Shown one piece after another: positions 1 to 64,000 of a DNA stretch of 64,000 nt. The notes beneath the pieces were generated by a model, which did no database searches, had not been told where the DNA came from, and saw only the letters and a list, made by a program, of their open reading frames with translations. Both the position numbers and the translations under genes were made by a program. The stretch covers positions 1-64,000 of the forward strand of contig CANRFJ010000011.1 in the NCBI GenBank assembly GCA_947629865.1, read 5' to 3'. Position 1 is the first letter of the stretch; the number at the start of each line of letters is the position of its first letter. The stretch comes from an uncultured Lachnospiraceae bacterium (GTDB taxonomy: Bacteria > Bacillota > Clostridia > Lachnospirales > Lachnospiraceae).

Positions 1-162
1 ATATACGCCTTGTATCAGGTTTCTGTTCGTCAGGCTACGATTTCGCTATCCCTTCTTCTCGCCTACACCTCACGATGCAAACCTTGGGAGTCGCTTTAGG
101 GTTCGTCGGCAACTACGCCCCTTGTGGACTTTCACCACAGACTGACAGCATGCCCGTCATAC
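1..162 (-). mobile_element. 5' part of a group II intron (partial, runs off the left edge)
   Basis: Read on the minus strand, the segment starts with GTATGACGGGC and contains a GTGG-TGAAAGT-CCAC hairpin, a GAACCC...AGCGACTCCCAAGG stretch, TGCATCGTGAGGTG and GAACAGAAACCTGATA. This is the layout of domain I of bacterial group II introns (a GGTGAAAGTCC-type stem near the 5' end, then the EBS-bearing arms). The presumed 5' splice site is about 3 nt downstream of the U-tract of the preceding terminator, the target habit of class C introns. The reverse-transcriptase ORF and 3' end would lie outside the window. The 5' end GTATG differs slightly from the usual GTGYG. The family call is from memory of the motif pattern, not from a covariance model. 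Confidence 0.7.
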
Positions 163-164
163 TC

Positions 165-200
165 AAAAAGCCCGGCGATATCAAAACGGATACCGCCGGG
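165..200 (-). terminator. Rho-independent terminator of the chemoreceptor gene
   Basis: On the minus strand a 12-bp stem, CCCGGCGGTATC pairing with GATATCGCCGGG (one G-U pair), encloses a short loop and is followed by a run of T (165-169). It lies 20 bp after the stop codon of the methyl-accepting chemotaxis gene. The intron-like sequence begins just beyond the T-run. Confidence 0.9.
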
Positions 201-220
201 TCTTTCTTTGTCACTGCCTT

Positions 221-2278
221 TTAGTCTGTTGTAAACCGGCTGACAATCTCCTGAATAGATTCTGCATTCTGCTGGTTCTCCTTCACGATGTCTACCAGCA
301 CCTCCGCCGTCTCATTGGTCTGTTCATTCTTCTCTACGATGCCCTGTACGCCCTTTTCATTTTCACCGGAAGAAATCTGTACCGTATCCAGCTGTCCTCT
401 CATCTTCGTGATCGAGTCAACAAATACGCTGGATGCCTGCTGTATCTCTTCCATGATCTTCTGCACGCTCTCTACTGAGATATTGGACTCATTCGCATAC
501 GTAGAAAGTGATTCCAGACGTTTTCCTACATCGTCTGTCATAAAGGATACAATGCTCTGGAAACAATTCTGGATACGCTCTATGTAAGAGTTTGTCTCCG
601 CACATATATTTTGAATCTGAGTCGCTGCCTCGGATGAGTTCGCTGCCAGATTTCCAATCTCCTCTGCCACAACGGCAAATCCGCGTCCGGCTTCTCCGGC
701 ACGCGCCGCCTCGATGGAAGCATTCAATGACAACAGGTTTGTCTGGTTCGTGATATCTATAATCTGAGCCACCATGTCATTGATGCGGGTCAGCGAATTG
801 AGCTCCTTCATCGCCGCCTCGATCTCCTGACGGTTCTCCTTCATCCTCACGTCCGTCTCCTGCAGCGATGTATTGGCCAGTTCCTTCATCTCTAAGGAGA
901 TGTCCATCAGCGAGCGGCTTCTCGCATCGCCCTGCTCTACCTTATCCTTAACCTGCTCCACAAGGTCTGATATCTGGGTGATCTCCTGATTTGCCACCTC
1001 AATCGCACCGTTCGTCGTGATGATGCTGGCTGCCAGCTGCTCGGTCGTAGCCGCATTATCATCCACACTGCTCAGCAGCGTCGTGGAGGCATCATTCATC
1101 GTACTGGACGCCACATGAAGGGAAGAGGTACACTCCCCGAGGGTCTGCACGATATTCTGGAACGCACCGTACAGCGAATCCAGCGCCGTGGTGATATGTC
1201 CGATCTCACTCTTGCGTCCGGCATATGCCGCCAGCTTCTTGGACGGCGTGAGGTTCAGGCTCGCCAGCTGTTCAATCGACTTCTCAACCAGCTTCAGCGG
1301 TTTGGTACTCCTCCGCACCGCAAACCATGCCAGCACGCTGATCAAAATGAAAGCGGCGATACAGATAATACCGAGGACAAGCATGTTGCGGTTTGCTGTC
1401 CGGTAAATCTCGCTCGTGGAATCGTTCATGATGATCGCCCAGCCGCGGCCGGCCAGTGCTTTATACACGGCAATATGCTGTTTGCCGTCTCCCGCCTTAT
1501 ATTCCATCGTACCGATGGAGCCCTCTTTCTCCTTTTCCAGCGCGGACATGATGGACAGATACGTCGGATCGGTGATCTCCGTCGCCATCTTTTCCTCGTC
1601 CTTGTCGAAAATATGCAGCTTCGTCTGCGTGTTGACCATGGCAAATTCCGCATTTTCCAAACCGTCTATCTTCATCTCATCCAGCAGGACTTTCAGTCTC
1701 TCAGCAAAGGGTCCGCCTCCCACGAAGCCGATGATCGTCTCCCCGTCTGAATCAAAGACCGGATAATACATGGAAAGAACCAGCTTCTTTGACGCCGGCG
1801 ATACGATAATACCAGGGCTGTAACACTCGCCGTTCGCCCCCTTGATCGAATCCTGCAGGGATTTCAGGGAATCTCCTTCTCTCATGATCATGCCGATCGC
1901 CGACGCATTGCTATGCGTCAATACATGAGTATTAAAATCCGATACATAAATCCCTTCCCACTGGTTCAGCTTCTCATAAAAGCTCTCCGTATACGCCTGC
2001 ACCTGCTGCTGAAGGGATTTACTCGACGGGTTCTTTAACAGTTCCGCTACGATCGGCGCCTTGCTGTAAGCAATCATCAGCGCCTCGGAATCCTCAGCAT
2101 ACTGCTCTACGATCTTCTCCCGTGCTTCCAGCGACGTCTTCATGTTATTCATCGCCGTATTTTTCATCGCCGTCGTCATGTTTGAATTGGCAATGAAGAA
2201 CAATACTGCAATGCTGACTGCCGTCACGAGCGAGATCAGGATCGTAATTACTGTACTCATTTTCTGGTTTTTGAGCAT
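221..2278 (-). CDS. Methyl-accepting chemotaxis protein with Cache-type sensor
   Basis: Transmembrane chemoreceptor of 685 aa that would signal through CheW/CheA to the flagellar motor. One N-terminal membrane helix (about residues 8-28) precedes a large extracellular Cache-like domain (about 35-290, with the GFVGGGPF and GWAIIMND segments). A second helix follows (about 297-318), then HAMP and a long coiled-coil signalling domain. The conserved hairpin tip reads [19 protein letters not shown]. Start: the ATG at 2278 follows AAAAGGAGA at good spacing; an in-frame ATG 13 codons upstream has no ribosome-binding site. The gene is monocistronic with its own terminator. No chemosensory gene is adjacent, but cheW, cheY and a CheX-like gene lie elsewhere in the window. 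The ligand cannot be told from sequence. Confidence 0.93.
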
Positions 2279-2374
2279 TCTGTCACATCTCCTTTTGTCT
2301 AAAAATAGTACTCCCATTAAATTATACTATCAGAATATCACAATTGCCGGAAAACTTCAATTACTTTTCGAATT

Positions 2375-2390
2375 GAATTAATTTCGCTGT
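2375..2390. repeat. Left copy of a perfect 16-bp inverted repeat
   Basis: GAATTAATTTCGCTGT here is exactly matched in inverted orientation at 4312-4327. The pair brackets about 1.95 kb carrying the transposase gene and several palindromes, which fits the ends, or internal end scars, of a mobile element. I see no clear target-site duplication outside the pair. Confidence 0.6.
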
Positions 2391-2402
2391 ACCCTTTTTG
2401 AC

Positions 2403-2547
2403 GCAGGGACTGGCATAAGTTTCCCATTCAGGGACGCCTCTCGGCTCGGTGGACATACGCAGCAGTGCATAAAAGGGCAGAATACGCCCTTTAAGCACTG
2501 GCGATGTCCAAACGCCCTTCATCGGAAAACTTATGCCAAGTCCCTGC
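2403..2547. repeat. 145-bp imperfect palindrome (MITE-like or extended hairpin)
   Basis: The outer arms GCAGGGACTGGCATAAGTTTCC (2403-2424 region) and its near-complement (2524-2547) enclose an inner inverted repeat running from GGACAT at 2451 to ATGTCC at 2509. The inner stem pairs AAAAGGGC with GCCCTTT around a 7-nt loop. The whole segment could fold into one long hairpin. No ORF is present. It sits just downstream of the transposase stop and upstream of the chemoreceptor. It could be a miniature inverted-repeat element, an IS end, or a transcription-blocking hairpin. Apart from this and the 16-bp repeat, the 2279-2592 gap holds only the chemoreceptor leader. Confidence 0.7.
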
Positions 2548-2592
2548 TGTGCATCGAATGTCTCTTCTGAATCCTATTCTCTTTTCAATTAA

Positions 2593-3909
2593 TCAGGCAC
2601 AATGTTTTGCCAATCCTGTTTTTACTCCCTTTTCCATTCTGGCTTTTGCAGATGCCAGCTGGATGATCAATGTCATTGTCAAAAACATCTTCATCTTTTC
2701 CAGCCCACGGATGGTATGTTTTTCAAACTGGAAATCCCGGTCAATCCTTCCGTTTATCCGCTCAATGCTGGTTCTTTTTTTATACAGTCTCTTCCATTTT
2801 TTGGAATTCCGTGCTACTTTTGTAAATATTCTTGGATCTGTTTTTAATGGGATCCGGAAAATTCTTTTATCATGGTATTTCGGATGGAACCCATAACGGT
2901 GGCAGTCTCTGCTTTTATCATATCCACGATATTGTAATTCGATCGGCTCTCCTATTTCCGGAACAAAATACACTTTCCCTTTGTAATTATAGATTAAATC
3001 TGTATTGCCAAATTGTCTGGTCTCTTCCCCTTTCCAGCAGTTGCGTATATCAATGATCGGCGAGACTCCTTCTGTGCTCAGCCACTCGATCAAATCTGTG
3101 CTGTCATAACCCCTGTCTGCCAAGAAATACCTGCACCGTTCTATTTTTCGGGGATATTTGTCTTTTATGTTTTCCAGCATTTTTTCTGTCTCTTTTATCT
3201 CGCTGCCGGATGCCTTTGTTACTTCAAAATCTACCGGCAGCTCATATGTGGCATCTGAAATCAAATGCAGCCGGAAACCAAACCATTTTTTCGTTTTTGT
3301 TATTTTTTCGCCATCCGGTTTTGTGGTGGTATATGTTTTCCGGCACCAGTCTGCATCCTTTTCACCACGGTTTCCACTGTCTTTTTCGGATTTTTTAGCT
3401 GCATAACTTTGGATTGCTTTTCCATCTGCCGCCAGGATTTCTCCGAAATCCGGAAGATGTTCATACATATATTTTACCAGGATGTCAAACATCTCCCTTA
3501 GTTCGTCCTGGCATCTGCGCAGATTATTCAGGAAGTTTGTATAAGCGCTGGCTGTTGGTGCAATCCTGCATTTTTCTTTCCGTTTTTTTCTCCCGCCCGC
3601 ATCTCTTTCTTTCGTCAGCACAGAATACAGATGCGGCTGGAACCCGCAGAGGACACGCAGCTGGCTGTTGCGGTTGAGTTCCCTGAGCAGGCTTGCTATG
3701 GAGTCATGGTCAAATAGAAAACTGGCAATGAAAGAATTCCACATGGCTTCTACGGGCCATTCATTCCTTCCGCGTCCACGGATTGATCTCAGCTTTTCTA
3801 CCAGTTTTTCGTCAGGGAGATTGTCCAGAACTTTCTGCAGGTGTTCTAAATCTCCAAGATTTTCATTTTGGGTATCGTCAAACAGGGAAATCTGTGTTAT
3901 TATTTTCAT
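2593..3909 (-). CDS. DDE transposase of an IS4/IS5/IS1182-like element
   Basis: A transposase of 438 aa. The N-terminal half (RGRGRNEWPVEAMWNSFIA, HDSIASLLRELNRN) resembles the DUF772 region of DDE transposases. The catalytic core follows, with ILAADGKAI (first Asp), YFLADRGYDS (second Asp) and SIERINGRIDRDF (Glu within a Y/K-R-E-like motif), then the usual C-terminal LIIQLASAKARM tail. The ATG at 3909 has AAAAAGGAG upstream; an in-frame ATG 17 codons earlier lies beyond the likely -10 box. The frame is intact, so the enzyme may be functional. The exact IS family and element ends were not resolved; no convincing short terminal inverted repeats flank the CDS itself. Confidence 0.88.
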   Translation of the reverse strand: MKIITQISLFDDTQNENLGDLEHLQKVLDNLPDEKLVEKLRSIRGRGRNEWPVEAMWNSFIASFLFDHDSIASLLRELNRNSQLRVLCGFQPHLYSVLTKERDAGGRKKRKEKCRIAPTASAYTNFLNNLRRCQDELREMFDILVKYMYEHLPDFGEILAADGKAIQSYAAKKSEKDSGNRGEKDADWCRKTYTTTKPDGEKITKTKKWFGFRLHLISDATYELPVDFEVTKASGSEIKETEKMLENIKDKYPRKIERCRYFLADRGYDSTDLIEWLSTEGVSPIIDIRNCWKGEETRQFGNTDLIYNYKGKVYFVPEIGEPIELQYRGYDKSRDCHRYGFHPKYHDKRIFRIPLKTDPRIFTKVARNSKKWKRLYKKRTSIERINGRIDRDFQFEKHTIRGLEKMKMFLTMTLIIQLASAKARMEKGVKTGLAKHCA

Positions 3910-3948
3910 GGAAAAGCACTCCTTTTTAATGTTTTTTTGAGCACTTAC

Positions 3949-3954
3949 ATTATA
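3949..3954 (-). promoter_or_regulatory. Probable -10 box for the transposase gene
   Basis: On the minus strand TATAAT lies about 40 bp upstream of the transposase ATG. No good -35 hexamer is visible at 16-18 bp. GAAAAGCAC...GTGCTTTTC arms flank this stretch (about 3911-3990) and could form a hairpin around the promoter. Confidence 0.45.
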
Positions 3955-4217
3955 CACCATTTATGGTTGAGGAAGGGTGCTTTTCTTTTATTTCCGCGAG
4001 CAACGAGCCATGCGGACGTGCTTGCACGTCCATTTGGTGACTGCCGCGAGGGGTGCTGTGTGCCGGTGACACACGTTCAGCACCGACCGAAGCGGAGCGT
4101 AGACCAAATACCCCGCCCCTTGGGGCGATCAAACTAAGAACAAGCTAAGTCATGCCCCATAGCTTGCTGCGGGGTATTTGACTTTTTGCTTTTGGTCGTA
4201 AATTTGGGGTTATGGAC

Positions 4218-4272
4218 AAAAACGCCATGAAAAACACGATAAAATCGTTGCTTTCTGTGGCGTTTTATTTTT
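4218..4272 (+). terminator. Terminator-like hairpin inside the mobile block
   Basis: AAAACGCCA (about 4219-4227) pairs with TGGCGTTTT (about 4258-4266), with an inner ACGAT...ATCGT stem, followed by ATTTTTT on the plus strand. No plus-strand gene now precedes it, so it may be left over from an element that has been lost or truncated. Confidence 0.6.
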
Positions 4273-4311
4273 TGGTGTCCGTTGCAGGCCGCAGTCTATA
4301 TAGCTTGTCAG

Positions 4312-4327
4312 ACAGCGAAATTAATTC
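4312..4327. repeat. Right copy of the 16-bp inverted repeat
   Basis: ACAGCGAAATTAATTC is the exact reverse complement of 2375-2390. It is immediately followed by the 22-bp tandem repeat. Confidence 0.6.
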
Positions 4328-4330
4328 CTA

Positions 4331-4384
4331 AGAGAATAGGCAATCGCTCTTGAGAGAATAGGCAATCGCTCTTGAGAGAATAGT
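4331..4384. repeat. 22-bp perfect tandem repeat (two full units plus a partial third)
   Basis: AGAGAATAGGCAATCGCTCT plus TG is repeated exactly at 4331-4352 and 4353-4374, and a third unit begins at 4375 and diverges after AGAGAATAG. It lies directly outside the right 16-bp inverted repeat, possibly as an iteron-like or slippage-generated array at the element edge. Confidence 0.8.
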
Positions 4385-4435
4385 CAGGGGCATAGGAGGA
4401 AAAAGTTCCGCCGGACGGAGCCGGAGACGAGAGAA

Positions 4436-4489
4436 GGGACGCCGGAGGAGGCAAAATCCCATCGGACTGCTCCGCCGGTGTCCCTTTTT
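4436..4489. terminator. GC-rich hairpin downstream of the xylanase gene
   Basis: GGGACGCCGGAGGAG pairs imperfectly with CTCCGCCGGTGTCCC. A T-run follows on the plus strand (CCCTTTTTAT) and only a weak one on the minus strand (CCCTTCTCT). It probably ends xylanase transcription and may block plus-strand transcription from the mobile block. Confidence 0.55.
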
Positions 4490-4528
4490 ATATCGATCTC
4501 CTCTTTTTACAGGCGCAGCGGAAGCTCC

Positions 4529-6061
4529 CTACCACACCTTCGTCGCATCAATAAAGGCATAGAACGACGGCTTCGGCGATGTAATATCCTCCGCAAATAA
4601 AAGCGGTTCACAGGAAGCACGCCAGGAAGTGCTGTCGCAGAGGCCCCACAGTGTAATGCCGGTAATTCCCTTTGGATTCACTGTCTTATTGCGGTTTTTC
4701 TGCTTCGTGATGATCGTCTCCATCAGACTCTTTACAAACTTTTCCTGGTCGGCCGACGTCTCCCCCTCCGGGCTGTAGGAATAGGTTCCTCCGTCCGTGT
4801 CAAAGTTGATGGTGAAATCAAGTTCGGTGATCTGGATCTCATAACCGGCAGCCAGGAATTTTTCCAGGGCGTCGCCGTACTGCTTCACCGTCGGAACCTT
4901 CACGTCCACATGGCTCTGCATACCGATGCCTCCGCAGATCTTTTCCGGCTCTCCCTTGTTTATAAAGGCCACCAGATCCAAAACCCCCTGTGTCTCGAAA
5001 TATGTGTTGTAATCGTTATAAAAGAGTGTTACCTTGTCCTGGACATTATAACTTTTCAGCATTGCATAGGCAATCTCAAAGGCCTTCTTCACATACGACG
5101 GCGAAGCGCCCATGTTCCCGTATACGCCGTCCCATATCTTGTGGCCGAAGGAAACGCGGTGCAGATATTCATTCACTACATCCCAAGCATAAACTATGCT
5201 TCCGGCAGAGCCGGTAAGGGCTTTTTCCTTATCCATGACATGCGCCATCACGTTGTGTACATAGAAGTCAAGGCGGGCATCCATCTCATCCGCAGATACC
5301 ACAGAACCGTCCTGATACCCCTTTGTAAAGAACCAACCCGGTGTCTGGCTGTGCCATACCAGAGTGTGGGCGCGCATCTTCAATCCATTTTTGGAAGCTA
5401 CCTCCAGCGCCCCGTCTACCTCCGCAAAATTCAGCTGCGGAACCGTTGCCTCGCTGTAGCCCTCCGGAATATAATATCCCTTTGCCTTGGCCTGCGCCAC
5501 TGTGAGCGTCTTTGCCGAAGATCCGAGGATATTGTCCGGCTTCATCTCATTCTCCAGCGTAAAGCTGTTAAAATGCTTCTTGATAAAGGCCAGCGTGTCA
5601 GCAGTCCTGAGTTCTCTCGGAGAAGCGCTTCCGTAGTTCACAGCGGCTCCCATGTACGGAACGATATTCTTATAGGCGTTCAGAATACTCGAAACCGCCG
5701 GTTTCTTCGCCACTGTCACCTTACATTTCAGCGTATATTTCTTCTTGCCTTTTTTTACCTTGCAGGTTAGAACGGCTTTTCCTTTTTTGAGGCCCTTCAC
5801 CTTGCAGTAGGTTTTCTTTTTTGCAGTCAGCCGGACAATCTTTTTCTTTTTCGCCTTTTTGTTGACTGTCCATGTAACCTTTGCTTTCTTCCCCGCGCGG
5901 GAGAGTTTGATTTTTTTGGTCTTTCCTTTTGTAATTGTAATTTTCTTTTTGGAAAGTTTGGGCTTCTTTGCCTTGGCGTCTGAGACCGTACCCGGTGCGG
6001 CCATCATAAGGCAGAGAGCCAGAATCACGATATGTGCCGTCATGTTTTTGAATCGTTTCAT
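4529..6061 (-). CDS. Secreted endo-1,4-beta-xylanase (GH10) with an N-terminal lysine-rich Ig-like domain
   Basis: A 510-aa extracellular enzyme for cutting the xylan backbone. A signal peptide (about 1-30; hydrophobic IVILALCLMMAAPG) is followed by a very Lys-rich stretch (about 32-115) whose spacing (KKITITKGKTKKIKLS, VTWTVNKK, GKAVLTCKVKKGKKKYTLKC) resembles a bacterial Ig-like (BIG2) fold. The GH10 barrel (about 120-505) shows NEMKPDN, AWDVVNEYL (acid/base Glu) and QITELDF (nucleophile Glu). The ATG at 6061 follows AAGGAGGTG; an upstream in-frame ATG lies within the promoter. It has its own promoter overlapping the end of truA. No sortase signal or carbohydrate-binding module is seen. The basic domain may hold the enzyme to the anionic cell wall (inference). 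Confidence 0.94.
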   Translation of the reverse strand: MKRFKNMTAHIVILALCLMMAAPGTVSDAKAKKPKLSKKKITITKGKTKKIKLSRAGKKAKVTWTVNKKAKKKKIVRLTAKKKTYCKVKGLKKGKAVLTCKVKKGKKKYTLKCKVTVAKKPAVSSILNAYKNIVPYMGAAVNYGSASPRELRTADTLAFIKKHFNSFTLENEMKPDNILGSSAKTLTVAQAKAKGYYIPEGYSEATVPQLNFAEVDGALEVASKNGLKMRAHTLVWHSQTPGWFFTKGYQDGSVVSADEMDARLDFYVHNVMAHVMDKEKALTGSAGSIVYAWDVVNEYLHRVSFGHKIWDGVYGNMGASPSYVKKAFEIAYAMLKSYNVQDKVTLFYNDYNTYFETQGVLDLVAFINKGEPEKICGGIGMQSHVDVKVPTVKQYGDALEKFLAAGYEIQITELDFTINFDTDGGTYSYSPEGETSADQEKFVKSLMETIITKQKNRNKTVNPKGITGITLWGLCDSTSWRASCEPLLFAEDITSPKPSFYAFIDATKVW

Positions 6062-6083
6062 GATTACACCTCCTTCTACAGAC

Positions 6084-6112
6084 AGTATAATATATTTTTC
6101 AAATATATTCAA
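6084..6112 (-). promoter_or_regulatory. Sigma-A promoter of the xylanase gene
   Basis: On the minus strand TTGAAT (6107-6112), a 17-bp spacer and TATACT (6084-6089). The -35 side overlaps the last codons of truA, so xylanase expression is separable from the ribosomal/ecf operon. Confidence 0.75.
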
Positions 6113-6857
6113 TCCCTATTAACATGAGTCCGCAGGCCGGAGCCGTGGGGCCCGCCTGGCTGCGCTCGCCGGATCGCAGCGCCTCCTCTACCGAGGCGGC
6201 TGTCCGCCGTCCCTGCCCGACCTCCAACAGGGTTCCCGCCAGAATACGCACCATATTATACAAAAAGCCATTCCCCGTGACGCGGATACAAAACTGCCGT
6301 CCCCTCATACCCGGAGGCAGCGCGCGCTCCACGAGCGATATGTCGTAAATCGTCCGGACTTTGTTCTTCACCTGGCTCCCCGCTGCGCAGAAAGCGGAAA
6401 AATCATGGGTGCCCGTCAAAAGCCGGGCCGCCTCCCTCATGGCGTCCGCCTGCAGCGTCCCATATACATGATGCGAATAGCGCCGGAGCGTGGGAATGGA
6501 CACCGGCGTGTTGGTAATGGTATACTCGTAGGTTTTGATGCTGTCACAGTGTCTTGGGTGAAAATCCGGCGATACCTCCTCGGATTTCTGCACGCGGATA
6601 TCCGCCGGCAGATAGCGGTTCAGCGCCAGCGCTATTTTTTGCGGCGGGATTTTCGTATCGGTGTCAAACACCGCCACGTTTCCCAGCGCATGGACACCGG
6701 TATCTGTCCGGCTGGCCCCCGTTATGTCCACCGCTTCGCCGAGAAGTTCGTTCAGGGCCGCCGACACCACGCCCTCCACTGTCACCTCTCCCTTCTGAAT
6801 CTGCCAGCCGCAGTAATCCGTTCCGTCATATGCAATTGTCAATCGGATTCGTCTCAT
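6099..6857 (-). CDS. truA: tRNA pseudouridine synthase A
   Basis: A 252-aa enzyme converting uridines 38-40 of tRNA anticodon stems to pseudouridine. The catalytic Asp is in GASRTDTGVHALG; YDGTDYCGWQ near the N-terminus and GNGFLYNMVRILAGTL near the C-terminus are typical. The ATG at 6857 is preceded by AAAGGAG; an in-frame start nine codons upstream lacks a site. It is the last gene behind ecfT, a common Firmicutes arrangement. In many Clostridia rplM-rpsI follow truA; here the xylanase does instead. Confidence 0.95.
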   Translation of the reverse strand: MRRIRLTIAYDGTDYCGWQIQKGEVTVEGVVSAALNELLGEAVDITGASRTDTGVHALGNVAVFDTDTKIPPQKIALALNRYLPADIRVQKSEEVSPDFHPRHCDSIKTYEYTITNTPVSIPTLRRYSHHVYGTLQADAMREAARLLTGTHDFSAFCAAGSQVKNKVRTIYDISLVERALPPGMRGRQFCIRVTGNGFLYNMVRILAGTLLEVGQGRRTAASVEEALRSGERSQAGPTAPACGLMLIGIEYI

Positions 6858-6896
6858 TTCGGGCTCCTTTCCCCCGCTGGTCACATGTGCGGGAGC

Positions 6897-7709
6897 TCAA
6901 AAGGGCAGGATATGCGGCACTGCCAGCACGAGGGCAAAATATACCGCCAGAAGTATATATATCCCGTAATCAGCGCGGCTGTAGTGCAGCGGGTACATCT
7001 TCGTCCGTCCCTGTCCCCCGTGATAACAGCGCGACTCCATGGCAAGCGCCAGCTCATACGCCCGCCTTGTGGCAGATACTAAAAGCGGCACCAGAATCGA
7101 TACCATGGCTCTCATTCTGTGAAATATCGTTCCCTCCTCAAAGTCAGCTCCTCTGGCGCTCTGGGCGTCAATAATGCGGTTGGCCTCCTCCAGCAATATG
7201 GGAATAAACCGGAGGGCCAACGACATCATCATGGCAAAATCATGAACCGGCACGCGGATTTTTTCCAGCGGTCTCAAAAGTCCCTCTATCCCGTCAGTCA
7301 GCTGATTCGGCGTCGTCGTATAAGTAAGCATGGAGGAGCCCAGTATCAGATAGATCAGCCTTATTGCCATAAAGAGAGCCTGCCGGAGTCCCTGCCAGGT
7401 GACGGTAATGAATTTCCACTGAAAGAGTATGTCCCCCCGACTCCAGAATATATTGAAAAATGCCGTGAAAACAAGCAGGAATAAAATGGGACGCAGTCCT
7501 TTGACGATATGGGACAGCGGCACTCTGGAAAAAAATATCATGGCGGCCAGAAACAGCGTGACTACCAGATACCCGCTGAAGCTGCCAAACACAAACAGCG
7601 AGATAAGATATACGAACACAGCCACAATCTTTACCCTGGCATCCAGTCGGTGGATAACGGAATCCACCGGATAAAATTGTCCAATCGTAATGTCTCGGAG
7701 CATATGCAA
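6897..7709 (-). CDS. ecfT: Energy-coupling factor transporter transmembrane protein EcfT
   Basis: A 270-aa membrane scaffold of the vitamin/micronutrient ECF importer, joining the two ATPases to interchangeable substrate-binding S components. Several hydrophobic helices lie in the first half (VKIVAVFVYLISLFVFG, YLVVTLFLAAMIFF, ILFLLVFTAFF) and one at the C-terminus. The coupling-helix motif ARG is in SARGADFEEG, and a second basic motif lies in ESRCYHGG. It starts 24 bp after ecfA2. No S-component gene is adjacent, so this is a shared (group II) module. The start could be the ATG at 7709 or the in-frame ATG two codons later. Confidence 0.95.
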   Translation of the reverse strand: MHMLRDITIGQFYPVDSVIHRLDARVKIVAVFVYLISLFVFGSFSGYLVVTLFLAAMIFFSRVPLSHIVKGLRPILFLLVFTAFFNIFWSRGDILFQWKFITVTWQGLRQALFMAIRLIYLILGSSMLTYTTTPNQLTDGIEGLLRPLEKIRVPVHDFAMMMSLALRFIPILLEEANRIIDAQSARGADFEEGTIFHRMRAMVSILVPLLVSATRRAYELALAMESRCYHGGQGRTKMYPLHYSRADYGIYILLAVYFALVLAVPHILPF

Positions 7710-7733
7710 TCCCTGCTTTCCTCTGGTTAAAAT

Positions 7734-8582
7734 CTACCGCCCTGCGGCCTCCATGATGCTGTCCGCCGCCTGCTCTACCGTGAGGGCGTTGTGGGGCAGC
7801 GCAACGCCCCGGCGGGCCAGGCCCTCCATGACATAAGTGACCTGCGGCGCCATCAGTCCCATCGTCTCCAGCTCCCGGTAGTGTGAAAACACTTCCGCCG
7901 GCGTGCCGTCATATGCAATGGTTCCCTGATTCATCACAATCAGGCGCTCCACATATTTTGCCACGTCCTCCATACTGTGGGAGACGAGCACTACGCTGAT
8001 TTTGCGCTCTCTGTGGAGACCGGAGAGCAGACGCAGGATCTCGTCCCTTCCCGCCGGATCAAGTCCCGCCGTGGGCTCGTCCAGAACCAGCAGCTCCGGC
8101 TCCATCGCCAGCACCCCCGCAATGGCGACACGGCGCTTCTGGCCGCCAGATAACTCAAGCGGCGACACATCCAGCAGTTTTTCCTCAATCCCCACCTGTC
8201 TCAGCGCCTCATAGGAGTGAAGATCCACCTCCAGCGGCTCCATTCCCGTATTCTTCGGGCCAAACCGCACGTCCTCCAGCACCGTGCTCTCAAACAGCTG
8301 CTGCTCCGGATACTGGAATACGAGGCCGATTTTGCCGCGTAGCTTTTTCAGGGAAAAATCCTTGTCATGGATATCCTGTCCGTTGTAATAGACGCCGCCG
8401 CCCGTTGGTTTGAGAAGTCCGTTAAAATGGCGTATCAGCGTGGATTTTCCGGAACCGGTGTGTCCGATCAGGCCAATCATTTCCCCCTCGCCGATCGAGA
8501 GGTTCACATTGTGGAGCGCCCTCTTTTCATCCGGCATACCCCTCTTATAAATATATTCCAGTTCATTTACCAGTAATGCCAT
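7734..8582 (-). CDS. ecfA2: Energy-coupling factor transporter ATPase EcfA2
   Basis: A 282-aa ABC ATPase powering the ECF importer. Walker A GHTGSGKST, signature ELSGGQKRRV, Walker B LLVLDEPTAGLDP and the switch His in LVSHSM are all intact. It is second of the two ATPases in the order ecfA1-ecfA2-ecfT. It would heterodimerise with EcfA1 at the inner face of the membrane. GGGAGGAG lies before the ATG. Confidence 0.96.
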   Translation of the reverse strand: MALLVNELEYIYKRGMPDEKRALHNVNLSIGEGEMIGLIGHTGSGKSTLIRHFNGLLKPTGGGVYYNGQDIHDKDFSLKKLRGKIGLVFQYPEQQLFESTVLEDVRFGPKNTGMEPLEVDLHSYEALRQVGIEEKLLDVSPLELSGGQKRRVAIAGVLAMEPELLVLDEPTAGLDPAGRDEILRLLSGLHRERKISVVLVSHSMEDVAKYVERLIVMNQGTIAYDGTPAEVFSHYRELETMGLMAPQVTYVMEGLARRGVALPHNALTVEQAADSIMEAAGR

Positions 8583-8609
8583 AATTGTCTCCTCCCTGGC
8601 CGCGGCGCT

Positions 8610-9458
8610 CTAGGCAAGGCGGGCCGCCACTGCCTCCACCAATTCCTCCACCGTGAGGATATCCGCGGGCACGTCCATCCCCCTCTTTCTCAGTTCGTAG
8701 GCGAGCAGCGTCACCTGCGGCACATCCAGATGATATCCCTGCAATTCCTCCACACGGGAAAAGATCTCCCTGGGCGTCCCCTCCATAACGATCCTGCCCC
8801 GGTTCATCACGAGCACTCTGTCCGCCTCCGTCACCTCCTCCATGTAATGGGTGATCCAGAGCACGGTAATGTGTTCATCGGCGTTCAGCTCCCTGACGGC
8901 CTCAAGCACCTCCCGGCGCCCCGCCGGATCCAGCATCGCCGTCGCCTCGTCAAGCACGATACAGCGGGGTTTCATCGCCAGTATCCCGGCAATGGCCACC
9001 CTCTGTTTCTGACCGCCGGAAAGATTATTGGGAGACTCCCTTCTGGCACGGAGCATACCGACCTTCTCCAGTGCCTCTCCAACCCTCTCCCGTATCTCCT
9101 CCGCAGGAACTCCCAGATTCTCCGGGCCAAATCCCACGTCCTCCTCTACCACATTGCAGACGAGCTGGTTGTCCGGATTCTGAAATACCATTCCTGCGCG
9201 CCGCCGGATCTCCCACACCATCTCCCCGTCCGAGGTGTCTATATTTTCCACATAGACCGTCCCCTCCTCCGGAACCAAAAGGGCGTTAATGTGCTTTGCC
9301 AAAGTGGATTTTCCCGAACCGTTGTGACCGAGAACCGCCACAAACTCTCCCGGTTTCACATGAAAGGAGACGTCATCCAGGGCAGTCTCTACCGCCGTCA
9401 CTTCCTCTCGGTCGTCCCGCCGTATGTAATCATATTTTACATGCTCTGCCCGTATCAC
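8610..9458 (-). CDS. ecfA1: Energy-coupling factor transporter ATPase EcfA1
   Basis: A 282-aa ABC ATPase, partner of EcfA2. Walker [10 protein letters not shown], signature [10 protein letters not shown], Walker [14 protein letters not shown] and switch His in WITHYM are present. Translation starts at GTG (9458) behind AAAGGAGG. Between it and rplQ is a hairpin that may lower read-through from the ribosomal operon, so the ecf genes may depend on read-through or on a promoter I could not identify. Confidence 0.96.
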
Positions 9459-9487
9459 TGTCTGCCTCCTTTCTTACGGAAAAACGT

Positions 9488-9514
9488 ATAAAGGGACTGT
9501 CCGGAGACAGTCCC
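9488..9514 (-). terminator. Hairpin after rplQ, likely (partial) end of the ribosomal operon
   Basis: On the minus strand a perfect 9-bp stem, GGGACTGTC/GACAGTCCC with a CTCCG-type loop, is followed by TTTATACGTTTTT. It separates rplQ from ecfA1. Confidence 0.75.
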
Positions 9515-9527
9515 CATTTATAATTTC

Positions 9528-10064
9528 TTATACCAGTTCAATTACTACCTGCATTGCCGCATCGCCCTTTCGGGGCCCGATTTTAATGATTCGGGTATAT
9601 CCGCCGTTGCGGTCTGCATACTTAGGTGCAATCTCGTCAAAAAGGATATTGGTGACGTCGATCTGCTTTGTTCCCTTTTTCCTGCCCGCTGTGGCAGCCG
9701 GCACTTCCTTGACCGGGTAGAGAACCTTCTTCATCTGACGTCTTGCGTGAAGTCTGGACGGGCTGTCTTTTTTGATCTGCTTATCCACAGTATCATAAAC
9801 CGTTACCTTTTTGCCGTCTACCACTTCTTTTACCCTCTTGCCGTCTTTATCCTTCTGGGGCACTTTTGCCTGTACCGTTACGGTCTCGTAATTATCTCTC
9901 TCCCGTACTGCCAGCGCAATCATGTGCTCGGCAATTTTGCGGATTTCCTTTGCTTTTGCCTCCGTGGTGACAATCCTGCCGTGATACAGCAGATTCGTTA
10001 CCTGGTTTCTGAGCAAAGCTTTCCTCTGGCTGGAAGTTCTTCCAAGCTTTCTATATCCTGCCAT
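9528..10064 (-). CDS. rplQ: 50S ribosomal protein L17
   Basis: Large-subunit protein near the exit tunnel, 178 aa. The core is recognisable ([20 protein letters not shown] at the start, [19 protein letters not shown] near the end). Compared with the usual length of about 120 residues it carries an extra stretch of some 50-60 residues in the middle (around [20 protein letters not shown] and the following Lys-rich part). The true start is the ATG at 10064 with AAGGAGG. Last gene of the alpha-type cluster. Confidence 0.96.
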
Positions 10065-10094
10065 TGTATTTCCTCCTTGTCTCAAATACTTCTT

Positions 10095-11060
10095 TTATTC
10101 ACTATCGCCTGTTTTAAGGGATAAACCGAGTTCCTTTAACTTAGAGAGTACTTCCTCAAGGGACTTGCGCCCTAAGTTGCGGACTTTCATCATGTCCTCT
10201 GCGGTTTTATCCGTCAGTTCCTCCACCGTATTGATACCGGCTCTCTTGAGGCAGTTGTAGGAACGAACCGAGAGTTCCAGTTCGTCAATGCTCATGTCCA
10301 TTACCTTCTGGGACTCATCTTCTTCCTTTTCAACAATGACTTCCGCCATTTTTGCCTTTTCCGATAAATCGATGAAAGCATTGAGATGTTCGCTCAACAC
10401 CTTGGCAGCCAGGCTGACTGCCTCGTCCGGCTCCAGTGTTCCGTTGGTGAACACGTCCAGTGTCAGTTTATCAAAGTCGGTAATCTGGCCCACACGGGTG
10501 TTTTCCACATTCATGTTTACCCGTTCAATCGGCGTGTAAATCGAATCAATCGGAATCATATCCACCGCCATATCGTCTTTTTTGTTCTTATCTGAACTCA
10601 CATACCCGCGGCCGTTTGTCACAGTCATCTCAATATAGAGTTTGCTGTCTGTACCGCCGTTCAGGGTGGCAATAACCTGTTCCGGATTGATAATCTCAAT
10701 ATCTGCATCACATTTGATATCCGCCGCTGTCACAACACCTTCGCCGTGTGCGTCGATATACATCATTTTCTGTGCGCTCAAATCCTCGCTGTCGTTTTTG
10801 ATTGCCAGGTTTTTGATGTTCATAACAATTTCCGTCACATCTTCCTTGACGCCGGGAATTGAACTGAACTCATGTACCACGCCGTCAATCTTAATCTGGC
10901 TCACCGCTGTACCCGGCAGGGATGAAAGCATGATTCTTCTCAATGAATTACCCAAAGTAGTTCCGTATCCTCTTTCAAGTGGTTCTACTACAAAACGTCC
11001 ATATTTTTTATCTTCCGAAATTTCTGCAATTTCAATTCTAGGTTTTTCAAATTCAAACAC
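10095..11060 (-). CDS. rpoA: DNA-directed RNA polymerase subunit alpha
   Basis: A 321-aa alpha subunit that seeds core assembly and contacts UP elements and activators. The N-terminal domain has [20 protein letters not shown]; the C-terminal helix-hairpin domain has [14 protein letters not shown] and [12 protein letters not shown]. Translation begins at GTG (11060), 11 bases after AAAAGGAGG. It lies between rpsD and rplQ as in other Firmicutes. Confidence 0.98.
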
Positions 11061-11088
11061 TCTGGACCCTCCTTTTGGGTTTACTTAA

Positions 11089-11682
11089 TTACTTAGAGTA
11101 CAGCTCGACAATAAGCACATCATTGACCGGAACATCAATTTCTGCTCTGGTGGGGATTTCCTTGACTGTTCCGGAAAGAGCCTCCTGATTGGCCTCTAAC
11201 CAGGCAGGAACCAGTCTTGCGCCAGTCACTTCAAGGATATCCTTATATCTCTGCGCACCTTTGAATTTTTCTTTAATTTCAATCACGTCGCCGGCCTTCA
11301 GCTGATAAGACGGAATATTCACCGGCTTACCGTTTACCAGCACATGCTTGTGATCGACGATCTGCCTTGCCTCTTTTCTAGTTCTGGCAAACCCAAGACG
11401 GAACATCACGTTGTCCAGTCTCAGCTCCAGCAGAATCATCAGGTTGTCACCCGTCGTTCCATATTTCAGTTTCTGAGCCTTGGCAAAGTAATTGCGGAAC
11501 GGTTTCTCCAGAACTCCGTAAATGAACTTTGCCTTCTGCTTCTCGCGAAGCTGACTTCCATACTCGCTTAATTTCTTTCCGGTTCTTGCGTTTCTCTTGG
11601 ATTTTTTGTCAATTCCCAGATATACCGGATCCAGATCCAGAGAGCGGCATCTTTTCAAAACAGGCGTCATATCTCTAGCCAT
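11089..11682 (-). CDS. rpsD: 30S ribosomal protein S4
   Basis: A 197-aa primary 16S-binding protein, with the S4 RNA-binding fold in the second half (LDNVMFRLGFARTRKEARQ, VNIPSYQLKAGDVIEI). The N-terminus lacks the zinc-binding cysteine set of longer S4 forms, as in the shorter zinc-free clostridial type. In enterobacteria S4 is the translational repressor of this cluster, relevant to the structured spacer before rpsM. Confidence 0.98.
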   Translation of the reverse strand: MARDMTPVLKRCRSLDLDPVYLGIDKKSKRNARTGKKLSEYGSQLREKQKAKFIYGVLEKPFRNYFAKAQKLKYGTTGDNLMILLELRLDNVMFRLGFARTRKEARQIVDHKHVLVNGKPVNIPSYQLKAGDVIEIKEKFKGAQRYKDILEVTGARLVPAWLEANQEALSGTVKEIPTRAEIDVPVNDVLIVELYSK

Positions 11683-11706
11683 TCTTCATTCCTCCTATAC
11701 TATAAA

Positions 11707-12102
11707 TCAAACTCGTCTGCGTTTCGGTGGGCGGCAGCCATTGTGCGGAACAGGCGTGACATCCTGAATACTTGTCACTTCGATTCCACAGGCCTGAATG
11801 GCGCGAATCGCTGCTTCTCTACCGGAACCAGGTCCTTTTACCATAACTTCCACTGACTTCAAACCGTGAGGCAGAGCAGCCTTTGCCGCTGTCTCCGCTG
11901 CCATCTGGGCTGCGTAAGGAGTAGACTTTTTGGAGCCTCTGAAGCCCAGTCCGCCTGCGCTCGCCCAGGAAATTGCATTTCCCTCCAAATCGGTCAGTGT
12001 TACGATTGTATTATTAAAAGATGACTGAATGTGTGCCTGTCCGCGGTCAATATTTTTCCTGACACGCTTTTTTGTCGCTTTTTTTGCAACCTGCTTAGCC
12101 AT
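11707..12102 (-). CDS. rpsK: 30S ribosomal protein S11
   Basis: A 131-aa platform protein of the small subunit. [32 protein letters not shown] and the C-terminal [18 protein letters not shown] are diagnostic. 18 bp separate it from rpsM. Confidence 0.98.
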
Positions 12103-12120
12103 GCGTCTTACCTCCTGATA

Positions 12121-12489
12121 TTATTTCTTCTTATTTGCCACTGTGCGCTTCGGGCCTTTCCTTGTCCTTGCATTGGTCTTTGTCTTCTGACCACGAACCG
12201 GAAGTCCCTTTCTGTGACGAATTCCTCTGTAGCAACCAATCTCCTGCAGTCTCTTGATGTTCAGAGCTACCTCTCTGCGCAGGTCGCCCTCTACCATCTG
12301 GGTGCGGTCAATGACATCGCGGATCTTGGCGACGTCCTCATCGGATAAATCCTTACAACGAATATCCGGATCGACTTTTGCCTCAGCCAGAATCCTTCGG
12401 GAACTGGAAACACCAATTCCGTAAATATAGGTAAGACCTATTTCAACACGTTTTTCTCTTGGTAAATCTACACCGCTGATACGAGCCAT
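12121..12489 (-). CDS. rpsM: 30S ribosomal protein S13
   Basis: A 122-aa protein of the small-subunit head contacting the P-site tRNA through its basic tail ([16 protein letters not shown]). The start is the ATG at 12489 ([19 protein letters not shown]), with GGAGGTG upstream; the frame stays open upstream but without a start site. Preceded by an unusually long spacer. Confidence 0.98.
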
Positions 12490-12819
12490 GTGTGCTTTAC
12501 ACCTCCATTTAGAATTTGTTGTGCGCGCCAACGCGCCCTTTCGTTTATGCCCTATGGCATTTTCCTGTAGTGATTTCTATAAAAATCACTCTGCAGCCGC
12601 TTTAAATCACAACAACAGTGAGAAACAAGAACCTGTCAGTGATTCTACTATATATAGGTAGAAACCGATCAGGAGAATTTCAGACTGCTTACCGTTGCGA
12701 TATCACAGCACCTGTGATTCATGACGGTTTCGGTGCTGTAACACAGAAAGCAAGAACTATTATTTATAAACACGAAAAGTACCCAAAGAATTCTCTCCAG
12801 GTATTCGATGTATTCATTA
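12490..12819 (-). promoter_or_regulatory. 330-nt structured spacer/leader upstream of rpsM
   Basis: Within an operon whose genes are otherwise 10-130 bp apart, this gap holds no convincing ORF. It carries at least three inverted repeats on the minus strand: TTCTAC...GTAGAA (12643-12663), AGTGATTT-TTATAG-AAATCACT (12569-12590, 8-bp stem) and ATGCC-ATAG-GGCAT (12547-12560), followed by a GGGCGCGTTGGCGCGC stretch and the rpsM ribosome-binding site. The position equals that of the S4-regulated alpha-operon leader of Escherichia coli, so an S4-responsive element is a reasonable but untested idea. Confidence 0.5.
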
Positions 12820-12933
12820 TTAGCCCTGTCTTTGTTTGTGTTTCGGATTCTCACAGATTACTCTGATCCTGCCCTTTCTTTTAATGACTTTGCATTTTTC
12901 GCAAATCGGTTTTACTGATGATCTTACTTTCAC
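12820..12933 (-). CDS. rpmJ: 50S ribosomal protein L36
   Basis: A 37-aa zinc-binding protein. The translation starts at GTG (12933) with GAAAGGAGGG upstream and reads (M)[18 protein letters not shown], then ...[16 protein letters not shown]. The zinc ligands C-x2-C, C and H are complete, so this is the zinc-containing form. First gene after the internal promoter at 12968-12996. Confidence 0.97.
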
Positions 12934-12967
12934 AGTAATACCCTCCTTTCAAAAAAGTCCGCTTACA

Positions 12968-12996
12968 AGTATAACATAGTTCTTTGCAAAATGCAA
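12968..12996 (-). promoter_or_regulatory. Internal sigma-A promoter upstream of rpmJ-rpsM-rpsK-rpsD-rpoA-rplQ
   Basis: On the minus strand TTGCAT (12991-12996), a 17-bp spacer and TATACT (12968-12973), in the 113-bp gap between infA and rpmJ. The -35 hexamer is the same as that of the main S10 promoter. It would allow separate control of the alpha cluster and rpoA. Confidence 0.75.
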
Positions 12997-13046
12997 GGAA
13001 AAATTATAGATAACCCCGCAGCTGAAAGCCGCTTTTTCACAGGGGA

Positions 13047-13265
13047 TTATTTATCTCTCCAGACAATCCTTCCCTTTGTCAGATCATAAGGGGATAACTC
13101 CAGCGTAACTTTGTCGCCCGGCAGAATACGGATAAAATTCATGCGGAGCTTTCCGCTGATGTGGGCCAGCACTTTGTGGCCGTTTTCCAATTCCACCTGA
13201 AACATTGCGTTCGGCAGTTTCTCAACAACTGTTCCCTCAATTTCAATAACATCTGCTTTTGACAT
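13047..13265 (-). CDS. infA: Translation initiation factor IF-1
   Basis: A 72-aa single S1/OB-fold factor that occupies the A site during initiation. [19 protein letters not shown] and the ending [12 protein letters not shown] are typical. TAGGAGG lies before the ATG. It follows map directly; a KOW-domain gene seen between map and infA in some relatives is absent. Confidence 0.98.
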
Positions 13266-13324
13266 GTTTACCTCCTAATGGAATGAAATGGTTGACTTTT
13301 TCTATAAACTTTCCTCTTTCACTC

Positions 13325-14077
13325 TTATACCAGCGATAAGATCTCCGGATCATCTTCCGTGATCAGAATCGTATTCTCATAGTGGGCGGAATTGCTTCCG
13401 TCTCTGGTCACTACCGTCCAGTCGTCCTCCAGAATCCACACCTCGTACTTTCCGGCGTTTACCATCGGCTCGACGGCCAGAGTCATGCCTGGACAGAGCC
13501 TCATGCCGCGCCCCACCGGTTTATAGTTCGGAATCTGCGGCTCCTCGTGCATCTCTTTGCCGATGCCGTGTCCCACCAGATCCCGCACCACAGAAAATCC
13601 GTTTGCCTCCACATATTTCTGAATGGCGGCGGATATATCATAGAGATGATTGCCCGCCCTCGCCTTCTCAATACCGCGGAAAAAACTCTCCTTTGTCACA
13701 TCAATGAGCCGCCTGGCCTCGTCATCTATGTTGCCGACGCCGTATGTTCTGGCGGCGTCGGACTGATAATCCTTATAGATCACACCGGCGTCCAGGCTCA
13801 CTATGTCTCCCTCGAACAGATGATGCTTTTTGTCCGGAATACCGTGTACCACCTCGTCGTTGACCGATACGCAGATAGACGCCGGATACCCCTCATATCC
13901 CTTGAAAGAGGGGATACAACCGGCTTTCCGGATCATTTCCTCTCCCCGCCGGTCGATCTCCATCGTCGTAATGCCCGGTTCAATAATCTCAGCCAGACGG
14001 TCGTGAACCTCTGCCAATATTTTCCCGGCATCGCGCATCAGTTCAATCTCATGTCGGGATTTGATCGTCACTGCCAT
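13325..14077 (-). CDS. map: Methionine aminopeptidase, type I
   Basis: A 250-aa metalloenzyme removing initiator Met from new proteins. Metal ligands: Asp in SLDAGV, Asp in YQSDAARTY, His in GHGIGKEMHE, Glu in AVEPMV, and Glu in SAHYENT near the end. The start is the ATG at 14077 with GGAGG. 14 bp downstream of adk in the secY-adk-map-infA order. Confidence 0.97.
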   Translation of the reverse strand: MAVTIKSRHEIELMRDAGKILAEVHDRLAEIIEPGITTMEIDRRGEEMIRKAGCIPSFKGYEGYPASICVSVNDEVVHGIPDKKHHLFEGDIVSLDAGVIYKDYQSDAARTYGVGNIDDEARRLIDVTKESFFRGIEKARAGNHLYDISAAIQKYVEANGFSVVRDLVGHGIGKEMHEEPQIPNYKPVGRGMRLCPGMTLAVEPMVNAGKYEVWILEDDWTVVTRDGSNSAHYENTILITEDDPEILSLV

Positions 14078-14091
14078 GATACGGCCTCCAT

Positions 14092-14733
14092 TCATCCAAG
14101 GATTGCTGTAATGGCCTGGAAGACAGCCTCCAGATCCACCGTTCCGTCTACCTCTTTCAAAATTCCCGCCTTGGTGTAATAGTCGATTAACGGCTGTGTC
14201 TGCTCATGGTAAACGTTCAGGCGTTTCTTTACCGTCTCCGGCTTGTCGTCGTCCCGAAGTACCAGCTCGCCGCCGCAGGCATCGCAGATACCTTCTTTTT
14301 TGGTCGGATTATACTTAATATGATATGTTCCTCCACAGGAAACACATGCGCGCCGTCCCGACATTCTGTTTATGATATTCTCATCCGGCACGTCTACGTC
14401 GATCGCATAATCTAATTTCTCGCCGATCTTCGCCAGCGCTTCGTCCAGCGCCTCCGCCTGCGGAATCGTTCTCGGAAAACCGTCCAGTACATATCCCGTT
14501 TTGGCGTCGTCCTGCGCCAGGCGGTCTACCACCAGATCCACTACCAGTTCGTCCGGAACCAGCAGTCCCTTGTCCATGTACTCCTTTGCCTTTTTCCCAA
14601 GATCCGTATTTTCCTTGATGTTGGCGCGGAAAATATCGCCCGTGGAAATGTGGGGGATTCCATACTTTTCAGAAATCATCTTTGCCTGCGTGCCTTTGCC
14701 GGCTCCCGGCGCACCTAACATAACTATTTTCAT
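14092..14733 (-). CDS. adk: Adenylate kinase
   Basis: A 213-aa enzyme, ATP + AMP to 2 ADP. P-loop [13 protein letters not shown]-binding [11 protein letters not shown], and [13 protein letters not shown]. The LID contains a four-cysteine zinc knuckle (CVSC and CDAC), the Gram-positive long form. Confidence 0.98.
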
Positions 14734-14953
14734 AGCTGCCTCCCTATCTTTCTATATTTTTTTCTAAAGAACAGGTAAGCGACCTTCAGCCAGAAAATCC
14801 TTCCGGCTGAGGTCGTTATCTCTTTCGCAAAATATATTGCCGCAAATATACCTGACTTGAATATATTTACCGCTGATATTTTTAAGTTTCCTTATCTCCG
14901 GTTTGAACCTTCAAACCTTTTGATCCTTCAAACCTTTTGATCTGTCAAACTGT
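14734..14953 (-). promoter_or_regulatory. secY-adk spacer with a long hairpin
   Basis: The 220-bp gap contains, on the minus strand, CGACCTCAGCC pairing with GGCTGAAGGTCG (about 14788-14824, one bulge) but no proper T-run. It probably acts as an RNA-processing or partial attenuation site between secY and adk. A 17-bp tandem repeat follows the secY stop (separate entry). No promoter is obvious. Confidence 0.45.
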
Positions 14954-14955
14954 TT
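14908..14955. repeat. 17-bp tandem repeat at the 3' end of secY
   Basis: CCTTCAAACCTTTTGAT occurs twice without change (14908-14924, 14925-14941), and a degenerate third copy (14942-14955) runs into the secY stop codon. Confidence 0.8.
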
Positions 14956-16288
14956 AGTCTCCCAAAAATCCTTTGTAATGGCGGACAATAACCAGAGACT
15001 CTATCTGCTTGATCGTCTCGATTACGACGCCGACCACGATGATCAGGGAGGTCCCGCTAAAGGAGACGTCCGCTCCGAAGGCGCCGGAGAACACAATCGG
15101 CAGTACACATGCGATGATCATTCCGATTGCTCCCAGCAGGATTACGCTGTTGAGAACAGTAGTCAGATACTCTGTCGTCGGTTTGCCGGGACGGATACCC
15201 GGAATAAATCCGCCTTGATGTTTCATATTGTTGGAAATCTCAAGGGGATTAAATGTCACGGAAGTGTAAAAATAAGCAAAGAATATGATTAACACAATGT
15301 ATATCAATAATCCCAGGGTATACTTAAATTCGCCCCAGCTGCCTACCTTGCACCACTCACTCTGACTGCAGAGCGTCAAAAACTTCTGGAACAGCGTCGC
15401 CTTAGGCCCCGTCGCCGGCCGAATATTGGCAAAACTGGCTATTACAACCGGCAGAGACATCATGGAACTGGCAAAGATAACCGGAATAACGCCCGCGGTA
15501 TTTACCTTCAGCGGAATATGGCTGGACTGTCCGCCCGTCACCTTTCTTCCCTGCACCTTCTTGGCATACTGTACCGGAATCTTTCTCTCGCCGTCCTGCA
15601 AAAATACGATAAACACAAACATGGCGATGATTACGCCCAGAATGATTACGGCCGCCACAATAGCGTTCGTAATATTGGACGCACCCTTGATATAGGTATT
15701 GTAAAGATTGGATAAATCGGAAGGTATCCTCGCCACAATGTTAATCAACAGGATAATGGAAATACCATTTCCGACGCCCTTCTCGGTAATCTGCTCTCCC
15801 AGCCACATAAGGAAAGCGGCTCCCGCTGTCAGCGCAACTACGGCCACGATCATGGAAGTGTAGCCGTTGTTGACAAACAATCCCTGATTGCGGAATCCGA
15901 TAATCATGGCTCCGCCCTCGATTACTGCCAGCGCAATGGAGAGATACCTTGTGTACTCATTAATTTTCTGCCGTCCGTCCTCGCCGTCTTTCTGCATCTC
16001 CTCCAGACGCGGAATGGCGATGGTGAGGAGCTGGAAAATAATGGACGCTGTGATATAAGGTGTGATGTTCAGCGCAAAAATGGACATCCTTGAAAAGGAA
16101 CCACCGGTCATAACATCCAGAAAGCCCAGCGCCTGGTTATTGGCAAATAATTCCTGCATCACGCTGCTGTCCGTGCCCGGAATCGGAATATTACAACCAA
16201 TGCGCACAATCACGAGCGCCAGAAGCACATACAGCAGTTTCATCCGGATTTCTTTTGTCCTTAAAGCATTTTGAATGGTTGTTAACAT
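14954..16288 (-). CDS. secY: Preprotein translocase subunit SecY
   Basis: A 444-aa ten-helix channel of the Sec translocase. IGCNIPIPG, QLLTIAIPRLEEMQKDGEDG, IPVQYAKK and the C-terminal VRHYKGFLG motif are typical. The ATG overlaps the rplO stop (TAATG), implying translational coupling. It works with SecA, also in this window. Confidence 0.98.
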   Translation of the reverse strand: MLTTIQNALRTKEIRMKLLYVLLALVIVRIGCNIPIPGTDSSVMQELFANNQALGFLDVMTGGSFSRMSIFALNITPYITASIIFQLLTIAIPRLEEMQKDGEDGRQKINEYTRYLSIALAVIEGGAMIIGFRNQGLFVNNGYTSMIVAVVALTAGAAFLMWLGEQITEKGVGNGISIILLINIVARIPSDLSNLYNTYIKGASNITNAIVAAVIILGVIIAMFVFIVFLQDGERKIPVQYAKKVQGRKVTGGQSSHIPLKVNTAGVIPVIFASSMMSLPVVIASFANIRPATGPKATLFQKFLTLCSQSEWCKVGSWGEFKYTLGLLIYIVLIIFFAYFYTSVTFNPLEISNNMKHQGGFIPGIRPGKPTTEYLTTVLNSVILLGAIGMIIACVLPIVFSGAFGADVSFSGTSLIIVVGVVIETIKQIESLVIVRHYKGFLGD

Positions 16289-16728
16289 TAGATCACCTCT
16301 GCTTTTCCACCTGCAGCCTGAATCTTTTCAGCAGCACTTGCACTGTAAGCATTTACCTTCACATCAAGCTTTTTGGTTAATTCTCCGTTTCCCAGAATTT
16401 TAACTCCGTCTTTTGGATTGCGTACAATTCCCTTTTCCACAAGAGCTGCCACCGTAACCTCCGCACCGTCGTCAAACACATTCAGACGGCTGACTGCCAC
16501 ACCGACAATCTCCTTTGTATTGATATTTGTAAACCCTCTTTTGGGCAATCTTCTATACAATGGCAACTGACCGCCCTCAAAGCCTGGAGCTTTGGCGCCG
16601 GAACGGGCTTTCTGTCCCTTGTGTCCCTTGCCGGCCGTTTTACCATTGCCTGAACCGTGCCCGCGGCCGCGGCGGAACATATTGCTCTGCCGGGAACCGG
16701 CTGCCGGTTTCAATTCTGATAAATTCAT
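16288..16728 (-). CDS. rplO: 50S ribosomal protein L15
   Basis: A 146-aa assembly protein. [13 protein letters not shown] and the Gly-rich basic [20 protein letters not shown] are typical. The ATG at 16728 follows AAGGAGGTG; the frame three codons upstream starts with a GTG that is part of that site. Confidence 0.98.
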
Positions 16729-16745
16729 TCTCTGCACCTCCTTGA

Positions 16746-16928
16746 CTAGATTTCCTCAACCTTTACCAGATGCCTTACCTGCTGTATCATACCGCGCACT
16801 GCGGCATTGTCCGGCATCTCCACTGTCTTGTTCAGTTTCCTAAGGCCGAGAGCTTCTACGGTTTTTCTATGCTTTGGAATTGATCCAATTGTGGATTTCA
16901 CCAGTGTAATCTTTAATTTGTCTGCCAT
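16746..16928 (-). CDS. rpmD: 50S ribosomal protein L30
   Basis: 60 aa, with [19 protein letters not shown] and [15 protein letters not shown] typical of L30. Short-spaced between rpsE and rplO. Confidence 0.97.
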
Positions 16929-16941
16929 TTCTAAGCACCTC

Positions 16942-17451
16942 CTAGCCCAAAACTTCCTCTACGGAAATACCGCGGAGTTTTGCTATTTCTTCCGGAGTCT
17001 TTAATTCCTTCAGGCCCTCCAGCGTGGCCAGCACAACATTCTGCTTGTTGCGGGAACCAAGAGACTTTGTACGGATATTTTTATATCCGGCCAGCTCAAG
17101 AACGGCACGGGCAGGCCCTCCGGCAATAATACCGGTACCTTCCTGTGAGCGCTTCATCAGCACAGATGCGCTTCCGAACTTGCCAATGAAATCATGCGGA
17201 ATACTCTTGTTCTCATCGAGAGGCACTTCAATGAGCTTTTTCATTGCTGCCTCCTTGCCCTTGCGAATCGCCTCCGGAATTTCCATAGCCTTACCCAGGC
17301 CTGCACCAACGTGTCCGTTGCCGTCGCCCACTACTACCAGCGCCGTGAAGCGGAAATTACGTCCGCCCTTGACAACCTTGGTTACACGCTTGATTGACAC
17401 TACTTTATCTTCTAACTCAAACTGATTCGCATCAATAATCTCACGTTTCAT
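16942..17451 (-). CDS. rpsE: 30S ribosomal protein S5
   Basis: A 169-aa protein with an N-terminal double-stranded RNA-binding domain ([19 protein letters not shown]) and the C-terminal [18 protein letters not shown] segment. Involved in mRNA entry and decoding fidelity. AAGGAGG before the ATG. Confidence 0.98.
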
Positions 17452-17467
17452 GAATTTTCCTCCTTGC

Positions 17468-17836
17468 TCAGAACTTCAGGCCAGCTTCTCTGGCTGCTTC
17501 TGCTAATGCTTTTACTTTACCCTGATAAATATAACCGCCGCGGTCGAATACAACCGTCTCAATGCCATTGTCCAATGCCTTCTTGGCGATAATACCACCG
17601 AGCTTTGCGGCAGCGGCGACGTTGTTTGTCTTCTCCAGACCTTCTTTCACATCGCTTTGCAGAGTAGAGGCAGAAACGATGGTATTGCCCGCAACATCAT
17701 CAATCACCTGGGCATACATGTGATTGTTGCTGCGGAACACAGCCAGACGTGGTTTCTCAGGAGTACCGGACAAACGGCTGCGAATTCTTCTGTGTTTTTT
17801 CTCGCGAACTTCGCTTCTATTTGCTTTTTTTATCAT
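17468..17836 (-). CDS. rplR: 50S ribosomal protein L18
   Basis: A 122-aa 5S rRNA-binding protein. [20 protein letters not shown] and the ending [20 protein letters not shown] are diagnostic. Confidence 0.98.
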
Positions 17837-17852
17837 TCTTACTTACTCCTTT

Positions 17853-18395
17853 CTACTTCTTACCAGTCTTACCAACTTTGCGCCTGATAACTTCGTCAAC
17901 ATATTTGATACCCTTGCCCTTATACGGCTCCGGTTTTCTCTTTTCTCTGATCTCGGCGGCGTACTGGCCAACCTTTTCCTTGTCGATTCCCTTGATGATG
18001 ATAAGATTCTGGCCGTCTACCGTAATCTCCAGTCCCTCCGGATCCTCCATCTCTACCGGATGGGAATACCCCAGGGAGAGAACCAGTTTTTTACCCTGCT
18101 TAACTGCACGATAACCAACGCCATTTACTTCCAGTCTCTTTTCAAACCCCTCGGTCACACCGATAATCATGTTATTGATCAGTGTTCTTGTGAGCCCGTG
18201 AAGGGACTTCATTTTCTTCAAATCATTCGGGCGGGATACTTTGATCTCCTCTCCCTCTTTTGTAATGGTCATCTCGGCAGGCAGCACCCGTTCCAGTGTG
18301 CCCTTCGGACCTTTTACCGTCACCTGATTATTTTCTGCAATATCCACGGTCACTCCCGCAGGTATCGCGATAGGCATTCTTCCAATTCGTGACAT
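17853..18395 (-). CDS. rplF: 50S ribosomal protein L6
   Basis: A 180-aa protein with two repeated L6 domains, near the factor-binding site. [15 protein letters not shown] and the ending [20 protein letters not shown] are typical. Confidence 0.98.
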
Positions 18396-18458
18396 GCCGG
18401 TACCTCCTGTAAATTTGTAGAGTTTTTGGTTTCTATATAGTCTGGCGGACAGATGTGT

Positions 18459-18860
18459 TTACCACACAAATGCCAGCACCTCGCCACCTACGTTCTGTTT
18501 GCGGGCTTCCTTGTCGGTCAGCACGCCCTTGTTGGTGGAAATAATGGCAATTCCGAGACCGCCCAGCACCTTGGGGAGTTCCTCCTTGCCGGCATACACG
18601 CGAAGGCCCGGTTTGGAAATTCTCTTTAAGCCGGAGATAATCTTCTCGTTTTTGTCCCTGCCATATTTCATTGTGATATGGATAGATTTGAAACCGTCTA
18701 CCTCAACCACTTCAAAGTCTTTGATATATCCTTCCTTCAAAAGGATTTCTGCGATGGAAATCTTCATCTTGGAAGCAGGAATATCCACTGTATCATGTTT
18801 TGCAGTATTGGCGTTACGAATTCTTGTAAGCATATCTGCAATTGGATCGCTCATCGTCAT
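18459..18860 (-). CDS. rpsH: 30S ribosomal protein S8
   Basis: A 133-aa 16S-binding protein. [14 protein letters not shown] and the ending [20 protein letters not shown] are typical. The start at 18860 has AAAGGAGGAG. S8 is the feedback repressor of the spc cluster in enterobacteria; no matching site was identified here. Confidence 0.98.
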
Positions 18861-18874
18861 ATCGTTCTCCTCCT

Positions 18875-19060
18875 TTACCAGCTTGCTTTTCTCACACCAG
18901 GAATCTGGCCTTTATAAGCTAACTCACGGAAGCAGATTCTGCAGATTCCGTATTTTCTCAGATACCCATGTGGACGACCACAAATCTTGCAGCGGCTGTA
19001 TTCTCTGGTGGAGAATTTCGCTTTTCTCTGCTGCTTTACCTTCATAGACTTTTTAGCCAT
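18875..19060 (-). CDS. rpsZ: 30S ribosomal protein S14, zinc-ribbon (type Z)
   Basis: A 61-aa zinc-binding S14 with C24-x2-C27 and C40-x2-C43 ([20 protein letters not shown]). This is the short form usual in Firmicutes. Between rplE and rpsH as expected. Confidence 0.98.
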
Positions 19061-19075
19061 GAAATTACCTCCTAA

Positions 19076-19615
19076 CTATTTCTTAAACGGCATACCAAAC
19101 TGTGCCAAGAGTTCTCGTGCTTCTTCATCCGTATGGGCCGTCGTGACAAAAATAACGTCCATACCCCTTACTTTATCTACCTTATCATACTCGATCTCCG
19201 GGAAAATCAGCTGCTCTTTAATACCGAGCGCATAATTGCCACGTCCATCAAAAGCATTCGGATTTACACCACGGAAGTCACGCACACGGGGCAGCGCAAG
19301 GTTAATCAGACGGTCTGCGAATTCATACATCTTCTTGCCGCGGAGAGTAACTTTGCACCCAATCGGCTGGCCCTCACGAAGACGGAAGTTTGCCACCGAC
19401 TTCTTCGCTCTGGTGATAACCGCTTTCTGACCGGAAATAGTCTCCAGGTCACTGATTGCGGAGTCCAATACCTTGGAATTTTCTTTTGCTTCACCAACGC
19501 CCATATTGATTATGATCTTTTCGAGCTTTGGTACCTGCATAACATTTTTATATCCAAATTTTTTCATCATTTTATCAACGATCTCATTGGAATAGGTTTC
19601 TTGTAATCTGGCCAT
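19076..19615 (-). CDS. rplE: 50S ribosomal protein L5
   Basis: A 179-aa 5S rRNA-binding protein. [15 protein letters not shown] and [17 protein letters not shown] are diagnostic. Confidence 0.98.
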
Positions 19616-19639
19616 TCTTAACAGTACCTCCTCTCTTTA

Positions 19640-19948
19640 TTAATCAATAACAGCGCCTGTTTTCTTGGCATAGCGGACTTTATCCTTACCGTCTTCCTTC
19701 TTGAAGCCGATCCTTGTCACTTTGCCATCTACAACGTACATCACATTGGAAGCATCAAAAAATGCTTCTTCCTCTATAATACCGCCTCTTGTATTGGACT
19801 GGTTCGGCTTCACGTGCTTTTTGACACGGTTCACACCCTCCACCTTTACCTTTCCATTTCTCACCTCAAGGACTTTTCCTTCCTTGCCTTTATCTACACC
19901 GGCAATAACGCGAACGGTATCACCTTTTTTGATCTTTGATGTTGCCAC
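19640..19948 (-). CDS. rplX: 50S ribosomal protein L24
   Basis: A 102-aa assembly initiator with the KOW motif [19 protein letters not shown] at the N-terminus. Confidence 0.98.
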
Positions 19949-19962
19949 TTGGGGACACCTCC

Positions 19963-20331
19963 TTATAATACTTCTGGAGCCAGGGAAACAATCTTCATGA
20001 AGTGTTTATCCCTCAGCTCTCTTGCTACCGGTCCGAAAATACGGGTTCCTCTTGGTGTGTTATCCTCTTTGATGATGACTGCTGCGTTCTCATCAAAACG
20101 GATGTAAGAACCATCGGGGCGGCGGATTTCCTTTACCGTCCGAACAACAACGGCCTTTACGACATCACCCTTTTTAACAACTCCGCCTGGCGTTGCATCT
20201 TTCACCGTGGCAACGATAATATCGCCAACGGCTGCATATCTTCTAACAGAACCGCCGAGGACACGGATACACAGCAATTCCTTTGCACCTGTGTTGTCGG
20301 CAACCTTCAGTCTGGTCTCCTGCTGTACCAT
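19963..20331 (-). CDS. rplN: 50S ribosomal protein L14
   Basis: A 122-aa protein at the subunit interface. [18 protein letters not shown] and the ending [21 protein letters not shown] are typical. Confidence 0.98.
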
Positions 20332-20359
20332 AAAACAATACTCCTTTCCGGACGCCAGT

Positions 20360-20614
20360 TTATCTGGCTCTTTCTATAATCTCAACAAGTCTCCATCTCT
20401 TATCCTTGGATAACGGTCTTGTCTCCATTACTCTTACTCTGTCGCCAATATTGCACTCATTGTTCTCGTCATGAGCCTTCAGTTTATAAGTCCTTTTCAT
20501 GATTTTCCCGTAAAGCGGATGCTTTACATTATCGACAACGGCAACAACGACTGTCTTGTCCATTTTATTACTTACCACTTTGCCTGTACGGGTTTTTCTA
20601 AGATTTCTCTCCAC
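20360..20614 (-). CDS. rpsQ: 30S ribosomal protein S17
   Basis: An 84-aa OB-fold 16S-binding protein. [19 protein letters not shown] and [19 protein letters not shown] are typical. Confidence 0.98.
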
Positions 20615-20637
20615 AACAAAGTCCTCCTTTCCTCACC

Positions 20638-20847
20638 TTAATTGGCTGCTTTCTGTTCCTGGGACATCACGGTCTGAATCCGTGCAATGTTCCTTCTGAC
20701 TTCTTTGATCCTGCTTGTATTGTCAAGTTGGTTTGTTGCGTTCTGGAATCTCAAATTAAAAAGTTCCTTCTTAGCAGCGACTAACTCATCATTCAGCTCG
20801 GCAAGCGACATACCTGCCAGCCCATCCAAAAATTCCTTACTTTTCAC
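20638..20847 (-). CDS. rpmC: 50S ribosomal protein L29
   Basis: A 69-aa two-helix protein at the tunnel exit. The likely start is GTG at 20847, 8 bases after GGAGG; a GTG three codons earlier is part of the Shine-Dalgarno sequence. It overlaps the end of rplP by 11 bp, suggesting translational coupling. [19 protein letters not shown] is diagnostic. Confidence 0.96.
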
Positions 20848-21274
20848 TGCCCGCACCTCCTTCTAAGTCTGCGCGAGAAACGATTTTGCACTTAACAGGC
20901 AGCTTGTGCATTGCAAGCCTGAGTGCCTCCCTCGCCGTTTCCTCTGGTACGCCGGCAATCTCAAACATAACTCTGCCCGGCTTCACTACTGCTACCCAGT
21001 ACTCAAGCGCACCTTTACCTTTACCCATTCGGGTTTCAGCCGGTGTCTTAGTAACCGGTTTGTCAGGGAAAATCTTAATCCATACTTTACCGCCACGTTT
21101 GGTATAACGTGTCATGGCAATACGGGCTGCCTCGATCTGGTTAGAACGAATCCAGTGCGGCTCCATAGCCACCAGGCCGTACTCGCCATATGTGATTTTA
21201 TTTCCACGCAGCGCTTTTCCTTTCATGGAACCGCGGAACTGCTTACGACGTTTTACTCTTTTCGGCATTAACAT
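20837..21274 (-). CDS. rplP: 50S ribosomal protein L16
   Basis: A 145-aa protein near the A-site t[20 protein letters not shown] and [19 protein letters not shown] are typical. The ATG at 21274 overlaps the rpsC stop (TAATG) and is spaced 9 bases from GGGAG; an ATG two codons later gives the canonical N-terminus but poorer spacing. Confidence 0.97.
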
Positions 21275-21954
21275 TATTTATCGCTCCCTTCCTTTGAACT
21301 GCCCTTGGCTGATTTCTCACCCTTGGTTGGAAGTACTTCTCCATGGTAAATCCATGTCTTTACACCAATCTTGCCGTAGGTTGTATTGGCCTCGGCAAAA
21401 CCGTAGTCAATATCTGCACGCAGTGTCTGCAGCGGAATATTGCCCTCGCTGTAGAACTCGGTACGGGCCATATCGGCGCCGCCCAGACGTCCGGAACAGG
21501 ATGTCTTGATTCCCTTGGCGCCCGCCTTCATGGCGCGGCCCATGCAGGATTTCATGGCGCGGCGGAAAGAAATACGGTTTTCCAGCTGCCCTGCAATATT
21601 TTCTGCCACTAACTGCGCATCGCTGTCCGGTCTCTTGACCTCTTTGATGTCGACCAGAACTTTCTTCGTCGAATATTTGGCAAGCTCGCCCTTCAATTTT
21701 TCAATCTCAGCGCCTCCCTTGCCGATTACAACACCCGGCTTCGCCGTGTATACCAGAACCTTTACGCGATCTGCCGTTCTCTCGATCTCGATTTTGGAAA
21801 TTCCGGCATGATACAGTTTTTTCTTCAAAAATTCACGAATTTTATAATCTTCCACCAGGTTGTCGGAAAAGTCCTTATCATCGGCAAACCATCTTGAATC
21901 CCAGTCTTTAATTACGCCAACTCTCAAACCATGTGGATTTACTTTTTGTCCCAT
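21274..21954 (-). CDS. rpsC: 30S ribosomal protein S3
   Basis: A 226-aa protein of the mRNA entry site. The KH domain has [14 protein letters not shown], and the C-terminal domain has [38 protein letters not shown] is the classical start. Confidence 0.98.
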
Positions 21955-21969
21955 CTTAATCTCCTTTCC

Positions 21970-22356
21970 TTATCTTTCATTCAGGATTATGGTAATATGG
22001 CACATTCTCTTTTCGATCCTGTAAGCCATACCACGAGCTCTTGGCCGGATTCTTTTCATTGTTGTTGCCTTGTTTGCAAAGCACTCATCAATATAAAGGT
22101 TCTCCGGGTTCATGCCATTGTTGTTCTCCGCATTGGCAATGGCAGAATTCAACAGTTTTTTGATTACCGAAGACGCATATCTTGGATTATATTCCAAAAT
22201 ACCAAGCGCCGTCTGCACATCCTTGCCGCGGATTGCGTCCAGCACGAAACCTGCCTTCTGGGCGGAAATCCTGGCATGTGACAGCTTAGCATATGGTCTT
22301 GTATCTTTATTCTGGTTTCTTTCTTTCTTAATCTGTGATCTATGTCCTTTAGCCAC
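21970..22356 (-). CDS. rplV: 50S ribosomal protein L22
   Basis: A 128-aa exit-tunnel protein. KLSHARISAQKAGFVLDAIR and the hairpin MKRIRPRARGMAYRI are diagnostic. Macrolide-resistance changes occur in this loop in other bacteria; none is inferred here. Confidence 0.98.
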   Translation of the reverse strand: MAKGHRSQIKKERNQNKDTRPYAKLSHARISAQKAGFVLDAIRGKDVQTALGILEYNPRYASSVIKKLLNSAIANAENNNGMNPENLYIDECFANKATTMKRIRPRARGMAYRIEKRMCHITIILNER

Positions 22357-22432
22357 TTTTCAGAAACCTCCTTTCATACATTAAAAACTTTGTTGGAAAC
22401 AAACTTCCGTGTATCAAATCAGATTCAATACA

Positions 22433-22705
22433 TTATCCTCTCTTTTCGTCTTTTCCATGTCCTCTGTAGGTTCTGGTGGCTACGAACTCGCCGAGTTTGT
22501 GTCCTACCATATCCTCGGTAACATAAACAGGCACATGCTTTCTTCCGTCATGAACCGCAATGGTGTGGCCCACAAAGCTCGGGAAGATGGTGGAACGACG
22601 TGACCATGTCTTAATTACGGATTTATCTCCGGATTCATTCATGGCGTCAATTTTCTTTAACAAATGCTCATCCGCAAATGGTCCTTTTTTCAATGAACGT
22701 GACAC
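22433..22705 (-). CDS. rpsS: 30S ribosomal protein S19
   Basis: A 90-aa protein in the small-subunit head. [19 protein letters not shown] and the [18 protein letters not shown] ending are typical. Confidence 0.98.
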
Positions 22706-22753
22706 GAATTTTACCTCCTTAACATTACACTAACATCAACTCAACATGAACAG

Positions 22754-22841
22754 CACTTTATTTGGATAAAGCTGGAGCTTTATTTTGATAAAGCTGAAGC
22801 TTTACTTGGATAAAGCTGGAGCTTTACTTAGATAAAGCTCT
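22754..22841. repeat. Four tandem 22-bp repeats overlapping the 3' end of rplB
   Basis: Units at 22754-22775, 22776-22797, 22798-22819 and 22820-22841 follow the pattern AGCTTTAYTTNGATAAAGCT plus two bases, each bringing an AAAGCT-NN-AGCTTT inverted repeat at the junction. The last unit contains the final codons and stop of rplB, so the array looks like a stepwise duplication of the gene end into the rplB-rpsS spacer. Confidence 0.9.
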
Positions 22842-23669
22842 GCCGTCCCGACGACGAATAATCATCTTATCCGACTGTTTCTTCTTCTTTCTCGTCTTAT
22901 AACCCAGAGCAGGCTTGCCCCATGGGGTACATGGCCCCGGACGTCCCACAGGAGCCCGGCCCTCGCCGCCGCCGTGCGGATGGTCGTTCGGGTTCATGAC
23001 GGAACCGCGGACGGTAGGACGGATACCCATATGACGTTTGCGTCCTGCCTTACCGATATTTATCAGGTTATGCTCTGTGTTGCCCACCTGTCCGATGGAG
23101 GCGCGGCACAGAATCGGTACCATTCTCATCTCTCCGGACGGCATACGGATAATGGCGTACTTGCCCTCCTTTGCCATCAGCTGGGCGCTGACGCCAGCGG
23201 CGCGTACTAACTGTCCGCCGTGGCCCGGATGCATCTCAATGTTGTGAATCTGCGTACCGACCGGCATATCTTTTAACTGCATACAGTTGCCGACCTTTAC
23301 CTCGGCCTTCGCACCGTTCATAATCACCTGGCCCACCTTTAAGCCTACCGGTGCGAGAATATATCTCTTTTCGCCGTCTGCATAGCATACCAGCGCGATG
23401 TTGGCTGTCCGGTTCGGATCATACTCGATCGTCTTAACCGTTGCCGGAATATCATCTTTATTTCTCTTGAAATCAATGATTCTGTATTTTCTTCTGGAGC
23501 CGCCGCCGCGGTGTCTCACTGTGATCTTTCCCTGGGCGTTACGTCCTGCATGTTTTTTCAGGGAAACTGTCAGGGATTTTTCCGGTTTGGATGCTGTGAT
23601 TTCTTCGAAATCATAACCGGTCATGTTTCTCCTAGAAGGTGTATATGGGGTATAGGTTTTAATTCCCAT
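22824..23669 (-). CDS. rplB: 50S ribosomal protein L2
   Basis: A 281-aa 23S-binding protein needed for peptidyl transfer. The conserved [18 protein letters not shown] contains the key His. Its last codons and stop lie in a 22-bp tandem array. Confidence 0.98.
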
Positions 23670-23689
23670 GAGTTACACTCCTTTCCATT

Positions 23690-23989
23690 TTATAATCCTT
23701 CAAAAATCTCAATATCTGCACTGTCCTCTGTCAACTGAACGATTGCCTTCTTACGGCTGGCAGTCTTGCCGACTACGCGGCCGCGTCTGCGGTTCTTGCC
23801 GTTTACATTCATAGTGTTGACCTTGGAAACTTTCGTTCCCGGAAACATTTTCTCTACCGCTTCCTTTATCTGTGTCTTGGTAGCGTCTGTGTGCACATAG
23901 AATGTGTATTTCTTGCTATCCATGCCGGCCATGGACTTCTCTGTGATGACCGGTTTGGTGATAATGTCATAATATTTCAAATCTGCCAT
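23690..23989 (-). CDS. rplW: 50S ribosomal protein L23
   Basis: A 99-aa tunnel-exit protein that docks SRP and trigger factor. [15 protein letters not shown] and [19 protein letters not shown] are typical. The ATG overlaps the rplD stop (TAATG). Confidence 0.98.
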
Positions 23990-24609
23990 TATGCGTACAC
24001 CTCCTCGATTGCTGAAACAGCGCTCTTAGTAATCACTACCGTATCGTATTTCAAAATATCATACACGCTGACGGAGTTGCTGTACACGCCCCGTGCAGTC
24101 GGAATATTCCGGACGGAGAGGATCGTGTTTGACGCATCGCCATCGACAACTACTAACGCCTTGTCTGCATTCAGATTACCCAGCACTTCTCTCATTTTCT
24201 TCGTCTTCGGAACCTCGAAATCCAGAGAATCCACAACGATAAATTTGTTTTCACTCACCTTGGCAGACAGAACGGACTTCATCGCTGCCACTTTCTCCTT
24301 CTTGTTCATCTTGAAGGAGTAGTCCCTCGGTACCGGAGCGAACACCATACCGCCGCCCGTCCACTGCGGAGCACGGATCGAACCCTGTCTCGCATGACCG
24401 GTTTCCTTCTGTCTCCACGGCTTTCTTCCGCCGCCGCGGACTTCCGAACGAGTCTTCGCCTTCTGTGTCCCCTGGCGCTTGTTGGCCAGCTGCAGAACAA
24501 CTGCCTTGTGGACTAAATGTTCATTTACCGGTGCGGCAAAGATGGAATCATTTAACTCCATTTTTCCTACTTCTTTGCCTTCCATATTGTAAACAGATAC
24601 GCTTGCCAT
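23989..24609 (-). CDS. rplD: 50S ribosomal protein L4
   Basis: A 206-aa tunnel-wall protein. [19 protein letters not shown] and the basic loop preceding it are diagnostic. L4 is the autogenous repressor of the S10 operon in Escherichia coli. Confidence 0.98.
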
Positions 24610-24634
24610 CTGTGTCTTCCTCCTTTCCGAAAAG

Positions 24635-25264
24635 TTATGCCTTTACGGATTCTTTAATAATTACTGTCGATTTTTTCGGTCCCGGCACTGCTCCCTTGAC
24701 TAACAGCAGATTGTTCTCTGCGTCTACGCGCACCACCTCAAGATTCTGAATGGTGACTTTTACAGCGCCCATCTGGCCCGGCATCTTCTTGCCCTTGAAT
24801 ACCTTACTTGGATCCGAAGCCGCGCCGTTGGAACCGGCATGTCTATGGAATTTGGAGCCGTGGCCCATCGGCCCGCGGGACTGTCCATGACGCTTGATGG
24901 CGCCCTGGAAACCTTTACCCTTTGTCCTGGCGGTCGCATCGATTTTGTCACCGGCCTCAAAGATATCTGCTTTGATTTCCTGTCCTACCTCATACTCAGA
25001 AGCGTTCTCAAATCTGAATTCCGTCAGGAATCTCTTGTTCTCCACTCCTGCTTTTGCAAAGTGCCCCTTCCTCGGTTTGTTCACCAGCTTCTCACGGATA
25101 TCGCCGAATCCAACCTGTACTGCCTCATATCCGTCGTTCTCGGCCGTCTTGATCTGTGTCACATATACCGGCCCAGCCTGGAGTACAGTCACTGGTGTGA
25201 GAACACCGTCTTCATTGAAGATCTGTGTCATTCCAACTTTGGTAGCTACAATCGCTTTCTTCAT
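24635..25264 (-). CDS. rplC: 50S ribosomal protein L3
   Basis: A 209-aa protein reaching the peptidyl-transferase centre. [18 protein letters not shown] and [18 protein letters not shown] are diagnostic. A 132-bp gap with no gene separates it from rpsJ. Confidence 0.98.
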
Positions 25265-25396
25265 TTTCTTTTTTCCTCCTAATTCATTCTACAGCGGATT
25301 GATTTTCATAATCTGATAAGAAAAGCGGAAAACCAATCATCCTAGATGGCTACTGCCCTGCCCTGAACCGTAGGCCGCATCATAGCCTGCGCCTGC

Positions 25397-25723
25397 TTAT
25401 GCGTTCTTCATTTTAATATCAATTGCCACGCCGGCAGGCATTTCCAGTCTTGAAAGTGCATCAACCGTCTTCTGGGAAGGCGTCAGCACGTCGATCAGTC
25501 TCTTGTGCGTCCTCTGCTCGAACTGCTCGCGGGAGTCTTTGTACTTGTGTACCGCCCGAAGGATAGTGACAACCTCCTTCTTAGTGGGAAGTGGCACAGG
25601 CCCACTTACCTTCGCTCCTGTCTTCTTCACCGTGTCGATCAGTTTTGACGCTGCAAAATCAATCAACTGATGGTCATACGCCTTCAAAATAATTCTCATT
25701 TTCTGACTTTTTTTACTTGCCAT
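25397..25723 (-). CDS. rpsJ: 30S ribosomal protein S10
   Basis: A 108-aa protein (also the NusE antitermination factor in other bacteria). The core starts [19 protein letters not shown]. The only ATG with a ribosome-binding site (AAAAGGAGG, at 25723) adds an eight-residue extension, [27 protein letters not shown] is typical. First gene of the operon. Confidence 0.97.
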
Positions 25724-25786
25724 AAAAATAGCCGCCTCCTTTTCGTACTTATATAAGAAACAGTACGACAAGTGGTGACTGTACAC

Positions 25787-25813
25787 TCATCCGTGTGTGT
25801 CCTTCCGGTTCAT
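25787..25813 (-). CDS. Possible leader peptide of eight codons in the S10 leader
   Basis: ATG-AAC-CGG-AAG-GAC-ACA-CAC-GGA-TGA (MNRKDTHG) sits 7 bases after GGGGAGG, one of the strongest Shine-Dalgarno sequences in the window; that sequence is paired with CCTCCC in a hairpin. So short an ORF can arise by chance. The ideal ribosome-binding site is the main argument for it. Confidence 0.4.
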   Translation of the reverse strand: MNRKDTHG

Positions 25814-25995
25814 TTTATTACCTCCCCGAAAATAAGGGAGGTTCTCTCAGCCCGATGGGAGAGAGCGTGCCGCATAGCGGCTGACTCACACGTTTATCTG
25901 CTCTCCTGGCAGAAAATATGCTACTGTACAGTGACTTGCCGTCAGGTTTACCGGCCGAAAATTGCTGATCCCGGCCTCTTGACATTCGCTCCACG

Positions 25996-26020
25996 GAAAA
26001 ACCCGCCGCAAACGGCGGCA
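25996..26020 (-). terminator. Terminator-like hairpin early in the S10 leader
   Basis: On the minus strand CCGCCG-TTTG-CGGCGG is followed by GTTTTTCC, about 35 nt after the predicted transcription start. It could act as an attenuator for the whole ribosomal operon. Confidence 0.65.
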
Positions 26021-26058
26021 ACCTCGCGCTTCATCGCTATCATGTCACAGCAACGTCT

Positions 26059-26087
26059 ACTATAGCATAATCGGAATTAAAATGCAA
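26059..26087 (-). promoter_or_regulatory. Main sigma-A promoter of the S10 operon
   Basis: On the minus strand TTGCAT (26082-26087), 17-bp spacer, TATAGT (26059-26064), preceded by an A/T-rich stretch that could serve as an UP element. Predicted start near 26052. Confidence 0.85.
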
Positions 26088-26179
26088 GTACTTTTTTTTA
26101 TTTCTGATGGCCTTCCGGCAAATTTCCCGCAGACGGCGGCAAAATTGCACACAATCCCGCCGCACTCTGCCAGATCTCA

Positions 26180-27037
26180 TCAGCCTGTCCATCTGCCGCT
26201 GGCCCCGCAGGGCAGCACCAGACCGTTCCGGACGGGAAGCCCAATCTCATCCGCCTCCACGCGGCCGCCAAAGCGCCGGCTGAGCGCCAGATTCATCATA
26301 TAGGACAGAACCGCCGGCTGTAATCCTGTCGTATAGGAATTGATCAGGAAAAACAGGGGGCTCTCCGACAGCAGTTTCGTGCAGAGCTCAATCAGGGGGA
26401 AAATTTTTTCCTCTATTTTCCACACCTCCCCCTTCGGGCCTCTGCCATAAGAGGGGGGATCCATAATGACGGCGTCGTAGCGGTTGCCCCGCCGTATCTC
26501 CCTCTCCACGAATTTCACGCAGTCGTCTACGAGATAACGGACGGGGGCGTCCGCAAGACCGGAAACAACGGCGTTTTCCTTCGCCCATGTGACCATTCCC
26601 TTCGAGGCGTCCACATGAACCACCGAAGCGCCCGCGCTGGCGCTGGCAAGAGTGGCTCCGCCTGTATAGGCAAAAAGGTTCAGCACCTTTACCGGCCGCC
26701 CCGCCTGTGAGATCCGCTCCCGCACCCAGTCCCAGTTCGCCGCCTGCTCCGGAAAAAGCCCCGTGTGCTTAAAGTGAAAGGGCTTTAGGCGGAAGCGCAG
26801 GTCGTCATAGGAAATCTCCCATTGCTGCGGCAGATCAAAAAACTCCCACTGCCCGCCGCCCCTGCTGCTGCGGTGGTAATGCGCGTTTTTCCTTTTCCAC
26901 TCCGGCGCCCTGTGAGGCGTGTCCCAGATGACCTGGGGATCCGGCCTTACCAGGATATAGCTGCCCCAGCGCTCCAGTTTTTCGCCGGCCGATGTATCCA
27001 GCACCTCATAGTCTTTCCATCTGTCTGCTATCCACAT
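26180..27037 (-). CDS. Class I SAM-dependent rRNA-type methyltransferase
   Basis: A 285-aa protein with the SAM-binding motif VLNLFAYTGGATLASASAGA, the acidic SAM-ribose contact VVHVDAS and the catalytic-type IMDPPSYGRG motif. This is the arrangement of the RlmI/RlmK-like (Methyltrans_SAM) family, which modifies 23S rRNA bases. The N-terminal 90 residues contain no recognisable PUA domain. The substrate cannot be assigned from sequence. It lies 50 bp from the alpha-galactosidase gene upstream, in the same direction. Confidence 0.85.
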   Translation of the reverse strand: MWIADRWKDYEVLDTSAGEKLERWGSYILVRPDPQVIWDTPHRAPEWKRKNAHYHRSSRGGGQWEFFDLPQQWEISYDDLRFRLKPFHFKHTGLFPEQAANWDWVRERISQAGRPVKVLNLFAYTGGATLASASAGASVVHVDASKGMVTWAKENAVVSGLADAPVRYLVDDCVKFVEREIRRGNRYDAVIMDPPSYGRGPKGEVWKIEEKIFPLIELCTKLLSESPLFFLINSYTTGLQPAVLSYMMNLALSRRFGGRVEADEIGLPVRNGLVLPCGASGRWTG

Positions 27038-27086
27038 AATCCCGTCCTCCGTTTCGCATCGCCGCGCCCGTCTTCCGGTATCCCGC

Positions 27087-29249
27087 TCACGAATCCGCCT
27101 GTTCTCTCAGATATATAAGTTTGCTCTGATATTCGCACTCCGCCCCCTCCACTTCCAGTCCTGCCCTCATCAGCACGCTGCCCGGCAATACGGCGTCACG
27201 GTCGGAAAGCCGATAGGATTTTTCCTCGCTGAGCCCTCTCAGATAAATCCGCTCACCCGGACAGCAGAGGCGGACGGCCGTGCGCACAAAGGAAACCAGG
27301 GCCTCCGACTTATCCCGCGACACAACCATGTAGCAGTCGTAGTCCCGTCCCTCGGCCTGGGAGGGAAGGCGGTAATAATCCCCCTGGCTGATCAGCCTGT
27401 GGTACTTCCGGTAATCCTCGATCTGCGTGCGGATTGCCTGCCGCTCCTCCTCCGCAATAGCCGTGACGTCCAGTTCATAGCCGAAGGTTCCAGCCAGAGC
27501 CACGTCACCCCGGCTGGCAAAGGGCACGGTGCGCCCTGTGGCATGGTTCGGGCAGTCGCTCACATGGGCGCCCATTGTTGACAGCGGATACACCATAGCC
27601 GTCCCCCGCTGGATCCGCAGCCGCTCGATAGCGTCCGTATCGTCGCTGCACCATATCTGAGGACTGTAATACAGCATACCCGGATCAAAACGCCCGCCCC
27701 CCGATGAACAATTCTCCAAAAGCAGATCCGGAAAGTCCGTCGTCAGACGGTTCTGCAGATCGTATACCCCCAGCACATAGCGGTGATATACCTCGCCCTC
27801 CGGCACATTGGTGAGCGCCCGGTTCATATCCCACTTTACATAGGAAATGTCCGCGCTCTCCAACACCCGGCAGATCCGGCGGTAAATCTCGTCCCGAACT
27901 TCCCGACGGGAAAAATCCAGCACATACTGCTCGCGGCTTTTGCTCGTGTCCCGTCCGGCCTGTCCGATAATCCAGTCCGGGTGTTCTCTGTACAGATCCG
28001 AATCCGGCGAGACCATTTCCGGCTCCATCCATATCCCGAAAGAAAGGCCGCGCTCTTTCACTCCGTCCACCAGCCGCTTTAATCCTCCCGGCAGTTTTTC
28101 CTCATTGGGCGTCCAGTCGCCGAGCGAACTCGTATCATCCTCCCTGTGTCCGAACCACCCGTCGTCCATGACCAGCATCTCAATCCCGCACTCTCCGGCC
28201 CTCTCCGCTATATCCCAGAGCTTCTCCGTGTCAAAATCAAAATAAGTGGCCTCCCAGTTGTTGATCAGCACCGGACGCTCCTTATCCCGATACGGACTCC
28301 GGATCAGATGTCCTCTGTATAAGTCATGAAACCGTCTCGACATGCCGCCGATCCCCTCGTCCGAAAAAATATGTACTGCCTCCGGCGTCACAAAGCACTC
28401 CCCGGCCTCCAGCTTCCACCGGAACTGATACGGGTGAATCCCCATTACCGCCCGGACATATCCGGACGGGCTCGTCTGCGTGCCGGCCAGAAAATTTCCG
28501 GAATAGACAAAGTTCATTCCATATACGATCCCTTTTTCCTCGTCGGCGTCCCTGCGCGCAACGGCCATAAAGGGATTTGCCTGATGGGAACTGACGCCCC
28601 GAATTGAGGATATACTCTGCTCGCCCCAGCCTATGCCGCGGCGGTATGGCTCCCTCTCTCTCCCCCAGGCGCCGTGCAGCGTTATCAGATCATAGTCGCC
28701 CGGCGGAAATTCCACCTGGCTCGTCAGCGCCCTGGTGAGATGACAGGCGGCGTCTCCCTCGTTTCGCACACGGACGGATTTGACAATGGCATCCTCCTCC
28801 TCGAATACCGAATAGACTAATTCCACCGTGACGGGCAGCTTCCGCTCCCGCAGCCGGATCACCAACGTCTCTCCGTCCTCGCCGAACAGAGCCGGAAGCC
28901 CCTGCAAATCCGGTTTCTCCGGAAGGAGTTCATATCCCGCATAGCAAAACTCCAGCGACTCCTTTCCCTCGCCGGCCTCTATCTCCAGACAGTGCTCACG
29001 GAAGTCGCCGTATCCGGGCATCCCGTACTCCCATGGAAATGAATCCTCGAAGTTGACCTTATGCCGGTCTGTCAGCGGTTCTCCCAGCAGATACGAGAGG
29101 TCGTCATAGCGGACGCCCCCGTCCAGCCGGAGTTTCTCCCCATAATACATGTGCCCCAGGAATCCTCCCGGAGCAACGCCGATAAGATAAGTAGATTTTT
29201 TTGTGTCAATCTGAAAATATTTACCGTCCTCGCAGACAAAAACAGCCAT
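27087..29249 (-). CDS. Alpha-galactosidase, GH36
   Basis: A 720-aa cytoplasmic enzyme (no signal peptide) that releases alpha-galactose from raffinose-family oligosaccharides. An N-terminal beta-supersandwich is followed by the barrel. The nucleophile Asp is in SYVKWDMNR (near residue 478) and the acid/base Asp in WCSDDTDAIERL (near 548); MDDGWFGHR and WMEPEMVSPDSDLY are other GH36 signatures. No sugar transporter or regulator is adjacent, so substrate entry depends on genes elsewhere. Confidence 0.96.
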   Translation of the reverse strand: MAVFVCEDGKYFQIDTKKSTYLIGVAPGGFLGHMYYGEKLRLDGGVRYDDLSYLLGEPLTDRHKVNFEDSFPWEYGMPGYGDFREHCLEIEAGEGKESLEFCYAGYELLPEKPDLQGLPALFGEDGETLVIRLRERKLPVTVELVYSVFEEEDAIVKSVRVRNEGDAACHLTRALTSQVEFPPGDYDLITLHGAWGREREPYRRGIGWGEQSISSIRGVSSHQANPFMAVARRDADEEKGIVYGMNFVYSGNFLAGTQTSPSGYVRAVMGIHPYQFRWKLEAGECFVTPEAVHIFSDEGIGGMSRRFHDLYRGHLIRSPYRDKERPVLINNWEATYFDFDTEKLWDIAERAGECGIEMLVMDDGWFGHREDDTSSLGDWTPNEEKLPGGLKRLVDGVKERGLSFGIWMEPEMVSPDSDLYREHPDWIIGQAGRDTSKSREQYVLDFSRREVRDEIYRRICRVLESADISYVKWDMNRALTNVPEGEVYHRYVLGVYDLQNRLTTDFPDLLLENCSSGGGRFDPGMLYYSPQIWCSDDTDAIERLRIQRGTAMVYPLSTMGAHVSDCPNHATGRTVPFASRGDVALAGTFGYELDVTAIAEEERQAIRTQIEDYRKYHRLISQGDYYRLPSQAEGRDYDCYMVVSRDKSEALVSFVRTAVRLCCPGERIYLRGLSEEKSYRLSDRDAVLPGSVLMRAGLEVEGAECEYQSKLIYLREQADS

Positions 29250-29299
29250 TTACTTCTCCCTTCACATATCATCTTCCCTGTGCACCCCGCAGACGGCGC

Positions 29300-29497
29300 T
29301 CACTTACCGGAAAATGTATCTCTAATCTCTCTGCCGATTTTCCTCGCGCCGGATTCCAGTGAGTGGACGGCGTTATCGAGCTTTTTGTCCAACTCCTTTT
29401 CCTTTGCATAGCGTCCGGCCCTGTCCGCGGTGTTGTTCACCGCGTCCACCGCCTTTCCAAAACCGCTCATCAGCTTGTCTTTATTCAGTAACGGCAT
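29300..29497 (-). CDS. Small hypothetical amphipathic helical protein
   Basis: 65 aa, charged and helical, with no cysteine and no membrane segment: KAVDAVNNTADRAGRYAKEK then KKLDNAVHSLESGARKIGRE. The spacing of Ala, Val and Leu suggests amphipathic helices. The ATG at 29497 is 7 bases after AGGAGG; the GTG just before it is less well placed. Between purB and the alpha-galactosidase gene. I do not recognise its family. Confidence 0.7.
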   Translation of the reverse strand: MPLLNKDKLMSGFGKAVDAVNNTADRAGRYAKEKELDKKLDNAVHSLESGARKIGREIRDTFSGK

Positions 29498-29521
29498 CAC
29501 GCCACCTCCTAACCTCTGTCC

Positions 29522-30976
29522 CTAGCAGGTAATCTCCGCCTTCAGTCCCAGCAGTTCCCTGTTCTCATCGAGAACCGGCTGGATCACTTCCTCGACAAAT
29601 TCCTTCACCTGGCTCGGCGCCCGGCCCACATACCTGGCCGGTTCCATCGTCTCCTTCAATTCTTCCAGTGTCATCGGGAACGCCTCGTCCTCGGCGATCA
29701 GTTCGAGAAGGTTGTTCTCCAGTCCCCTCTCCTTCACATTTTTTCCGGCCTCCATGGACAATTCGCGGATCTTCTCATGCAGTTCCTGCCGGTTGCCCCC
29801 CGCTTTTACGGCATCCATCATGATATTTTCTGTCGCCATAAAGGGGAGTTCGGACATCAGCCTTTTGGTGATTACCTTATCGTATACCACAAGGCCGTCC
29901 ACCACATTCAGGAACAGATCCAGAATACCGTCCACGGCCAGGAAGCCCTCCGCCACGCTGAGACGCTTGTTGGCCGAGTCGTCCAGCGTCCTCTCAAACC
30001 ACTGACAGGCCGAAGTAATAGCCGGATTCAGGGCGTCAATCATCACATAACGGGAAAGGGAGGCGATCCGCTCGCTGCGCATTGGATTTCTCTTATAGGC
30101 CATGGCCGAAGATCCGATCTGCCCCTTCTCAAAGGGTTCCTCAATCTCCTTCAAATGCTGTAACAGGCGGATATCATTGGAAAACTTATGGGCGGTAGCC
30201 GCAATCCCCGCCAGCACGTTGCACACCCGCGTGTCCAGTTTGCGGGAATAGGTCTGCCCCGATACCGGAAAGCAGGCCTCAAAGCCCATTTTCTCCGCGA
30301 TTTTTTTGTCCGCCTCCCTGCATTTTGACTCGTCTCCGTCAAACAATTCCAGAAAACTGGCCTGGGTGCCGGTCGTTCCCTTGGAGCCGAGAAGCTTCAT
30401 ATTAGAGAGAACATATTCCAGATCCTCCAGATCCATCAGCAGCTCCTGCATCCACAGAGTAGCGCGCTTCCCCACGGTAGTCGGCTGGGCCGGCTGGAAA
30501 TGAGTGAAGGCAAGCGTCGGCAAATCTCTGTATTTCATGGCAAAATCCGACAACTCCTTCAGAACATTGACCACCTTTTTCTTCACCAGCTTCAGCGCCT
30601 CTGTCATAATAATCACGTCCGTGTTGTCGCCCACATAACAGGAAGTGGCCCCCAGGTGAATGATCCCCGCCGCCTTCGGGCACTGCTTCCCATAGGCATA
30701 TACATGGCTCATCACATCATGGCGCACTTCGCGCTCCCTGGCCTTTGCCACCTCGTAATTGATGTCCTCCGCATGTTCTTTCATCTCGGCGATCTGCTCG
30801 TCCGTAATGCGCGGATTGCCGTCCGCGTCCTTCAGCCCCAGCTCCTGCTCCGTCTCCGCCAGGGCAATCCACAATTTGCGCCACGTCCTGAATTTCATGT
30901 CCGGTGAAAAAATAAACTGCATCTCCCGGCTGGCATACCGCTCAGACAGCGGGCTTATATACTTATCTGTACTCAT
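29522..30976 (-). CDS. purB: Adenylosuccinate lyase
   Basis: A 484-aa homotetrameric enzyme acting twice in purine synthesis (SAICAR to AICAR; adenylosuccinate to AMP). The fumarase-superfamily signature is SSAMAYKRNPMRSERI; HLGATSCYVGDN and THFQPAQPTTVGKRA contribute other active-site regions. The ATG at 30976 follows GAAAGGAAT. 37 bp behind purF in a purC-purF-purB unit. Confidence 0.97.
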   Translation of the reverse strand: MSTDKYISPLSERYASREMQFIFSPDMKFRTWRKLWIALAETEQELGLKDADGNPRITDEQIAEMKEHAEDINYEVAKAREREVRHDVMSHVYAYGKQCPKAAGIIHLGATSCYVGDNTDVIIMTEALKLVKKKVVNVLKELSDFAMKYRDLPTLAFTHFQPAQPTTVGKRATLWMQELLMDLEDLEYVLSNMKLLGSKGTTGTQASFLELFDGDESKCREADKKIAEKMGFEACFPVSGQTYSRKLDTRVCNVLAGIAATAHKFSNDIRLLQHLKEIEEPFEKGQIGSSAMAYKRNPMRSERIASLSRYVMIDALNPAITSACQWFERTLDDSANKRLSVAEGFLAVDGILDLFLNVVDGLVVYDKVITKRLMSELPFMATENIMMDAVKAGGNRQELHEKIRELSMEAGKNVKERGLENNLLELIAEDEAFPMTLEELKETMEPARYVGRAPSQVKEFVEEVIQPVLDENRELLGLKAEITC

Positions 30977-31013
30977 TCCAATTCCTTTCCGCTTCCTCAA
31001 GCCTCATATGTTC

Positions 31014-32450
31014 TCACTTCTCGTACTCGCCCCGAATATCCACCTTCGGCGGCTCGACCGGATAATTGCCGGAAAAACAGGCGTCGCAATACCCATCGTC
31101 GCCATCGATCAGCTCCGGAAGCCGGTGGCCGTCCAGATATCCAAGAGAGTCCGCTCCGATCAGTTTACATATCTCCTCCACCGTATTATTGTGGGCAATC
31201 AGCTGGTCGCAGCTCGGCACGTCCGTTCCGAAATAGCAGGGATATAAATACGGCGGAGAGCTGATCCTCACATGCACTTCAACTGCTCCTGCATCCTTTA
31301 GCATCTTCACAATCCAGCCGCTTGTCGTCCCCCGCACAATGGAGTCGTCCACCATGACAACCCTCTTACCCCGCACGACCTCCTTCAGCACGTTCAGCTT
31401 GATCTGCACGCTGGATTCCCGCGCCGACTGCTTGGGCTTGATGAATGTGCGCCCCACATAACTGTTTTTCATAAAAGCCATGCGGTAGGGGATATTGGAC
31501 TCCAGGGCAAATCCCATCGCGGCGGCGTTGCCGGAATCCGGTACGCCCACCACCAGATCCGCCTCTGCCGGATGCATCTGCGCGAGAATCTTTCCGGCCA
31601 TGATCCGGGAATTGTAAACGCTCACGCCGTCCACATAGCTGTCCGCCCTGGCAAAATAAATATACTCAAAAATGCACCGGGCCGGTTTGACCGTGCACAA
31701 AGTCTCGTCGGAAGCAATCCCGCCCTTATCCAGCATCACGATTTCACCGGGCTTTACATCCCGGATAAATTCCGCCCCGATGGCGTCCAGGGCGCATGTC
31801 TCGCTGGCGAGGATATAACTGTTGTCTCTCCTGCCGATGACAAGCGGGCGGAATCCAAAGGGATCCCTGGCTCCAATCAGTTTTCTCGGACTCGCGATAA
31901 CAATGGAGTACGCTCCCTTCATCTTCATCATGGCATTCTTGACAGCTTCCTCCACCGTCTTTGTACCGAGCCTCTCCCTGGCAATGTGATAGGCGATTAC
32001 CTCGCTGTCGATAGTTGTCTGGAAAATCATTCCATTGTATTCCATCTCCCTGCGAAGCTCCGGCGCGTTGACAAGATTGCCGTTGTGGGCCAACATCAGA
32101 GTTCCCTTCACATAATTCAAAACCAGCGGCTGGATATTCTGGTCGTTGCTGGCCCCCGCTGTCGAATAGCGGACATGGCCCACGCCAATATTGCCCTTTA
32201 GCTTTTCCAGATTCTCCGCATCAAAAACCTCGTTGACAAGGCCCATGCCCTTTTTGGACATCACCTTGCCCTTGGGCCCCTCTGTGTCGCTGACGGCGAT
32301 GCCGCAGCTCTCCTGTCCCCGGTGCTGCAGTGCAAACAGGCCATAGTAAATCGTAGAGGCCACGTCTGCGCAGTCCAAATCATATATGCCAAACACGCCG
32401 CACTCCTCATGCAGTCCGTCTGAATAATGCTCATTCACCTGTGAATTCAT
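31014..32450 (-). CDS. purF: Amidophosphoribosyltransferase
   Basis: A 478-aa enzyme for the first committed step of purine synthesis (PRPP + glutamine to phosphoribosylamine). The nucleophile is Cys17 after a 16-residue propeptide (HEECGVFGIYD). The PRTase domain has the PRPP loop VVMVDDSIVRGTTSGW. Cysteines in ARCIFEYIYF, YPCYFGTDVPSCDQL and YCDACFSGNYP match the [4Fe-4S]-containing Bacillus type, cleaved and oxygen-sensitive. Between purC and purB. Confidence 0.98.
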   Translation of the reverse strand: MNSQVNEHYSDGLHEECGVFGIYDLDCADVASTIYYGLFALQHRGQESCGIAVSDTEGPKGKVMSKKGMGLVNEVFDAENLEKLKGNIGVGHVRYSTAGASNDQNIQPLVLNYVKGTLMLAHNGNLVNAPELRREMEYNGMIFQTTIDSEVIAYHIARERLGTKTVEEAVKNAMMKMKGAYSIVIASPRKLIGARDPFGFRPLVIGRRDNSYILASETCALDAIGAEFIRDVKPGEIVMLDKGGIASDETLCTVKPARCIFEYIYFARADSYVDGVSVYNSRIMAGKILAQMHPAEADLVVGVPDSGNAAAMGFALESNIPYRMAFMKNSYVGRTFIKPKQSARESSVQIKLNVLKEVVRGKRVVMVDDSIVRGTTSGWIVKMLKDAGAVEVHVRISSPPYLYPCYFGTDVPSCDQLIAHNNTVEEICKLIGADSLGYLDGHRLPELIDGDDGYCDACFSGNYPVEPPKVDIRGEYEK

Positions 32451-32480
32451 TCTTTTCCTTTCCTTTCTGTGCGCTTTCCC

Positions 32481-33194
32481 TTATTTTACAAGTCCAATTC
32501 TCTTTGCCACTTCGTTATAGGCATCTTCAACTCCTCCGAGGTCACGGCGGAAACGATCCTTATCCAGCTTCTCCCGCGTCTTGATATCCCAGAAGCGGCA
32601 GGTGTCCGGCGAAATCTCATCCGCCAGGATAATCGTGCCGTCGTCGGTCTTTCCAAATTCGATTTTGAAATCAATCAGTTCAATGCCGCACTCCTCAAAA
32701 AACTCCTTGAGGAAATCATTCACCATAAAGGCGTACCGGGTAATCGTGTCGATATCCTCCTGGGTGGCGATGCCGATGGCCTTTGCAAAATAATCGTTGA
32801 TGAGCGGATCTCCCAGCGCATCATCTTTATAACTGAACTCAAGCGTCGGACAGAGAAGTTTTCTGCCCTCCTCTATGCCGAGGCGTTTGGAAAAACTTCC
32901 GGCCGCCGTATTGCGGATAATCACCTCCAGCGGTATAATGGAAACCTTTTTGACAGCCGTCTCCCTGTCGCTCAGCTCCTCCACATAGTGGGTGGGGACA
33001 CCGGCCCTTTCCAGCTTGCGGAACAGAAAATTCGTCATGCGGTTGTTGATAACGCCCTTTCCCACAATGGTTCCCTTCTTCTCGCCGTTAAAGGCAGTGG
33101 CGTCGTCTTTGTAGTCCACAATGTAGATATCCTCTACATCCGTCCTGTAAACCTTCTTTGCTTTTCCCTCATAGAGCATTTCCTTTTTTTCCAC
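32481..33194 (-). CDS. purC: Phosphoribosylaminoimidazole-succinocarboxamide synthase
   Basis: A 237-aa SAICAR synthetase (CAIR + Asp + ATP). [45 protein letters not shown] and [14 protein letters not shown] are diagnostic. The start is probably GTG at 33194, 9 bases after AAGGAGG, giving (M)EKKEMLYEG; the ATG at 33179 is an alternative. Confidence 0.96.
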
Positions 33195-33243
33195 TTTTCG
33201 TTTCCTCCTTGTCCGCTTTTGCAATTATAATTTAATGTAGCAT

Positions 33244-34515
33244 TTATTGTTCTAACACAAGGATACCTCTCTGGATCTTGTTCTGCAAAATCCGCCGCAC
33301 CGATGTGTTAATCACCTTTTCGTCAATTTTTCCGTCACGAACCGCTTCGAGAAGCGCCCCGTAAGCCGCCTGGAAATCCCCCGGCAGAAGCATCATGTCG
33401 CAGCCGGCCTTAACCGCCTCCGTCACGGCAAACTCCGGCGTGTAGTTCCGGAGAATGACATTGTCATTCAACGGCGGCGTCATGATTACGCCGTTAAAGC
33501 CCAGTTCCTCACGGAGAAGTCTGGTGACTATGTCCTCAGACATAAACGCCGGAATTTTCTTCACCGTGATCTTGAGAAATGCGCTGTTGCTCATCATAAT
33601 GCTGTCCGCGCCGGCGTCAATCCCCGCCCTGTAGCTGGCGAAATTGTAACTGCGCAGCTGCATCAGGCTGTCCTGGTTCTCCAGAATCGACTCCGTATAC
33701 TCGCCCGGCACATTTCCCATGCCCGGAAAATATTTCAGCGTCGCTCCGAGTCCGCCGCTGTGCATACCTTCTATCAGTTCCGATACCATGTCCGACACAT
33801 GATCCGGATCCGTCCCGAAGCAGCGGCGCGCATAGTCCGGATTCTCCTCCGAGGCCACATCTGCCACCGGAGCCAGATTCAGATTTACCCCCGTCTGCCG
33901 CAGGCTTCCGGCGATCGTCTGTCCGACCTGGCGTATCTGCTTCTCCGACATCGTCCGCCCCAGTTCGCTCTGGGTGGTATAGCCGGTGTCCTTCAAGGCC
34001 GGCACCTGGGCCGAAAGGGAAAATTCCCCGCCCCCCTCCTCCTCAGCCGCGACATAGAGCGCGCTGCCGGAACAGGCCTTTTGCAGCGAAGCAGTGAGTC
34101 TGGACGCCTGCTTCTGGCTGCCGATATTATTTTTTGTGAGATATACCCCGCCGATATGGTAATCCCGTATCATATCCGCCATCTTCCGAGTCAGCCGGTA
34201 CTGGTTTCCGTCTTCTGTCCGGGCGTCGTCCAACTGCGACAGATGCACAAGAAACATCTGTCCCACCTTCTCCTCCAGAGTCATCTCCTTTACGATGTCC
34301 TCCGCCATGGAAAAAGCTTCTTCGTCAGAAATATCCGGCAGTTCCGTCACTGCCGCCCCGCCGGAGACTCCTCCGCCCGTGGAGACCGCCCCGCCGGACG
34401 AAGCCATTCCCGTACCGCTCCCCGCCGTTCCGCCGTCGGATAATCTTTTACCGGCAATCACGAGAATCCCTATACATACCAGAACCATTCCGACCGCCAG
34501 TGCAAACCGTCTCAT
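33244..34515 (-). CDS. Membrane-anchored GH3 (NagZ-like) protein, probably not catalytic
   Basis: 423 aa. An uncleaved signal anchor (about residues 5-22) and a Gly/Ser/Thr-rich linker lead to a GH3 N-terminal barrel (about 75-423: EKVGQMFLVHL, GGVYLTKNN, LKYFPGMGNVPGE, GFNGVIMTPPLNDN). In active NagZ enzymes the KHFPGHG loop supplies the acid/base His and an Asp in the GVI-x-DDL segment is the nucleophile. Here these read KYFPGMG and GVIMTPPLND, so both appear to be lost. The ATG at 34515 is chosen because the frame upstream overlaps the promoter. It lies 49 bp before purC and may be co-transcribed. Confidence 0.85.
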   Translation of the reverse strand: MRRFALAVGMVLVCIGILVIAGKRLSDGGTAGSGTGMASSGGAVSTGGGVSGGAAVTELPDISDEEAFSMAEDIVKEMTLEEKVGQMFLVHLSQLDDARTEDGNQYRLTRKMADMIRDYHIGGVYLTKNNIGSQKQASRLTASLQKACSGSALYVAAEEEGGGEFSLSAQVPALKDTGYTTQSELGRTMSEKQIRQVGQTIAGSLRQTGVNLNLAPVADVASEENPDYARRCFGTDPDHVSDMVSELIEGMHSGGLGATLKYFPGMGNVPGEYTESILENQDSLMQLRSYNFASYRAGIDAGADSIMMSNSAFLKITVKKIPAFMSEDIVTRLLREELGFNGVIMTPPLNDNVILRNYTPEFAVTEAVKAGCDMMLLPGDFQAAYGALLEAVRDGKIDEKVINTSVRRILQNKIQRGILVLEQ

Positions 34516-34592
34516 ATGTCCTTTGTACCCCTCTCTGGTATCGCAATTCCTTCTCAACCTAGTTCTGCGTTTCTCCCCCTGACGCAATTCAT

Positions 34593-34621
34593 ATTATACT
34601 ATATTATTTCCGTACATACAA
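34593..34621 (-). promoter_or_regulatory. Sigma-A promoter of the GH3-like/pur unit
   Basis: On the minus strand TTGTAT (34616-34621), 17-bp spacer and TATAAT (34593-34598), about 75 bp upstream of the GH3-like start. No purine riboswitch fold was recognised in the leader. Confidence 0.75.
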
Positions 34622-34711
34622 ACAAAATATTTTTGTTTCAAAATCTTTTTGTAAACCGCCCAAGCAGGAGTGCATAGGATAACAGTGTAAATGAATATAG
34701 GAGGAACGATT

Positions 34712-34945
34712 ATGAGCGATTTATCAGCAACACAGTGCGGAGGGGACTGTTCCTGCAACGGGGGAAGCGGGTTTTCCTCCTGCTGGATTATCATTATCCT
34801 TTTGCTCTGCTGCAACGGCGGTAATGACGGCTGCGGAATGGGCGGCGGACTTGGCGGCGGCAGCTGCGGCTGCATCATTCTGATCCTGCTGCTTCTCAGC
34901 TGCTGTGGCAACGGCGGACTTGGCGGCAACGGCTTCGGCTGCTAA
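34712..34945 (+). CDS. Small glycine/cysteine-rich protein of the 'high-cysteine HCB' type
   Basis: A 77-aa peptide starting MSDLSATQCGGDCSC at the ATG after ATAGGAGG. Two hydrophobic segments (SSCWIIIILLLCC and CGCIILILLLLSCC) alternate with Gly/Asn/Cys runs (CNGGNDGCGMGGGLGGGSC, GNGGLGGNGFGC). About 15 residues are Cys. Similar Clostridia proteins are labelled 'chorion class high-cysteine HCB protein 13', a name based on composition only. The hydrophobic blocks suggest membrane association. Monocistronic, with strong terminators downstream. Function unknown. Confidence 0.8.
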   Translation: MSDLSATQCGGDCSCNGGSGFSSCWIIIILLLCCNGGNDGCGMGGGLGGGSCGCIILILLLLSCCGNGGLGGNGFGC

Positions 34946-34959
34946 TCCTTTTCTCCACA

Positions 34960-34992
34960 CAGGGGGCGTCCCGCAGGACGGGGCGCCCCCTG
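34960..34992 (+). terminator. First hairpin after the Gly/Cys-rich gene
   Basis: CAGGGGGCGTCCC pairs with GGGGCGCCCCCTG around GCAGGAC. No T-run follows directly, so it probably works with the next hairpin. Confidence 0.5.
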
Positions 34993-34998
34993 CACTAA

Positions 34999-35040
34999 GA
35001 GAGAGGCGGTCTCTCATGACCGCCTCTCTCATTTCTTTTG
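34999..35040. terminator. Terminator between convergent genes
   Basis: GAGAGAGGCGGT pairs perfectly with ACCGCCTCTCTC, followed by ATTTCTTTTG on the plus strand. It lies between the Gly/Cys-rich gene and the small minus-strand ORF and may act in both directions. Confidence 0.75.
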
Positions 35041-35045
35041 TATAT

Positions 35046-35204
35046 TCATTCTCTCTCGCAGCGTCCTGCCCGTCCGGATATGTCCTCTCCGAAGTATTCC
35101 TCTCTCTCCCTTTCCGAAAGGCACTGGTAGCACTCCATATCCACCTCATAAATCGTGGTGTCATCTACCACCAGTCGGGTAGCCGAATCATACCGTTCTC
35201 TCAT
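35046..35204 (-). CDS. Possible 52-aa hypothetical protein downstream of aroC
   Basis: The ORF begins MRERYDSATRLVVDDTTIYE, continues with VDMECYQCLSERERE and ends near GRAGRCERE. It is preceded by AGAGAGGA at acceptable spacing and lies 50 bp after the aroC stop. The alternating hydrophobic and acidic start (RLVVDDTTIYEVDMEC) looks protein-like. It contains a C-x2-C pair. I do not recognise a family. Confidence 0.5.
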   Translation of the reverse strand: MRERYDSATRLVVDDTTIYEVDMECYQCLSEREREEYFGEDISGRAGRCERE

Positions 35205-35254
35205 ATGGCGGCAAATCCTCTCTCAGCGTTTTCTACATTATATGACAAAATATG

Positions 35255-36358
35255 TCAAAAGTCATAAAATTCCCGTATTTTGTCCATTCGGGCCGTCATT
35301 CCCACAAAGAGCCTGTCCACCAGCGTCAGAGCTGCCATGGCCTCCACCACTACCACTGCCCGCGGCACGATCACCGGATCATGCCGCCCTTTTATCTGTA
35401 TCTCGACGTCTTCCCCCGCCTGATTCACCGTCTTCTGCGGCTGGAAAATCGAGGGAGTGGGTTTGAAGGCCGCCCGGATAACTATATCGTCCCCGTCGCT
35501 GATGCCTCCCAGTATCCCTCCCGCAGAATTGGTTCTCTTTTTTACCCGTCCGCCGGCGTCCATATAAAAACTGTCGTTGTTCTCCGAGCCGGTTCTCTCC
35601 GCCACCGCAAATCCGGCGCCGATCTCCACTCCCTTTACGGCGCCGACGGAAAAGATGGCTCCCGCCAGCGCTGCGTCCAGTTTGCCAAAAACCGGCTCTC
35701 CCACTCCTGCCGGCACGCCGCTTATCACGCACTCCACAATACCGCCGGCGGAATCGTGTTCCTCCATCTTCTGCGCCAGATACCTCTCCGCCTCCTCCGA
35801 CCGCTCTAAGTCGGGCATCCGCAGCGGGCTCTTTTCGATGTTGTCCGGATTCATGGCCTCCTCCCTGCAGACAAAGGGGCCGATCTGCTTTGTATAGGCA
35901 GTTATACGGATCCCCAGTTGTGCCAGGATTTTCATGGCGACTGCGCCTCCGGCCACGCGCCCAATCGTCTCCCTGCCGGATGAGCGTCCGCCGCCCCGAT
36001 AGTCCCGGAAGCCATATTTGGCGTCAAAGGTGTAGTCGGCATGTCCCGGCCGGTAAACTCCGGCAATCTCCGAGTAATCCTTTGATTTCTGGGAAGTGTT
36101 TGACACCATCATGGAAATGGGGGCTCCTGTGGTCTTTCCCTCAAACACTCCGGACAGTATTGTAACGGCGTCTCCCTCACGGCGCGGCGTGGCATACTTC
36201 GTCTCCCCCGGCTTTCTGCGATCCAGAAATGCCTGTATATCCGCCTCGCACAAGCTCACTCCCGCGGGGCAGCCGTCCACCACAACTCCCAGTCCGGCGC
36301 CGTGGGATTCGCCCCATGTGGATATCCGAAAGTTCTCTCCAAATATTGAACCCGCCAT
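35255..36358 (-). CDS. aroC: Chorismate synthase
   Basis: A 367-aa FMN-dependent enzyme (EPSP to chorismate), last step of the shikimate pathway. GESHGAGLGVVVDGCPAG, RPGHADYTF, GGRSSGRETIGRVAGGA and GRHDPVIVPRAVVVVEAMA are diagnostic. It stands alone, without other aro genes, divergent from the CheX-like gene. AAAGGAAG precedes the ATG. Confidence 0.98.
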   Translation of the reverse strand: MAGSIFGENFRISTWGESHGAGLGVVVDGCPAGVSLCEADIQAFLDRRKPGETKYATPRREGDAVTILSGVFEGKTTGAPISMMVSNTSQKSKDYSEIAGVYRPGHADYTFDAKYGFRDYRGGGRSSGRETIGRVAGGAVAMKILAQLGIRITAYTKQIGPFVCREEAMNPDNIEKSPLRMPDLERSEEAERYLAQKMEEHDSAGGIVECVISGVPAGVGEPVFGKLDAALAGAIFSVGAVKGVEIGAGFAVAERTGSENNDSFYMDAGGRVKKRTNSAGGILGGISDGDDIVIRAAFKPTPSIFQPQKTVNQAGEDVEIQIKGRHDPVIVPRAVVVVEAMAALTLVDRLFVGMTARMDKIREFYDF

Positions 36359-36384
36359 TTTTTACACTTCCTTTCAAAATTGCT

Positions 36385-36412
36385 TTGCTTTTTCTGCGTT
36401 CTATTGTATAAT
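36385..36412 (+). promoter_or_regulatory. Sigma-A promoter of the CheX-like/CheY pair
   Basis: TTGCTT (36385-36390), 16-bp spacer, TATAAT (36407-36412), about 30 bp upstream of the start. No flagellar sigma-D (TAAA-N15-GCCGATAT) element is visible. Confidence 0.7.
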
Positions 36413-36441
36413 AAATTTAACACAATTGAAAGGAGATTTTT

Positions 36442-37323
36442 ATGTTTAGTCAGTTTTTTGGAAATTATCTGCTGGAAAACCAGAAAATCACCGACGGGCA
36501 ATATTCCTCCTGTATGGATTACATAAAGGCAAACCGCGTTAAGCTGGGACTGATTGCCGAGGCGGAAGGACTGCTCACCCGCGAGCAGGCGACAAAACTG
36601 AACCAGCTGCAGACGCAATCCGATAAACGTTTCGGCGATTTAGCTATAGAACAGGGATATCTGACAGAATCGGACGTCGACTATCTGTTGAGCCGTCAGG
36701 GAAACCCCTACTTGATCTTCGTCCAGGCCCTTGAGGAAAACCAATGCCTGTCGCGGGAGGAAATCGAGCAGTGCCTGAAAGATTTCCAGAGTGACAACGG
36801 TTATTCCGATACTGTGATGAAAGCGATTCAGGACGGCGACATCGAGCAGTTTCTCCCGGCCTTTGTGGAGGAGGACTACTCCGACTACCTGCCCCTAATC
36901 GGACTGGCTCTGCGCAGCATCGTCCGCTTTATAAGTTCCTATATCCGTATCGAAAAGGGGCGTTTTGTTCCCTTCCTGAAGACCAGATACGCCGCCTACC
37001 AGCACACGGTGGGAGACCATAACGGCTTCTTGGGATTCTGCTCTGACAGCGATGGTATACTGGCCATTGCGAGCGGGTATGCTAAAGAAGAACTTGACAA
37101 GGTAGACGAAGACGCGCTTGATGCGGTCGGAGAATTTACCAACTGTATCAACGGACTGTATGCCGCCGAACTGAGTTATCAGGATATAAACATCGACATG
37201 CAGCCGCCGGAACTGCTTTTTGATACCACAATCAAAGAGGAACAGGGATTTTACGTCCTCCCCCTTTATCTGGAGGGCAGACAATCCAGCTTAATCATTA
37301 AAATTGGTGAAAAGGAGAGGTAG
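36442..37323 (+). CDS. CheX-like chemotaxis phosphatase with an N-terminal MshEN/T2SSE-N-like region
   Basis: 293 aa. The N-terminal half (about 1-115) has helical repeats such as LGLIAEAEGLLTREQATKLNQL and KRFGDLAIEQGYLTESDVDYLL, cadences seen in the T2SSE-N/MshEN family. The C-terminal half (about 130-290) resembles CheC/CheX phosphatases. Residues D-x3-E-x2-N followed 21 residues later by P (VGEFTNCING ... DMQPPE) match the catalytic signature. The next gene is a CheY, the likely substrate. GAAAGGAG precedes the ATG. Confidence 0.75.
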   Translation: MFSQFFGNYLLENQKITDGQYSSCMDYIKANRVKLGLIAEAEGLLTREQATKLNQLQTQSDKRFGDLAIEQGYLTESDVDYLLSRQGNPYLIFVQALEENQCLSREEIEQCLKDFQSDNGYSDTVMKAIQDGDIEQFLPAFVEEDYSDYLPLIGLALRSIVRFISSYIRIEKGRFVPFLKTRYAAYQHTVGDHNGFLGFCSDSDGILAIASGYAKEELDKVDEDALDAVGEFTNCINGLYAAELSYQDINIDMQPPELLFDTTIKEEQGFYVLPLYLEGRQSSLIIKIGEKER

Positions 37324-37327
37324 GATT

Positions 37328-37684
37328 ATGGCAAAAATACTTATTGTTGACGACTCACGAACCTCGCGCCGTATGCTGAAAAATATCCTTGTAGAAAATG
37401 GACATGAAGTTATTGGCGAAGCGGAAAACGGCCAGATTGGCTACGAAAAATACATTGAACTGGAGCCGGACATTGTCACCCTGGACATCACCATGCCGGT
37501 TTTGGACGGCCTGGGTTCTCTGGAAAAAATTATGGACTTCGATGACGAAGCCATTGTCATAATGGTAACGGCAGCCGGACAGAAAGAAAAAATGGTTGAA
37601 GCCATCAAGCTTGGCGCCACGGAATTTATCCAGAAACCTTTTGAACCGGATCAGATTTTGAGAGTTCTCGAAAATTTAAGTTAA
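37328..37684 (+). CDS. cheY: CheY-like single-domain response regulator
   Basis: A 118-aa receiver domain without an output domain. KILIVDDSRTSRRMLKN (acidic pair), IVTLDITMPVLDG (phospho-acceptor Asp), IMVTAAGQ (switch Thr) and FIQKPFEP (Lys) are intact. The ATG at 37328 follows AAAGGAGAGG and lies 4 bp after the CheX-like stop, so the two are co-transcribed and probably translationally linked. Confidence 0.93.
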   Translation: MAKILIVDDSRTSRRMLKNILVENGHEVIGEAENGQIGYEKYIELEPDIVTLDITMPVLDGLGSLEKIMDFDDEAIVIMVTAAGQKEKMVEAIKLGATEFIQKPFEPDQILRVLENLS

Positions 37685-37691
37685 ATTCCAG

Positions 37692-37724
37692 AAAATCCAC
37701 GGGCCAAAGCCCGTGGATTTTTTT
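37692..37724 (+). terminator. Rho-independent terminator after cheY
   Basis: AAAATCCACGGG-CCAAAG-CCCGTGGATTTTTTT. The A-run before the stem allows it to work also for the opposing minus-strand gene. Confidence 0.93.
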
Positions 37725-37777
37725 ATCTTCTTTCAGATCAGAGCAAAAACGCTTCTCACTTTTGAGAGCGGCACCTC

Positions 37778-38572
37778 TCAGCCGCCGCTTTTTACACTCC
37801 CAAGCGCCACTTCGCCGGTCTTGAGCCACCGCAGAATCATCCACGCGGAGGCCGCCGCCATCAGCGCCAGAATTCCGTAAAAGAGAATCCGCGCCGCCAT
37901 TCCCGGCAGATACTGCTGGAACAGCGCATTGGTAAAGCTAATGAAAAACTGCACCAGAATCGGCGTCCCCCAGGCCGCCTGTCTGTTCTTCTCCAGATAA
38001 AATTTTCCGAGGAGGAGCGCCACGCCTGTGTATATGATGAGCAGAAGTATGCAGCGCAGGGCGTCCATGTACATGGAGGCCGCCGACGTATTCAGAATAG
38101 ACTGCTTCAATTCCTCCGACTTTGCAAAGGTTCCCGCGTTTATCTGAAACGAATAATACAGGCTCATGCTGTAGGTGGCGAGAATATACCAGCCCGTGTT
38201 GCCGAGGCCAAATCCCAGCCCGATCGTGGCGGATCGGTACAGAGAGCGCTGTTTCTGGTTGGTCAGATATGTGCCCCAGTACATTCCGAGAGCCACGAAA
38301 ACTGCGCATAAAAGTCCGTATATCAACGCACTCAGAAGAAAACTGTTCTCCGTGAGATTTTTGAACCAGACAAAGTTTGTCAATATGACAATCAGCATCA
38401 GATAGATTAACTCCTGCCACAAAAATCCTAGAATACCATACCCGATCGCGCCGGGCATACCCGTCTCCAGCTTGCTCGAACGCCTGTGGATCAGAATATA
38501 GAAAACAACCGCCACCAGTATCGGGAGCAGCATTGCCACACACATTCCTGTCATTTGTCCTGCTGAAACCAT
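37778..38572 (-). CDS. Polytopic membrane protein, distant YhfC-like
   Basis: 264 aa with about seven hydrophobic helices (MCVAMLLPILVAVVFYILI, IYLMLIVILTNFV, ALIYGLLCAVFVALGMYW, CILLLIIYTGVALLLG and others). The opening MVSAGQMTGM... and the helix layout recall the YhfC putative intramembrane peptidase family. However, the Glu-Glu-x-x-Arg motif expected in helix 4 and the His/Glu motif of helix 5 are not seen (the region reads GLGFGLGNTGWY). It may be an inactive relative or another family. Last gene in the prfB-cheW-hom-apgM line. Confidence 0.5.
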   Translation of the reverse strand: MVSAGQMTGMCVAMLLPILVAVVFYILIHRRSSKLETGMPGAIGYGILGFLWQELIYLMLIVILTNFVWFKNLTENSFLLSALIYGLLCAVFVALGMYWGTYLTNQKQRSLYRSATIGLGFGLGNTGWYILATYSMSLYYSFQINAGTFAKSEELKQSILNTSAASMYMDALRCILLLIIYTGVALLLGKFYLEKNRQAAWGTPILVQFFISFTNALFQQYLPGMAARILFYGILALMAAASAWMILRWLKTGEVALGSVKSGG

Positions 38573-38594
38573 ACGCTTATTCCTTTCCTTTCAT

Positions 38595-39797
38595 TCAATC
38601 CGCAAGCAGGGAGCGTATCAGCTCATAGCCGGGATCCGTAAAACGGCCGCTGGCTCCTGCCTCCTTTTCGTTGTAATGCCATGTATGGGACTGCTCCTTC
38701 GTGCTGTCATACAGCATATATGGCACCGGTTCACCGGAATGAGTCCGGGTGCGGATCGGCGTGGGGTGATCCGGCAGAACCAGAATACGGTAATCCTCGC
38801 CGGAATTATCCAGTTTTTCCGTGAGTCTGGACAAAATCTTCGCGTCGATGGACTCAATCGCCTGTATTTTCCGCTCCACACTTCCCTGATGGCCCATTTC
38901 GTCCGGAGCCTCCACATGAATGTAGACAAAATCAAAGCCGTCCTCCAATAACGCCTTTGCCGCCGCGTCCGCCTTGCCCTCGTAATTGGTATTCAGGGTT
39001 CCGTCCGCCCCCTCTACCTGAATGTTCGCCATTCCGGCGCCCACGGCAATACCTTTTAACAGATCCACGGCGGAGATCATCGCTCCCTTTTTGTGAAATT
39101 TCTTCTCAAAAGCATCGAGCGACGGCCTCGTTCCGGCTCCCCAGAACCAGAGTGAATTTGCCTTGTTAAGCCCCTTTTGCGCCCTCGCCTCGTTCAGGGG
39201 ATGGTGATTCAGAATATCAAAGCTTTTCCTCATCATATCCCGAAGTTTTTCGTCCTCCGGCAGGTACTCCCCTATGGTCTTTCCGAGAATATCGTGGGGC
39301 GGAACCAGCTCCACCGTCTCGCCGCCCTTCCAGATAGTGCAGTGGCGGTAACTGGTTCCCACCCAGAACTTGTATATATCATTCTGCAGTTCTTTCCGCA
39401 CGGCCTCTATGAGCACAGCGGCGTCCTCCGTGGATATCTCGCCGCTGCTGTGGTCGAGAATCTCTCTCTGCTCATACGGCACATCTCCCTCAGAGAGCGT
39501 GACAATATTGCAGCGCAGGGCAATATCCGTATCCTCCATAGGCACGCCGATGCTGAGCGCCTCCAGCGGAGAACGTCCAGTGTAATATTTCTTCGGATCA
39601 TAGCCCAGCACCGCCAGATTGGCCGTGTCGCTCCCCGGCTTCATTCCGTCCGGAATCGTTTTGGCCATGCCAATCTCCGACTTTGCAGCCAGTCTGTCCA
39701 TATTGGGTGTATCTGCATATTCTAACGGCGTCTTCCCGCCCAGCTGCGCTATGGGTTCGTCCGCCATACCGTCTCCCAAAACTAAAGCATATTTCAT
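38595..39797 (-). CDS. apgM: ApgM-family phosphoglycerate mutase-like protein, candidate homoserine kinase
   Basis: A 400-aa alkaline-phosphatase-superfamily protein of the archaeal-type cofactor-independent mutase family. Metal and Ser residues are in ALVLGDGMAD and PGSDTANLAVLGYDP; later metal ligands in YIHVEAPDEMGHQGS and LVLPDHPTPIRTRTHS are intact. The family can interconvert 3- and 2-phosphoglycerate. It lies 23 bp after hom, and no thrB is nearby. Bacterial members of this family next to hom have been proposed to be alternative homoserine kinases. I favour that role here but the sequence does not prove it. Confidence 0.85.
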   Translation of the reverse strand: MKYALVLGDGMADEPIAQLGGKTPLEYADTPNMDRLAAKSEIGMAKTIPDGMKPGSDTANLAVLGYDPKKYYTGRSPLEALSIGVPMEDTDIALRCNIVTLSEGDVPYEQREILDHSSGEISTEDAAVLIEAVRKELQNDIYKFWVGTSYRHCTIWKGGETVELVPPHDILGKTIGEYLPEDEKLRDMMRKSFDILNHHPLNEARAQKGLNKANSLWFWGAGTRPSLDAFEKKFHKKGAMISAVDLLKGIAVGAGMANIQVEGADGTLNTNYEGKADAAAKALLEDGFDFVYIHVEAPDEMGHQGSVERKIQAIESIDAKILSRLTEKLDNSGEDYRILVLPDHPTPIRTRTHSGEPVPYMLYDSTKEQSHTWHYNEKEAGASGRFTDPGYELIRSLLAD

Positions 39798-39820
39798 AAT
39801 AAATTTTGCCTCCCTGTCTG

Positions 39821-41026
39821 CTAAAATCCCACGCGGATGCGGGTGATAAAGGTGTCAAAACCAGCTATGGTATCATTGAAAGTCTTTTCCTTCATCTTGC
39901 CCGTAATAAATCCAAACTCGTCCGGAATACCGGCGTCCACAGGCTCTATATCGTCAAATTCGGCCTCGGCCTTCGCTCTCTCCGAAGCGCTTATGCGGAC
40001 AAAGAACCGGTTCTCCATCTCGTCCATCGGCGCCACCGCCTGCTTTTCGTCTTCCCAGATCGTCATGACATTTACGTTCATGTGCTTCACGGCGTCTACC
40101 ACATCCGAGACAACCGCGCTGGCTGTAGCCTCTTTACCGGCTCCCTTGCCGTAGAACATCACGTCCCCCAGCATATTGCCGGTGACGCAGATTGCGTTAA
40201 AGACGTCGTTGACAGCGAAAAGCGGATTGTCGCTCTTTATCATCTGGGGAGCCACCATAGCGTATAACTTCTCCCCCGATTTCCTGCTGGAGCCCAGAAT
40301 CTTGATCGCCGCTCCCATCGCCTTTGCATATTGGAAATCCGTGGCAGTTATCTCTGTGATACCCTCGGTATAAATATCTTCATAATCCACCTGCTGCCCG
40401 TAGGCTAACGATGTGAGAATCGCGATTTTGCGGCAGGCGTCATAGCCCTCCACATCCGCCGTCGGATCCTTCTCCGCGTAGCCGAGCCTCTGCGCCTCCT
40501 TCAATACATCGGAAAAATCCGATCCCTCGTTGGCCATTTTGGTGAGGATATAATTGGTCGTGCCGTTCAAAATTCCATTGATCTGCTCAATGCGGTCGGC
40601 GGTGAGGCTCTGGTTCAGAGGGCGGATAATCGGAATACCGCCGCCCACACTGGCCTCAAAAAGGAAGTTCACACTCCGGCTCTTGGCAATGTGCACCAGT
40701 TCAGCGCCATAGGCGGCCACCAGCTCCTTGTTGGAGGTGCACACGCTCTTGCCGGCAAGAAGCGCCTGCTTCACAAATTCGTAGGCCGGTTTGGTTCCCC
40801 CCATGGTCTCCACAACAATGGAAATTTCCGGATCGCCGGCTATTACGCTGTAGTCATGCACCACCTTGCTCTGCACAGGATCTCCCGGAAAGTCCCGCAG
40901 ATCCAGAACATATTTTACCTCTACCTCCTGCCCCGCGCGCCTTGCGATTACCTTGGCATTGGTATTCAAGACCTCCACGACGCCGGAGCCCACCGTTCCA
41001 TATCCTAACACTGCTATCTTAATCAT
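39821..41026 (-). CDS. hom: Homoserine dehydrogenase
   Basis: A 401-aa enzyme reducing aspartate semialdehyde to homoserine (threonine/methionine branch). The NAD(P)-binding loop is VLGYGTVGSGVVEVL, the catalytic region GILNGTTNYILTKM and EAQRLGYAEKDPTADVEGYD. The C-terminal 60 residues (NRFFVRISASERAKAE onward) look like a short ACT domain, suggesting feedback control by threonine. The ATG lies within the last codons of cheW, with GGAGG six bases upstream. Confidence 0.97.
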   Translation of the reverse strand: MIKIAVLGYGTVGSGVVEVLNTNAKVIARRAGQEVEVKYVLDLRDFPGDPVQSKVVHDYSVIAGDPEISIVVETMGGTKPAYEFVKQALLAGKSVCTSNKELVAAYGAELVHIAKSRSVNFLFEASVGGGIPIIRPLNQSLTADRIEQINGILNGTTNYILTKMANEGSDFSDVLKEAQRLGYAEKDPTADVEGYDACRKIAILTSLAYGQQVDYEDIYTEGITEITATDFQYAKAMGAAIKILGSSRKSGEKLYAMVAPQMIKSDNPLFAVNDVFNAICVTGNMLGDVMFYGKGAGKEATASAVVSDVVDAVKHMNVNVMTIWEDEKQAVAPMDEMENRFFVRISASERAKAEAEFDDIEPVDAGIPDEFGFITGKMKEKTFNDTIAGFDTFITRIRVGF

Positions 41027-41489
41027 CTTCGTCCTCCATATTGTCTACCAATTCAGCAACTTTTTTCCATTCTTCCGCATTGAGAAGTTTATCCGGACTG
41101 AGTACCAGAACCAGATCCGTCCCACACCGCGCCACAAAATCCATGTAGTCGGCGCGCTTGGCCTGCGCCAGGGGCGGGAAGTTCTGGGCATTTGCCCCAT
41201 CTACCTTAAAGATACCGCCCAGACCGTCTGACACAAGAGCCAGTTTGCCATAGCTGGTGCGCATAACAATGTATTTTGTTTCCACTGTCCTCTCCGCAGG
41301 CGGAAGAAGCAGACACTTTTTGATGTCCACAACAGGGATCTTCTCACCCCGGATTACCACGAAGCCCATGACATATTCCGGTCTGTCCGGCGGCAAAAGC
41401 ATATCTCGGTAATTTTCGATTCCCTGCATCTTCTCCACTTCAATACCATATTCCTTCCCACTCAGAAAAAATGCAACAATTTCTTTCAC
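41019..41489 (-). CDS. cheW: CheW-like chemotaxis coupling protein
   Basis: A 156-aa single CheW domain: EIVAFFLSGKEYGIEVEKMQGI, PPDRPEYVMGFVVIRGEKIPVVDIKK, KLALVSDGLGGIF. It would couple receptors to CheA. GTG at 41489 is the likely start (8 bases after GGAGG); an ATG five codons upstream has no site. It overlaps hom by 8 bp. No other chemotaxis gene is in this unit. Confidence 0.88.
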   Translation of the reverse strand: MKEIVAFFLSGKEYGIEVEKMQGIENYRDMLLPPDRPEYVMGFVVIRGEKIPVVDIKKCLLLPPAERTVETKYIVMRTSYGKLALVSDGLGGIFKVDGANAQNFPPLAQAKRADYMDFVARCGTDLVLVLSPDKLLNAEEWKKVAELVDNMEDEDD

Positions 41490-41510
41490 ACGGCATACCT
41501 CCATCTGAAC

Positions 41511-42618
41511 TTATCTGCCATTTATCCATTTCAGATACGCATTCATAAACAAATCAATATCTCCGTCCATTACCGCGGAGACATTTCCCGTCTCCATCTC
41601 TGTCCGATGGTCTTTGACCATGGTGTAGGGCTGCATGACATAGGAGCGGATCTGACTGCCCCAGCCGATCTCCCTGACCTCACCGCGGATATCCGCCTCC
41701 TTCTCAAGGTTTTCCTGCTCCCGCAAAAGAAGGAGTTTTGCCTTGAGCATCTGCATCGCCTTGTCCTTATTCATGTGCTGAGACCGCTCGTTCTGGCACT
41801 GCACTACGATTCCGGTCGGAAAATGGGTGATGCGGATAGCGGACGAAGTCTTATTGATATGCTGTCCGCCGGCCCCGCTGGAGCGGTAGGTGTCAATGCG
41901 TATGTCCTCATCGTTGATCTCAATGTCGATATCTCTCTCGATATCCGGCATCACATCACAGGACACAAAGGACGTCTGCCTCTTTCCCGCCGCATTAAAG
42001 GGGGAGATGCGCACCAGGCGGTGAACGCCGTGCTCGCTCTTTAAGTAGCCGTATGCATTATCCCCGCGGATCTCCAGCGTCACGGACTTTAAACCCGCCT
42101 CATCTCCGTCCAGGGAATCCAGCACCGTCACGCCAAATCCCCTCTTGTCCGCCCATTTTTCATACATGCGGCAGAGCATCTCCGCCCAGTCGCAGCTCTC
42201 GGTGCCGCCGGCTCCCGCATGGAGAGTCAGGATAGCGTTCTCCGAGTCATGCTCGCCCGTGAGCAGTGTCGTTATGCGGAGATCGTCAAACGCGCGCCGG
42301 AACTCCTCAAATTCCTGACGGACTTCCGGTACCAGGGACGCGTCTCCCTCCTCATTGCCCATCTCAATGAGCGTCATAATGTCCTCATAGGAGGCGCTCA
42401 GGCTGTCGGCGCGCTCAATCACGCTCTTTAAGTCTTTTGCTTCCTTCATGGAGGCGCTTGCTTTTTCCGCGTCCTCCCAGAAATCCGGCGCTTCCATATT
42501 GCGCTCTAATTCCTCTACCCTCAGTTTCTTGTCTTCTAAGTTAAAGTGAATCCCTTACTTCCAGAAGCGGCTTTTCGAAACTGCTCAATTCGATACGAAT
42601 ATTATCCAGTTCTACCAC
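41511..42618 (-). CDS. prfB: Peptide chain release factor 2, programmed +1 frameshift at UAA
   Basis: RF2 of about 368 aa encoded in two frames. Frame one starts at GTG 42618 (site AGGTGGTG) and reads (M)VELDNIRIELSSFEKPLL...RDSL up to TAA at 42541-42543. Reading continues after a +1 slip on CTT-T into the frame ending at 41511: NLEDKKLRVEELERNMEAPD. An internal Shine-Dalgarno-like AAGGG sits upstream of CTT-TAA-C. GAGGQHINKTSSA carries the catalytic GGQ and ISPFNAAGKRQ the stop-recognition SPF. The in-frame stop is UAA instead of the near-universal UGA. Downstream of secA, as in other Firmicutes. Confidence 0.95.
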
Positions 42619-42684
42619 AAAATCACCACCTGTATTTTTATTTTATCGGGTACGGTTCACCGTCCCCTGTCTGCCCCGACGCCC

Positions 42685-45246
42685 TTAGCGGCCGCAGCAA
42701 TACTTATATTTTTTCCCGCTTCCGCATGGACACGGGGCGTTTCTGCTGATCTTATCCGACTTTCTCACAATCGGCGCGTTGGCGGAGTCGTCCTTATTTG
42801 TACCCGTAACCTCGGCTACCTGCTCCCTCTCCACCTTCTGCTCAATGCGGACATGCATAAGCGTCTTTACCGTCTCCTCACGAATTGCCTCCGTCATGCC
42901 GTTGAACATATCGTAACCCTGAAGGCGGTACTCTACCACCGGATCCCGCTGGCCAAACGCCTGCAGTCCAATTCCCTGACGCAGCTGATCCATGTCGTCT
43001 ATGTGATCCATCCACCGGCTGTCTGTCACGCGGAGAATAATGACGCGCTCAATCTCTCGGATCTGTTCCTCATCCGGAAACTCCGCCTCTTTGCTCTCAT
43101 AGAAGCGCATCGCCGCCTCCTTCAGTTTCTGGATCAGGCCGCTCTTAGTCAGATTGCTGAGCTCCCCGCCATCCAGCGTGACCGGCTCCAGCGGAATGAC
43201 CGGCAGAAGGATCTCGTTGAGTTCATCTAAATCCCACTCCTCCGGCTGCTGGTCGTCGCCGATGACGGCGTTGATATATTTCTCAACCAGTTCGTCAATC
43301 ATACCCACAATGGTATCCCGCATGTTATTGCCGTCCAGCACCTTCCGGCGCTCTGCATAGATAATCTCTCTCTGCTCATTATTTACCTGGTCGTACTCGA
43401 GCAAGTTCTTGCGGATACCATAGTTGTTGCCCTCGATCTTCTTCTGGGCCCGCTCGATAGCCTTGCTCAGCATCTTGTGCTGAATCTGCTCGCCCTCCGG
43501 CATTCCCAGCGAGTTGAACATCTGCATAAGATTCTGCGATCCGAACAGACGCATCAGATCGTCCTCCAGGGAAATATAGAATTTGGATTCACCCGGATCT
43601 CCCTGACGTCCGGAACGTCCACGTAGCTGATTGTCAATACGTCTTGACTCGTGCCGCTCCGTGCCGATGATCTTGAGGCCGCCCAGCTCTGTCACGCCCT
43701 CGCCCAGTTTAATATCCGTACCACGTCCGGCCATGTTGGTGGCAATGGTGACGGCTCCCCGAACGCCGGCGTCCGCGATGATCTCCGCCTCCATCTCGTG
43801 GAATTTCGCATTGAGCACTTTGTGCGGAATCCCCCGTTTTTTCAACAGTTGGGACAACTCCTCCGATGCGTCGATGGTAATGGTTCCGACCAACACCGGC
43901 TGCCCCTTCTCATGGCTCTCCACAATGTCCGCCACAATCGCATTCAGTTTTTCCCGTCTGGTCTTGTATACGGAATCCTCGTGGTCAATACGCTGTACCG
44001 GAAGGTTGGTAGGAATCTCCACTACGTCCATGCCGTAGATCTCACGGAACTCCTTCTCCTCCGTGAGAGCCGTACCGGTCATACCGCACTTTTTAGTATA
44101 TTTATTGAAGAAATTCTGGAAAGTGATGGTGGCCAGCGTCTTGCTCTCCCTCTTTACCTTCACATGCTCCTTTGCCTCGATGGCCTGATGCAGTCCGTCG
44201 GAATAGCGGCGGCCCGGCATGATACGTCCGGTAAACTCATCTACGATTAATACCTGGTCGTCCTTTACCACATAGTCCTTATCAAGGTGCATCAGCGCAT
44301 GGGCCCGCAGAGACAGGTTGACGCAGTGCTGGATCTCCAGGTTCTCCGGATCCGCCAGATTTTCCAGATGGAAAAATCGCTCCACCTTCTTGATTCCCTG
44401 CTCCGTCAGGTTGACTGTCTTCTCCTTCTCATTGGCAACATAGTCGCCGGTCTCGTTGCTGTCCTCCTTCATCAGGATATCCATTTTGGATAATTCCTTC
44501 TCCGTTCCCTTTTTCAACTGGCGCACCAGATTGTCGCAGGCCTCATAGATCTTTGTGGATTTTCCGCTGGAGCCAGAAATAATCAACGGCGTCCTGGCCT
44601 CGTCGATCAGCACCGAGTCCACCTCGTCCACAATGGCATAGTGCAGTTCCCGCTGCACTAACTGTTCCTTATAAATCACCATATTGTCGCGGAGGTAGTC
44701 AAAACCAAGCTCGTTGTTCGTCGCATAGGTAATATCGCAATTATAGGCCTCGCGCCGCTCATCATTATCCATACTGTTGAGGATAACGCCTACTGTCAGT
44801 CCCAGAAATTCATGAATCTGGCCCATCCACTCCGCATCACGCTTTGCCAGATAATCATTGACGGTAACGATATGGACGCCTTTTCCCTCCAGCGCATTCA
44901 GATACGCCGGAAGGGTGGATACCAGCGTCTTTCCCTCACCGGTACGCATCTCCGTGATACGTCCCTGGTGCAGGATCACGCCGCCGATTAACTGCACCCG
45001 AAAGTGGCGCAGTCCAATCGTCCTCTTGGACGCCTCCCTGACTACAGCGTAGGCTTCGGGCATGATGTCCTCCAACGTCTCTCCCTCTGCCAGCCGTCTC
45101 TTAAATTCCTCAGTCTTAGCTCTCAGCGCATCATCTGAAAGTTTCTCCATCTCCGGTTCGAGCGCCTCGATTTTATCTACGATAGGAATAACCCTTTTGA
45201 CCTCTCGCTCACTGTGAGTCCCAATTACTTTACTTAATAATCCCAT
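42685..45246 (-). CDS. secA: Preprotein translocase ATPase SecA
   Basis: An 853-aa motor for Sec export. It contains the DEAD-like nucleotide site ([18 protein letters not shown]), [29 protein letters not shown] and [11 protein letters not shown]. The C-terminal zinc SEC-C motif is [17 protein letters not shown]. The ATG at 45246 follows GGAGAG; the upstream frame lacks a site. Downstream of hpf. Confidence 0.98.
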
Positions 45247-45425
45247 TTTGTCACTCTCCAATAATTTTTCATTGCGCACGGGACGGTATTGCCCCAAATT
45301 ATTTTACCATTAGTTGGAACAGGTTTCAACTAGTATTTTCACCCGACCGCGTTTCCATATCGCCCGACTGCATTTCCATAATATGTACGCTCACGCGATT
45401 TCGGGCGGACAGATGTCCGGACATC

Positions 45426-45456
45426 AAAAAGGGCATTCTCCTGAAGGAAAATGCCC
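45426..45456 (-). terminator. Terminator between hpf and secA
   Basis: On the minus strand GGGCATT-TTCCTTCAGGAG-AATGCCC is followed by TTTTTG. Confidence 0.9.
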
Positions 45457-45474
45457 TGGCATCCTTTTCGACAA

Positions 45475-46002
45475 TTAGAATTCCGGTTCTATCAGACCGT
45501 ATGTACTTCCCTTCCTCTTATAAACCACATTGACCTCCTCTGTGTCCGAATTGCGGAACACAAAGAAATTATGTCCCAGAAGTTCCATCTGGACACAGGC
45601 CTCCTCCGGATCCATCGGCTTCATGGCAAACTTCTTGGAACGGATAATCTGAATCTCCTCCTCGTCCATGACGTCTTCCTCGATGAACGCCCTGCTCAGC
45701 TGTGCGGCATTCTGCTCTTTGTCAATGAGTTTGTTCTTATATTTGCGAAGCTGTCTCTCGATCACTTCTTCTACAAGATCAATGGACACATACATATCAG
45801 TGCTTGTCTCCTCTGCGCGGATAATACTGCCCTTCATCGGAATGGTGACTTCAATTTTCTGGCGGTTCTTCTCCGTGCTCATTGTGACATGAACCTCTGT
45901 GGAATCGTTAAAGTATCTCTCTAATTTACTGATCTTCTCCTCAACCGCTGAACGTAACCCTTCTGTTATGTCGATATTCTTTCCGCTTATTACTAAATTC
46001 AT
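45475..46002 (-). CDS. hpf: Ribosome hibernation promoting factor, long form
   Basis: 175 aa. The N-terminal S30AE/YfiA domain (MNLVISGKNIDITEGLRSAVEEKI) and the C-terminal dimerisation domain (RSKKFAMKPMDPEEACVQME, NSDTEEVNVVYKRKGSTYG) are both present, so it can form 100S ribosome dimers in stationary phase. Confidence 0.97.
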   Translation of the reverse strand: MNLVISGKNIDITEGLRSAVEEKISKLERYFNDSTEVHVTMSTEKNRQKIEVTIPMKGSIIRAEETSTDMYVSIDLVEEVIERQLRKYKNKLIDKEQNAAQLSRAFIEEDVMDEEEIQIIRSKKFAMKPMDPEEACVQMELLGHNFFVFRNSDTEEVNVVYKRKGSTYGLIEPEF

Positions 46003-46064
46003 AATATTCAGCTCCTTTGCCCATAAGTTTTAGTTGAATCCCTCAGGATCTAACTCGTAATTTC

Positions 46065-46093
46065 ATTATACAACAAAACCAGTTTTTGGGCAA
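46065..46093 (-). promoter_or_regulatory. Sigma-A promoter of hpf
   Basis: On the minus strand TTGCCC (46088-46093), 17-bp spacer, TATAAT (46065-46070), about 65 bp before the hpf ATG. Confidence 0.75.
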
Positions 46094-46201
46094 TAGAAAT
46101 TGATGGACTTTTTGAATTGCTTTCCTTAAATTGTCTTATAACTTGGGAAAATGTAAGACAAACAAATTTATTCTACAAAGGGCTTACATTTTTGTTGACA
46201 A

Positions 46202-46262
46202 TGTGTATAACTTTGTGCATAACTCTGAAATGTCGCAAAACCGTTCTTTTAAATGTGGATAA
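46202..46262 (+). promoter_or_regulatory. Cluster of three DnaA boxes
   Basis: TGTGTATAA (46202-46210), TGTGCATAA (46214-46222) and TGTGGATAA (46254-46262) all match TGTGNATAA, the complement of TTATNCACA, and all point the same way; the third is the perfect consensus box. A TTGACA hexamer (46195-46200) precedes the first. The surrounding gap (46003-46417) has no gene. It is A/T-rich, so chance matches are possible, but three in 61 bp is notable. Confidence 0.6.
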
Positions 46263-46347
46263 ATTTGTGACTTGTCCCGGACTACAAATGTCTGCGTACA
46301 ACCGTTCGGATTTGAATTGTCATACAATCGCACAAACCCTTTGACAG

Positions 46348-46380
46348 ACTACAGGCGCCGCCTGTCGGGCAGCGCCTGCT
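46348..46380 (-). terminator. Hairpin downstream of the NlpC/P60 gene
   Basis: On the minus strand GCAGGCGCTGCC pairs with GGCGGCGCCTGT. There is no proper T-run, so function as a terminator is uncertain. Confidence 0.4.
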
Positions 46381-46417
46381 TATCGCTTCAGCCGGATACG
46401 GCCGCTGTTTCTTTCTT

Positions 46418-47938
46418 TTAATTCAGTACACGCCGTGCACAGTACGGAGTGCGGTAGTACATATTGCTCGTAGTAATGCCTGTCCGCGGATTGCTTGCGT
46501 GAACCACCCGTCCTCCGCCGATACAGAGGGCCACATGATTTACCCTTCCGCCGCTGGCATAGAAAATCAAATCGCCGGCTCTCGCGCTGGAGACGCTGAT
46601 CTTTTTGCCCACCCTGGACTGCTCTCTGGAAGTACGGGGCAGACTGATGCCAAATTTCTTAAATACCGACATGGTAAATCCGGAACAGTCTGTGCCGTGA
46701 GTCAGGCTGGTGCCGCCATATACATACGGGTTGCCGACAAACTGCAGACCGTAGGAAGCGATTGCCGAGCCGTCTCCGCTCCCCAGTGCGCTTCCGCCGG
46801 AACCGCTGTCGGAGCTTCCGCCGCCCCCGCTGCTGCTGCCTCCGGAGCCGTTGCTGGAACCGCCGCCGCTGCTGCTTCCTCCGCTGCCGTTGCTGGAGCC
46901 GCCGCCCTTGCTTCCTCCGCTGCTGCTGCCTCCGCTGCCGGCGGACGAACTTCCCCTAGAACTGCTTCCGGAGTTGGAACTGCTGGATCCCGAACTGCCT
47001 GTGCTCCTCGAGTTGGAACTGGAACTGCTGGAACTGGAACTACTGGAACTGGAACTACTGGAACTGCCGGAGTTGGAGCTGCTTGTACTGCTCTGGCGTT
47101 TCTTCGCCTCGGCCTCCGCCGCTTCCGCTGCCGCTCTGGCCGCCGCCTTTCTTCTCTCCTCCTCCCGTTCCTCCTCAATGGATACGGCTTTTTTGAATTG
47201 AACGGAAATCTTTACATAATCCTTGGATACATAGCCGACGGTATCGCCGTCCACCCGAATCTTCGCCCACTCGGATTCCTCTCGGAGCACCTCGTAACTC
47301 TCGTCCTCCGGAATCAGCGTCAGGACGGTACAATTGGTGTTCTTTTCCTCCCGCACCTTCAGTGTCTCCGTCGTCACCGTCGCCCACTTAGTGCCAAAAT
47401 CATCGATCAGCTTCTCAGCGCTGTATCCAATCGCCAGATAATCCTTCATAATATAGCCGCTGACAGAACCGGATTTGATATACACCCAGTCCCCCTCGTG
47501 CTTTATGATCGTAGCCGCGCTTCCGCGGTACAGCTTTCCTATAATCTCCGCCTCCGTACTCGGTTTCTTGCGGATATTTACATAATCAGCCGCAATGGAT
47601 ATTCCCACATTGGCATATTCAGATTCCGGTTTCGGTGTGGCTGTGGCCGTAGCCTGTTCTGTCGGCTGCGGCGTGGCGCCCCCCACCGCTGTTCCACTCA
47701 CAACCGTGGTTCCGTCTGTATTCGTCGTCGTGTCCTCAAAGGCTACGATCGCCTCCGGATCCGACTGATTCCCGCCCGTCTGCACCGAACAATACTGATC
47801 CAGCGTATAGGAAATTCCCGCCAGCTCCGTCGTGGTTCCCATCGTAGTCGATGTAGAAACTATGTACCGTCCCCATATTCCAAAGGATAGTACCAGGCCT
47901 GAACCCAATAGAATCCTTATAAACCTTCTCTGTCGCAT
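46418..47938 (-). CDS. Secreted NlpC/P60 peptidoglycan hydrolase with two SH3b domains
   Basis: A 506-aa cell-wall endopeptidase. Signal/anchor about 6-28. Two SH3b domains: first about 107-170 (DYVNIRKKPSTEAEIIGKLY), second about 180-245 (ETLKVREEKNTNCTVLTLIP). A charged Glu/Ala/Arg helix and a roughly 110-residue Ser/Gly linker lead to the NlpC/P60 domain (about 390-506). The catalytic Cys is in GTDCSGFTMSVF and the His in NHVALCIGGGRVVHAS. The ATG at 47938 follows GGAGGG. The linker is encoded by repetitive DNA (about 46790-47090) and its length may vary between strains. Confidence 0.94.
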   Translation of the reverse strand: MRQRRFIRILLGSGLVLSFGIWGRYIVSTSTTMGTTTELAGISYTLDQYCSVQTGGNQSDPEAIVAFEDTTTNTDGTTVVSGTAVGGATPQPTEQATATATPKPESEYANVGISIAADYVNIRKKPSTEAEIIGKLYRGSAATIIKHEGDWVYIKSGSVSGYIMKDYLAIGYSAEKLIDDFGTKWATVTTETLKVREEKNTNCTVLTLIPEDESYEVLREESEWAKIRVDGDTVGYVSKDYVKISVQFKKAVSIEEEREEERRKAAARAAAEAAEAEAKKRQSSTSSSNSGSSSSSSSSSSSSSSSSSNSRSTGSSGSSSSNSGSSSRGSSSAGSGGSSSGGSKGGGSSNGSGGSSSGGGSSNGSGGSSSGGGGSSDSGSGGSALGSGDGSAIASYGLQFVGNPYVYGGTSLTHGTDCSGFTMSVFKKFGISLPRTSREQSRVGKKISVSSARAGDLIFYASGGRVNHVALCIGGGRVVHASNPRTGITTSNMYYRTPYCARRVLN

Positions 47939-47993
47939 CTGTCTATCCCTCCAAAACGGCAAACTACCGCTTGTCCAAATAAATATTACGAAA

Positions 47994-48022
47994 TTATTAC
48001 ATATACATTCTCAGTATAGCAA
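47994..48022 (-). promoter_or_regulatory. Sigma-A promoter of the NlpC/P60 gene
   Basis: On the minus strand TTGCTA (48017-48022), 17-bp spacer, TAATAA (47994-47999), about 55 bp before the start. Confidence 0.65.
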
Positions 48023-48207
48023 TTAAATTCCCATCTGTCAACCCGTGAAACGCCCTGTTTTTATAGATTTTCACCATTTGTATCCCGTTTTGCCCCATCG
48101 GGAAAAGTTTTCTACAGCAATTGACTATTTTTCTTCTTCCATTTTTTGCCCGGCTGTGCTACAATAGAGATAACAGTAAATACCTTTGAAAAACAGGAGG
48201 GATTTCT

Positions 48208-48402
48208 ATGGAACTCAGCGACGGAATGGATATTGCCGCATATTCTACGGCAAATGCCCAGACTTCCCTGATGCAAGCTGTGGGAACTACGGTTTTGAAA
48301 AAGACCATGGACATGGTGGAGGCAGAGGGAGCCCAGCTGGCACAGATGATGGAATTGTCTGTCAATCCGGACGTCGGCGCCAATATTGATATACGGATTT
48401 GA
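48208..48402 (+). CDS. yjfB: YjfB family putative motility protein
   Basis: A 64-aa protein: MELSDGMDIAAYSTANAQTS, then QAVGTTVLKKTMDMVEAEGA. Members of this small family occur in flagellated Firmicutes and are linked to motility by distribution; the exact role is unknown. AGGAGGG precedes the ATG; TACAAT near 48159 may be the -10 box. A strong terminator follows about 100 bp later. Confidence 0.8.
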   Translation: MELSDGMDIAAYSTANAQTSLMQAVGTTVLKKTMDMVEAEGAQLAQMMELSVNPDVGANIDIRI

Positions 48403-48419
48403 CAGGCCCGCCGGAATTC

Positions 48420-48451
48420 TTATATGAAGTGAACTTTATATGAAGTGAATA
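48420..48451. repeat. 16-bp direct repeat after yjfB
   Basis: TTATATGAAGTGAACT (48420-48435) is followed at once by TTATATGAAGTGAATA (48436-48451), 14 of 16 identical. No gene. Confidence 0.75.
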
Positions 48452-48505
48452 TGAACTTGGCATCCATGGATAACTAATCCATGAATATCCGATTCCTAAA
48501 TATCA

Positions 48506-48539
48506 GATCCCAGCCGGATATCCGGCTGGGATTTTTTTT
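48506..48539 (+). terminator. Rho-independent terminator downstream of yjfB
   Basis: ATCCCAGCCGGATATCCGGC continuing to TGGGAT forms a perfect palindromic stem followed by eight T. Confidence 0.93.
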
Positions 48540-48549
48540 CGGCAACGAT

Positions 48550-48930
48550 TTAATCCACTGCCACAACAGCCTCAATTTCGATGAGCACATCTTTGGGAAG
48601 TCTCGCCACCTCCACGCAGGAACGCGCCGGACACTCCCCGTCAAAATAGCGGGAATAAATTTCATTGATTGTGGCAAAATCGTCCATGTTTTTGATAAAT
48701 ACCACTGTTTTTACCGTGTTCTTAATGTCTGCTCCCGCCGCCTCAATCAGCGCGGCCAGATTGCCGATTGCCTGCTCCGCCTGGGCCTCAATCCCGCCCT
48801 GAACCAGTTCTCCGGTAGCCGGAATAATTGGGATCACGCCGGAGGTAAACAAAAGACCGTTTGTCATCACAGCCTGTGAGTAGGGCCCGATTGCAGCCGG
48901 CGCCTTATCTGTTGAAATAATTTTTTTCAT
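48550..48930 (-). CDS. ridA: RidA family reactive-intermediate deaminase
   Basis: A 126-aa trimeric enzyme hydrolysing 2-aminoacrylate and related imines. APAAIGPYSQAV, LLFTSGVIPI and the active-site ARSCVEVARLPKDVLIEIE are diagnostic, including the essential Arg. Monocistronic, convergent with yjfB. Confidence 0.96.
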   Translation of the reverse strand: MKKIISTDKAPAAIGPYSQAVMTNGLLFTSGVIPIIPATGELVQGGIEAQAEQAIGNLAALIEAAGADIKNTVKTVVFIKNMDDFATINEIYSRYFDGECPARSCVEVARLPKDVLIEIEAVVAVD

Positions 48931-49074
48931 CCTATCGCACCTTCCTTTTCTCTTTTTTATCCAGTATACCGCAAACTTTCTTATAATTCACTAGTTTTTT
49001 TTGAGAATTCATAGTATACTGTCATATAGAAACCGACCGGACAAACCGGCCGGGCATAAGCAAGAGGTGAATTT

Positions 49075-49782
49075 ATGTACAGTTGTGAAGACCGTGTATC
49101 ATACAGCCGCATCGACAAGGATGGACTTTTGGGCGTGTCAAATGTAGTGGACGCCATGCAGGACTGCTGCCTGTTCCACAGCGAAGACGTGGGACATTCC
49201 GCCATTCTTTTAAAGGAAAAAAATCGGGCGTGGCTTGTCAGCTCCTGGCATGTGGTATTCGTCCGGCGCCCCAAAATGGGGGAGGTATTTCGGGTTCACA
49301 CCTGGCCCTACCGTTTCCTGGGGATTTTTGGATGCCGTAATTTTCTGATGGAGACACCGGAAAAGGAAGTTCTGGCCTATGCCGATTCCAAGTGGTTTTA
49401 TTTCAATTCGCTCACCGGCCAGCCTACCCGAATTGACGCCGGAGAGCTGGAGGCCTACCCAACGGAACCGCCCTACGACATGAATTACTCCTCCCGGAAG
49501 ATTCCCTGTCCCCAGAATCTGTCCCTTGTGGAGCGCATCGCCGTGTGCCAGAATTACCTGGACACAAACGACCATGTAAACAATGGCCAGTATGTCCGCC
49601 TGGCCGTCAATTTTCTCCCGATCGACTATGACGTGGCCGAATTTCGGGCGGAGTTCCGGCTGGCCGCCACAATGGGAGACACCCTCCATGTGCGGACGGG
49701 CACTGAAAACGGATTTTTCTATGTCGTATTTACAGATGAGGAGGGAACGCCCTATTTCATCAGTGAATTTCAGGAACGCTGA
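49075..49782 (+). CDS. Acyl-ACP thioesterase
   Basis: A 235-aa double-hotdog enzyme releasing fatty acids from acyl-ACP. SRIDKDGLLGVSNVVDAMQD begins the first hotdog; WHVVFVRRPKMGE and the second-domain motif NYLDTNDHVNNGQYV (Asn/His) fit the bacterial FatA-like family. AAGAGGTG precedes the ATG. Followed 29 bp later by cvfB. Confidence 0.88.
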   Translation: MYSCEDRVSYSRIDKDGLLGVSNVVDAMQDCCLFHSEDVGHSAILLKEKNRAWLVSSWHVVFVRRPKMGEVFRVHTWPYRFLGIFGCRNFLMETPEKEVLAYADSKWFYFNSLTGQPTRIDAGELEAYPTEPPYDMNYSSRKIPCPQNLSLVERIAVCQNYLDTNDHVNNGQYVRLAVNFLPIDYDVAEFRAEFRLAATMGDTLHVRTGTENGFFYVVFTDEEGTPYFISEFQER

Positions 49783-49811
49783 TTGGAAATCCTATCAGAA
49801 ATGAGGAAGAT

Positions 49812-50660
49812 ATGACTGCAGAACAAAAATTTCTTGGCACCACCGCCAGATTGTATATAAAACGAACCAGTAAATTCGGCGTGTATCTGGGCGCCGAGGA
49901 CTATCCGGAATTTGAAGTCCTGCTCCCCGGAGGGCAGGTGCCGCCAGACGCCCGTCGCGGAGATTATATGGAAGTCTTTTTGTATAAGGACTCGGAAGAC
50001 CGCCTGATTGCCACTACTGCGTCTCCGCGCGTACAGCTGGGACAGGTTGCCCCTCTCACCGTCACCGACGTCACCGGCATCGGCGCATTTCTGGACTGGG
50101 GGCTCGCCAAAGATCTGTTTCTCCCCTTTAAGGAGCAGACTACAAAAGTCCATGTCGGCGACACGGTTCTGGCCGCCCTCTATGTAGATAAGAGCGCGCG
50201 TCTGTGCGCCACAATGCACATCTATGACTATCTCCGCTGCGACAGCAGCTACAGAAAAGGCGATCGGGTGCAGGGCCGGATCTACGAGATACTCGACTCC
50301 TTTGGCGCCTTTGTGGCGGTGAGGGATACCTACTCCGCCCTGATTCCCCACAATGAGATGACGCGGGAGCTGAAGGTGGGGGAGGAAATCTCCGCCCGGA
50401 TCAAGGAAATCACGCCGGAGGGCAAGCTAACCCTGAGCCTTCAGGAAAAGGTAAAGACACAGATGGGAATTGACGCCGAACGGATTTTTAAACGACTGGA
50501 GGAGGCGGGAGGGGAGCTTCCCTTCCACGACAAGACCTCGCCCGAAATCATCAAGCGGGAATTTTGCATCAGCAAGGCCGCATTCAAAAGGGCGCTTGGA
50601 CGCCTCCTGAAGGCGGGCAAGATAGAAATAACAGAGGCTGGCATACGCCTGAAAGCGTAG
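49812..50660 (+). CDS. cvfB: CvfB-like S1 RNA-binding protein
   Basis: A 282-aa protein with tandem S1-like domains: RTSKFGVYLGAEDYPEFEVL, VTDVTGIGAFLDWGLAKDLF and YEILDSFGAFVAVRDTYSAL. A C-terminal winged-helix region follows (CISKAAFKRALGRLLKAGKI). This is the architecture of CvfB/YitL proteins. Role in RNA metabolism inferred from the family. The terminator begins inside its last codons. Confidence 0.88.
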   Translation: MTAEQKFLGTTARLYIKRTSKFGVYLGAEDYPEFEVLLPGGQVPPDARRGDYMEVFLYKDSEDRLIATTASPRVQLGQVAPLTVTDVTGIGAFLDWGLAKDLFLPFKEQTTKVHVGDTVLAALYVDKSARLCATMHIYDYLRCDSSYRKGDRVQGRIYEILDSFGAFVAVRDTYSALIPHNEMTRELKVGEEISARIKEITPEGKLTLSLQEKVKTQMGIDAERIFKRLEEAGGELPFHDKTSPEIIKREFCISKAAFKRALGRLLKAGKIEITEAGIRLKA

Positions 50661-50674
50661 CCAGCCCTTTTTTT
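50636..50674 (+). terminator. Rho-independent terminator of the thioesterase-cvfB unit
   Basis: GGCTGGC-TACGC and GCGTAGCCAGCC pair around a short loop (stem about 12 bp), followed by seven T. It overlaps the cvfB stop codon. Confidence 0.9.
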
Positions 50675-50684
50675 ATTTGTTACA

Positions 50685-51104
50685 TTAATGCTTGCTATCG
50701 AGAAACCGCATCTTATTTTCCTTCGAATCGCGCAGGGTGCGCCGGGGCGTCTCCTTCGGCTGATCCAGTCCGGCCGCATGGCTGAATTCGTTCTGACGTT
50801 CCAGTTTGCATTTGTCACAATACCGGCCCGTCTTGATCATGGCGCCGCAGGACTCGCAGGGAATCCCTATGGGAGAATCACTGGAAAATACCAGCCGTCC
50901 CTCTCTTATCCAGCGGTTGATCTGGGACACGCTCACATTCATCTCCTCGGAAATCGTATGGATCTCCGCTTCCTTGTTCTCCCGTATGTATTTCTTTACC
51001 TCCATAAATTTTTCTTCCAGTTTTTTCTGGCAGGCAGGACAAATCCTCTCGCCTCTGATGTAGTTGAACAGTTTTCCACACGATCTGCAAGTAATAATCT
51101 CCAT
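50685..51104 (-). CDS. yvyF: YvyF-like flagellar region protein
   Basis: 139 aa. A zinc knuckle (CRSCGKLFNY ... CPACQ), a small helix-turn-helix (HTISEEMNVSVSQINRWIRE) and a second zinc knuckle (CESCGAMIKTGRYCDKCK) are followed by a basic tail. The same order and its position directly after comFC match Bacillus subtilis YvyF. There flgM and flagellar genes follow; here the unit ends. Confidence 0.85.
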   Translation of the reverse strand: MEIITCRSCGKLFNYIRGERICPACQKKLEEKFMEVKKYIRENKEAEIHTISEEMNVSVSQINRWIREGRLVFSSDSPIGIPCESCGAMIKTGRYCDKCKLERQNEFSHAAGLDQPKETPRRTLRDSKENKMRFLDSKH

Positions 51105-51126
51105 CGCTGAAACCTCCTTTTATCAC

Positions 51127-51828
51127 CTAATAGTCTCTGCCGATGCAAAGACAGGCAGAATATATCTCTCGGACGCCCAGGCTCCGAATCACATCCGCGC
51201 ACGCATCCAGGGTGGCTCCTGTGGTGTAAATATCATCTACCAGCAGCACCCGGCGGCACTGTGACAATTCGCCGCTGAACGCATCACGGACGGCAAAAGC
51301 TTCCTGAAGGTTATGTCTCCGCTCACGGTTGTCCAGCCCCTTCTGCGGGCGAGTCGGGCGAAGACGAATCAACGCGTCCGGCAGTACCTCAATCCCTGTC
51401 CGGTCGCCTATGGCCTCCGCCAGTCTGACCGACTGGTTAAAACCGCGAAACCATCTTTTGCGCCAGTGCAGCGGCACGGGGATTATCCTCTCCGGATTCC
51501 AGCGCGCGAGCAATCCGCCCCAGCGCGCCAAAAATTCCTCCGCATAAAATTCACTGTCCGCCACACAGCCTGTATTCTTGAAATCCGCCATGGCTTTCTT
51601 CATATCTTTATTGTATATCCAGACGGCTCTCCCCTGTGTCAGGCTGCCATTTCTTCCGCGGCAGTCCACGCAGTATTCTGTCTCCGGATTCATAACCGGT
51701 TTCCCACACCGCAGGCACAGCGGCTCCCTGACTACAGGAAGTTTGCGCCGGCAGGCGCCGCAGACGCCCTGCGTCCTGTCCCGCAACAACTCGCCGCATA
51801 AAATGCACTTCTCCGGAAATAAAAACAC
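51127..51828 (-). CDS. comFC: ComFC family amidophosphoribosyltransferase-like competence protein
   Basis: 233 aa. Four CxxC pairs form an N-terminal zinc ribbon (CILC, CGAC, CLRC, CVDC); the C-terminal phosphoribosyltransferase domain has VLLVDDIYTTGATLDAC. Family members are needed for DNA uptake in competent bacteria. Neither comFA nor comFB is adjacent. Confidence 0.94.
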   Translation of the reverse strand: MFLFPEKCILCGELLRDRTQGVCGACRRKLPVVREPLCLRCGKPVMNPETEYCVDCRGRNGSLTQGRAVWIYNKDMKKAMADFKNTGCVADSEFYAEEFLARWGGLLARWNPERIIPVPLHWRKRWFRGFNQSVRLAEAIGDRTGIEVLPDALIRLRPTRPQKGLDNRERRHNLQEAFAVRDAFSGELSQCRRVLLVDDIYTTGATLDACADVIRSLGVREIYSACLCIGRDY

Positions 51829-51872
51829 CCCACCCCTCCTGTTCTTCTATATGTCTATCATGCCAAAAAACT

Positions 51873-54119
51873 TTACATTTTGCAACCCTTTTTTTCTTCC
51901 ATTTCCATAATTCTTTCCGCCAGGGAGGAATAGCGCAGCTGCTCGGACTGATTGCGTATCATATTCCTCACTGTCTCCCGACTTCCCACGATTGTGACGC
52001 ACTGTCTGCCCCTAGTCACCGCCGTATACAATACGTTCCGGTTCATCAGCGGGCGGGGGCCCGCCAGGAGCGGCAGCACCACGGCCGGATATTCGCTCCC
52101 CTGAGACTTATGTATCGTGATGGCATAGGCCAGATCCAGCTCGTCCATATTTCCCTGAGCATACGTCACATACCTCTCCTCGTCGAAGCAGACCGTCATT
52201 TCCCGATTCAGCAGATCGATCTGTGCAATCCTGCCGCAGTCCCCATTGAATACTCCGGTTCCCTCCTCGATTGGCATACCCGCATAGCCGCGGACTTCCC
52301 ATTTCAACTGATAATTATTCTTCATCTGCATGACCTTGTCCCCTTCCCGAAACAGGACGCCGTGGCTCTCAATCTGATTTTTCTGAGGGCTCTCCGGATT
52401 GAGGTATTTCTGCAGGACTTCATTGCATCGGTACACCCCCAGTTCTCCCTTTTTCATTGGCGTCAGCACCTGGACGTCAAAGGGCGTGCAGTTTGTGTAG
52501 ACGGGCATTTTATCCCTCACAAGCCACAGCATCACCTCCAGTACGCCATGGCTGTCCTCCCGCTTCAGGCAGAAGAAATCCCGACTCTTATTGTCCAGTG
52601 AAATCTCCTCTCCGTCATGTATCCGGTGGGCGTTGACAATAATGTCGCTCTCCGCTGCCTGCCGGAAGATTCGGGACAGTTTGACTACATTGAAACAGTG
52701 GGAGCGGATTATGTCCTTTAAGACATTGCCCGGCCCCACACTGGGCAGCTGATTCACATCACCGACCAGAATCAGGCGCGTCCCCACAGCCACTGCCTTG
52801 AGAAGGCTGTGGAACAAATATATGTCCACCATGGACATCTCGTCTATAATCACCACGTCCGTCTCCAGCGGATTCCACTCGTTCCGCCCAAACAGCTCCG
52901 CCTGCATCTTCTCCGCATCGTCCGAACCCTCCAGGAGAGCGCCGTTGTATTCCAACAGCCGGTGAATGGTCTGCGCCTCGCACCCCGTGGCCTCAGACAT
53001 CCGCTTTGCCGCACGACCGGTGGGGGCCGCCAGCAGAATGTCCATTCCCTCCTCCTGCAGACACCGGATAATCATGTTAATCGTCGTCGTCTTCCCCGTG
53101 CCAGGCCCTCCGGTAAGTATCAAAAGGCCACTGTCCATGGCCTCTCTCACCGCCATGCGCTGCTGCTCGTCCAGGACAATATCCGCCTTTTTTTCCATTT
53201 CCCTTATCAGCCTGTCGTTCCCCTCGCCCCTGCGCCCTATCGAAACATGCAGATCCAGGAGCATACGGGCGCAGTTTAACTCCGCGTAATAGAGGGCGGG
53301 CAGATAGACATTCCTCTCCTCCGTCATGCGCACAGACTTGTCCGCCTCCATCTGTTCCAGCGCCGTATAGACCATCTCCGGCGATACCTCCAGACGGTAT
53401 ACCGCCTCCTGAATCAAAAGCTTTTCCGGCATATACACATAGCCCTCACCCGCTCCGCTGTTGAGTACATAGAGAATCCCCGCCCGAATCCTCTGTTCCG
53501 AATCCATGGCAAAGCCGCTCTTTCTGGCAATCTCATCGGCGATCCGGAACCCCACGCCCGTTATGTCCTCCGCCAGGCGGTAGGGATTCTCCCGAACGAC
53601 GCCATATAACTCCGTCCCGTAGGTCTGATAAATCTTCACGGCCAGATGATTGGAGATCCCGTACTGCTGGAGAAAAATCATGGCGCTGCGCATCTCCCGC
53701 TTCTCCTCAAACTGCACAGCTATACTGACGGCCTTTTTCTCGCTGATGCCCTTGACCTCCGCCAGACGCTCCGGCTCCTTCTCAATAATCTCAAAGGTCT
53801 TGTCGCCAAACTTTTCCACGATGCGCGCAGCCAGTCCTCCCCGTATACCCGCAATCGCCCCTGAGGACAGGTAGCGCAGCATAGACGTCGTATCGTCCGG
53901 CTCCTGTATGTCATAGGAAGTCACCTTCAACTGCTCCATATAAACCGGATGATGCACCATTTCCCCTCGGACGCAGACATACTCGCCCTCATTGATAAAG
54001 GGAAAATTACCAACGCAGGTCTCCGTCTCTCCGTCGCCGCCCTCCAGTTCAAATACCGTATATCCGTTCTCCACATTGCGGAAAATAATATGGGCCACAT
54101 ACCCCTTCCGTTCCTCCAT
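51873..54119 (-). CDS. recD2: RecD2-like ATP-dependent DNA helicase
   Basis: A 748-aa 5'-3' helicase of SF1B. An N-terminal OB-like region and helix-hairpin-helix domain (GISEKKAVSIAVQFEE) lead to Walker A GGPGTGKTTTINM, Walker B VVIIDEMSMVDIYL and the late motif AYAITIHKSQGSEYPAV. Involved in repair and replication-fork handling. AGAGGG precedes the ATG. Confidence 0.96.
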   Translation of the reverse strand: MEERKGYVAHIIFRNVENGYTVFELEGGDGETETCVGNFPFINEGEYVCVRGEMVHHPVYMEQLKVTSYDIQEPDDTTSMLRYLSSGAIAGIRGGLAARIVEKFGDKTFEIIEKEPERLAEVKGISEKKAVSIAVQFEEKREMRSAMIFLQQYGISNHLAVKIYQTYGTELYGVVRENPYRLAEDITGVGFRIADEIARKSGFAMDSEQRIRAGILYVLNSGAGEGYVYMPEKLLIQEAVYRLEVSPEMVYTALEQMEADKSVRMTEERNVYLPALYYAELNCARMLLDLHVSIGRRGEGNDRLIREMEKKADIVLDEQQRMAVREAMDSGLLILTGGPGTGKTTTINMIIRCLQEEGMDILLAAPTGRAAKRMSEATGCEAQTIHRLLEYNGALLEGSDDAEKMQAELFGRNEWNPLETDVVIIDEMSMVDIYLFHSLLKAVAVGTRLILVGDVNQLPSVGPGNVLKDIIRSHCFNVVKLSRIFRQAAESDIIVNAHRIHDGEEISLDNKSRDFFCLKREDSHGVLEVMLWLVRDKMPVYTNCTPFDVQVLTPMKKGELGVYRCNEVLQKYLNPESPQKNQIESHGVLFREGDKVMQMKNNYQLKWEVRGYAGMPIEEGTGVFNGDCGRIAQIDLLNREMTVCFDEERYVTYAQGNMDELDLAYAITIHKSQGSEYPAVVLPLLAGPRPLMNRNVLYTAVTRGRQCVTIVGSRETVRNMIRNQSEQLRYSSLAERIMEMEEKKGCKM

Positions 54120-54172
54120 GCCGTCCCTCTTTCCGCCGGAAACACACCGATCGGTGCAAAATCCGGCTACCG

Positions 54173-54217
54173 AAAAACAGGCGGTGCACTTCCGGCTCCG
54201 CCTGTTTCCATTTTTTT
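54173..54217. terminator. Bidirectional terminator between recD2 and flgJ-like
   Basis: AAACAGGCGG (54175-54184) pairs with CCGCCTGTTT (54198-54207). T-runs follow on both strands (54211-54217 on plus, 54173-54177 on minus). It ends the mbl-flhO-flhP-flgJ transcript. Confidence 0.85.
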
Positions 54218-54225
54218 ACTAGGCC

Positions 54226-54567
54226 TTACGAATTGTTCTGAATAGATTTATACAACTGCTCTGCAATGCCAAAGCCCTGTCCGCTGTTCACCATGCGCTC
54301 TGAAATCTCCTGCAGGTAATTATCAGAGAACATATCCACATACTGTCCGCTGCTGTCATCGTCCTCATCATCCGAGAACACCTTTGCCGTCTCCTCCATC
54401 GTCTTAAACATCTGCTGGATCATATAGGCCTCAAACTGCTTGCAGGCATCTAACGTCTCCTCGTCTGTATCCGCATCCTGAATCTTATTTGTCAGCCGGT
54501 CTGCCGCCGCATCGACAGCATCTGCCGGATAGGTATTCAAATATGTATTTTCAATCGACATAGACAT
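54226..54567 (-). CDS. flgJ: FlgJ-like rod-binding protein
   Basis: 113 aa corresponding to the N-terminal rod-binding domain of FlgJ without a muramidase domain: ACKQFEAYMIQQMFKTMEET, YVDMFSDNYLQEIS and the C-terminal GQGFGIAEQLYKSI. It would cap or aid rod assembly in the flagellar basal body. Follows flhP. Confidence 0.85.
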   Translation of the reverse strand: MSMSIENTYLNTYPADAVDAAADRLTNKIQDADTDEETLDACKQFEAYMIQQMFKTMEETAKVFSDDEDDDSSGQYVDMFSDNYLQEISERMVNSGQGFGIAEQLYKSIQNNS

Positions 54568-54659
54568 TCTATCACCTCATTATCATTTTAATCCCCATTC
54601 CGGAGCGTTTTCGCGAAAAATAACTGGCAGGCTATTTCTCACACTACAAACGCCCGCTA

Positions 54660-55469
54660 TCAGGAGCGCAGGTTGTTGGCCTGCTGCAACATCTCGTCCG
54701 AGGCCCTGATTGCTCTGGAATTCATCTCATACGCCCTCTGTGCAATAATCATATTTACCATCTCGTCTGCCGCCTGGACGTTGGAGCTCTCCAGATAGCC
54801 GGAGACGATTTTGGCGTCCAGATCGCCCGCCGTATAAATCGTCGGCTCGCCTGAGGCCGCCGTCTCTAAATAATTTGAGCCGGAGCCCTTCTCAAGGCCG
54901 GACGCATTCGGGAAATAGGCAAGGCCAACCTGAATCCCCACATACTGCTGATTGCCTGCGGCATCGGGATATGTCAGCCTTCCCGCCTGATCGATCTCCA
55001 GCTCCGTGGCCCGGTAATCGCCGGACAGCACAATCGGATTTCCGTTGACATCCAGCACCGGACGGCCGCTTGTATCTGTGAGAGCCAGTCCATCCGACAT
55101 CACAGACACATTGAAATGTCCGTTCCGCGTGTAGGCCGTACTCCCGTCCTCCAACTGCACCATGAAAAATCCGTTGCCCTGAATCGCATAGTCAAACTCT
55201 CCGTTGGATGCATTTAAATTGCCCTGGGTAAAGTCCGAGGAAATCGAACCAACCCTCACGCCGAGTCCGACCTGCGCGCCCACCGGCTTTGGTTCCCCCG
55301 TAGTCGTAGTCGATACCCTCTGTAAATTCTGGTATATAAGCGTCTTAAAATTCGCCGCCTGCGTCTTGTACCCTGTGGTACTGATATTTGACAGGTTGTT
55401 TGCTATCGTATCCAAATTGGTCTGCTGCCCGATCATTCCGCTGGCAGCCGTCCATAATGCACGCATCAT
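54660..55469 (-). CDS. flhP: Flagellar basal-body rod protein, FlgG/FlhP type
   Basis: 269 aa. N-terminal rod motif MMRALWTAASGMIGQQTNLD and TIANNLSNISTTGYK; central hook-like region GNGFFMVQLEDGSTAYTRNG; C-terminal SNVQAADEMVNMIIAQRAYE. The start is ATG 55469, 8 bases after GGAGG. Order mbl-flhO-flhP matches Bacillus subtilis. Confidence 0.94.
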   Translation of the reverse strand: MMRALWTAASGMIGQQTNLDTIANNLSNISTTGYKTQAANFKTLIYQNLQRVSTTTTGEPKPVGAQVGLGVRVGSISSDFTQGNLNASNGEFDYAIQGNGFFMVQLEDGSTAYTRNGHFNVSVMSDGLALTDTSGRPVLDVNGNPIVLSGDYRATELEIDQAGRLTYPDAAGNQQYVGIQVGLAYFPNASGLEKGSGSNYLETAASGEPTIYTAGDLDAKIVSGYLESSNVQAADEMVNMIIAQRAYEMNSRAIRASDEMLQQANNLRS

Positions 55470-55499
55470 AAGCATTACCTCCACATTATATATGTATTA

Positions 55500-56276
55500 T
55501 TATTGCAGTCTGCCGACCTGGTTGACCGCATGGTCTAACATCGTATCATACGATCGTATCACTTTCTGATTCGCCTCATAAGCCCTGGTAATAGCGATCA
55601 GGTTCACCATCTCGCTCACCGCCTGGACATTGGACTGCTCCGTGTACCCCTGTATCACTTCTGCCACTGCCTCCTTCGTAGTGGCTCCCGCTACCGGTTC
55701 ATACATGGTATCGCCATATTTTTTCAGATAATCGTAATCCTCAAAATCTACGATCTGCAGGGTATCGATTACCTGTCCGTCGGCTGTAATCACACCGTCG
55801 GGAGAAATGCTCACCGACCTGGCGGACGGATCAATCGTTATATCGCCGCCCAGCCCCTGAATCGGATTGCCGTCTGCGTCCACCAGAAGGCCGTCCTTCG
55901 TCAGCATAAACTGTCCGTTGCGCGTGTAGCGGGTGTGCGTCTCACCGGCTTTGTCCGTGACATGAACCGTGAAGAACCCGCTCCCGCCCAGGGCGACATC
56001 AAACCTCTCGCCCGTCTCACGCAGAGAACCCTGGTCATAGCTTGTATATACTTCCCCAATCTTCACTCCCAGGCTCAATCTTCCGATTGCCTGATTGTGA
56101 TACGCCTGAGATCCATCTCGTATTTTGATTCCGAGCACCTGTTCAAACGCCTGACTGGCTACTTTGTCTTCCTTATAGCCCACGGTGTCGGCATTGGCCA
56201 TGTTATTGGATATAACATCCAGCCGTTTCTGCTCATTGACCATCCCTGTCCAGGCAGTGTAAAGACCTCTTAGCAT
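55500..56276 (-). CDS. flhO: Flagellar basal-body rod protein, FlgF/FlhO type
   Basis: 258 aa. MLRGLYTAWTGMVNEQKRLD and ISNNMANADTVGYKED start the protein; GSGFFTVHV and TRYTRNGQFML are central; SNVQAVSEMVNLIAITRAYE ends it. Proximal/distal rod component secreted by the flagellar export apparatus. Between mbl and flhP. Confidence 0.93.
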   Translation of the reverse strand: MLRGLYTAWTGMVNEQKRLDVISNNMANADTVGYKEDKVASQAFEQVLGIKIRDGSQAYHNQAIGRLSLGVKIGEVYTSYDQGSLRETGERFDVALGGSGFFTVHVTDKAGETHTRYTRNGQFMLTKDGLLVDADGNPIQGLGGDITIDPSARSVSISPDGVITADGQVIDTLQIVDFEDYDYLKKYGDTMYEPVAGATTKEAVAEVIQGYTEQSNVQAVSEMVNLIAITRAYEANQKVIRSYDTMLDHAVNQVGRLQ

Positions 56277-56324
56277 ACATTACTCCTTTCACATCTCACC
56301 ATGTGTATCTGCGCAGAGAGAACA

Positions 56325-57323
56325 TCAGTCCTCCCCGCTTCCTGTGTTGCCGCCCAAAAACTCAACATATTTTCCCGTGCCAATGGCAACCGCTGTCATC
56401 GGCTCCTCTGCCGTCATCGTGGTGATGCCGGTCTTGGACTCGATCAATTCCTCCAGTCCGTACAGCAGGCTTCCGCCACCCGTCAGGACAATGCCGCGGT
56501 CGGCGATATCCGCCGCCAGCTCCGGCGGCGTCTTTTCCAGAACGCTGTGTACCGCCTCCACGATCTGCGCGGTGGTGTCCTTGAGCGCCTCCTCTGTCTC
56601 CTCAGAGGTAACGGTAATCGTCTTCGGCAGACCTGTCACCAGATTCCGCCCCCTCACGTCTACCGACACGCTCTCCGGACGCGGGAAGGCAGAGCCGATC
56701 CGGATCTTGATATCCTCGGCCGTCCTCTCACCGATCAGCAGATTGTGTTTCTTCCTCATGTAGCGCACGATGGCGTCGTCAAAATCGTCTCCTGCGATCT
56801 TGATAGAGGTGCTCACAACCGTTCCGCCGAGAGAGATAACGGCGATGTCCGAGGTGCCTCCTCCGATGTCTACGATCATGTTGCCGCACGGCCTGGCAAT
56901 GTCAATCCCCGCTCCGATGGCCGCCGCGATCGGCTCCTCGATGATCTTTACATCTCTGGCGCCGGCCTGGAAAGCCGCATCCTCTACTGCCTTGCGCTCT
57001 ACCTCTGTCACCTGGCTCGGCACACAGATACTGATTAACGGCTTGCGGAATCTCTGCTTGCCCACTGCTTTGTGGATAAAATATTTTAACATCTTCTCCG
57101 TCACGGTGTAATCCGATATAACGCCCTGGCGGAGAGGACGGACAGCTACAATATTTCCCGGTGTACGCCCCAGCATCAGGCGCGCTTCCTCACCGATGGC
57201 TTTGATCCTGTTCGTATCCCGGTCAAAAGCCACCACGCTCGGCTCCTTTAACACAACTCCCTTTCCCTTTACATAGACCAGAATACTGGCAGTTCCCAAA
57301 TCAATTCCTATATCAAAAGCCAC
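56325..57323 (-). CDS. mbl: MreB/Mbl family rod-shape protein
   Basis: A 332-aa bacterial actin. FDIGIDLGTASILVYVKGKG (phosphate 1), VIGSGIDI-like GAGIDIARPCGNMIVDIGGG (phosphate 2) and VLTGGGSLLYGLEELI (adenosine) are present. Start at GTG 57323 behind AAAGGAG. The link to flhO-flhP supports the Mbl paralogue. Directs lateral wall synthesis. Confidence 0.95.
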   Translation of the reverse strand: MAFDIGIDLGTASILVYVKGKGVVLKEPSVVAFDRDTNRIKAIGEEARLMLGRTPGNIVAVRPLRQGVISDYTVTEKMLKYFIHKAVGKQRFRKPLISICVPSQVTEVERKAVEDAAFQAGARDVKIIEEPIAAAIGAGIDIARPCGNMIVDIGGGTSDIAVISLGGTVVSTSIKIAGDDFDDAIVRYMRKKHNLLIGERTAEDIKIRIGSAFPRPESVSVDVRGRNLVTGLPKTITVTSEETEEALKDTTAQIVEAVHSVLEKTPPELAADIADRGIVLTGGGSLLYGLEELIESKTGITTMTAEEPMTAVAIGTGKYVEFLGGNTGSGED

Positions 57324-57388
57324 AGTTCTACTTCTCCTTTCTCCATCTCCTGTACTCCATCTCCAAATATACACACGTACCTAATCTT

Positions 57389-57416
57389 ATTATAAACGCA
57401 TTTGAAAATAATTCAA
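57389..57416 (-). promoter_or_regulatory. Sigma-A promoter of mbl-flhO-flhP-flgJ
   Basis: On the minus strand TTGAAT (57411-57416), 16-bp spacer, TATAAT (57389-57394). A sigma-A promoter for flagellar rod genes implies expression tied to cell-wall growth, not only to the late flagellar programme. Confidence 0.7.
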
Positions 57417-57506
57417 ATCCTTTTTGCAAATTTTTTTCAGTTATTCTCCCCCTATTTGTTATATCGTATCAGAACGGCATATCTTTTACTCCCGTGCGAA
57501 ATTTTC

Positions 57507-58907
57507 TCATGTGACGTCTTCCGCCTCGGCCGCCTTCAGCATAATGGCACATTCCACGCGTTTGCGCTGCAGTTCGCAGCCAATCTCGTATGGTTTGTTA
57601 ATATCCCCGCGGCTGTGCCAGGCGTTGGCGGCGCAGCCGCCGCTGCAGTAAAAGCGGGCAAAGCACTGTCTGCACTCCTCCTTGGCATAGACATTGCACA
57701 GTTTGAAGCTGTCGCGCAGATCCGTATTCACGATTCCCTCATATACGCTGCCCAGGCGGAATTTTTCCTCGCCCACAAACTGATGGCAGGGGTACAAATC
57801 CCCCCAGGGCGTAACCGCCAGGTATTCGGTGCCTGAGCCGCAGCCGGACAACCTCTTATACACACAGGGCCCGCCGCTTAAATCAATCATATAGTGGAAG
57901 AACTGAAAGCCCCGTCCCTCTTTTTTTCTCCGGAGCATTTCCCTTGCCAGCTCATCATAGCCGCGGCAGATCTCCGGTACGTCTTCCTCCCGGATCGCAT
58001 AGGGCTCCTCCGGCCCGGCCACCACCGGCTCCACCGATATCTGCTCAAAGCCCTCGTCCGCCAGACTGAGGACGTCCTTGACAAAATCCAGATTTTCCCT
58101 GGTAAACGTCCCTCTCACATAATACCGCGTCTGGTTGCGGCTCTCCGCCACTTTCTTGAATTTGTCCAAAATCAAATCGTAGCTGCCCGCCCCGTTTTTG
58201 AATGGGCGCATACGGTCATGAACCTCCCGCCTCCCGTCAATGCTCAGCACGATATTGTCCATCTCACGGTTGGCAAAGTCTATAATGTCATCATTCAGGA
58301 GGACGCCGTTCGTGGTGAGGGTAAAGCGGAAATGCTTGTCCCTCTCCTTTTCAAGTTTCCTGCCGTAGGCAACTATTTCCTTCACCACCTCTATATTCAG
58401 AAGGGGTTCTCCCCCGAAAAAATCCACCTCCAGGTTCCGGCGGCTTCCGGAATTTTCCACCAGAAAATCCAGGGCCTTTTTCCCCACCTCTGAACTCATC
58501 AGCGAGCGGTCTCCCTGATACTCCCCTTCTCCGGCAAAACAGTACCGGCAGGCCAGGTTGCAGTCGTGGGCAATGTGCAGGCACAACGCCTTAACTACCG
58601 TCTGGCGTTTTTTGAAATCGATTACCGGCTCCCGGTACACGTCCTGCGCATACAGAGAGCCCTCTTTCTCTAACGTCTTCAAGTCATCGAAGATCTCCCG
58701 TATATCCTGTTCTGTGATATTTTCCTTCTTATATTTATCTGTAAGTGCGTCGGATATCTCCCGGAATTTTTCCTCCCGGTATCTGTCCGCATCGTCCTCG
58801 TCCAGCATAGAGAGCACGTCGTATACCACGTCGTCTACCAGATGGACGGAGCCGCTGTTGACGTCCAGCACAATATTATATCCGTTGTTTTTATATTGAT
58901 GTATCAT
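57507..58907 (-). CDS. scfB: SCIFF peptide maturase, radical SAM/SPASM thioether-forming enzyme
   Basis: 466 aa. An N-terminal RiPP recognition-like region (about 1-85: NGYNIVLDVNSGSVHLVDDV) leads to the radical SAM domain with HDCNLACRYCFAGEGEY (CxxxCxxC). The C-terminal SPASM/twitch domain has GCGSGTEYLAVTPWGDLYPC and CRQCFARFYCSGGCAANAWH auxiliary-cluster cysteines. It installs Cys-to-alpha/gamma-carbon thioethers in the SCIFF precursor encoded just upstream. GAGAGGT precedes the ATG. Confidence 0.95.
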   Translation of the reverse strand: MIHQYKNNGYNIVLDVNSGSVHLVDDVVYDVLSMLDEDDADRYREEKFREISDALTDKYKKENITEQDIREIFDDLKTLEKEGSLYAQDVYREPVIDFKKRQTVVKALCLHIAHDCNLACRYCFAGEGEYQGDRSLMSSEVGKKALDFLVENSGSRRNLEVDFFGGEPLLNIEVVKEIVAYGRKLEKERDKHFRFTLTTNGVLLNDDIIDFANREMDNIVLSIDGRREVHDRMRPFKNGAGSYDLILDKFKKVAESRNQTRYYVRGTFTRENLDFVKDVLSLADEGFEQISVEPVVAGPEEPYAIREEDVPEICRGYDELAREMLRRKKEGRGFQFFHYMIDLSGGPCVYKRLSGCGSGTEYLAVTPWGDLYPCHQFVGEEKFRLGSVYEGIVNTDLRDSFKLCNVYAKEECRQCFARFYCSGGCAANAWHSRGDINKPYEIGCELQRKRVECAIMLKAAEAEDVT

Positions 58908-58990
58908 ATCTGACCTCTCACATGGAATGAGGACTAAACCGGCGTCGTCACACCGGTCAGCCCTCCATTGCTCATCTGAATATTCCTTTA

Positions 58991-59131
58991 TTATTTATTC
59001 TCGCAGGTCTGATTTCCCACCGTACAGGACGTCTTGCAGGCAGACTGACAAGATGTCTGACACTCGCCGCACCCGCCCTTCTTCACAGTATCCTTCAGAT
59101 TCTTTGTAGTTAATGTCTTAATTCTTTTCAT
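58991..59131 (-). CDS. scfA: SCIFF ranthipeptide precursor
   Basis: 46 aa: leader MKRIKTLTTKNLKDTVKKGG, then a core with six cysteines in the pattern CGEC-x3-C-x3-C-x3-C-x6-C and ending TCENK. Six cysteines within 45 residues is the defining pattern of the family. ATGGAGGC precedes the ATG. It is 83 bp upstream of the maturase. No dedicated protease or exporter gene is adjacent. The product is presumably a modified peptide with signalling or other function that is still debated. Confidence 0.97.
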   Translation of the reverse strand: MKRIKTLTTKNLKDTVKKGGCGECQTSCQSACKTSCTVGNQTCENK

Positions 59132-59221
59132 CTTTGCCTCCATTTCAACGCAGTTCTCATAACCTCTTTTATTTTCTCCGCGTACATCCTGCCGGGCGGC
59201 ATGGAAATACGGGCTCTTTTT

Positions 59222-59250
59222 ATTGTAGCATACTATGGCATTTTTGTAAA
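59222..59250 (-). promoter_or_regulatory. Sigma-A promoter of the SCIFF unit
   Basis: On the minus strand TTTACA (59245-59250), 17-bp spacer, TACAAT (59222-59227), about 90 bp upstream of scfA. The leader contains a 24-codon ORF (59128-59202) ending in ATGA overlap with scfA. Confidence 0.75.
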
Positions 59251-59260
59251 CTGCCCGTTG

Positions 59261-59298
59261 GCGTTTTATGATTTCGTCAGCGCTTTATAATTTCGTGA
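59261..59298. repeat. 19-bp imperfect tandem duplication at the purA stop codon
   Basis: GCGTTTTATGATTTCGTCA (59261-59279) and GCGCTTTATAATTTCGTGA (59280-59298) match at 16 of 19 bases. The second unit is the last codons of purA and the first contains its stop. Confidence 0.7.
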
Positions 59299-60551
59299 CG
59301 GGCTGGGCCGTTGGATACCATTTTTACCGGAACCTCCAGTTCCTTTTCGACAAATTCGATATAACGGCGGCAGTTCTCCGGCAGTTCGTCATATTCCGTG
59401 ATGCCGCGGATATCGCTCCTCCAGCCGGGGAGTATCTCATAGACCGGCTTCGCCTTTTTCAGGCTGGCAGTGGTCGGGAAATCCCTGGTCACTCTGCCGT
59501 CGATCTCATATCCCACGCACACCGGAATCTCGTCGAGGTAGCCCAGGACGTCGAGCACTGTCAGAGCCGCCTCCGTGGCGCCCTGCACGCGGCATCCGTA
59601 CCGGCTGGCCACAGCGTCAAACCAGCCCATCCGGCGCGGGCGCCCTGTCGTAGCGCCGTACTCTCCGCCGTCGCCGCCGCGCCGCCGCAGTTCTTCCGCC
59701 TCGTCGCCAAATATCTCACTGACAAATTCACCGGCTCCCACGGCGCTTGAGTAGGCCTTTACCACGGCCACGATCCGCTTGATCTCATAGGGCGGCAGTC
59801 CGGCGCCGACTGCCCCGTATCCGGCCAGCGTGGACGAAGACGTCACCATAGGAAATATCCCGTGATCCGGATCCTTCAGTGAGCCGAGTTGTCCCTCCAG
59901 CAATATCCGCCTGCCCTGTTTTTGCGCCTCATATAAATAGGCGGACACGTCGCAGACATAGGGCTCTACCATCTTGCGGTATTCCCGCAGGGTATCCATC
60001 AGTTCATCTACCTTCAAGAGCGGTTTGTGATACAGGTGCTCAAGCAGTATGTTTTTCTGGACGCATACACTCTCCAGTTTTTCCCTGAGAAGTTCCTCGT
60101 CAAACAACTCGGATACCTGAATCCCCACCTTGGCAAATTTATCAGAAAAAAAAGGAGCTATACCGGATTTGGTCGAGCCAAAGGATTTACCGGCCAGACG
60201 CTCCTCCTCATATTCGTCAAACAGGATATGGTATGGCATCACGATCTGGGCCCTGTCCGACACTTTCATCTTCGGCATCGGAACCCCTCTCTCTACAATT
60301 CCGTTTATCTCGCGGAACAGATCCGGAATATTCAGCGCAACGCCATTTCCAATCACGCTGGTGGTATGGCGGTAGAAAACGCCAGACGGGAGAATGTGGA
60401 GGGCAAATTTGCCATATTCATTTACTATCGTATGTCCCGCATTACTGCCTCCCTGAAAACGGACGATAATATCGGACTCCTCAGCAAGCATATCCGTGAG
60501 TTTTCCCTTTCCCTCATCGCCCCAGTTGGCTCCTACAATCGCTGTTACCAT
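59277..60551 (-). CDS. purA: Adenylosuccinate synthetase
   Basis: A 424-aa enzyme (IMP + Asp + GTP to adenylosuccinate). The GTP-binding loop GANWGDEGKGKLTDML and QGGSNAGHTIV, and GATTGRPRRMGWFDAVA, are diagnostic. The second in-frame ATG (60551) has the best spacing to AAGGAGG. It partners with PurB, encoded 30 kb away in the window. Confidence 0.97.
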   Translation of the reverse strand: MVTAIVGANWGDEGKGKLTDMLAEESDIIVRFQGGSNAGHTIVNEYGKFALHILPSGVFYRHTTSVIGNGVALNIPDLFREINGIVERGVPMPKMKVSDRAQIVMPYHILFDEYEEERLAGKSFGSTKSGIAPFFSDKFAKVGIQVSELFDEELLREKLESVCVQKNILLEHLYHKPLLKVDELMDTLREYRKMVEPYVCDVSAYLYEAQKQGRRILLEGQLGSLKDPDHGIFPMVTSSSTLAGYGAVGAGLPPYEIKRIVAVVKAYSSAVGAGEFVSEIFGDEAEELRRRGGDGGEYGATTGRPRRMGWFDAVASRYGCRVQGATEAALTVLDVLGYLDEIPVCVGYEIDGRVTRDFPTTASLKKAKPVYEILPGWRSDIRGITEYDELPENCRRYIEFVEKELEVPVKMVSNGPARHEIIKR

Positions 60552-60633
60552 AGCCATTCCTCCTTGTCATCCCGACAGGCAGATCGAGTCGTCGGGTAGA
60601 ACTGTTATTTTACACACAAACACATACACTACC

Positions 60634-60662
60634 ATTATACACGAAGGCCGGCTATTCTTCAA
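60634..60662 (-). promoter_or_regulatory. Sigma-A promoter of purA
   Basis: On the minus strand TTGAAG (60657-60662), 17-bp spacer, TATAAT (60634-60639). The -35 overlaps the stop of the upstream glycosyltransferase. The leader has a CCCGAC...GTCGGG hairpin just before the ribosome-binding site; I could not match it to a known riboswitch. Confidence 0.75.
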
Positions 60663-61617
60663 GATATTTTTGACAGAGGGCCAGTTTTTCCTCCGGCCAG
60701 TCTGTGGACGTGTGGATATTCAGTATGCTCTGCGTCTCATGAAGGGCGTTGTAATACCACATGGCCGCCTCTGCATAATCCTTCTGTGCCAAAAAGTATT
60801 CCCCCAGTTCATAGCACATCTCCGAGGAACCCTCGCTCAGCAGATCCTTCAGGGACATCTTCAGCAGAGTGTGGGCGTCTCCCCGCAGACGGGCAGCCCG
60901 ACAGACGATGCAGGCGGCCTCCTTCACCTCGTCCAGGCTCCGCTCAGAATCCAGCGCCGTGCCGGTAAAAAATTCCTCCGCCTCCAGAAAATCCTCATCT
61001 TCTCCGGATATATACAATTCCATGGCATACATGTGATGAAGCCGTCCGGACAGGCGCAGCCCCTTTTTGATATGCTTCTGGAAGGTGGCGAAATCCCTCT
61101 TGCTGTGATTGCTCTCCGGACGGTGTTCAATGACAATGTCCGAGTCATATATGAGGGGATCCAGCCGCACCATCTCATGGACGGGTTCCGTCCATATAAA
61201 TTTGCGCAGCCGCTTAAATAATTTGGGGCGGTATTCCTCGTCAAAATTGTAGGCGGTGCCAAAAGACAACTGATTGCCATATTTCATCTGCACAATGTCG
61301 ATCTCCGGCAGAAGCGCCTCCTTTAATTCCCTGAACCTTCTCCGGTTTTCCTCGTTGAGCACCTCGTCGGCGTCGGCCGAATAAATGTAGTCTTTTGTGG
61401 CCTTTTCAAAGGCAAAGTTTCTCGCCGCGCTGAAGTCGTCGATCCACTCGAAATCATAGATTTTATCCGTGTAGCGGGCGGCTATTTCCTTCGTCCTGTC
61501 AGTGGAGCCCGTGTCCACAATGATAATCTCCTCCATCAGACCGGCAAGGCTGTCCAGGCACCGGGGCAGTATTTTTTCCTCATTCTTTACAATCATGCAG
61601 CAGCTTATCTCAATCAT
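60652..61617 (-). CDS. Family 2 glycosyltransferase with C-terminal TPR-like helices
   Basis: 321 aa. The GT-A domain (about 1-230) has SCCMIVKNEEKILPRCLDSL, IIIVDTGSTDRT and the DXD-type YSADADEVL. The C-terminal 90 residues are helical with tetratricopeptide-like spacing (CYELGEYFLAQKDYAEAAMW). Acceptor and sugar unknown. Directly downstream of recJ (27-bp gap). Confidence 0.88.
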   Translation of the reverse strand: MIEISCCMIVKNEEKILPRCLDSLAGLMEEIIIVDTGSTDRTKEIAARYTDKIYDFEWIDDFSAARNFAFEKATKDYIYSADADEVLNEENRRRFRELKEALLPEIDIVQMKYGNQLSFGTAYNFDEEYRPKLFKRLRKFIWTEPVHEMVRLDPLIYDSDIVIEHRPESNHSKRDFATFQKHIKKGLRLSGRLHHMYAMELYISGEDEDFLEAEEFFTGTALDSERSLDEVKEAACIVCRAARLRGDAHTLLKMSLKDLLSEGSSEMCYELGEYFLAQKDYAEAAMWYYNALHETQSILNIHTSTDWPEEKLALCQKYLEE

Positions 61618-61644
61618 ATTGTCCGTTCCCTCCGTTCCGGCGCA

Positions 61645-63414
61645 TTATGCCTGTTTTTTATCGATCCGGCAAAAACCGACTATCTGTATCTGGACACTCC
61701 GCTCCCCCCTGTATTCATTGACCTGGGGATAATAGGTGAGCGCCACGTCCAGTTTGTTTTCCCGTCCCTCGTACATCCGCGCCAGTTCCTGCTCGCCCCA
61801 CTCCTCCCGTACAAAGGCGTCAAACTCATCTGCCTGCCGGAAGCACATGGCGTCGCACTGACTTCCCTTACTATTCTCCACACGGAGTTTCAGCACATGT
61901 TTTTCCCGTCCCAGACGCCAGGCGCGCCGTATGCGGAAATGCTGTTCGGCAAATATCGGCCTAGGATTTCCCACCCCGAAGGGTTCCATCGCCGCCAGCT
62001 CCTCAACGAGCCGCTCCGTCGCAAACCCGATAGGCATCGGCGCGTCTATCCGGACGACGGGGCAAAAATCCGTCTCCGTCAATCCGGCGCTTCCGTTTAG
62101 ACGGCGCTCCAGTTCCGGCAGATCCTTCTCCGCCAGAGTCATGCCAGCCGCCATCTTATGCCCGCCGAACCGCACCATCAGATCCCGACACTCCATCAGG
62201 CCGTTAAACATGTGATAGGCCTCGATGGAACGGCCGGAGCCCTTCACAAGACCGTCCCCGACGCGCGTAAATACAATGATTGGATGATTGAATCTCTCCT
62301 TCACGCGCCCCGCGACGATCCCCACCAGGCTCTCGTGGATGTCCGGCAGAAGCAGCAAAAGCACCGGCGGAAGTTCTCCCCGCTCCCCCCGAATCTGCTC
62401 CACCTGGGAAAAAGCCCGCTCCGCTCCCTCCTCTGTCATCTGCTTGCGGGATTCGTTGATTTCCTTCAGATGCTCCGCTTTTTTCAGCGCCCGTTCCGGA
62501 TCCGTCTCCATCAAGAGGGAAAAAGACTCCTCTACGGTAGCGATGCGGCCCGTCGCATTAAAGCAGGGCCCGATAATGAAGCCGATATGTCCGGCATTTA
62601 TCTGCCGTCCGGTCAGCCCCTGTACCTCCATCAGCGCGCGGAGACCGGTATTCTTTGTGCGGGCCAGCGCTTCCAGCCCATACTTCACCAGAAGCCGGTT
62701 TTCCCCCCGAAGTTCCATCACGTCCGCCACGGTCGCTATCGCCACATATTCCAGCAAATCCTCTTTTTCCTGCCGGGGAATCCCACAGGCGTCATAGAGG
62801 GCGCAGATTAGCTTAAAGGCCACCCCCGCGCCGCACAGTCCGGAAAAGGGATAGGTTTCATCGATCCTCTTGATATCCAGAACAGCGTCCGCCGCCGGAA
62901 GCTCGTTCTGGATTTCGTGGTGGTCGGTGACAATCACCGTCATGCCTTTTTCCCTGGCGAGCGCAACCTGTGGTATCGCCGCAATGCCGTTATCGCATGT
63001 AACCAGCACCGTCCTGCCGTCCGATACGGACTCCTCAATAATCCGCTCGTTGAGTCCATAGCCCTCCCGCACGCGGTCGGGGGTATAGATACGGCTGTCG
63101 ATCCCAAGGCGCCCGAAGCCCCGCCACAGAATGTAGGCGGAAAAAATCCCGTCGCAGTCAAAATCCGAGGCAATGGCGACTTTCTCCCCTCTCTCCCCCG
63201 CCCGGCAGAGAAGTTCCACCGCCCGTCCCATGTCCTTCATTTTCATGGGATCGTGCAGATCGTCCAGCGTCCCCCGCAGATATTCTTCCATCTGGGAGAC
63301 TCCGGTGAGCCCCCGGTTAATCATACAGCGGACTACCAGGGGAGAGACGCCGAGTTTTTGCGAGAGGGCGTCAAAATCCCCCCTTTTTGTCTCAACAATC
63401 CATTTTTCCTGCAT
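61645..63414 (-). CDS. recJ: Single-stranded-DNA-specific exonuclease RecJ
   Basis: A 589-aa 5'-3' ssDNA exonuclease of the DHH superfamily. Motifs AIASDFDCDGIFSAYI, VTCDNGIAAI, VTDHHEIQNELP and the DHHA1 GGHKMAAGMTL are intact; an OB-like C-terminal region follows. AAAGGAA precedes the ATG. Used in recombination and mismatch/base-excision repair. Confidence 0.96.
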   Translation of the reverse strand: MQEKWIVETKRGDFDALSQKLGVSPLVVRCMINRGLTGVSQMEEYLRGTLDDLHDPMKMKDMGRAVELLCRAGERGEKVAIASDFDCDGIFSAYILWRGFGRLGIDSRIYTPDRVREGYGLNERIIEESVSDGRTVLVTCDNGIAAIPQVALAREKGMTVIVTDHHEIQNELPAADAVLDIKRIDETYPFSGLCGAGVAFKLICALYDACGIPRQEKEDLLEYVAIATVADVMELRGENRLLVKYGLEALARTKNTGLRALMEVQGLTGRQINAGHIGFIIGPCFNATGRIATVEESFSLLMETDPERALKKAEHLKEINESRKQMTEEGAERAFSQVEQIRGERGELPPVLLLLLPDIHESLVGIVAGRVKERFNHPIIVFTRVGDGLVKGSGRSIEAYHMFNGLMECRDLMVRFGGHKMAAGMTLAEKDLPELERRLNGSAGLTETDFCPVVRIDAPMPIGFATERLVEELAAMEPFGVGNPRPIFAEQHFRIRRAWRLGREKHVLKLRVENSKGSQCDAMCFRQADEFDAFVREEWGEQELARMYEGRENKLDVALTYYPQVNEYRGERSVQIQIVGFCRIDKKQA

Positions 63415-63453
63415 GGCAATTCCTTTCCCGGCTGCCCCGACAGCGCCGCCACA

Positions 63454-64000
63454 TTATCCCTTGCATCTGTTGTATCCTACCTTCTTACCGGAATATCCAT
63501 ATCCCTTTACCTTTCCCTCAAAAGTGCAGTTTTCCAGCTCGCCAAAATAATCCCATTCACCTACAATCCCTCCGGTGAAATTGCCGCCTGTCACCTCTCC
63601 CTGCACATGCAGGTCTTTTATAGTCGCGCCCCAGCTTATGGAGCGGAACAGGCCCACTCGGTTCTCTGTAGGGCGATAAATATGGAGATTTGATATAGTA
63701 TGTCCTCCGCCGTCAAACGTGCCGCCAAAGGAGGCGATCGGCTTGAAATTCGGGTACTGGCTCATATCCAGATCTGCTTTCAGATGAATGGTAATATCCT
63801 CATGTTCTAATTCCTTCTCGCACAGTACAGACAGACCGGCCAGTTCGGCCGGAGTGGAAATGGAAAATTCGTCTTTGTCTTCGAAAAACCACCGGGTGTT
63901 TACAGGGCCGATATGCTGCGGAGGCTCCTCGAATTTTTTGCCCGGCAGTACATATAAATCAATCAGATAAGCGTCCTTTACCTTTTCTATCTGACGGTAG
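63454..64000 (-). CDS. C-terminal part of a GLUG-repeat-like surface protein (partial)
   Basis: At least 182 codons are open to the right edge; the start is outside the window. The visible part has STPAELAGLSVLCEKELEHE, then GGTFDGGGHTISNLHIYRPT, GLFRSISWGATIKDLHVQGE and GGIVGEWDYFGELENCTFEG. These are the repeating beta-solenoid phrases of GLUG-motif proteins, usually extracellular. The end lacks a sortase motif or membrane helix. Confidence 0.8.
   Translation of the reverse strand, partial: YRQIEKVKDAYLIDLYVLPGKKFEEPPQHIGPVNTRWFFEDKDEFSISTPAELAGLSVLCEKELEHEDITIHLKADLDMSQYPNFKPIASFGGTFDGGGHTISNLHIYRPTENRVGLFRSISWGATIKDLHVQGEVTGGNFTGGIVGEWDYFGELENCTFEGKVKGYGYSGKKVGYNRCKG

Follow-up and report, generated by a model that had tools for sequence, protein, structure and literature searches.

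The prfB gene of an uncultured Lachnospiraceae bacterium carries what appears to be a working +1 frameshift cassette whose internal stop is UAA, and this UAA site was found in 16 of 36 readable species of its genus. The prfB frameshift is the textbook example of self-sensing, in which a protein gauges its own activity at a stop codon that no other factor reads; in the classic sensor this stop is UGA, read by RF2 only. UAA, which looks fixed in groups of related bacteria, may mean that the switch is less specific to RF2. We consider it reasonably probable that the UAA cassette works as an attenuator tuned to total terminating capacity, that UAA replaced UGA in an ancestor, and that at least two losses of the frameshift followed.

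Structure and conservation of the UAA cassette

The window analyzed is a stretch of 64,000 nt from an uncultured Lachnospiraceae bacterium (assembly GCA_947629865.1, contig CANRFJ010000011.1, positions 1-64,000, forward strand), whose draft genome comprises 2.64 Mb in 51 contigs and is 98% complete. A preliminary description had reported a CTT-TAA-C slippery site in prfB, giving no strand. The sequence bore out this site and placed it on the minus strand, where all parts of the cassette are intact (GTA AGG GAT TCA CTT TAA C). According to the ORF list and the sequence, ORF1 (42541..42618) starts with GTG at 42618 and has 25 sense codons (MVELDNIRIELSSFEKPLLEVRDSL), the last being CTT, followed by the in-frame TAA and then C. 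The SD-like element TAAGGG (42552..42557) lies 5′ of the slip codon CTT (42544..42546; shift to TTT), with the spacer codon TCA (42547..42549) between them; the internal stop UAA occupies 42541..42543 and the C after it is at 42540. ORF2 (41511..42542), in the +1 frame, begins with AAC (42542-42540), encodes the RF2 body of 343 aa and has its stop codon at 41513-41511. The presence of SPF and RSSGAGGQ identified the product as RF2. The window therefore has the parts that define a prfB +1 programmed-frameshift cassette: a short ORF1 with an in-frame stop, an RF2 body in the +1 frame, a CTT T slip site followed by C, an SD-like element just upstream, and an RF2 product recognized by SPF/GGQ. It departs from the classical RF2-only sensor in that the internal stop, UAA, is not one read by RF2 only. 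A secA-like gene (42685..45297, minus strand; named by eye from its translation) lies upstream of prfB, and B. subtilis has the same secA-prfB order (PMC8073009). A CheW-like gene, likewise named by eye from its translation (41019-41504, minus strand), begins 6 bases past the prfB stop codon.

The AGG of TAAGGG presumably sits at the same place as the AGG of the E. coli SD-like element. The predicted SD duplex, calculated with an assumed anti-SD sequence, was weaker here than at the commonest site of the family (-5.8 vs. -10.7 kcal/mol). No 16S 3′ end was found in the draft genome. In the family sample described below, TAAGGG occupied the SD position in 5 of 16 UAA sites and in 11 of the 98 sites with UGA (p 0.048, with no correction for kinship). 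tRNA-Leu(GAG), which slips in E. coli (PMC13245932), was absent among the 17 tRNA loci scanned, but 8 of 10 tRNA matches longer than 80 bases lay outside those loci, so that this absence carries no weight.

A first pattern tried on the 39 genomes of the genus matched 3 of them, once in the window and twice in places without an RF2 match, and a protein search was used instead. Of the 39 genomes searched in the window's GTDB genus, prfB was readable in 36; two of the others had partial RF2 matches and one had an RF1-like match only. Sixteen of the 36 readable species had the UAA site, 20 had a continuous frame without frameshift (hereafter frameless), and none had UGA. The core common to all 16 UAA species was GAAGTAAGGGATTCACTTTAACTTA; the CTT T slip site, the C after the stop and TAAGGG were identical in 16/16.

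Each of the six codons ahead of the stop (GAA GTA AGG GAT TCA CTT) was represented by a single codon in all 16 UAA species, as were only 2 of 18 other ORF1 codons examined. The 20 frameless species used between 3 and 8 codons at each of the same six positions. In ORF2, 222 columns had one residue (not Met or Trp) in the 16 UAA species, and 8 of these columns were single-codon throughout; two of the 8 were the site's own AAC and TTA, leaving 6 of 220 other columns. The site codons were thus frozen in 8/8 cases vs. 6/220 for the other ORF2 columns, which is beyond chance. Freezing at the nucleotide level suggests that frameshifting is needed to make RF2 in these species, and to judge from sequence, prfB here is probably a working +1 frameshift cassette. 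Codon constraint alone shows neither feedback nor which factor is sensed. The recurrence of the site in 16 species, with no UGA in any of the 36, confirmed the UAA base, and anatomy together with conservation supported the earlier view that the cassette, with its upstream element and CTT slip codon kept, looks functional.

Frequency of UAA sites in the family and beyond

UAA at the prfB site is already published and is a known rare variant. Surveys of 1998 and 2002, as related in PMC12421855, had UGA in all sequences but one, and the motif was given as YTT_TRA_C by Antonov in 2013 (PMC3711429). In the account of Prince et al. 2025 (PMC12421855), 8,164 motif-bearing genomes had UGA (98.6%) or UAA (1.4%), with no UAG reported. 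The UAA form is described there as occurring across several phyla and conserved between strains of one species, yet as poorly tolerated and without fixation in clades; the title of a supplementary figure calls UAA randomly distributed. Our literature search found no paper on repeated UAA origin with genus-level uniformity in the window's family, and none that combined prfB, Lachnospiraceae and frameshift.

An even sample of Lachnospiraceae was searched (160 genomes, 156 with RF2), and 149 prfB genes were read, one of the remainder being truncated and six unlisted. Ninety-eight had UGA, 16 had UAA, and 35 had no frameshift. UAA accounted for 16/114 (14%) of the frameshift sites, or 14/112 without the two genomes of the window's own genus. 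One UGA site, L224, was the sole one of the 98 with A, not C, after the stop (CTT TGA A). All frameshift users had UAA in the window's genus (16/16) and in two other genera (11/11 and 4/4 readable), which had been chosen because a member had UAA; in one of these, 11 of 13 genomes searched were readable. Outside the window's genus, the 14 UAA sites of the sample need 14 changes on the RF2 tree, at least 8 of them forced by starred branches. These changes and the uniform genera indicate that UAA arose repeatedly in the family and became uniform in some genera. What is added to the published record is genus-level uniformity, a high share in the family and an order of UAA followed by loss, which is at odds with the description of UAA as not fixed in clades.

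A broad contig scan for UAA sites gave at least 120 matches; of the 120 listed, 116 were classed as UAA and 4 had no RF2 match. Among the matches listed, 76 of the 116 UAA sites bear the family name Lachnospiraceae, and the cultured species with a UAA site include Eisenbergiella porci and Blautia parvula. When R was allowed at the second stop base, the scan pattern had a match in only 1 of 209 genomes from other families in a sample of the class, as against 95 of 114 sites of the window's family; the taxonomic shares of the broad scan are therefore not a census. The family pattern matched 276 of 397 genomes, chance places included, and no count was drawn from it. One of the 116 listed matches, L100, was rejected as a false match without ORF1. 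UAA sites were seen in at least 8 Veillonellaceae records of Megasphaera, Anaeroglobus and Colibacter (L069, L099, L101, L109, L130, L131, L137 and L159). Five sites from Phycisphaerales among the matches listed (L140, L152, L171, L172 and L173) had CTT TAA C, an ORF1 ending in IRDSL and RF2 in the +1 frame; their upstream bases (ATCCGNGACTC type) contain no purine-rich SD-like element, which leaves these UAA shift sites lacking the usual stimulator.

Probable change from UGA to UAA and loss of the frameshift

All evolutionary results come from one gene tree, that of RF2, from which the first three ORF2 residues were omitted. The window's genus grouped with its sister genus g98, represented by one genome with UAA (SH-aLRT 93, branch not starred). 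The frameless species of the genus formed two clades and a single row. Forcing them into one clade was rejected (AU p 0.011; careful tree of 49 rows), which indicates at least two losses after a UAA ancestor. A four-state Markov model gave UAA a probability of 0.997 at the genus ancestor and 0.89 at the ancestor shared with g98. When regain of UAA by insertion was allowed, the likelihood was unchanged and the rate was estimated as zero. Allowing regain of UGA as well improved the fit by 3.8 log units, so either the gene tree or the view that the frameshift is not regained is imperfect; this gain probably reflects error in the tree, or transfer in other parts of the family. The loss rate was higher from UAA than from UGA, a difference that was not significant (lnL -136.85 vs. 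-138.26).

The residue at the former slip site agreed with this order. Among the frameless species of the genus, 18 of 20 had Asn, vs. 4 of 35 frameless genes of the family sample, in which Asp prevailed (25 of the 35). Asn is what deletion of one T from CTTTAAC would leave (in-frame Leu-Asn), and Asp is what CTTTGAC would leave. Asn also occupied the former slip site in frameless RF2 genes from other genera (L238, L277, L288 and L280), three of which form one well-supported clade. These genes may be further UAA-derived losses or reflect a later change from Asp to Asn. The RF2 gene tree thus supports a change from UGA to UAA before the genus radiated, retention of UAA since then, and loss of the stop in at least two sublineages.

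AT-rich mutation as the cause of UAA was not supported, the sign being opposite: prfB GC3 averaged 0.61 in the UAA species (n 15), above the 0.506 of the UGA species (n 98; p 0.0075), with 0.577 in frameless species (n 35). The link between GC3 and UAA was not significant with independent pairs (8 pairs on starred branches, median p 0.625), and none is claimed. Stop usage was also compared in up to 20 kb around prfB. Of the species in the genus, 14 with UAA, the window's among them, had 31% UGA stops and 12 frameless ones had 46%; the share was 29.5% for 14 other UAA species and 15% for 20 species with a UGA site. These figures are a lead only, since the UGA-site set was chosen by RF2 nearness and has low GC and the gene finder was crude.

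Which factor the cassette may sense

That RF1 would also read the internal UAA, as the preliminary description argued, is established for this codon, and the same genome has an intact RF1 gene: RF2 gave a single match, and the other match (36% identity) was RF1 with PAT and GGQ. The window's RF2 has Ser at the position that presumably corresponds to Thr246 of E. coli K-12. RF2 with Ala or Ser246 is described as sharing UAA with RF1 (PMC5373646). The +1 slip at CUU U competes with termination (PMC13245932, PMC5009743), and slip-site tests in which UAG replaced UGA gave consistent values (PMC5009743), so that the slip itself does not require UGA. In the proposed mechanism, the ribosome would pause when CUU occupies the P site and UAA the A site, and the SD-like element and the C that follows the stop would favor this pause. 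A +1 slip from CUU to UUU, in competition with termination, would place AAC in the A site and yield full-length RF2. A shortage of RF2 alone would be expected to slow termination less at UAA than at UGA. Because both factors read UAA, the loop is probably desensitized to RF2 alone, by analogy with the E. coli and B. subtilis literature, and a feedback answering to the sum of RF1 and RF2 may fairly be inferred on the same footing. The cassette would then be an attenuator tuned to total UAA-terminating capacity, with RF2-specific feedback weakened.

An error or a decayed gene might be suspected in a draft genome; the relatives refute it, because the same site with frozen codons recurs in 16 species, and its probability is negligible. 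RF2 might instead be made from the in-frame ATG at 42497, which opens an ORF of 328 aa, leaving the cassette vestigial, but the cassette is frozen at synonymous sites whereas frameless species drift there, and we regard this as very improbable. Insertion of T into a frameless CTT AAC gene could have regained the switch, since relatives with CTN AAY and no frameshift lie around the UAA clade within the genus. However, the one genome of sister genus g98 also has UAA, the regain rate was estimated as zero with the likelihood unimproved, and UGA relatives have matching SD-like and spacer bases; this origin also has little chance of being correct.

The most probable alternative is that RF2-specific feedback is fully kept, UAA being read mainly by RF2 and working like UGA. 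Prince et al. argue, from work suggesting that most taxa rely mainly on RF2 to read UAA, that the switch would remain sensitive to RF2 (PMC12421855), and RF2 was about six to nine times as abundant as RF1 in an E. coli profiling table (PMC5373646). Conservation of the UAA site agrees with such feedback. It is opposed by the intact RF1 and by B. subtilis, where, in the experiments described, neither RF1/PrmC nor RF2 depletion queued ribosomes at UAA and rsbV with a UAA swap was indifferent to depletion of either factor (PMC8073009). We therefore consider fully kept RF2-specific feedback rather unlikely and prefer the attenuator of total capacity.

Long-term UAA users offer a natural test of whether the switch serves RF2-specific feedback, the total capacity for termination or attenuation alone. 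The UAA lineages also suggest that this regulation, whose loss is known to have occurred many times, may disappear in the order UGA, UAA, loss. We tentatively propose that UAA could be a stable clade-level state of the switch, in which RF2 output follows the RF1 and RF2 total or is simply attenuated, as well as a stepping stone to loss that leaves an Asn footprint.

The cassette resembles the canonical prfB frameshift (CUU UGA C) of E. coli and B. subtilis in its short ORF1, SD-like element, CTT T, C after the stop and RF2 in the +1 frame, and differs in the stop UAA, which RF1 also reads, and in TAAGGG instead of AGGGGG. Compared with frameless prfB of the sister species, it is the same gene, and Asn occupies the slip site in 18/20 of those species; however, their frame is continuous and the SD-like and slip codons drift. 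It is the same variant, CTTTAA, as in the UAA cassettes of Prince et al. (PMC12421855), which are described there as not clade-fixed, whereas here UAA is uniform among the frameshift users of three genera and makes up 14% of the family-sample sites.
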